A stretch of DNA of 14,363 bases from an archaeon (GTDB lineage Archaea > Iainarchaeota > Iainarchaeia > Iainarchaeales > CSSED10-239), in NCBI GenBank assembly GCA_023230325.1, contig JALNXN010000015.1, forward strand, positions 1 to 14,363, written 5' to 3'. Under the pieces are notes generated by a model. That model did no database searches, was not told the origin of the DNA, and was given only the letters and a program-made list of their open reading frames with translations. The position numbers and the translations under genes are program-made. This document shows positions 1-14,363 of this stretch, one piece after another. The first letter of the stretch is position 1; every line of letters starts with the position of its first letter.

Positions 1-437
1 TTAGCCTTGATGGTGGTTGTGCTTGTTAGACTAAAAGGGCCTGTGTAAAGGTTACTCTGCTCAGTTGGAACAGAGCTATCAGTTGTGTAGTAAATCATTG
101 CATTTGCAGTCTCACTTGTCATGCTCACACCCACTGAAGAAAAATAATTTCCTGAAGCCGGAGAGACAACAGGTGAAGAAACAACAGCTGGAGATGTAAT
201 TGTGTAAGTGTTTGTAACAACTGAACTTGGAGTCATACCACTCTTAAAAGCCTTAGCCTTGATGGTGGTTGTGCTTGTTAGACTAAAAGGGCCTGTGTAA
301 AGGTTACTCTGTTCAGTTGGAACAGAGCTATCAGTTGTGTAGTAAATCATTGCATTTGCAGTCTCACTTGTCATGATCACACCCACTGAAGAAAAATAAT
401 TTCCTGAAGCCGGGGAAACAACAGGTGAAGAAACAAC
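1..437. repeat. Near-identical direct repeat, 252-bp period, inside the surface-protein gene
   Basis: Positions 1-185 match 253-437 with four mismatches that I can count (60/312, 124/376, 162/414 and 165/417), about 98% identity. The period is 84 codons, so the reading frame is kept and exactly one CHB_HEX-type module plus linker is duplicated. The array may continue beyond the left edge. Such low divergence implies a recent duplication or gene conversion. Confidence 0.95.
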
Positions 438-842
438 CATACTTTGGTCTAATACACTTTCAGGCATATCAGAGGAAACATCAATTATCTTATTTGCTTT
501 TCCTTGAGACAAGTTTGGGAATATGTTACTGTTGTTATTTATAACCAAAAAAGAAATTACTAAGATAATTGCAAAGATAATTATAATGCTTAAGGCTAAA
601 AGAGATTTGTTTAAAGAGAATTTTAAAGGCTTAGTTTTAAGGCTTAGATTTTTAGATTCAGATTTTAAATTTAAATTAGATTTTCTAGAATCTACTTTAT
701 TTGACTTTTTAATATTTGGGTTACTTACTTGCTTAGGTTTACTCTTTTTATTAAGAGTAGAATTTAAAGTAATATTTTTTTTACCTCCTTTTTTATCTTT
801 TGATTTTAGTTTGCCTTTGGAGGTTAATTTATTTTTAGCCAT
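1..842 (-). CDS. Partial membrane-anchored surface protein with tandem CHB_HEX_C-type beta-sandwich domains
   Basis: The reading frame is open from an ATG at 842 to the left edge (280 codons), so the C-terminus is missing. An AGGAT ribosome binding site lies 5 nt upstream of the ATG. Residues 1-75 are very rich in Lys, Ser and Asn. One hydrophobic segment follows at about 78-100 (LLALSIIIIFAIILVISFLV), then a Ser/Thr/Val/Pro-rich exterior part. That part carries two nearly identical ~84-residue modules containing SPASGNYFSS, AMIYYTTDSSVPTE and LYTGPFSLTSTTTIKAKAF. This is the pattern of the chitobiase/beta-hexosaminidase C-terminal family, an Ig-like accessory domain of secreted proteins. The charge layout suggests a cytoplasmic N-terminus, one membrane anchor and an extracellular stalk. 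The activity, if any, would lie in the missing C-terminus. The gene is transcribed away from the 51-residue ORF at 1043. Confidence 0.85.
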   Translation of the reverse strand, partial: MAKNKLTSKGKLKSKDKKGGKKNITLNSTLNKKSKPKQVSNPNIKKSNKVDSRKSNLNLKSESKNLSLKTKPLKFSLNKSLLALSIIIIFAIILVISFLVINNNSNIFPNLSQGKANKIIDVSSDMPESVLDQSMVVSSPVVSPASGNYFSSVGVIMTSETANAMIYYTTDSSVPTEQSNLYTGPFSLTSTTTIKAKAFKSGMTPSSVVTNTYTITSPAVVSSPVVSPASGNYFSSVGVSMTSETANAMIYYTTDSSVPTEQSNLYTGPFSLTSTTTIKA

Positions 843-847
843 AAAGT

Positions 848-852
848 ATCCT
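848..852 (-). promoter_or_regulatory. Ribosome binding site of the CHB_HEX surface protein
   Basis: AGGAT on the minus strand lies 5 nt before the ATG at 842. It fixes the start of this partial gene. The rest of 853-1042 is an AT-rich region between divergent genes and must hold both promoters. Confidence 0.55.
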
Positions 853-1042
853 ATTTCAACTAATATATTATAACAAATTATAATACATTAAATTTAAAAA
901 GAATATGATTATTTATGAAAAGAAAAAACTAAAAAAAATATTCTAAATAAAACAAAAATTGTAAAATACACAAAATATTTAAAAATAGATTAGCCTATAT
1001 ATATCATATAATAATACAAATTAATATTAATGGAGATAGACT

Positions 1043-1198
1043 ATGGCAAGAACTCTTGCAAGCGGAATTTTAATTGGTATTGGAATTGGGCTATATATTC
1101 CTAAACTACCTGGGATTTTGGAAAATCTAAACACTTATTTAGGTCTAATAATAATATTGATTGGAATCATTCTTTTGATTAACACAAAAAATGATTAA
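1043..1198 (+). CDS. Small hydrophobic membrane protein, 51 residues
   Basis: The ATG at 1043 follows a GGAG motif at 1032-1035 with 7 nt spacing, and the ORF ends at TAA 1196-1198. The protein starts MARTLASGILIGIGIG and ends LINTKND. It has a glycine-rich hydrophobic stretch (about 5-18), a short polar turn with KLPG, and a second hydrophobic stretch (about 33-47). Two short membrane helices or a hairpin are likely. The gene overlaps the convergent 294-residue membrane protein by 4 nt at their stop codons. I recognise no family. The ribosome binding site and clean composition favour a real gene, but an ORF this short could be chance. Confidence 0.6.
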   Translation: MARTLASGILIGIGIGLYIPKLPGILENLNTYLGLIIILIGIILLINTKND

Positions 1199-2079
1199 TT
1201 TAATTTATTATTAATCTTTACAGATATCTTGTTTAGATCATCAATTGTGGGATTTCTTTTCTTTTTAAACAAGTCCTTAAAAGATGAAAGCACTGTCTTT
1301 TTTGAACCAAGAGCTGTTTCTTTAATATCTTTTGGTTGTTTACTTTTTGGATCTACTTTCCTAAAAGTTATTTTCTCACTATCATAATCAACTTCTTTTA
1401 AATTAGAGTTTGTGGTCTTTACAAACAAAGTGTTTAAAAAGTCAGACAACTTATTCTCCTTTTTTGGAGTCTCTGAATCAAACTTTACACCTGCATTTTT
1501 TAATTTAAATAATACTATATTTGCAATCTCATTATCAAAGCCCTCATCAACAATTGCAATTTTTATTTCTTCTTCTTTGTAAAATTTTGAAATTGGGGCA
1601 AGTATGTTAAACAGATTATCAACTTGCTTAGCAATTAATGAATCTAAGTTTTTTTGGTGCTCATAAGCTTTTTCATTTTTTTCCTCAGTAAACTTGTATG
1701 CTTTTAATTTAGGTGCATAAAATTTATCTTTAACAAGAATATTTACTATATGTTCATATTCTTTAGCATAATTAAATTGCAAAGAAACATATTCTACAAA
1801 ATTTATTTTCTTATCGCTATACTGCACATCAATTTCTTCCATCTTCTGACGAAGTAATAAATATTTTTCAAAAAGTTTTTGATTGTCTCTTAATAACGGC
1901 TGGATTAAGAAAAAGATAAAATATAGAATTAATAGTAATCCAATAAATATTAAAAAATAGATGAAAATTGAGTGAGATATAACTTGATAAAAATTATCCT
2001 TTATACTTTCTAGAAAAGTAAAGTTTCCAGAATCTGAACTTAGTAAAAATATATAAAAATAACTTAAATCATACATCAC
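1195..2079 (-). CDS. Single-pass membrane protein with cytosolic coiled coil, family not recognised
   Basis: The frame opens at GTG 2079, with an ATG one codon later that may be the true start (293 or 294 residues). One strong transmembrane segment lies at about 36-60, flanked by a short N-terminal part. A charged, probably coiled-coil helix follows (about 62-90, LLRDNQKLFEKYLLLRQKME), then a mixed helical region to about 200, and a Lys/Ser-rich tail containing FKDLFKKKRNP. By charge the long C-terminal part is cytoplasmic. It is the last gene of the minus-strand run, 22 nt after the LSm gene. Its association with MinD and roadblock-like proteins suggests a membrane receptor or scaffold, but that is inference. 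No catalytic motif is visible. Confidence 0.75.
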   Translation of the reverse strand: MMYDLSYFYIFLLSSDSGNFTFLESIKDNFYQVISHSIFIYFLIFIGLLLILYFIFFLIQPLLRDNQKLFEKYLLLRQKMEEIDVQYSDKKINFVEYVSLQFNYAKEYEHIVNILVKDKFYAPKLKAYKFTEEKNEKAYEHQKNLDSLIAKQVDNLFNILAPISKFYKEEEIKIAIVDEGFDNEIANIVLFKLKNAGVKFDSETPKKENKLSDFLNTLFVKTTNSNLKEVDYDSEKITFRKVDPKSKQPKDIKETALGSKKTVLSSFKDLFKKKRNPTIDDLNKISVKINNKLN

Positions 2080-2101
2080 ATCTCACAATTCTTATCTTAA
2101 A

Positions 2102-2335
2102 TTAGATTGTAATCCACACAATGTTGTCTCCTCTTAAAAGAGTTTCAGAATATTTAGTTTTAGTTTTTCCGTCCTTTAATTCTTCAGCTTCTTCTAAAAC
2201 AATATTCATGTGTACATCAAAAGCTTTTAATATTCCTCTTATTTGAACATTGTCTTTTATTTGAACTAAAACTTGTTTGTTTATTGCATTATTTAACATA
2301 TCAAAAGGTCTTGAAACCTTATTTGTATCACTCAT
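2102..2335 (-). CDS. Archaeal LSm/Sm-like RNA-binding protein (SmAP)
   Basis: The 77-residue product has the full Sm fold signature. The Sm1 motif spans about 20-52 and includes GILKAFDVHMNIVLEEAEE, with the uridine-contacting D40-x-H42-x-N44. Sm2 is at the C-terminus, with LLRGDNIVWITI (R68-G69-D70). Members form six- or seven-membered rings that bind U-rich RNA and act in RNA turnover and tRNA processing. The length is typical for archaeal SmAPs. The start is supported by AGGTGA 5 nt upstream. It sits between minD and a membrane-protein gene in the same transcription unit. In many other archaea an LSm gene lies beside ribosomal protein eL37 instead. Confidence 0.95.
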   Translation of the reverse strand: MSDTNKVSRPFDMLNNAINKQVLVQIKDNVQIRGILKAFDVHMNIVLEEAEELKDGKTKTKYSETLLRGDNIVWITI

Positions 2336-2340
2336 TTAAA

Positions 2341-2346
2341 TCACCT
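2341..2346 (-). promoter_or_regulatory. Strong Shine-Dalgarno of the LSm gene
   Basis: AGGTGA on the minus strand ends 5 nt before the ATG at 2335. It is one of the clearest ribosome binding sites in the window and suggests independent, efficient initiation within the operon. Confidence 0.7.
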
Positions 2347-2355
2347 TATTTTTTT

Positions 2356-2395
2356 ATTATTTTTATCTTTTTTTTTATTATTTTTATCTTTTTTT
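2356..2395. repeat. 21-bp tandem duplication in the minD-LSm spacer
   Basis: ATTATTTTTATC followed by a T-run occurs at 2356 and again at 2377, a 21-bp period. The two copies differ only in the length of the T-run at the end. It occupies most of the 78-bp gap between the minD stop and the LSm start. On the transcribed strand it is purine-rich (A-runs with GATAAAAATAAT), so it is not a T-tract terminator for this operon. Confidence 0.85.
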
Positions 2396-2413
2396 AAATT
2401 ACTTTTTTAAGAA

Positions 2414-3211
2414 TTATTTTTTCTTTTTTTTAAAAATATTTTTTAAGAAACCAAAAAAACCTTTCTTTTTTTTTATAATCTTTTTACTACTATCAACATC
2501 TATACCTGTTATCTTTCTTGCAATATACCTAAATGAATTTGAGGATGGACTGTTTGGTGCGTGAACTAAAACTGGTTTAATTTTTTTAAGCAAAAATGAT
2601 TCTCTAACATCTTCAGAATATGGGATCTGCCCATAGCTTGGGAGTTCTAGCATCTTCATAATTTCTTTTTCTGTAATTTCTCCTTTGATGTTACTAACCT
2701 TATTTACAACAACACCTAAGACTCTTTGATTTAGTCTTTCAGCAACAATCTTAGCCTTAAAGACATCTGCAACAGCTGGAGCTGTAGGTTCAGTTACTAA
2801 CAAGATCTGAGTTGAGGCTGACATTGCAGAAATCACATTCTTGTCAATCCCAGCAGGTGCATCAATTAAAATATAATCATACTCTTTAATTAAGCTTTTA
2901 ACAACAGACACTAATCTTTCAGAATCAACTCTTTGATAATTAGAGATTGAAAGACCAGACGGAATAATCTTTAAACCATTTTGTGCATCATAAGTTGCAT
3001 CCTGAGAAGAAGAAGATCCTAACAAAACATCATGAAGCGTTATTGGAGGATTTTCTAAACCAATCAACAAACTTAGATTAGACATTGCGATATCTGCATC
3101 AATCAACAAAACTTTTTTATTTAACTCAGAAAGTGCAATACCCAAATTTGCAGTCAGTGTTGTCTTTCCAACACCGCCTTTTCCAGAAACAATAGCAATT
3201 ACTTCACTCAT
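2414..3211 (-). CDS. minD: MinD/ParA-family membrane-associated ATPase
   Basis: The 265-residue product has the deviant Walker A motif K11GGVGKT17 with the signature lysine, the archaeal MinD-type switch I (LLIDADIAMSNL, 36-47) and the Walker B/switch II motif (ILIDAPAGID, 114-123). The C-terminus from about 243 is a lysine-flanked amphipathic segment (KKKKGFFGFLKNIFKKKKK), a good match to the membrane-targeting helix of MinD. Family members bind ATP, dimerise on the membrane, and position division or other surface structures. No MinE or MinC is visible. The gene follows the roadblock-like gene by 7 nt without a clear Shine-Dalgarno, so translational coupling is likely. Roadblock-like and DUF2226-like neighbours are candidate partners. 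Confidence 0.93.
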   Translation of the reverse strand: MSEVIAIVSGKGGVGKTTLTANLGIALSELNKKVLLIDADIAMSNLSLLIGLENPPITLHDVLLGSSSSQDATYDAQNGLKIIPSGLSISNYQRVDSERLVSVVKSLIKEYDYILIDAPAGIDKNVISAMSASTQILLVTEPTAPAVADVFKAKIVAERLNQRVLGVVVNKVSNIKGEITEKEIMKMLELPSYGQIPYSEDVRESFLLKKIKPVLVHAPNSPSSNSFRYIARKITGIDVDSSKKIIKKKKGFFGFLKNIFKKKKK

Positions 3212-3217
3212 ACTAAA

Positions 3218-3658
3218 TCATTTTATAAACTTTATATAATTTTCTAAATCATCTACTAAAGCTTGAACTTCAATTTTTGAAAGATTATCATTTGCTTTAA
3301 TAAAATATACTTTATTATTGTTTTTAAATATTATTTGCCATCCTTTAGATTCTATTAATATTATAGACAAGTCTTTCATTTCACTATTAATATAATTATA
3401 CATAGCTGCACTTTTAAAACCTTCCTTTAGGTCCTTTTCTGTGCTCCCTATAACAATTCCATCTAAATCTGTTACTATTATGTGATTAACTATATGCTTT
3501 AATCTTAACTTTTGTAGAAAGTCATCTAAATCTCTAGAACTTAAATTAATTTTTTTATATTCAAGTAAATTATCTAAACCAATTACTTTTACTTCATCTT
3601 CAATATTTAATACTCTACTTGATATTTTAGTTAATAGTTTTGTTAAACCTCTAAACAT
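3218..3658 (-). CDS. Roadblock/LC7-like protein
   Basis: The 146-residue product has a basic amphipathic N-terminus (MFRGLTKLLTKISSRVL) and then a region that reads like a roadblock/LC7 fold. That region runs from about 45 to the end: helix, HIIVTDLDGIVIGST (59-73), helix with AAMYNYINSE (84-93), paired strands with KGWQIIF and NKVYFIKA, and a final helix. Such proteins are small dimeric partners of nucleotide-dependent switches, best known as regulators of Ras-like GTPases (the MglB-MglA type). No such GTPase is visible here; the next gene is MinD. The start is supported by GAGGGA within the end of the upstream gene, leaving only 2 nt between the two genes. Assignment is by pattern only and the partner is inferred. 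Confidence 0.62.
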   Translation of the reverse strand: MFRGLTKLLTKISSRVLNIEDEVKVIGLDNLLEYKKINLSSRDLDDFLQKLRLKHIVNHIIVTDLDGIVIGSTEKDLKEGFKSAAMYNYINSEMKDLSIILIESKGWQIIFKNNNKVYFIKANDNLSKIEVQALVDDLENYIKFIK

Positions 3659-3660
3659 AA

Positions 3661-4158
3661 TTATTCCCTCAACAATTCACTTAAATTTAATTTATTTATG
3701 ATGTCTGCTCTTAAATCAATTTTATTAAATTGTGCTTCTTTTAAGAAACTTTTTAAATAAGACTCATCATATTTAAATTTCAATTTAGAAACATTTATTT
3801 TATTAATTTTAAAATCAAATTTTATTTTATCATTAAATATTAAAATTAATTTTATTTGTTCATCTGTTAATCTATATATGTTTAATATCCCATCTGTGTA
3901 ACCAAAAGAACTTATGCTTAAGTCAAATGCATCTTTTCCATAGACCTCAATTCCATTAAATGAATTAAAATAAATTGAACCAACTACATCTCCTTTTGAA
4001 AATAATAAAATACCTTCTTGAAAACCTAAATCTGTATTGATTACTAGATAACTATATCCTGAAAACTTTTTAAAACCTAAATCTAAAATTAACTTATCAC
4101 ACATTAAATTTTCAAGAAATGCATTTTCTACTAATGGTTTACTTGTTGGAATATTCAT
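3661..4158 (-). CDS. Uncharacterised archaeal protein, DUF2226-like
   Basis: The 165-residue product is soluble with no signal or membrane segment. The N-terminal half (about 25-95) resembles the glycine-rich regulatory fold of archaeal DUF2226-type proteins: GYSYLVINTDLGFQEG, LLFSKGDVVGSIYF, then GKDAFDLS and DGILNIYRL. The C-terminal ~70 residues are Lys/Asn-rich and helical, ending NLSELLRE. The ATG lies inside the upstream NYN gene (20-bp overlap) and its stop is 2 nt before the roadblock-like gene, so it is translated in a tightly coupled unit. No catalytic residues can be named. The family assignment is from memory of the pattern and is moderate to weak; a DUF4388/PATAN-like relationship is an alternative. 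Confidence 0.55.
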   Translation of the reverse strand: MNIPTSKPLVENAFLENLMCDKLILDLGFKKFSGYSYLVINTDLGFQEGILLFSKGDVVGSIYFNSFNGIEVYGKDAFDLSISSFGYTDGILNIYRLTDEQIKLILIFNDKIKFDFKINKINVSKLKFKYDESYLKSFLKEAQFNKIDLRADIINKLNLSELLRE

Positions 4159-4639
4159 AGATCTCTTTCTTTAACTTATTAATAAAGATAACTTGATCAA
4201 CTGTGTTTTTTAAAGCAATTGCAGAACCTTCATCTACTAGAAAAACCATTGTTTTTTTACCATGTCTTTTTGCTTTAAAGATTGCTGGTAGATAATCTGA
4301 ATCTCTAGTAACAAAAACAATTGTGTCAATTTCTTTATTATGAACTGTATCGGTTGCATCTACAGCCATGGCAACATCAACATCCCCAACAGTAATTATA
4401 CTTTCAAACCCTAAATTTACAACTGCTTCTATTAGTTTGTCTGTTGCGTATTGATCAAGATAAACTCTTGCAATTTTAATTGAACCTTGCTGTTTTAAGT
4501 AATTACTAATTAATGACAAATCTATATTAAATTCTTTTCTTAAAATATTAGGACCATCAACAAATATTGAAATATTATTTCTCCTACTTTGTTTTGGAGC
4601 AGAATCTTTATTATAAAAAAATCTGAAAAAACTACCCAT
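4139..4639 (-). CDS. NYN-domain (PIN-like) putative ribonuclease, archaeal LabA/DUF88-type
   Basis: The 166-residue product has the acidic-site layout of NYN nucleases: D28 in IFVDGPNIL, D86 and D88 in VGDVDVAMAVDA, and D113/D115 in FVTRDSDYLPAI. LGFESIITVG lies between them and HGKKTMVFLV after. These metal-binding acidic residues are all present, so an active RNase is plausible. The short N-terminal tail MGSFFRFFYNK is aromatic and basic and could touch the membrane. GTAGGTG lies upstream of the ATG. It is the first gene of the minus-strand run and overlaps the next by 20 bp. With LSm in the same unit, a role in RNA processing or decay is likely; the substrate is unknown. Confidence 0.85.
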   Translation of the reverse strand: MGSFFRFFYNKDSAPKQSRRNNISIFVDGPNILRKEFNIDLSLISNYLKQQGSIKIARVYLDQYATDKLIEAVVNLGFESIITVGDVDVAMAVDATDTVHNKEIDTIVFVTRDSDYLPAIFKAKRHGKKTMVFLVDEGSAIALKNTVDQVIFINKLKKEIYEYSNK

Positions 4640-4679
4640 ACTTACACCTACTTTTATACATATATTATTTTAATTAGCC

Positions 4680-4687
4680 TTATATAA
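4680..4687 (-). promoter_or_regulatory. Candidate TATA box for the NYN-MinD-LSm operon
   Basis: TTATATAA lies about 41-48 bp upstream of the NYN start codon. A transcription start about 25 bp downstream would give a short leader that still includes the GTAGGTG ribosome binding site. The region is generally AT-rich, so the box is only suggestive. Confidence 0.4.
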
Positions 4688-4763
4688 CTAATTTACTTTT
4701 TTTAAAGATTCTCTATGGCGAGAAAATAATTATTTAATCAATATATATTATATATTAAAATAA

Positions 4764-4771
4764 TTTATAAA
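4764..4771 (+). promoter_or_regulatory. Candidate TATA box for the Nre gene
   Basis: TTTATAAA, the same octamer as the well-placed 5S box at 10243, lies 50 bp before the ATG at 4821. A start about 25 bp downstream would leave a leader of roughly 25 nt. No clear Shine-Dalgarno precedes the ATG. Confidence 0.45.
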
Positions 4772-4820
4772 CATATCTAAGGATTAATATTTCTAAGAGA
4801 TCTTAAAAATATGAAAATTT

Positions 4821-5891
4821 ATGAAAAAAGAAGCGTATTCTAGACCATTTAATTTAGTTGTTGAAAATAAATACCCTAATCTACTTATTGGACCTGGGTT
4901 TTATAAGACCTTTAGCTCTGCAAAAAAATCAGATCCTAAAAATTGGGGTCAGAAAAAAATTGAAGAGGTTGACTCCCAAAGAAAAACACAAGAATTTGCT
5001 TTTAAGGAATTTGATAAAAAAGAAGCTGTTAACCCTAGAGGAGAACTAGACAATATACAGTGGATTTCTCAATCTGTAAAGACAACTGAATTTGAAATTG
5101 ATGTGGATAGTAAGAAAAAGTTGATTGTAGATAAAGTAACTGGAGTTAAGAACAATTCCTTTTCTTTAAATAATTTAAAAATTACTAAAAATATTAGAGT
5201 TCCAAAAACAATTGATCGAGTAACAAATGATACCTCTTTACATGCAAAGGATGGAATTTTAGAACTTTATTCTAAAACTAAAGATGTGTATAAAATTGAA
5301 CAACTGTTGTCAATTGGATTATTAGGAGTTAAAAGAAACAGAGTGTTTGTGCCTACAAGATGGGCAATAACCTCTATAGATGATATTGTTGGAAAAGATA
5401 TTATTGATAATCTTAGACTAAATCAGACAATTGATGATTTTCAATTATTTAATTTTACGTTTTTAAAAAATAAATTCTATGTTCTCTTGTTGCCTTACCC
5501 TTGGGGCTTTGAGATGATTGAAAATCAAAATTCTTCTTTTACTGTTGATTATGAAATGGGGACTGCGAGAAAAGAGTATGCTAAAAATGTAACTGGAGCA
5601 TATTATGCAGCAAGATTAGAAGTTGCAGAGTATCTTAAATTAAATAAAAGACAAGGGATGTGTATTGTTTTTAGAGATATAGATGTTGACTATTATTCTA
5701 GAGGGGTGTGGGTTATTAGAGAAGCTATAAGGTTAGCACTTAAAAATAATCCTTTAAGGTTTGAAAGTCAAGAAGAACTTTTTAAATATTTAGATGATGT
5801 TTTAAAAATTAAAAACACTAGTAGATGTTGGAAGGAACAATCTAATTTGCTTAAAAATATTAAAGTGCAGAAAAGAATTTTTGAATTTTAG
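4821..5891 (+). CDS. nreA: Nre-family DNA repair protein with possible C-terminal PCNA-binding motif
   Basis: The 356-residue product belongs to the archaeal Nre family. The clearest block is LLGVKRNRVFVPTRWAIT at 167-184 followed by SIDDIVGK, with supporting AYYAARLEVAEYL (260-272) and a GVWVIREAIRLAL block (295-307). Nre proteins act in the response to DNA damage and can bind the sliding clamp. The last seven residues Q350-K-R-I353-F-E-F356 fit a minimal PIP-box spacing (Q-x-x-hydrophobic-x-x-aromatic) at the C-terminus. The N-terminus starts directly at the PFNLVVENKYPNLLIGP block, so the Cys-rich zinc finger seen in some Nre proteins is absent, and the protein is somewhat shorter than the ~400 residues common in the family. 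It converges on the UbiA gene with a 4-nt overlap of stop codons. Confidence 0.88.
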   Translation: MKKEAYSRPFNLVVENKYPNLLIGPGFYKTFSSAKKSDPKNWGQKKIEEVDSQRKTQEFAFKEFDKKEAVNPRGELDNIQWISQSVKTTEFEIDVDSKKKLIVDKVTGVKNNSFSLNNLKITKNIRVPKTIDRVTNDTSLHAKDGILELYSKTKDVYKIEQLLSIGLLGVKRNRVFVPTRWAITSIDDIVGKDIIDNLRLNQTIDDFQLFNFTFLKNKFYVLLLPYPWGFEMIENQNSSFTVDYEMGTARKEYAKNVTGAYYAARLEVAEYLKLNKRQGMCIVFRDIDVDYYSRGVWVIREAIRLALKNNPLRFESQEELFKYLDDVLKIKNTSRCWKEQSNLLKNIKVQKRIFEF

Positions 5892-6736
5892 AAAAGCAAA
5901 ATGCTTTTTAAAATATAAACTATAGTCAATAGTGCCCAAGAAATTAAAAACAAAATAAGTAATCTTTTTTTATTGAAATTTTTATTAAAATAAATATAGA
6001 TTATTAGAAATAAATTAATAAAAAATAAATATTTAAAAATTGAGCCTAAGTTTATGAAAAGTAAAGGCAGGTTGTAGAATAAACAAAGTAAGTATACTAA
6101 AAATCTATTATTAATAAATGTTGCAGATGTTTTGTGTTTTGCTGAAAGGTCTGAACGCACATCTAGTTGTGCTGCTATTAAGTGATAGGACATTATACTT
6201 ATGGAAATTGCAATTACTTTGAAGGGGATTGTAAAAAAATTATTGAATAATGTATACATTAATGCAAAGACTAAAAAAACAATTACTCCATTTGAAATAG
6301 AATCAATGAAAGGTATTTCTTTAAATCTTAATGGCTTTGCAGAATAAAAGAAGCATACAAAAAATAAAAGTAAAAGTAAGAGTGTATGAACTAAGTTATT
6401 AAAAAGTAAACTATATAAAAACAGTATTAGAAAAATTATTAAGTCATACAAAAGAATTGCCTTTTTTAATTCAGAAATATTTTTAAAAACCATACCTTGT
6501 AAAATATTATTTTTTCGCTTATTTTTGATATCTGAATCATAATCATAATAATCATTAATTGCAAAGATAAAAAAAGGAAATAAAAAAGAAAGTAAAATTA
6601 TGTAAATTATATGAGTAACACCAATATTTGTTAAAGATGTAGAAAATAATAAAGCAACAAACAAACATAAAATCAGTAATGGAAAAAGAATTGGTCTTGA
6701 TAAAAAAATAAATTGCTTAAAAGTAATTAGTTTCAT
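5888..6736 (-). CDS. UbiA-family membrane prenyltransferase
   Basis: This is an integral membrane protein with about eight or nine hydrophobic segments. Both Asp-rich prenyl-diphosphate/Mg sites are present. The first is FAINDYYDYDSD (N-D-x-x-D-x-x-x-D), and the second is D-V-R-S-D before LSAKHKTSAT. The conserved YSAKPLRFKE loop lies between them. The family transfers isoprenoid chains to an acceptor, for example digeranylgeranylglyceryl phosphate in archaeal lipid synthesis; the acceptor here cannot be read from sequence. I chose the ATG at 6736 because AGGTTGAT lies 7 nt upstream. The frame is also open from an ATG at 6745 and a TTG at 6748. It follows the GPT gene closely and probably shares its transcript. 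Work on polyprenyl or dolichol carriers is possible but inferred. Confidence 0.88.
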   Translation of the reverse strand: MKLITFKQFIFLSRPILFPLLILCLFVALLFSTSLTNIGVTHIIYIILLSFLFPFFIFAINDYYDYDSDIKNKRKNNILQGMVFKNISELKKAILLYDLIIFLILFLYSLLFNNLVHTLLLLLLFFVCFFYSAKPLRFKEIPFIDSISNGVIVFLVFALMYTLFNNFFTIPFKVIAISISIMSYHLIAAQLDVRSDLSAKHKTSATFINNRFLVYLLCLFYNLPLLFINLGSIFKYLFFINLFLIIYIYFNKNFNKKRLLILFLISWALLTIVYILKSILLF

Positions 6737-6758
6737 AACAAACATCAACCTTTAGAAT

Positions 6759-7778
6759 TTAGAAATAAAATAAAAAATAAAAAAGTATTGTAAAAATTGA
6801 AATAATTATTTGGAAAATATAAAATCTATTAACTAAACTTTTTTCTGTAAACTTTCCTCTTCTTAAAACCAAATGGATTAATGAGCCTCCTTTTGGGTTT
6901 GGAAGAATAGTTTTGTTTTTCTGAATTATTCCAAAACATTCTGTTTTAAACCTGTGCCTTGCCTTTATAATAAACTCTATAATGTAAAGTAAAATTAAAA
7001 AAGCAATTAAGATTTCCATTTTTAGAATGATTGCACAAATTCCTGCAAAAGCTCCATTTGCTAAGGTAATAACATCTCCTGGAAATATTTTTGCTGGATA
7101 TTTATTAAATTTTAAAAAGCCTACAAGAGCACCTAACCAAGCACCTAAGATAATTAATAATGTAAAGTTATTTGAAAAAAATGCTAATATAGAAATTGTT
7201 AAAAAAATAAATATTCCAAGACCTGTCTCTAAACCATTATAGCCTGCTAAAAGATTAAAAGAGTTTGTGGTTGCTGTTAGGGCTATAGGTACAAATAACC
7301 AAGAATAGATTACACCTACACTAACCACTCCAAAAATCGGAACATATATGGAAGAATAACCAACTAAAATTGTGTAAACAATTATTGGAACTGAAAGTAA
7401 CAAGGGGAACAGAAAATGCTGAATTTGACTAATTCCTTTTTTCCAACCTAGAATATCATCAACTAATCCTAAAAAAATAATAAATAACAAAGTAACAATA
7501 ATTATTAAAAACTCTAAGATGTTCAATAACATCACACCTCTAAATAAAATAAAATAGAATAATAAAAAAATTAATAAGGATAAAACAAAAGCTATTAAGA
7601 CTGGAACTCCACCTAGCTCTGCAACTAAAGGTGTGTTTAATTTATTCATGTCTTTTCCAACAAAATTATTTGCTTTAATAATATCTATTAGCTTAGGAGT
7701 TATTTTAAACATTAGAAATAAAGAAATTAAAAATACAAACAGAAACATAAAAAAATAAAATAGTAAATATTCAATCAT
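6759..7778 (-). CDS. GPT-type polyprenyl-phosphate sugar-1-phosphate transferase (UDP-GlcNAc--dolichyl-P GlcNAc-1-P transferase-like)
   Basis: The 339-residue product has about ten membrane segments and belongs to glycosyltransferase family 4 (MraY/WecA/Alg7). Key positions are NTPLVAELGGVPVL (48-61), FLGLVDDILG (102-111, with the D107-D108 pair), TNSFNLLAGYNGLE (171-184), FPGDVITLANGAF (232-244) and the loop ARHRFKTE (273-280). The AGYNGLE form resembles eukaryotic and archaeal dolichol enzymes more than bacterial MraY. The reaction would load a sugar-1-phosphate, probably GlcNAc-1-P, onto a dolichyl or polyprenyl phosphate as the first step of N-glycan assembly. The gene lies directly downstream of aglB, which uses such lipid-linked glycans. 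AglH-type naming is possible, but sugar specificity is not established. Confidence 0.88.
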   Translation of the reverse strand: MIEYLLFYFFMFLFVFLISLFLMFKITPKLIDIIKANNFVGKDMNKLNTPLVAELGGVPVLIAFVLSLLIFLLFYFILFRGVMLLNILEFLIIIVTLLFIIFLGLVDDILGWKKGISQIQHFLFPLLLSVPIIVYTILVGYSSIYVPIFGVVSVGVIYSWLFVPIALTATTNSFNLLAGYNGLETGLGIFIFLTISILAFFSNNFTLLIILGAWLGALVGFLKFNKYPAKIFPGDVITLANGAFAGICAIILKMEILIAFLILLYIIEFIIKARHRFKTECFGIIQKNKTILPNPKGGSLIHLVLRRGKFTEKSLVNRFYIFQIIISIFTILFYFLFYF

Positions 7779-7790
7779 GTCTATTCCCTT

Positions 7791-7875
7791 AGAGTCTATT
7801 TTTTACCTTTTTTAGAGTCTATTTTTTACCTTTTTTAGAGTCTATTTTTTACCTTTTTTAGAGTCTATTTTTTAC
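7791..7875. repeat. 23-bp tandem repeat array between aglB and the GPT gene
   Basis: Units start at 7791, 7814, 7837 and 7860. The first three are identical 23-mers and the fourth matches for 16 bp. On the transcribed (minus) strand each unit has AAAAAAGGTA followed by AAAATAGACTCT. The real GPT leader just before the ATG, AAGGGAATAGACATG, resembles the same unit, so the array may have grown from the ribosome-binding region. There are no unique spacers, so this is not a CRISPR. Confidence 0.95.
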
Positions 7876-7960
7876 TTTATCTTTTTTATCAAAATTCCTT
7901 TTATTTAAATTCTTTTTTTCAAAATCTTTTTAACTCTTAATATAAAATGATTTTACTTTT

Positions 7961-9940
7961 TTAATTATTTTGCGTCTTAAAATAATCTTTATTAAATTTA
8001 AATAATCTTAAATCCTGATCCTTATAGGCAATCTCACAAAGATCATCTACAGAATCTGCATTAAACCATATTTTTGCAAAAATTGAATTGTTTATTTCTG
8101 AATTAAATATATAAATTTCTGAATTGTCTTCTGCTCTGTAAATGTACATTGGAGACCCATTTAGTATGTCTGTTGGTTTGTTTACCCACTTTGTGTTGTA
8201 AGTTAAAAATTGGTCTTCAGGTATTATTTCACCAGAACAACTATAAGCATACACATCTAAATCTTTTGCTTTTAATTTATTACAAGGAATTGTTCTACCC
8301 ATGTACTTAGTAACCCTTGGGTCTGAAAAATTAGTTGTAATGTAAGCATATGCTGCAAAGGAATTATATCTATTAAAATAACCTGAATCTACAATCAGGT
8401 AATCAGAATCATAAAAATCTAAAATCTCTTGTGTTTTTTTAATATCATCCGTAATTATAAATTGTGCAAAGTTTGCATCAGCGATTACAGAGGAATTGGT
8501 ATTGTCGGTGCTTGCTTTTCTTTCTGAAAAATAAGTTAACCAATGCCCATAATCCCACCAATTTAAGATCTTTGTGCCTTCTGGAGTATTATTATATAAC
8601 CAAAAGAATGCATTTTCCCAAGCTGGTTCTTCATTAATAGGAGGAACTTTAGTTGAAACAAAATGTGTTCCTGCAGCAACAGAACTAAAAATTATGATTG
8701 CAAAAAACACTGCAAATATTCTTCTAAATATTAATTTGTTAGATTTTAATTTTTCTATATTTTCATTTAAGAAATAATACAAAAATCCTGCACCTGCTGC
8801 AATTGGTAAGCCTAAGGTGTATGTGAATTTTAATTTTGACCAAGCCATAAACAAGGTTACAGCAATCCATGCAAAGAGAAGTAATGTGAAGTGATCTTTA
8901 TTTTTTGAAAATAATAGATAAAGTATCATTATAAGAAGAGCTACAAAAGGAACCCAAACTAAAAAATTATACTTTAGTAAAAAGAATTGACGACCTGTGT
9001 TTTCTTCCCCAACAGTTGCACCTATTATGTCTGTGTCTGGAATGTTTTTATTTCCAATCCTGTCAACATTGTCTTTAGAAATTGGAAGATAATCACCTAC
9101 ATAATTTGTAGTTTTTTTTATCCATGATGTGCCTTGGTATAGAGAAGTTAAGGCTACAAAAAGAATAAAGATTGTTAAAAATGTTTTCACAAATGATAAT
9201 ATTTCTTTACTACTTGTTTTTTTATAAAGTAAATAAATTAGATTTGATATGAAGTAAATAACTAAAACAAGTGGGATTAATAAAAACATATCCCAGGTAA
9301 AAGCCATGAGTGCAAAAAAGACTGCTGAAAGTATACCATAGATTAAATGTTTCTTTATAGCATCAGCGTTTTTAATTGCTTTAACTAAAAATATAAAACC
9401 TATAACCATCCATAAAAAACCCAAAGCATCCTCTTCAAAAAAACCTGCCATGGTCCTGTAAACAAAAGCAGGTATTGTTGCTGAAACTAAAGCCATTACC
9501 ATTCCAGCTTTTCTATTATATATTTCTCTACCTAAGAAAAACATGGCAACAGAAATTAAGGCTCCAAAGATTGTAGGCAAAACTCTTGCATAATTCATTA
9601 ATAGCCATTTATCATAAGGAGCTCCAAAGGTTGTAACCTTATAAATTAGTGCAGTAAATTTCCACAGAAGTTGAGGTCTTTTTGTATAATCAGAACTACC
9701 TTGTGCATAGAAACCTAAAGGGTCATTGTCTGGTAAGTCCCCTTGTAAAACATAACCTGTTGCTCTTAAATGCCAATAAGGATCATATTCAAACATATAT
9801 TCATATTTTAGAAGATGCCCCCTAATTGAAAAAGCAAGAATAAAAATTAATAAAAGAATAACTAATAATCTTTGCTTGGTAAAATAATTTTTAAAAGAAT
9901 TATTTTGTGTAGAATTTTCTGTTTCTGATTTGCTTGTCAT
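7961..9940 (-). CDS. aglB: AglB/STT3 oligosaccharyltransferase catalytic subunit
   Basis: The product is a multi-spanning membrane protein of about 660 residues. Positions below count from the upstream GTG. The STT3 motifs appear in order: EYDPYWHLR (D56) in the first external loop, FFEEDALGF (E172-D174), TVGEENTG (312-319, the SVSE/TIXE-like loop) and the hallmark ILNWWDYGHW (461-470). About a dozen membrane helices lie before residue 430 and a soluble domain follows. The enzyme moves a lipid-linked glycan to Asn in N-x-S/T sequons of exported proteins. A GTG at 9949 is in frame, but the ATG at 9940 has a better placed GTGG upstream, so I prefer it. It is followed by GPT-type and UbiA-type genes, forming a glycosylation block. 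The two window-edge surface proteins are plausible substrates. Confidence 0.95.
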   Translation of the reverse strand: MTSKSETENSTQNNSFKNYFTKQRLLVILLLIFILAFSIRGHLLKYEYMFEYDPYWHLRATGYVLQGDLPDNDPLGFYAQGSSDYTKRPQLLWKFTALIYKVTTFGAPYDKWLLMNYARVLPTIFGALISVAMFFLGREIYNRKAGMVMALVSATIPAFVYRTMAGFFEEDALGFLWMVIGFIFLVKAIKNADAIKKHLIYGILSAVFFALMAFTWDMFLLIPLVLVIYFISNLIYLLYKKTSSKEILSFVKTFLTIFILFVALTSLYQGTSWIKKTTNYVGDYLPISKDNVDRIGNKNIPDTDIIGATVGEENTGRQFFLLKYNFLVWVPFVALLIMILYLLFSKNKDHFTLLLFAWIAVTLFMAWSKLKFTYTLGLPIAAGAGFLYYFLNENIEKLKSNKLIFRRIFAVFFAIIIFSSVAAGTHFVSTKVPPINEEPAWENAFFWLYNNTPEGTKILNWWDYGHWLTYFSERKASTDNTNSSVIADANFAQFIITDDIKKTQEILDFYDSDYLIVDSGYFNRYNSFAAYAYITTNFSDPRVTKYMGRTIPCNKLKAKDLDVYAYSCSGEIIPEDQFLTYNTKWVNKPTDILNGSPMYIYRAEDNSEIYIFNSEINNSIFAKIWFNADSVDDLCEIAYKDQDLRLFKFNKDYFKTQNN

Positions 9941-10050
9941 AAAAACCACAATAAATGTTAATGTCTATTATAACTTTATAAACAAAAATATTTAAAAAGA
10001 CAATTAAAATTTTAAATTCTATAAACTAGAGACAAATACCTTAAAAAAAT

Positions 10051-10104
10051 AAATACTTTAAAAATACTTTAAAAATATTTTAAAGAAAAAGAAAATATTT
10101 TAGA
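10051..10104 (-). terminator. T-rich tract after the 5S gene, containing an 11-bp triple repeat
   Basis: Immediately 3' of the 5S gene the transcribed strand is TCTAAAATATTTTCTTTTTC and then further T-runs, the usual archaeal terminator form. Positions 10051-10083 hold three 11-bp tandem units, AAATACTTTAA twice and AAATATTTTAA once. I see nothing else in 9950-10050; it is plain AT-rich leader for aglB. Confidence 0.5.
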
Positions 10105-10220
10105 GTTAGCAGCTAAAAAGTCGCAGCTAGCAGAAGCTAACAGCAAGCAATCACGGAAATATACTTAACTTCTGGGTTCGAAAAGGGTCCAGGTGTTTCT
10201 CTATCCCTATGGCCGCTAAC
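10105..10220 (-). rRNA. rrf: 5S ribosomal RNA
   Basis: The minus strand from 10220 to 10105 (116 nt) reads as a 5S rRNA. It begins GTTAGCGGCCATAGGGATAG, has the conserved GAAACACCTGGACCC and then TCGAACCCAGAAGTTAAG, and ends GCTGCTAAC. The termini GTTAGCGGC and GCTGCTAAC pair over nine positions with a single G-U, which sets both ends. It has its own TATA box and T-rich terminator and no other rRNA or tRNA nearby, so it is a free-standing transcription unit, as in several archaea with scattered rRNA genes. Confidence 0.95.
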
Positions 10221-10242
10221 AAAATAATTATGGCAGGTAAAG

Positions 10243-10250
10243 TTTATAAA
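10243..10250 (-). promoter_or_regulatory. TATA box of the 5S rRNA gene
   Basis: TTTATAAA lies 23-30 nt upstream of the mature 5S 5' end, the standard archaeal box A distance, and is followed by an AT-rich initiator region. The spacing suggests transcription starts at or next to the mature end. The remaining 10251-10322 is purine-rich on the plus strand with no gene. Confidence 0.75.
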
Positions 10251-10322
10251 TAGATTGTTTGAAGAAAAACTAGAAATGCTTAGAAGATAAAAAAAGAAAA
10301 CAAAAATAAAAAGAAAAAAGAA

Positions 10323-10865
10323 CTATACTTCTTTTAAGTCCTTTAATAATTTCTTTACTTTTAAAATACTCTTTTTAATATCGTTTTCATTTTTTGCACC
10401 AGCACAGATTAATTTTCCGTTCTTAAATAACAATAGTGTTACTTTTGGAGAATATAATCTAATTATCGCACCAGGAAATTGTTCTGGCTCATACTCAATA
10501 TCATCAAGAGTTACTGCAGCTTGGAATAAGTCAACAGTTTTACCAAGTGAAGAGGTTGCAACTAAATTTACAATATCATATGCAAAATTATTTTTTACTT
10601 TAACTTCTTTTTGAATTTCACTTATTAATTTTGTTGCTTTCTTAATACCTGCTTTAATATCATTTTCAGATGCAGCACCAGAAATAATTATCTTTCCGTT
10701 TTTAAATAACAATAAAGAAACTTTTGGTTCTTTTAATTTAAAAATTGCACCAGGAAATTGTTCTGGCTCATATTCTATATCAGGAATTGCTGCTGCCAAA
10801 TTATATAGATCTAATGTTGTGCCAAGACTACTTGATGCCACAAGATTAACGATTTTGTAGCTCAT
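10323..10865 (-). CDS. tbp: TATA-box-binding protein
   Basis: The 180-residue product has the two-repeat saddle of TBP (about 1-90 and 96-180). Each repeat has an IVNLVA(S/T)SSLG start, EYEPEQFPGAI and LLLFKNGK. The DNA-kinking Phe pairs correspond to F37/F54 and F130/F147. Archaeal length is normal, with no acidic C-terminal tail. TBP recognises promoter TATA boxes and recruits TFB and RNA polymerase. GTGGGTGG on the transcribed strand lies before the ATG. The two repeats are alike even at DNA level around 10470-10505 and 10748-10783, the expected trace of internal duplication. It lies directly upstream of the 5S gene and is divergent from eL21. Confidence 0.97.
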   Translation of the reverse strand: MSYKIVNLVASSSLGTTLDLYNLAAAIPDIEYEPEQFPGAIFKLKEPKVSLLLFKNGKIIISGAASENDIKAGIKKATKLISEIQKEVKVKNNFAYDIVNLVATSSLGKTVDLFQAAVTLDDIEYEPEQFPGAIIRLYSPKVTLLLFKNGKLICAGAKNENDIKKSILKVKKLLKDLKEV

Positions 10866-11030
10866 TTATAACCACCCACTTATATTTAAAGAAATGTTAT
10901 TAATATATAATATTAAAACAAAATCTTTATAAAAGGGGTTTAAAAAGCTTATAAAGGAAATAATTTTTAAAAAGTAAGATCCTACTAAAAATCTAAACTA
11001 ACATTTTTAAAGGATATCTATACATATAAT

Positions 11031-11040
11031 ATTTATATAA
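11031..11040 (+). promoter_or_regulatory. Candidate TATA box of the eL21-RpoF-DUF655 operon
   Basis: ATTTATATAA lies about 90-99 bp before the eL21 start. A start about 25 bp downstream (near 11062) would place the 19-bp duplication at the beginning of the 5' leader. The region 10866-11063 between divergent tbp and eL21 shows no ORF and must also hold the tbp promoter. Confidence 0.5.
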
Positions 11041-11063
11041 AAGATTTTGTTATTTATTAGTGT

Positions 11064-11101
11064 AGCTTAAATAATAATCTTGAGCTTAAATAATAATCTT
11101 G
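11064..11101. repeat. Perfect 19-bp tandem duplication in the eL21 leader
   Basis: AGCTTAAATAATAATCTTG occurs at 11064-11082 and again, identically, at 11083-11101. It lies between the candidate promoter and the AGGT ribosome binding site (11119-11122), so it is probably transcribed as part of the 5' leader. Confidence 0.95.
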
Positions 11102-11129
11102 AGTAAAAAAATTAAAAAAGGTAATTAAA

Positions 11130-11444
11130 ATGACAAATAAAAAAGCAAAAGGAAAAAGAGCAAAAACAAGAAGCTTATTTCGTAGAAGAGTAGGCGACAA
11201 AACAACAGTTAATGAAATTATTAAACCTGTAAAAGTTGGAGATGTTGTTCAAATTAATATTAATAGTTCTAAACATGAAGGACTTCCTCCAAAAAGATTT
11301 CAAGGAAAGACTGGAAAAGTTATTAGGTTCCAAGGAAAGGCGCCTGTTGTTGAATTAAAAGACATTAACATGACTAAACAAACAATAACTCATAAAGTTC
11401 ATCTAAAACCTTTAAAACAAATACAGAAAGGTGGAAAGAAATGA
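11130..11444 (+). CDS. rpl21e: Ribosomal protein eL21 (L21e)
   Basis: The 104-residue product starts with a basic tail (KGKRAKTRSLFRRR) and has the SH3-like barrel features of eL21: VKVGDVVQI, the HEGLPPKRFQGKTGKV block (about 49-64) and HKVHLKPL near the end. It is a structural protein of the large subunit shared by archaea and eukaryotes. The ATG follows AGGT by 7 nt. It opens a plus-strand operon and overlaps rpoF by 4 nt (ATGA), an arrangement conserved in many archaea, which adds support. Confidence 0.95.
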   Translation: MTNKKAKGKRAKTRSLFRRRVGDKTTVNEIIKPVKVGDVVQININSSKHEGLPPKRFQGKTGKVIRFQGKAPVVELKDINMTKQTITHKVHLKPLKQIQKGGKK

Positions 11445-11767
11445 AAAGTGAATACGTAGAAGATGTTACTCTTTTAGAAATTAAAAAGATATTAACTGAA
11501 AAAGCAAAAACTAAAGAATTAAATTTTGAACAAAAGCAAGCTTTAGAACATGCAAAAACATTTGTAAACATCACACCTGCAAATTCAGAAAAATTAAAAA
11601 ACACACTAAAAGAACAATTTAATTTGTCAGACGAACTTGCAACTAAATTGACTGACATCACACCAAACTCAGTTGAGCTTGATCTAATACTTGAAAAAGA
11701 AAAAAATTATAATGAAGAAGATAAACCAAAGATCTTAGAAGTTATAAACAAATATAAAAAAGAATAG
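11441..11767 (+). CDS. rpoF: DNA-directed RNA polymerase subunit F (Rpb4)
   Basis: The 108-residue product fits archaeal RpoF. The N-terminal part is VTLLEIKKILTEKAKTKELN, and the C-terminal HRDC-like helices include DELATKLTDITPNSVELDL and ILEVINKYKKE. RpoF pairs with RpoE to form the polymerase stalk that binds nascent RNA; RpoE is not in the window. Sequence identity in this family is low, so the position between eL21 and DUF655, the usual archaeal order, is important evidence. Its ATG overlaps the eL21 stop, implying coupled translation. Confidence 0.9.
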   Translation: MKSEYVEDVTLLEIKKILTEKAKTKELNFEQKQALEHAKTFVNITPANSEKLKNTLKEQFNLSDELATKLTDITPNSVELDLILEKEKNYNEEDKPKILEVINKYKKE

Positions 11768-11772
11768 AGAAT

Positions 11773-12297
11773 ATGTTTAAGAAGGAAGCAATAGTTTTAG
11801 ATAAAACTAAAAAAGAAATTAAGTTTAAACACACAAACATAATTCACGCTATTGGTACCTCTAACTTCTCACTTTTAGAAATAATTAGTGATGACCCAGT
11901 AAAGATCATGGATATTATCATAACTGAAAATAAAATAATTAAAAGAATAACATACAACAAACTTACAACAACTGCAAAAAAAGAACTTGAAAAAGCAATA
12001 GAAACAATTGTTATTAAAGATCCTGAAAAGTTTATAAACTTCTTTAATACAGCAAAACCTATTGGCCTTAGAAGACATCAACTAGATTTACTTCCAATGA
12101 TTGGAAAGAAACATAGAATGGCAATATTAGAACACCTAAAAAAGAAAGGACCATTTAAGTCCTTTGAAGAAATTAGGGCTATTGAGATGATGCCTGACCC
12201 AATAAAGATAGTTGTTGGAAGAATAATTGCAGAGATTGAAGATGTTGATGATATTAAATATAACTTGTTTACAACACCTTATTTTAAAAAATTCTAA
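11773..12297 (+). CDS. DUF655 family archaeal protein (OB-like plus helix-hairpin-helix)
   Basis: The 174-residue product has an N-terminal beta-rich region (about 1-62) with an OB-like look and a helical C-terminal half. RRHQLDLLPMIGKKHRMAIL (100-119) and then FKSFEEIRAI form a helix-hairpin-helix unit like those that bind nucleic acid. DUF655 genes typically sit between rpoF and ksgA in archaea, as here. The function is unproven; ribosome or RNA binding is inferred from neighbours and the HhH. It starts 5 nt after the rpoF stop. The 52-nt gap that follows is T-rich (12304-12320). Confidence 0.92.
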   Translation: MFKKEAIVLDKTKKEIKFKHTNIIHAIGTSNFSLLEIISDDPVKIMDIIITENKIIKRITYNKLTTTAKKELEKAIETIVIKDPEKFINFFNTAKPIGLRRHQLDLLPMIGKKHRMAILEHLKKKGPFKSFEEIRAIEMMPDPIKIVVGRIIAEIEDVDDIKYNLFTTPYFKKF

Positions 12298-12303
12298 ACA
12301 AAA

Positions 12304-12320
12304 CCTTTTTATCTTTCTTT
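12304..12320 (+). terminator. Possible T-rich termination tract between DUF655 and the KsgA gene
   Basis: CCTTTTTATCTTTCTTT on the plus strand follows the DUF655 stop by a few bases. Archaeal termination needs only T-rich tracts, so partial termination here is possible. The KsgA gene 30 bp on has a weak AGG ribosome binding site (12338-12340) and may still be read through. Confidence 0.3.
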
Positions 12321-12349
12321 AAAAATAAATAATTGATAGGAATTTTAAA

Positions 12350-13141
12350 ATGCAAAAAGAACTATATTGTTTAATGCTAAAATATGGGTTTAGACCTGAC
12401 CATAAGTTTGATCAAAACTTTATAATTAATAAAAACATTATTGACAGAATCATAGAGCTTTTAGATATTAAACACACAGAAACTGTTCTTGAGATAGGAC
12501 CAGGAACTGGACATCTTACTAAACATCTTCTTGAAAAGGCAAAAAAAGTAATTGCTATTGAAAAAGATAAAAAATTAATTGATATTTTAGAAAAGGAAAT
12601 AGTTGATAGCCGATTAGAAATTATAAGCGCTGATTTTCTAAAAGTTGACCTAAATAATTTAAAATTTGATAAGATTGTTGGGCTTATTCCTTACTCAATA
12701 TCTCAAGAAATAATTGAAAAGATAATAGGCACAAAAAAAGCAGTCTTAGTTGTTCAAAAAGAATTTGCAGAAAAGCTTGTGGCATGTGAGGGCTTTGAAA
12801 ATTATGTGGGGACAACTGTTATTGCACAAAGTTATAGTGAAATTAAATATGTTTCTAAGATTAAGAAAGGTTCTTTTTATCCAGTACCAAAAGTTGACTC
12901 TGCAATTATAGAGATTGCACCTAATGGTGCTAAGATTGACAGCACCTATAAAGAATTTGTAAAAAATCTATTTAGGTACTCAAATAAAGATCTTCTTAAT
13001 GCAATAAAACTAATTATTAAAAACCAACCAACACTTTTTTCAAAAATAGATGCTATTAAAGTTCCAGAAGAATTACTTAAAAAAAAAGTAAAGCAATTAA
13101 ATATTAAAGAAATAAAAAAAATATATTCTTCAATATTTTAA
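12350..13141 (+). CDS. rsmA: RsmA/KsgA/Dim1-family rRNA adenine dimethyltransferase homologue with altered NLPY motif
   Basis: The 263-residue product is a class I SAM-dependent methyltransferase of the KsgA/Dim1 family. It has the KFDQNFI start block (19-25), SAM motif LEIGPGTGHLT (47-57), acidic E71 in AIEKD, D95 in SADF and the late block FYPVPKVDSA (176-185). Normal members dimethylate two adjacent adenosines in helix 45 of 16S rRNA during small-subunit maturation. Motif IV, usually N-L-P-Y, reads G111-L112-I113-P114-Y115: the catalytic Asn position is Leu (codon CTT), while Pro and Tyr are kept. The rest of the family core is intact, so it may be a ribosome-assembly factor with altered or lost methylation. 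Context after DUF655 is the standard archaeal one. Confidence 0.9.
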   Translation: MQKELYCLMLKYGFRPDHKFDQNFIINKNIIDRIIELLDIKHTETVLEIGPGTGHLTKHLLEKAKKVIAIEKDKKLIDILEKEIVDSRLEIISADFLKVDLNNLKFDKIVGLIPYSISQEIIEKIIGTKKAVLVVQKEFAEKLVACEGFENYVGTTVIAQSYSEIKYVSKIKKGSFYPVPKVDSAIIEIAPNGAKIDSTYKEFVKNLFRYSNKDLLNAIKLIIKNQPTLFSKIDAIKVPEELLKKKVKQLNIKEIKKIYSSIF

Positions 13142-13214
13142 AATAAGAATATAATTATATTAAATTAATAAAAGTTACTTTCAAAAGGATTGTTATTTGC
13201 GGCAGCAAATTTCC

Positions 13215-13232
13215 CGGCCCCTCTCGGGGCCG
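13215..13232 (-). other. Perfect GC hairpin 1 (7-bp stem, GAGA loop on minus strand)
   Basis: CGGCCCC and GGGGCCG pair perfectly around a 4-nt loop that is TCTC on plus and GAGA on minus. Flanking AAATTT at 13207-13212 and 13235-13240 can extend the stem past a 2x2 internal loop. It lies 3' of the FGE/lectin-like gene, in a short island of 41 G+C in 70 bases. It lacks a following T-tract, so a simple terminator is unlikely. Confidence 0.85.
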
Positions 13233-13248
13233 AAAAATTTGGCTTGAA

Positions 13249-13270
13249 CCGCCTTTCTCTCGAAAGGCGG
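13249..13270 (-). other. Perfect hairpin 2 (9-bp stem, GAGA loop on minus strand)
   Basis: CCGCCTTTC pairs with GAAAGGCGG around TCTC (GAGA on minus), the same C-G-closed tetraloop as hairpin 1, with only 16 bp between the two. The stems are unrelated apart from the loop and its closing pair, so this is not a simple duplication; the loop itself looks selected. On the FGE/lectin-like coding strand this hairpin comes first, about 125 bp past the stop codon. Confidence 0.85.
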
Positions 13271-13338
13271 ACGAAAAAAAATTTTTGCTCATTGCTCGCA
13301 TCCTACTCAATCACTTTTCACAAAATAGACATCTGTTT

Positions 13339-13367
13339 CCCGATTTGCCGATAGCCGATAACCCGAT
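13339..13367. repeat. Four short CCGAT repeats in the 3' flank of the FGE/lectin-like gene
   Basis: CCGAT begins at 13340, 13348, 13355 and 13363 (spacing 8, 7, 8). On the gene's strand this is ATCGG repeated four times within 29 bp, between the stop codon and the hairpins. I recognise no known element. Confidence 0.7.
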
Positions 13368-13394
13368 AAAATATTATATTTTTGAAATATATTT

Positions 13395-14363
13395 TTAAGG
13401 AACTACTGCACAGCGAAGGCCGATGCTGCTGCTCAGGCGCGCCGAGGAATGGCTCAAAAGCAGAGCCAAGAGCCCGGAAGTAGAGCTCTCGTTCCAAGCA
13501 CCGCCCCGCAGAAAAACTCTTGATGAAGTTGAGTTGTCATTACTATATGTAAACACCCTTCCAACACCATTATTACCTGCATTATAATTACCACTTGTTA
13601 ATAAAAACAAATCTTTATATTTTAAAGTAGTATTTCCTAAATTACTTGAAGTTATATATCGTCCAGCACCCCCACCTTTTGAATAATCAAAAAGTACATA
13701 ACCAAAATAAGAACTATCATCCACATCATAAAAGCCATCAGGCTGGTCTTCTAAAGTAATATTATCATCAGTCCATTCCCAAACATTCCCAGCTAAGTCC
13801 CAAATTACCTCTCCATTAGTTAAAGTTAAGGTTCTTCTTTGAGGTCCTGATGTTTGACCAGTTCCTGCATAACCATTTGTATCAATTGAGGCTTCTAAAG
13901 CATTATATGGTTTACTATCATTGTGTCCTGAATAAATATGACCTTCTCCAATTGTTCCACTTGACCAGTTACTTGGAACTTGTTCTATGTTTCTTGCAAG
14001 GGTCATCCATTCGTTGTTGGTTATTAGATGACCGCCTATACTCTCACAAGCTGCTATTGATTCAGTTTGTTTTATATATGTCAAAGGATAACCTTCTGGA
14101 CTTGAAACTAAATTAAAGTCAGAATAACTACAACCTGCTTCATTGTTTTTCCAAACTCCAAATGAAAATTCTTGATCTTGACAATCAGTATTGCTATCTC
14201 CTATACCATCTCCATTTTGATCAACTTTCATTTCATATTTTGCAACACAAAAACCCATACTGCTGTCGTTTGTAGTGTCATATAAGAAGTTTCCTGGAAC
14301 TGGGATAAAGCCTTCTGGACAGTTTCTTGGTTGTCTGTTGGTGGTTTTCATTCCTGTCTTTGT
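13395..14363 (-). CDS. Partial FGE-sulfatase/C-type-lectin-fold surface protein, probable DGR-type variable protein
   Basis: The frame is open through the right edge, and the first ATG (14351) has no proper ribosome binding site or signal peptide, so the N-terminus is missing. Numbering here is from that ATG (318 residues to the stop). FGE-fold landmarks are CPEGFIPVPGNFLYD (11-25), FCVAKYEMKV (34-43), GGHLITNNEWMTLARNI (106-122), IWDLAGNVWEWTDD (183-196) and FLRGGAWN (280-287), ending IGLRCAVVP. D44-x-N-G-D48-x-x-x-D52 looks like a calcium-binding loop. The active-site cysteines of true formylglycine-generating enzymes are absent from the C-terminus, so the fold probably serves binding. Residues 287-309 are Ser/Leu-rich and encoded by a GC-rich tract. 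Seven N-x-S/T sequons (N28, 128, 144, 197, 240, 273, 287) make it a likely AglB substrate. Confidence 0.85.
   Translation of the reverse strand, partial: TKTGMKTTNRQPRNCPEGFIPVPGNFLYDTTNDSSMGFCVAKYEMKVDQNGDGIGDSNTDCQDQEFSFGVWKNNEAGCSYSDFNLVSSPEGYPLTYIKQTESIAACESIGGHLITNNEWMTLARNIEQVPSNWSSGTIGEGHIYSGHNDSKPYNALEASIDTNGYAGTGQTSGPQRRTLTLTNGEVIWDLAGNVWEWTDDNITLEDQPDGFYDVDDSSYFGYVLFDYSKGGGAGRYITSSNLGNTTLKYKDLFLLTSGNYNAGNNGVGRVFTYSNDNSTSSRVFLRGGAWNESSTSGLLALLLSHSSARLSSSIGLRCAVVP
13410..13513 (-). other. Putative DGR variable region at the 3' end of the FGE/lectin-like gene
   Basis: The codons from LRGGAW (281) to LRC (314) sit in a tract with 59 G+C in 100 bases (13401-13500), against about 20 in 60 just upstream (13621-13680). 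The frame RGGAWN, then G-L-L-A-L, then I-G-L-R-C-A matches the layout of lectin-fold variable regions in DGR target proteins. In those, template Asn (AAC/AAT) codons are scrambled at the adenines. Here the matching codons are CTT, AGC, CAT, CGC and AGC three times, each reachable from AAT or AAC by changing only the adenines. No template repeat is in the window to confirm this. Confidence 0.6.

Follow-up and report, generated by a model that had tools for sequence, protein, structure and literature searches.

The gene at the right end of the window (the whole 14,363-nt stretch of archaeal DNA that was analysed) is very probably the target of a diversity-generating retroelement (DGR), whether that element is still active or not. 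The initial annotation had assigned the gene to this class, and the assignment is supported by the DGR cassettes of its relatives, by the adenine bias of its differences from their templates, by the hypervariability of the corresponding columns and by a flank of the variable-repeat (VR) type. The following features were delineated:

13395..14363, minus strand: probable DGR target (variable protein) gene with an FGE-type C-type-lectin domain; the 5' end is lost at the window edge
13399..13518, minus strand: VR, delimited by comparison with locus L001, whose VR/TR repeat is 121 nt long
13425-13499, minus strand: template-Asn columns inside the VR, from alignment to the relatives' templates
13399..13424, minus strand: IMH-like 3' end of the VR; the relatives' version is TCGGCCTGCGCTGNGT
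13335..13394, minus strand: target-site flank, of the VR-flank and not the TR-flank type by alignment to relatives
13339..13367, minus strand: four ATCGG(G/C) units with spacings of 8, 7 and 8 nt
13249..13270, minus strand: perfect hairpin with a stem of 9 bp and a GAGA loop (GRNA type) on the sense strand, located about 128 nt past the VR
13215..13232, minus strand: perfect hairpin with an all-GC stem of 7 bp and a GAGA loop on the sense strand, located about 166 nt past the VR
12350..13141, plus strand: ksgA (PF00398), convergent neighbour, given as context outside the element

The variable gene and its repeat

The target ORF occupies positions 13395-14351 of the minus strand when read from its ATG (318 aa) and 13395-14363 when left open at the right edge (322 aa); since many full-length relatives among the matches listed are about 450 aa long, the gene is truncated by the window edge. 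Its product matched the Pfam FGE-sulfatase model PF03781 with 32.1 bits (cut-off 23.3), as expected from the FGE/C-type-lectin fold first proposed for it, and its C-terminal segment is RGGAWNESSTSGLLALLLSHSSARLSSSIGLRCAVVP. The reported jump in GC content at the 3' end was reproduced: the final 114 nt, which start with the RGG codon at 13508 and include the stop, have a GC content of 0.605 vs 0.346 in the upstream coding part. The two active cysteines of FGEs, which we take to lie between RGG and GLRC, after RGGxW, are missing, as had been stated: this interval contains no Cys. The convergent orientation of ksgA relative to the target gene was also correctly described.

The contig carries core genes for AglB/STT3, KsgA, Nre, a MinD/ParA-type ATPase and 5S rRNA. 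The AglB of the window had an identity of 54-56% with those of genomes G001, G002, G011 and G012 of the phylum Forterrea, which is part of Iainarchaeota; in the other genomes, identity over an alignment of similar length did not exceed 44% (87 genomes compared, 78 with a match). The left-edge gene (window 3-842) encodes a hydrophobic helix and CHB_HEX_C_1 domains and contains 98%-alike repeats 252 nt apart; at both ends, the contig breaks within or close to repeated sequence. Intergenic 23-nt tandem repeats were found at 7789-7901.

The VR is placed at the 3' end of the gene, within the C-type-lectin fold, and its end resembles the IMH-like VR ends of the relatives. In a pattern scan of four genomes (G001, G002, G011 and G012), the relatives' motif, with at most two mismatches allowed, turned up in two, G001 and G002, and there at no sites other than the known VRs and TRs. 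Twelve window codons are aligned to template Asn codons of the relatives, of which 11 have C or T as third base and could have arisen from AAC or AAT through adenine changes alone, whereas the twelfth, GAG (Glu), is outside this reach; the earlier claim that all variable codons are so reachable therefore holds for 11 of the 12. The variable segment had been placed at 13425-13491, and its start was retained, whereas the alignment extends its other end slightly, to 13499. One of the reachable codons, that for Ala of GLLAL, is fixed or nearly fixed as Ala in the closest relatives, so the template codon there is probably not Asn. As a guess from the relatives, the window's own template may encode approximately RGGNWNN..SGLLALNLNN....NLNNNIGLRCAVVP.

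Comparison of the window with the templates of three relatives revealed changes at 63-66% of template adenines and at 21-24% of other bases (p from 8e-5 to 1.5e-4); these templates are the relatives' and not the window's own, hence the differences at non-A positions. When the part of the gene that precedes the VR was compared in this way with the genes of the relatives, the frequencies were 0.28-0.30 for A and 0.33-0.34 for other bases, so the adenine bias is confined to the VR. With the relatives' VRs as reference, the bias was weaker (p = 0.02, 0.055 and 0.085), which was counted against the favored explanation. Column analysis was performed on the 97 of 120 listed homologs that had an ungapped 33-residue segment (23 were dropped), 95 of them distinct and used. 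Mean entropy was 3.20 in the 12 template-Asn columns vs 1.17 in the other 21 columns (p = 2.3e-6), and E, K, Q, M and W were nearly absent from the former. Residues unreachable from AAY made up 10 of 1140 in the Asn columns, the window Glu being one of the ten, vs 14% in the rest of the proteins; in the other VR columns, they numbered 110 of 1995.

No template copy of the VR was found within the 14,363-nt window, and the ORF list of the window contained no ORF resembling a reverse transcriptase (RT). The intergenic region 13142-13394 was ruled out as a template, its sequence being flank and not a copy of the VR.

The target-site flank and its repeats

The 60 nt following the stop codon aligned with the VR flanks of loci L001, L057 and L058 with scores of 52, 38 and 53, none of which was reached in 1000 shuffles each, and among 520 window stretches scored against these flanks, only the one over the flank scored as high. 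Against two template flanks, the scores were unremarkable, 136 and 385 of 1000 shuffles, respectively, scoring at least as high. The relatives' VR flanks contain four GACGG units (spacing 9, 8 and 8), and the GACGG string, with at most three mismatches, occurs in G001 and G002 only behind the three VRs. All four ATCGG units of the window deviate from those of the relatives identically, which suggests that the repeats are kept alike; it should be noted that this spacing pattern was picked after the window sequence had been seen. Generic periodicity of the flank was not significant (p = 0.19; 511 of 2860 window segments of this AT-rich sequence were as high).

Three hairpins of the kind searched for were found in the window vs 0.07 expected, namely, the two GAGA hairpins listed above and a third at window 307-327 with a 5-nt loop. 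According to the accessible part of Guo et al. (PMC3240598), such elements in phages have GC-rich stems of 7-10 bp and GRNA loops and lie 4-34 bp from the VR, so the distances of about 128 and 166 nt are unusual. L001 and L057 have an AT-rich hairpin where the window has GAGA hairpins, which was likewise counted against the favored explanation. A hairpin immediately after the stop codon was rejected as not significant (z = -1.22 in the window and 1.16, 0.93 and -0.34 in L001, L057 and L058, respectively).

VR/TR pairs were gathered from at least 98 loci, mostly viral contigs with a template-like pattern; in at least 79 pairs, 1041 of 1073 mismatches were at A, the adenine bias being also a selection rule. 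The first set comprised 80 of at least 120 listed stretches, and removal of redundancy among these left 60 flanks at 75% likeness and 45 at 65%. Among the stretches listed, a generic repeat score at p 0.05 was reached by 19 of 60 VR flanks vs 1 of 60 template flanks. CTG recurred there at 7 or 8 nt within 60 nt past the VR (84 of 108 spacings), and at least two such spacings were present in 25/60 VR flanks (20/45 in the stricter set), 0/60 template flanks (0/45) and 16/6000 random segments of the same contigs (20/4500). The CTG core had been chosen on the first set. The remaining 40 stretches, kept apart and analysed later, gave 35 pairs with 17 flanks dissimilar to all earlier ones; here the pattern was found in 9/17 VR flanks, 0/17 template flanks and 7/1700 random segments, again among the stretches listed. 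With the same scope, 32 of 60 VR flanks of 90 nt contained GC-rich hairpins vs 6 of 60 template flanks (2.1 expected), and in 22 of these 32 VR flanks the loops were GATA, GGTA or GAGA. The template flanks of the listed stretches were rich in the words CAGAA and GCCAG, which may belong to the template RNA. In a second target class, presumably DUF1566-like (35 loci, 25 pairs), CTG repeats were found in none of 20 non-redundant flanks; a CTTT core chosen post hoc occurred in 6/20 VR flanks vs 0/20 template flanks, and the generic score reached p 0.05 in 4/20 vs 1/20.

Relatives, paralogues and the origin of the variation

Three archaeal cassettes combine a relative of the gene (55-60% identity) with two small ORFs, a template and an RT, in this order. 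Cassette L001 belongs to Candidatus ainarchaeum STF1_257, its RT truncated by the contig end, whereas L003/L057 and L058 lie within a complete Forterrea genome. The VR/TR mismatches in L001, L057 and L058 numbered 18, 13 and 20, with 50 of the 51 at template adenines. The second small ORF of L001 matched the Avd model above cut-off; an additional small ORF precedes the Avd-type ORF in all three cassettes (L001:1809-2219, L003:11222-11608 and L058:2687-3094), and its L001 copy had no clear family match. VR/TR pairs were also present in the bacterial CPR loci L007 and L017 (13/13 and 12/15 mismatches at A). Of 87 genomes of the phylum, four had a match to the target gene, and RT matches at 1e-30 were likewise obtained in four; in both cases, the strong matches came from the same two genomes. 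Five strong copies of the target gene were found in the two relatives' genomes; one, L059 (the third FGE gene of Forterrea), has a C-terminus without the VR pattern, lost or never there, and was discarded as a precedent for a remote target.

Two loci have other arrangements. In L002:5585-5950, a target VR is followed directly by a template-type flank and RT; no template was found, and no Avd-like ORF intervenes, an arrangement that would reflect either VR/TR recombination or an assembly join. In L040:2925-4310, a pilin-like target gene adjoins phage-like structural genes in a viral contig, preceded by what we take to be an argS-like gene and a transposase-like ORF pair; no RT match was found in this 22,980-base record.

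The predicted structure of relative P0002 has a long N-terminal helix followed by a beta domain, the order found in the archaeal type IV pilins 6w8u, 8fk7 and 8q30. Among 40 relatives, seven matched Pfam Pilin_N (weakly, best E 0.0017) and five N_methyl (best E 3.3e-7); the pilin fold by VIA-align was weak. The window protein may thus have had a pilin-type start that is cut off here. Among the matches listed, P0002, P0003 and P0025 are identical to the first ~60 residues of the window protein and P0004 and P0041 to ~45 of them, and P0004 is truncated within one residue of the window's cut. All six proteins are without a named source, and their likeness suggests several paralogous targets whose common front part broke the assembly. 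Very different front parts, presumably LamG-like, are joined in P0016, P0017, P0030, P0038 and others to the same lectin end as in the archaeal pilin-like proteins, perhaps through domain swaps between viruses and hosts.

We consider it probable, though with distinctly less assurance than the identity of the gene, that it is a Forterrea-like (Iainarchaeota) DGR target whose VR is rewritten in trans and whose product is a pilus-like, lectin-tipped surface protein. The VR would be the last ~120 bp of the gene. An RT and Avd encoded elsewhere in the genome would copy the template repeat into cDNA with misreading of template adenines, and the mutated cDNA would replace the VR. The target site would be marked by the VR 3' end and the conserved flank, with its AT-rich spacer, four phased repeats and, perhaps, the GAGA-loop hairpins. 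The product would probably begin with an N-terminus like that of type IV pilins, continue with a beta domain and end in a C-type-lectin tip, the binding face of which would be randomised and may contact ligands.

The main competitor, unlikely but of appreciable weight, is a fossil target, in which the VR was made by a DGR, the RT or template has since been lost and the sequence is now fixed. The window contains neither RT nor TR, and none of the best 120 of 6901 RT matches carried the '-' source mark shared by the window protein and its five close paralogues, a weak argument against the presence of an RT in this assembly, the meaning of the mark being certain only for the window's own proteins. 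VR sites without an RT have been described in Nanoarchaeota, and the authors, in the available part of the report (PMC4372165), left both readings open. Against fixation, the gene has kept its reading frame as well as the VR end and the flank, and P0002 and P0004 combine the window's front stretch with different VR residues. The five proteins that match the window front fully or over ~45 residues and diverge behind it could also point to cassette exchange between paralogues as the source of variation; this is improbable in the extreme, since recombination alone gives no reason for change limited to template-A positions and would not exclude E, K, Q, M and W from the Asn columns. Scarcely credible is that the gene encodes a conventional FGE/EgtB-like enzyme whose C-terminus is GC-rich, given the template/RT link found in the relatives.

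Comparison with known systems

The preferred reading, a DGR target rewritten in trans, has several counterparts. The DGRs of Nanoarchaeota DUSEL4 and virus ANMV-1 are archaeal, like the relatives' cassettes, and the DUSEL4 target sites with cis elements but without RT resemble that of the window (PMC4372165, in the part available). The DUSEL4 hairpins, according to the same portion of PMC4372165, have GRA trinucleotide loops, are located within the target gene and accompany a TGGGGT IMH motif, whereas the GAGA loops and ATCGG repeats of the window are both past the stop codon. Thermus aquaticus TaqVP (5vf4) had an identity of 22% over the alignment; the relatives of the window gene add a pilin-like front. 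The Bordetella phage BPP-1 DGR (Mtd, AY029185) is alike in its RT, Avd, TR and VR with IMH and perhaps in its downstream hairpin (PMC3240598, in the portion accessible) but has a VR-hairpin spacer of 4 bp, a phage tail fibre in place of a pilin, and two CTG and one CTTG within the VR end known as IMH in place of a longer array after the VR.

A tentative generalization, possible but on balance doubtful, is that at FGE/RGGxW-class DGR sites a cis element between VR and hairpin marks the recipient and sets the direction of copying, and that the archaeal target is a type IV pilin with a family of tips rewritten in trans by an unlinked RT. This element would consist of about 3-5 short repeats phased at 7-8 nt (approximately WNATCTG in phages, GACGG/ATCGG in these archaea); the repeats would be putative binding sites, and the 21-bp IMH element of BPP-1 a worn form. 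In the literature searched, no description of phased repeats between VR and hairpin was found, nor of pilin-fused archaeal DGR targets; Paul et al. (2017) may have described pilin-type targets before. For Bacteroides, pilus-tip proteins that adopt a C-type-lectin fold are already published, as are DGR targets homologous to them (PMC6199706, in its available part).

In the part of Roux et al. (2021) available (PMC8144416), archaeal clade-5 DGR targets are described as typically without a recognisable transmembrane or other conserved domain, their membrane attachment is left undecided, and the authors' own approach is said to miss RT-less remote targets in fragmentary assemblies. The pilin-type front part would provide a testable answer to the membrane question, namely, variable pilus-like tips in archaea of a presumably host-dependent kind. 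Should the phased repeats be functional, they would aid in finding RT-less remote targets in fragmentary assemblies and would be a candidate mark for the direction of DGR homing. If the tip of the surface protein is indeed rewritten by a retroelement, the cell of this small-genome archaeon could keep altering what it sticks to.
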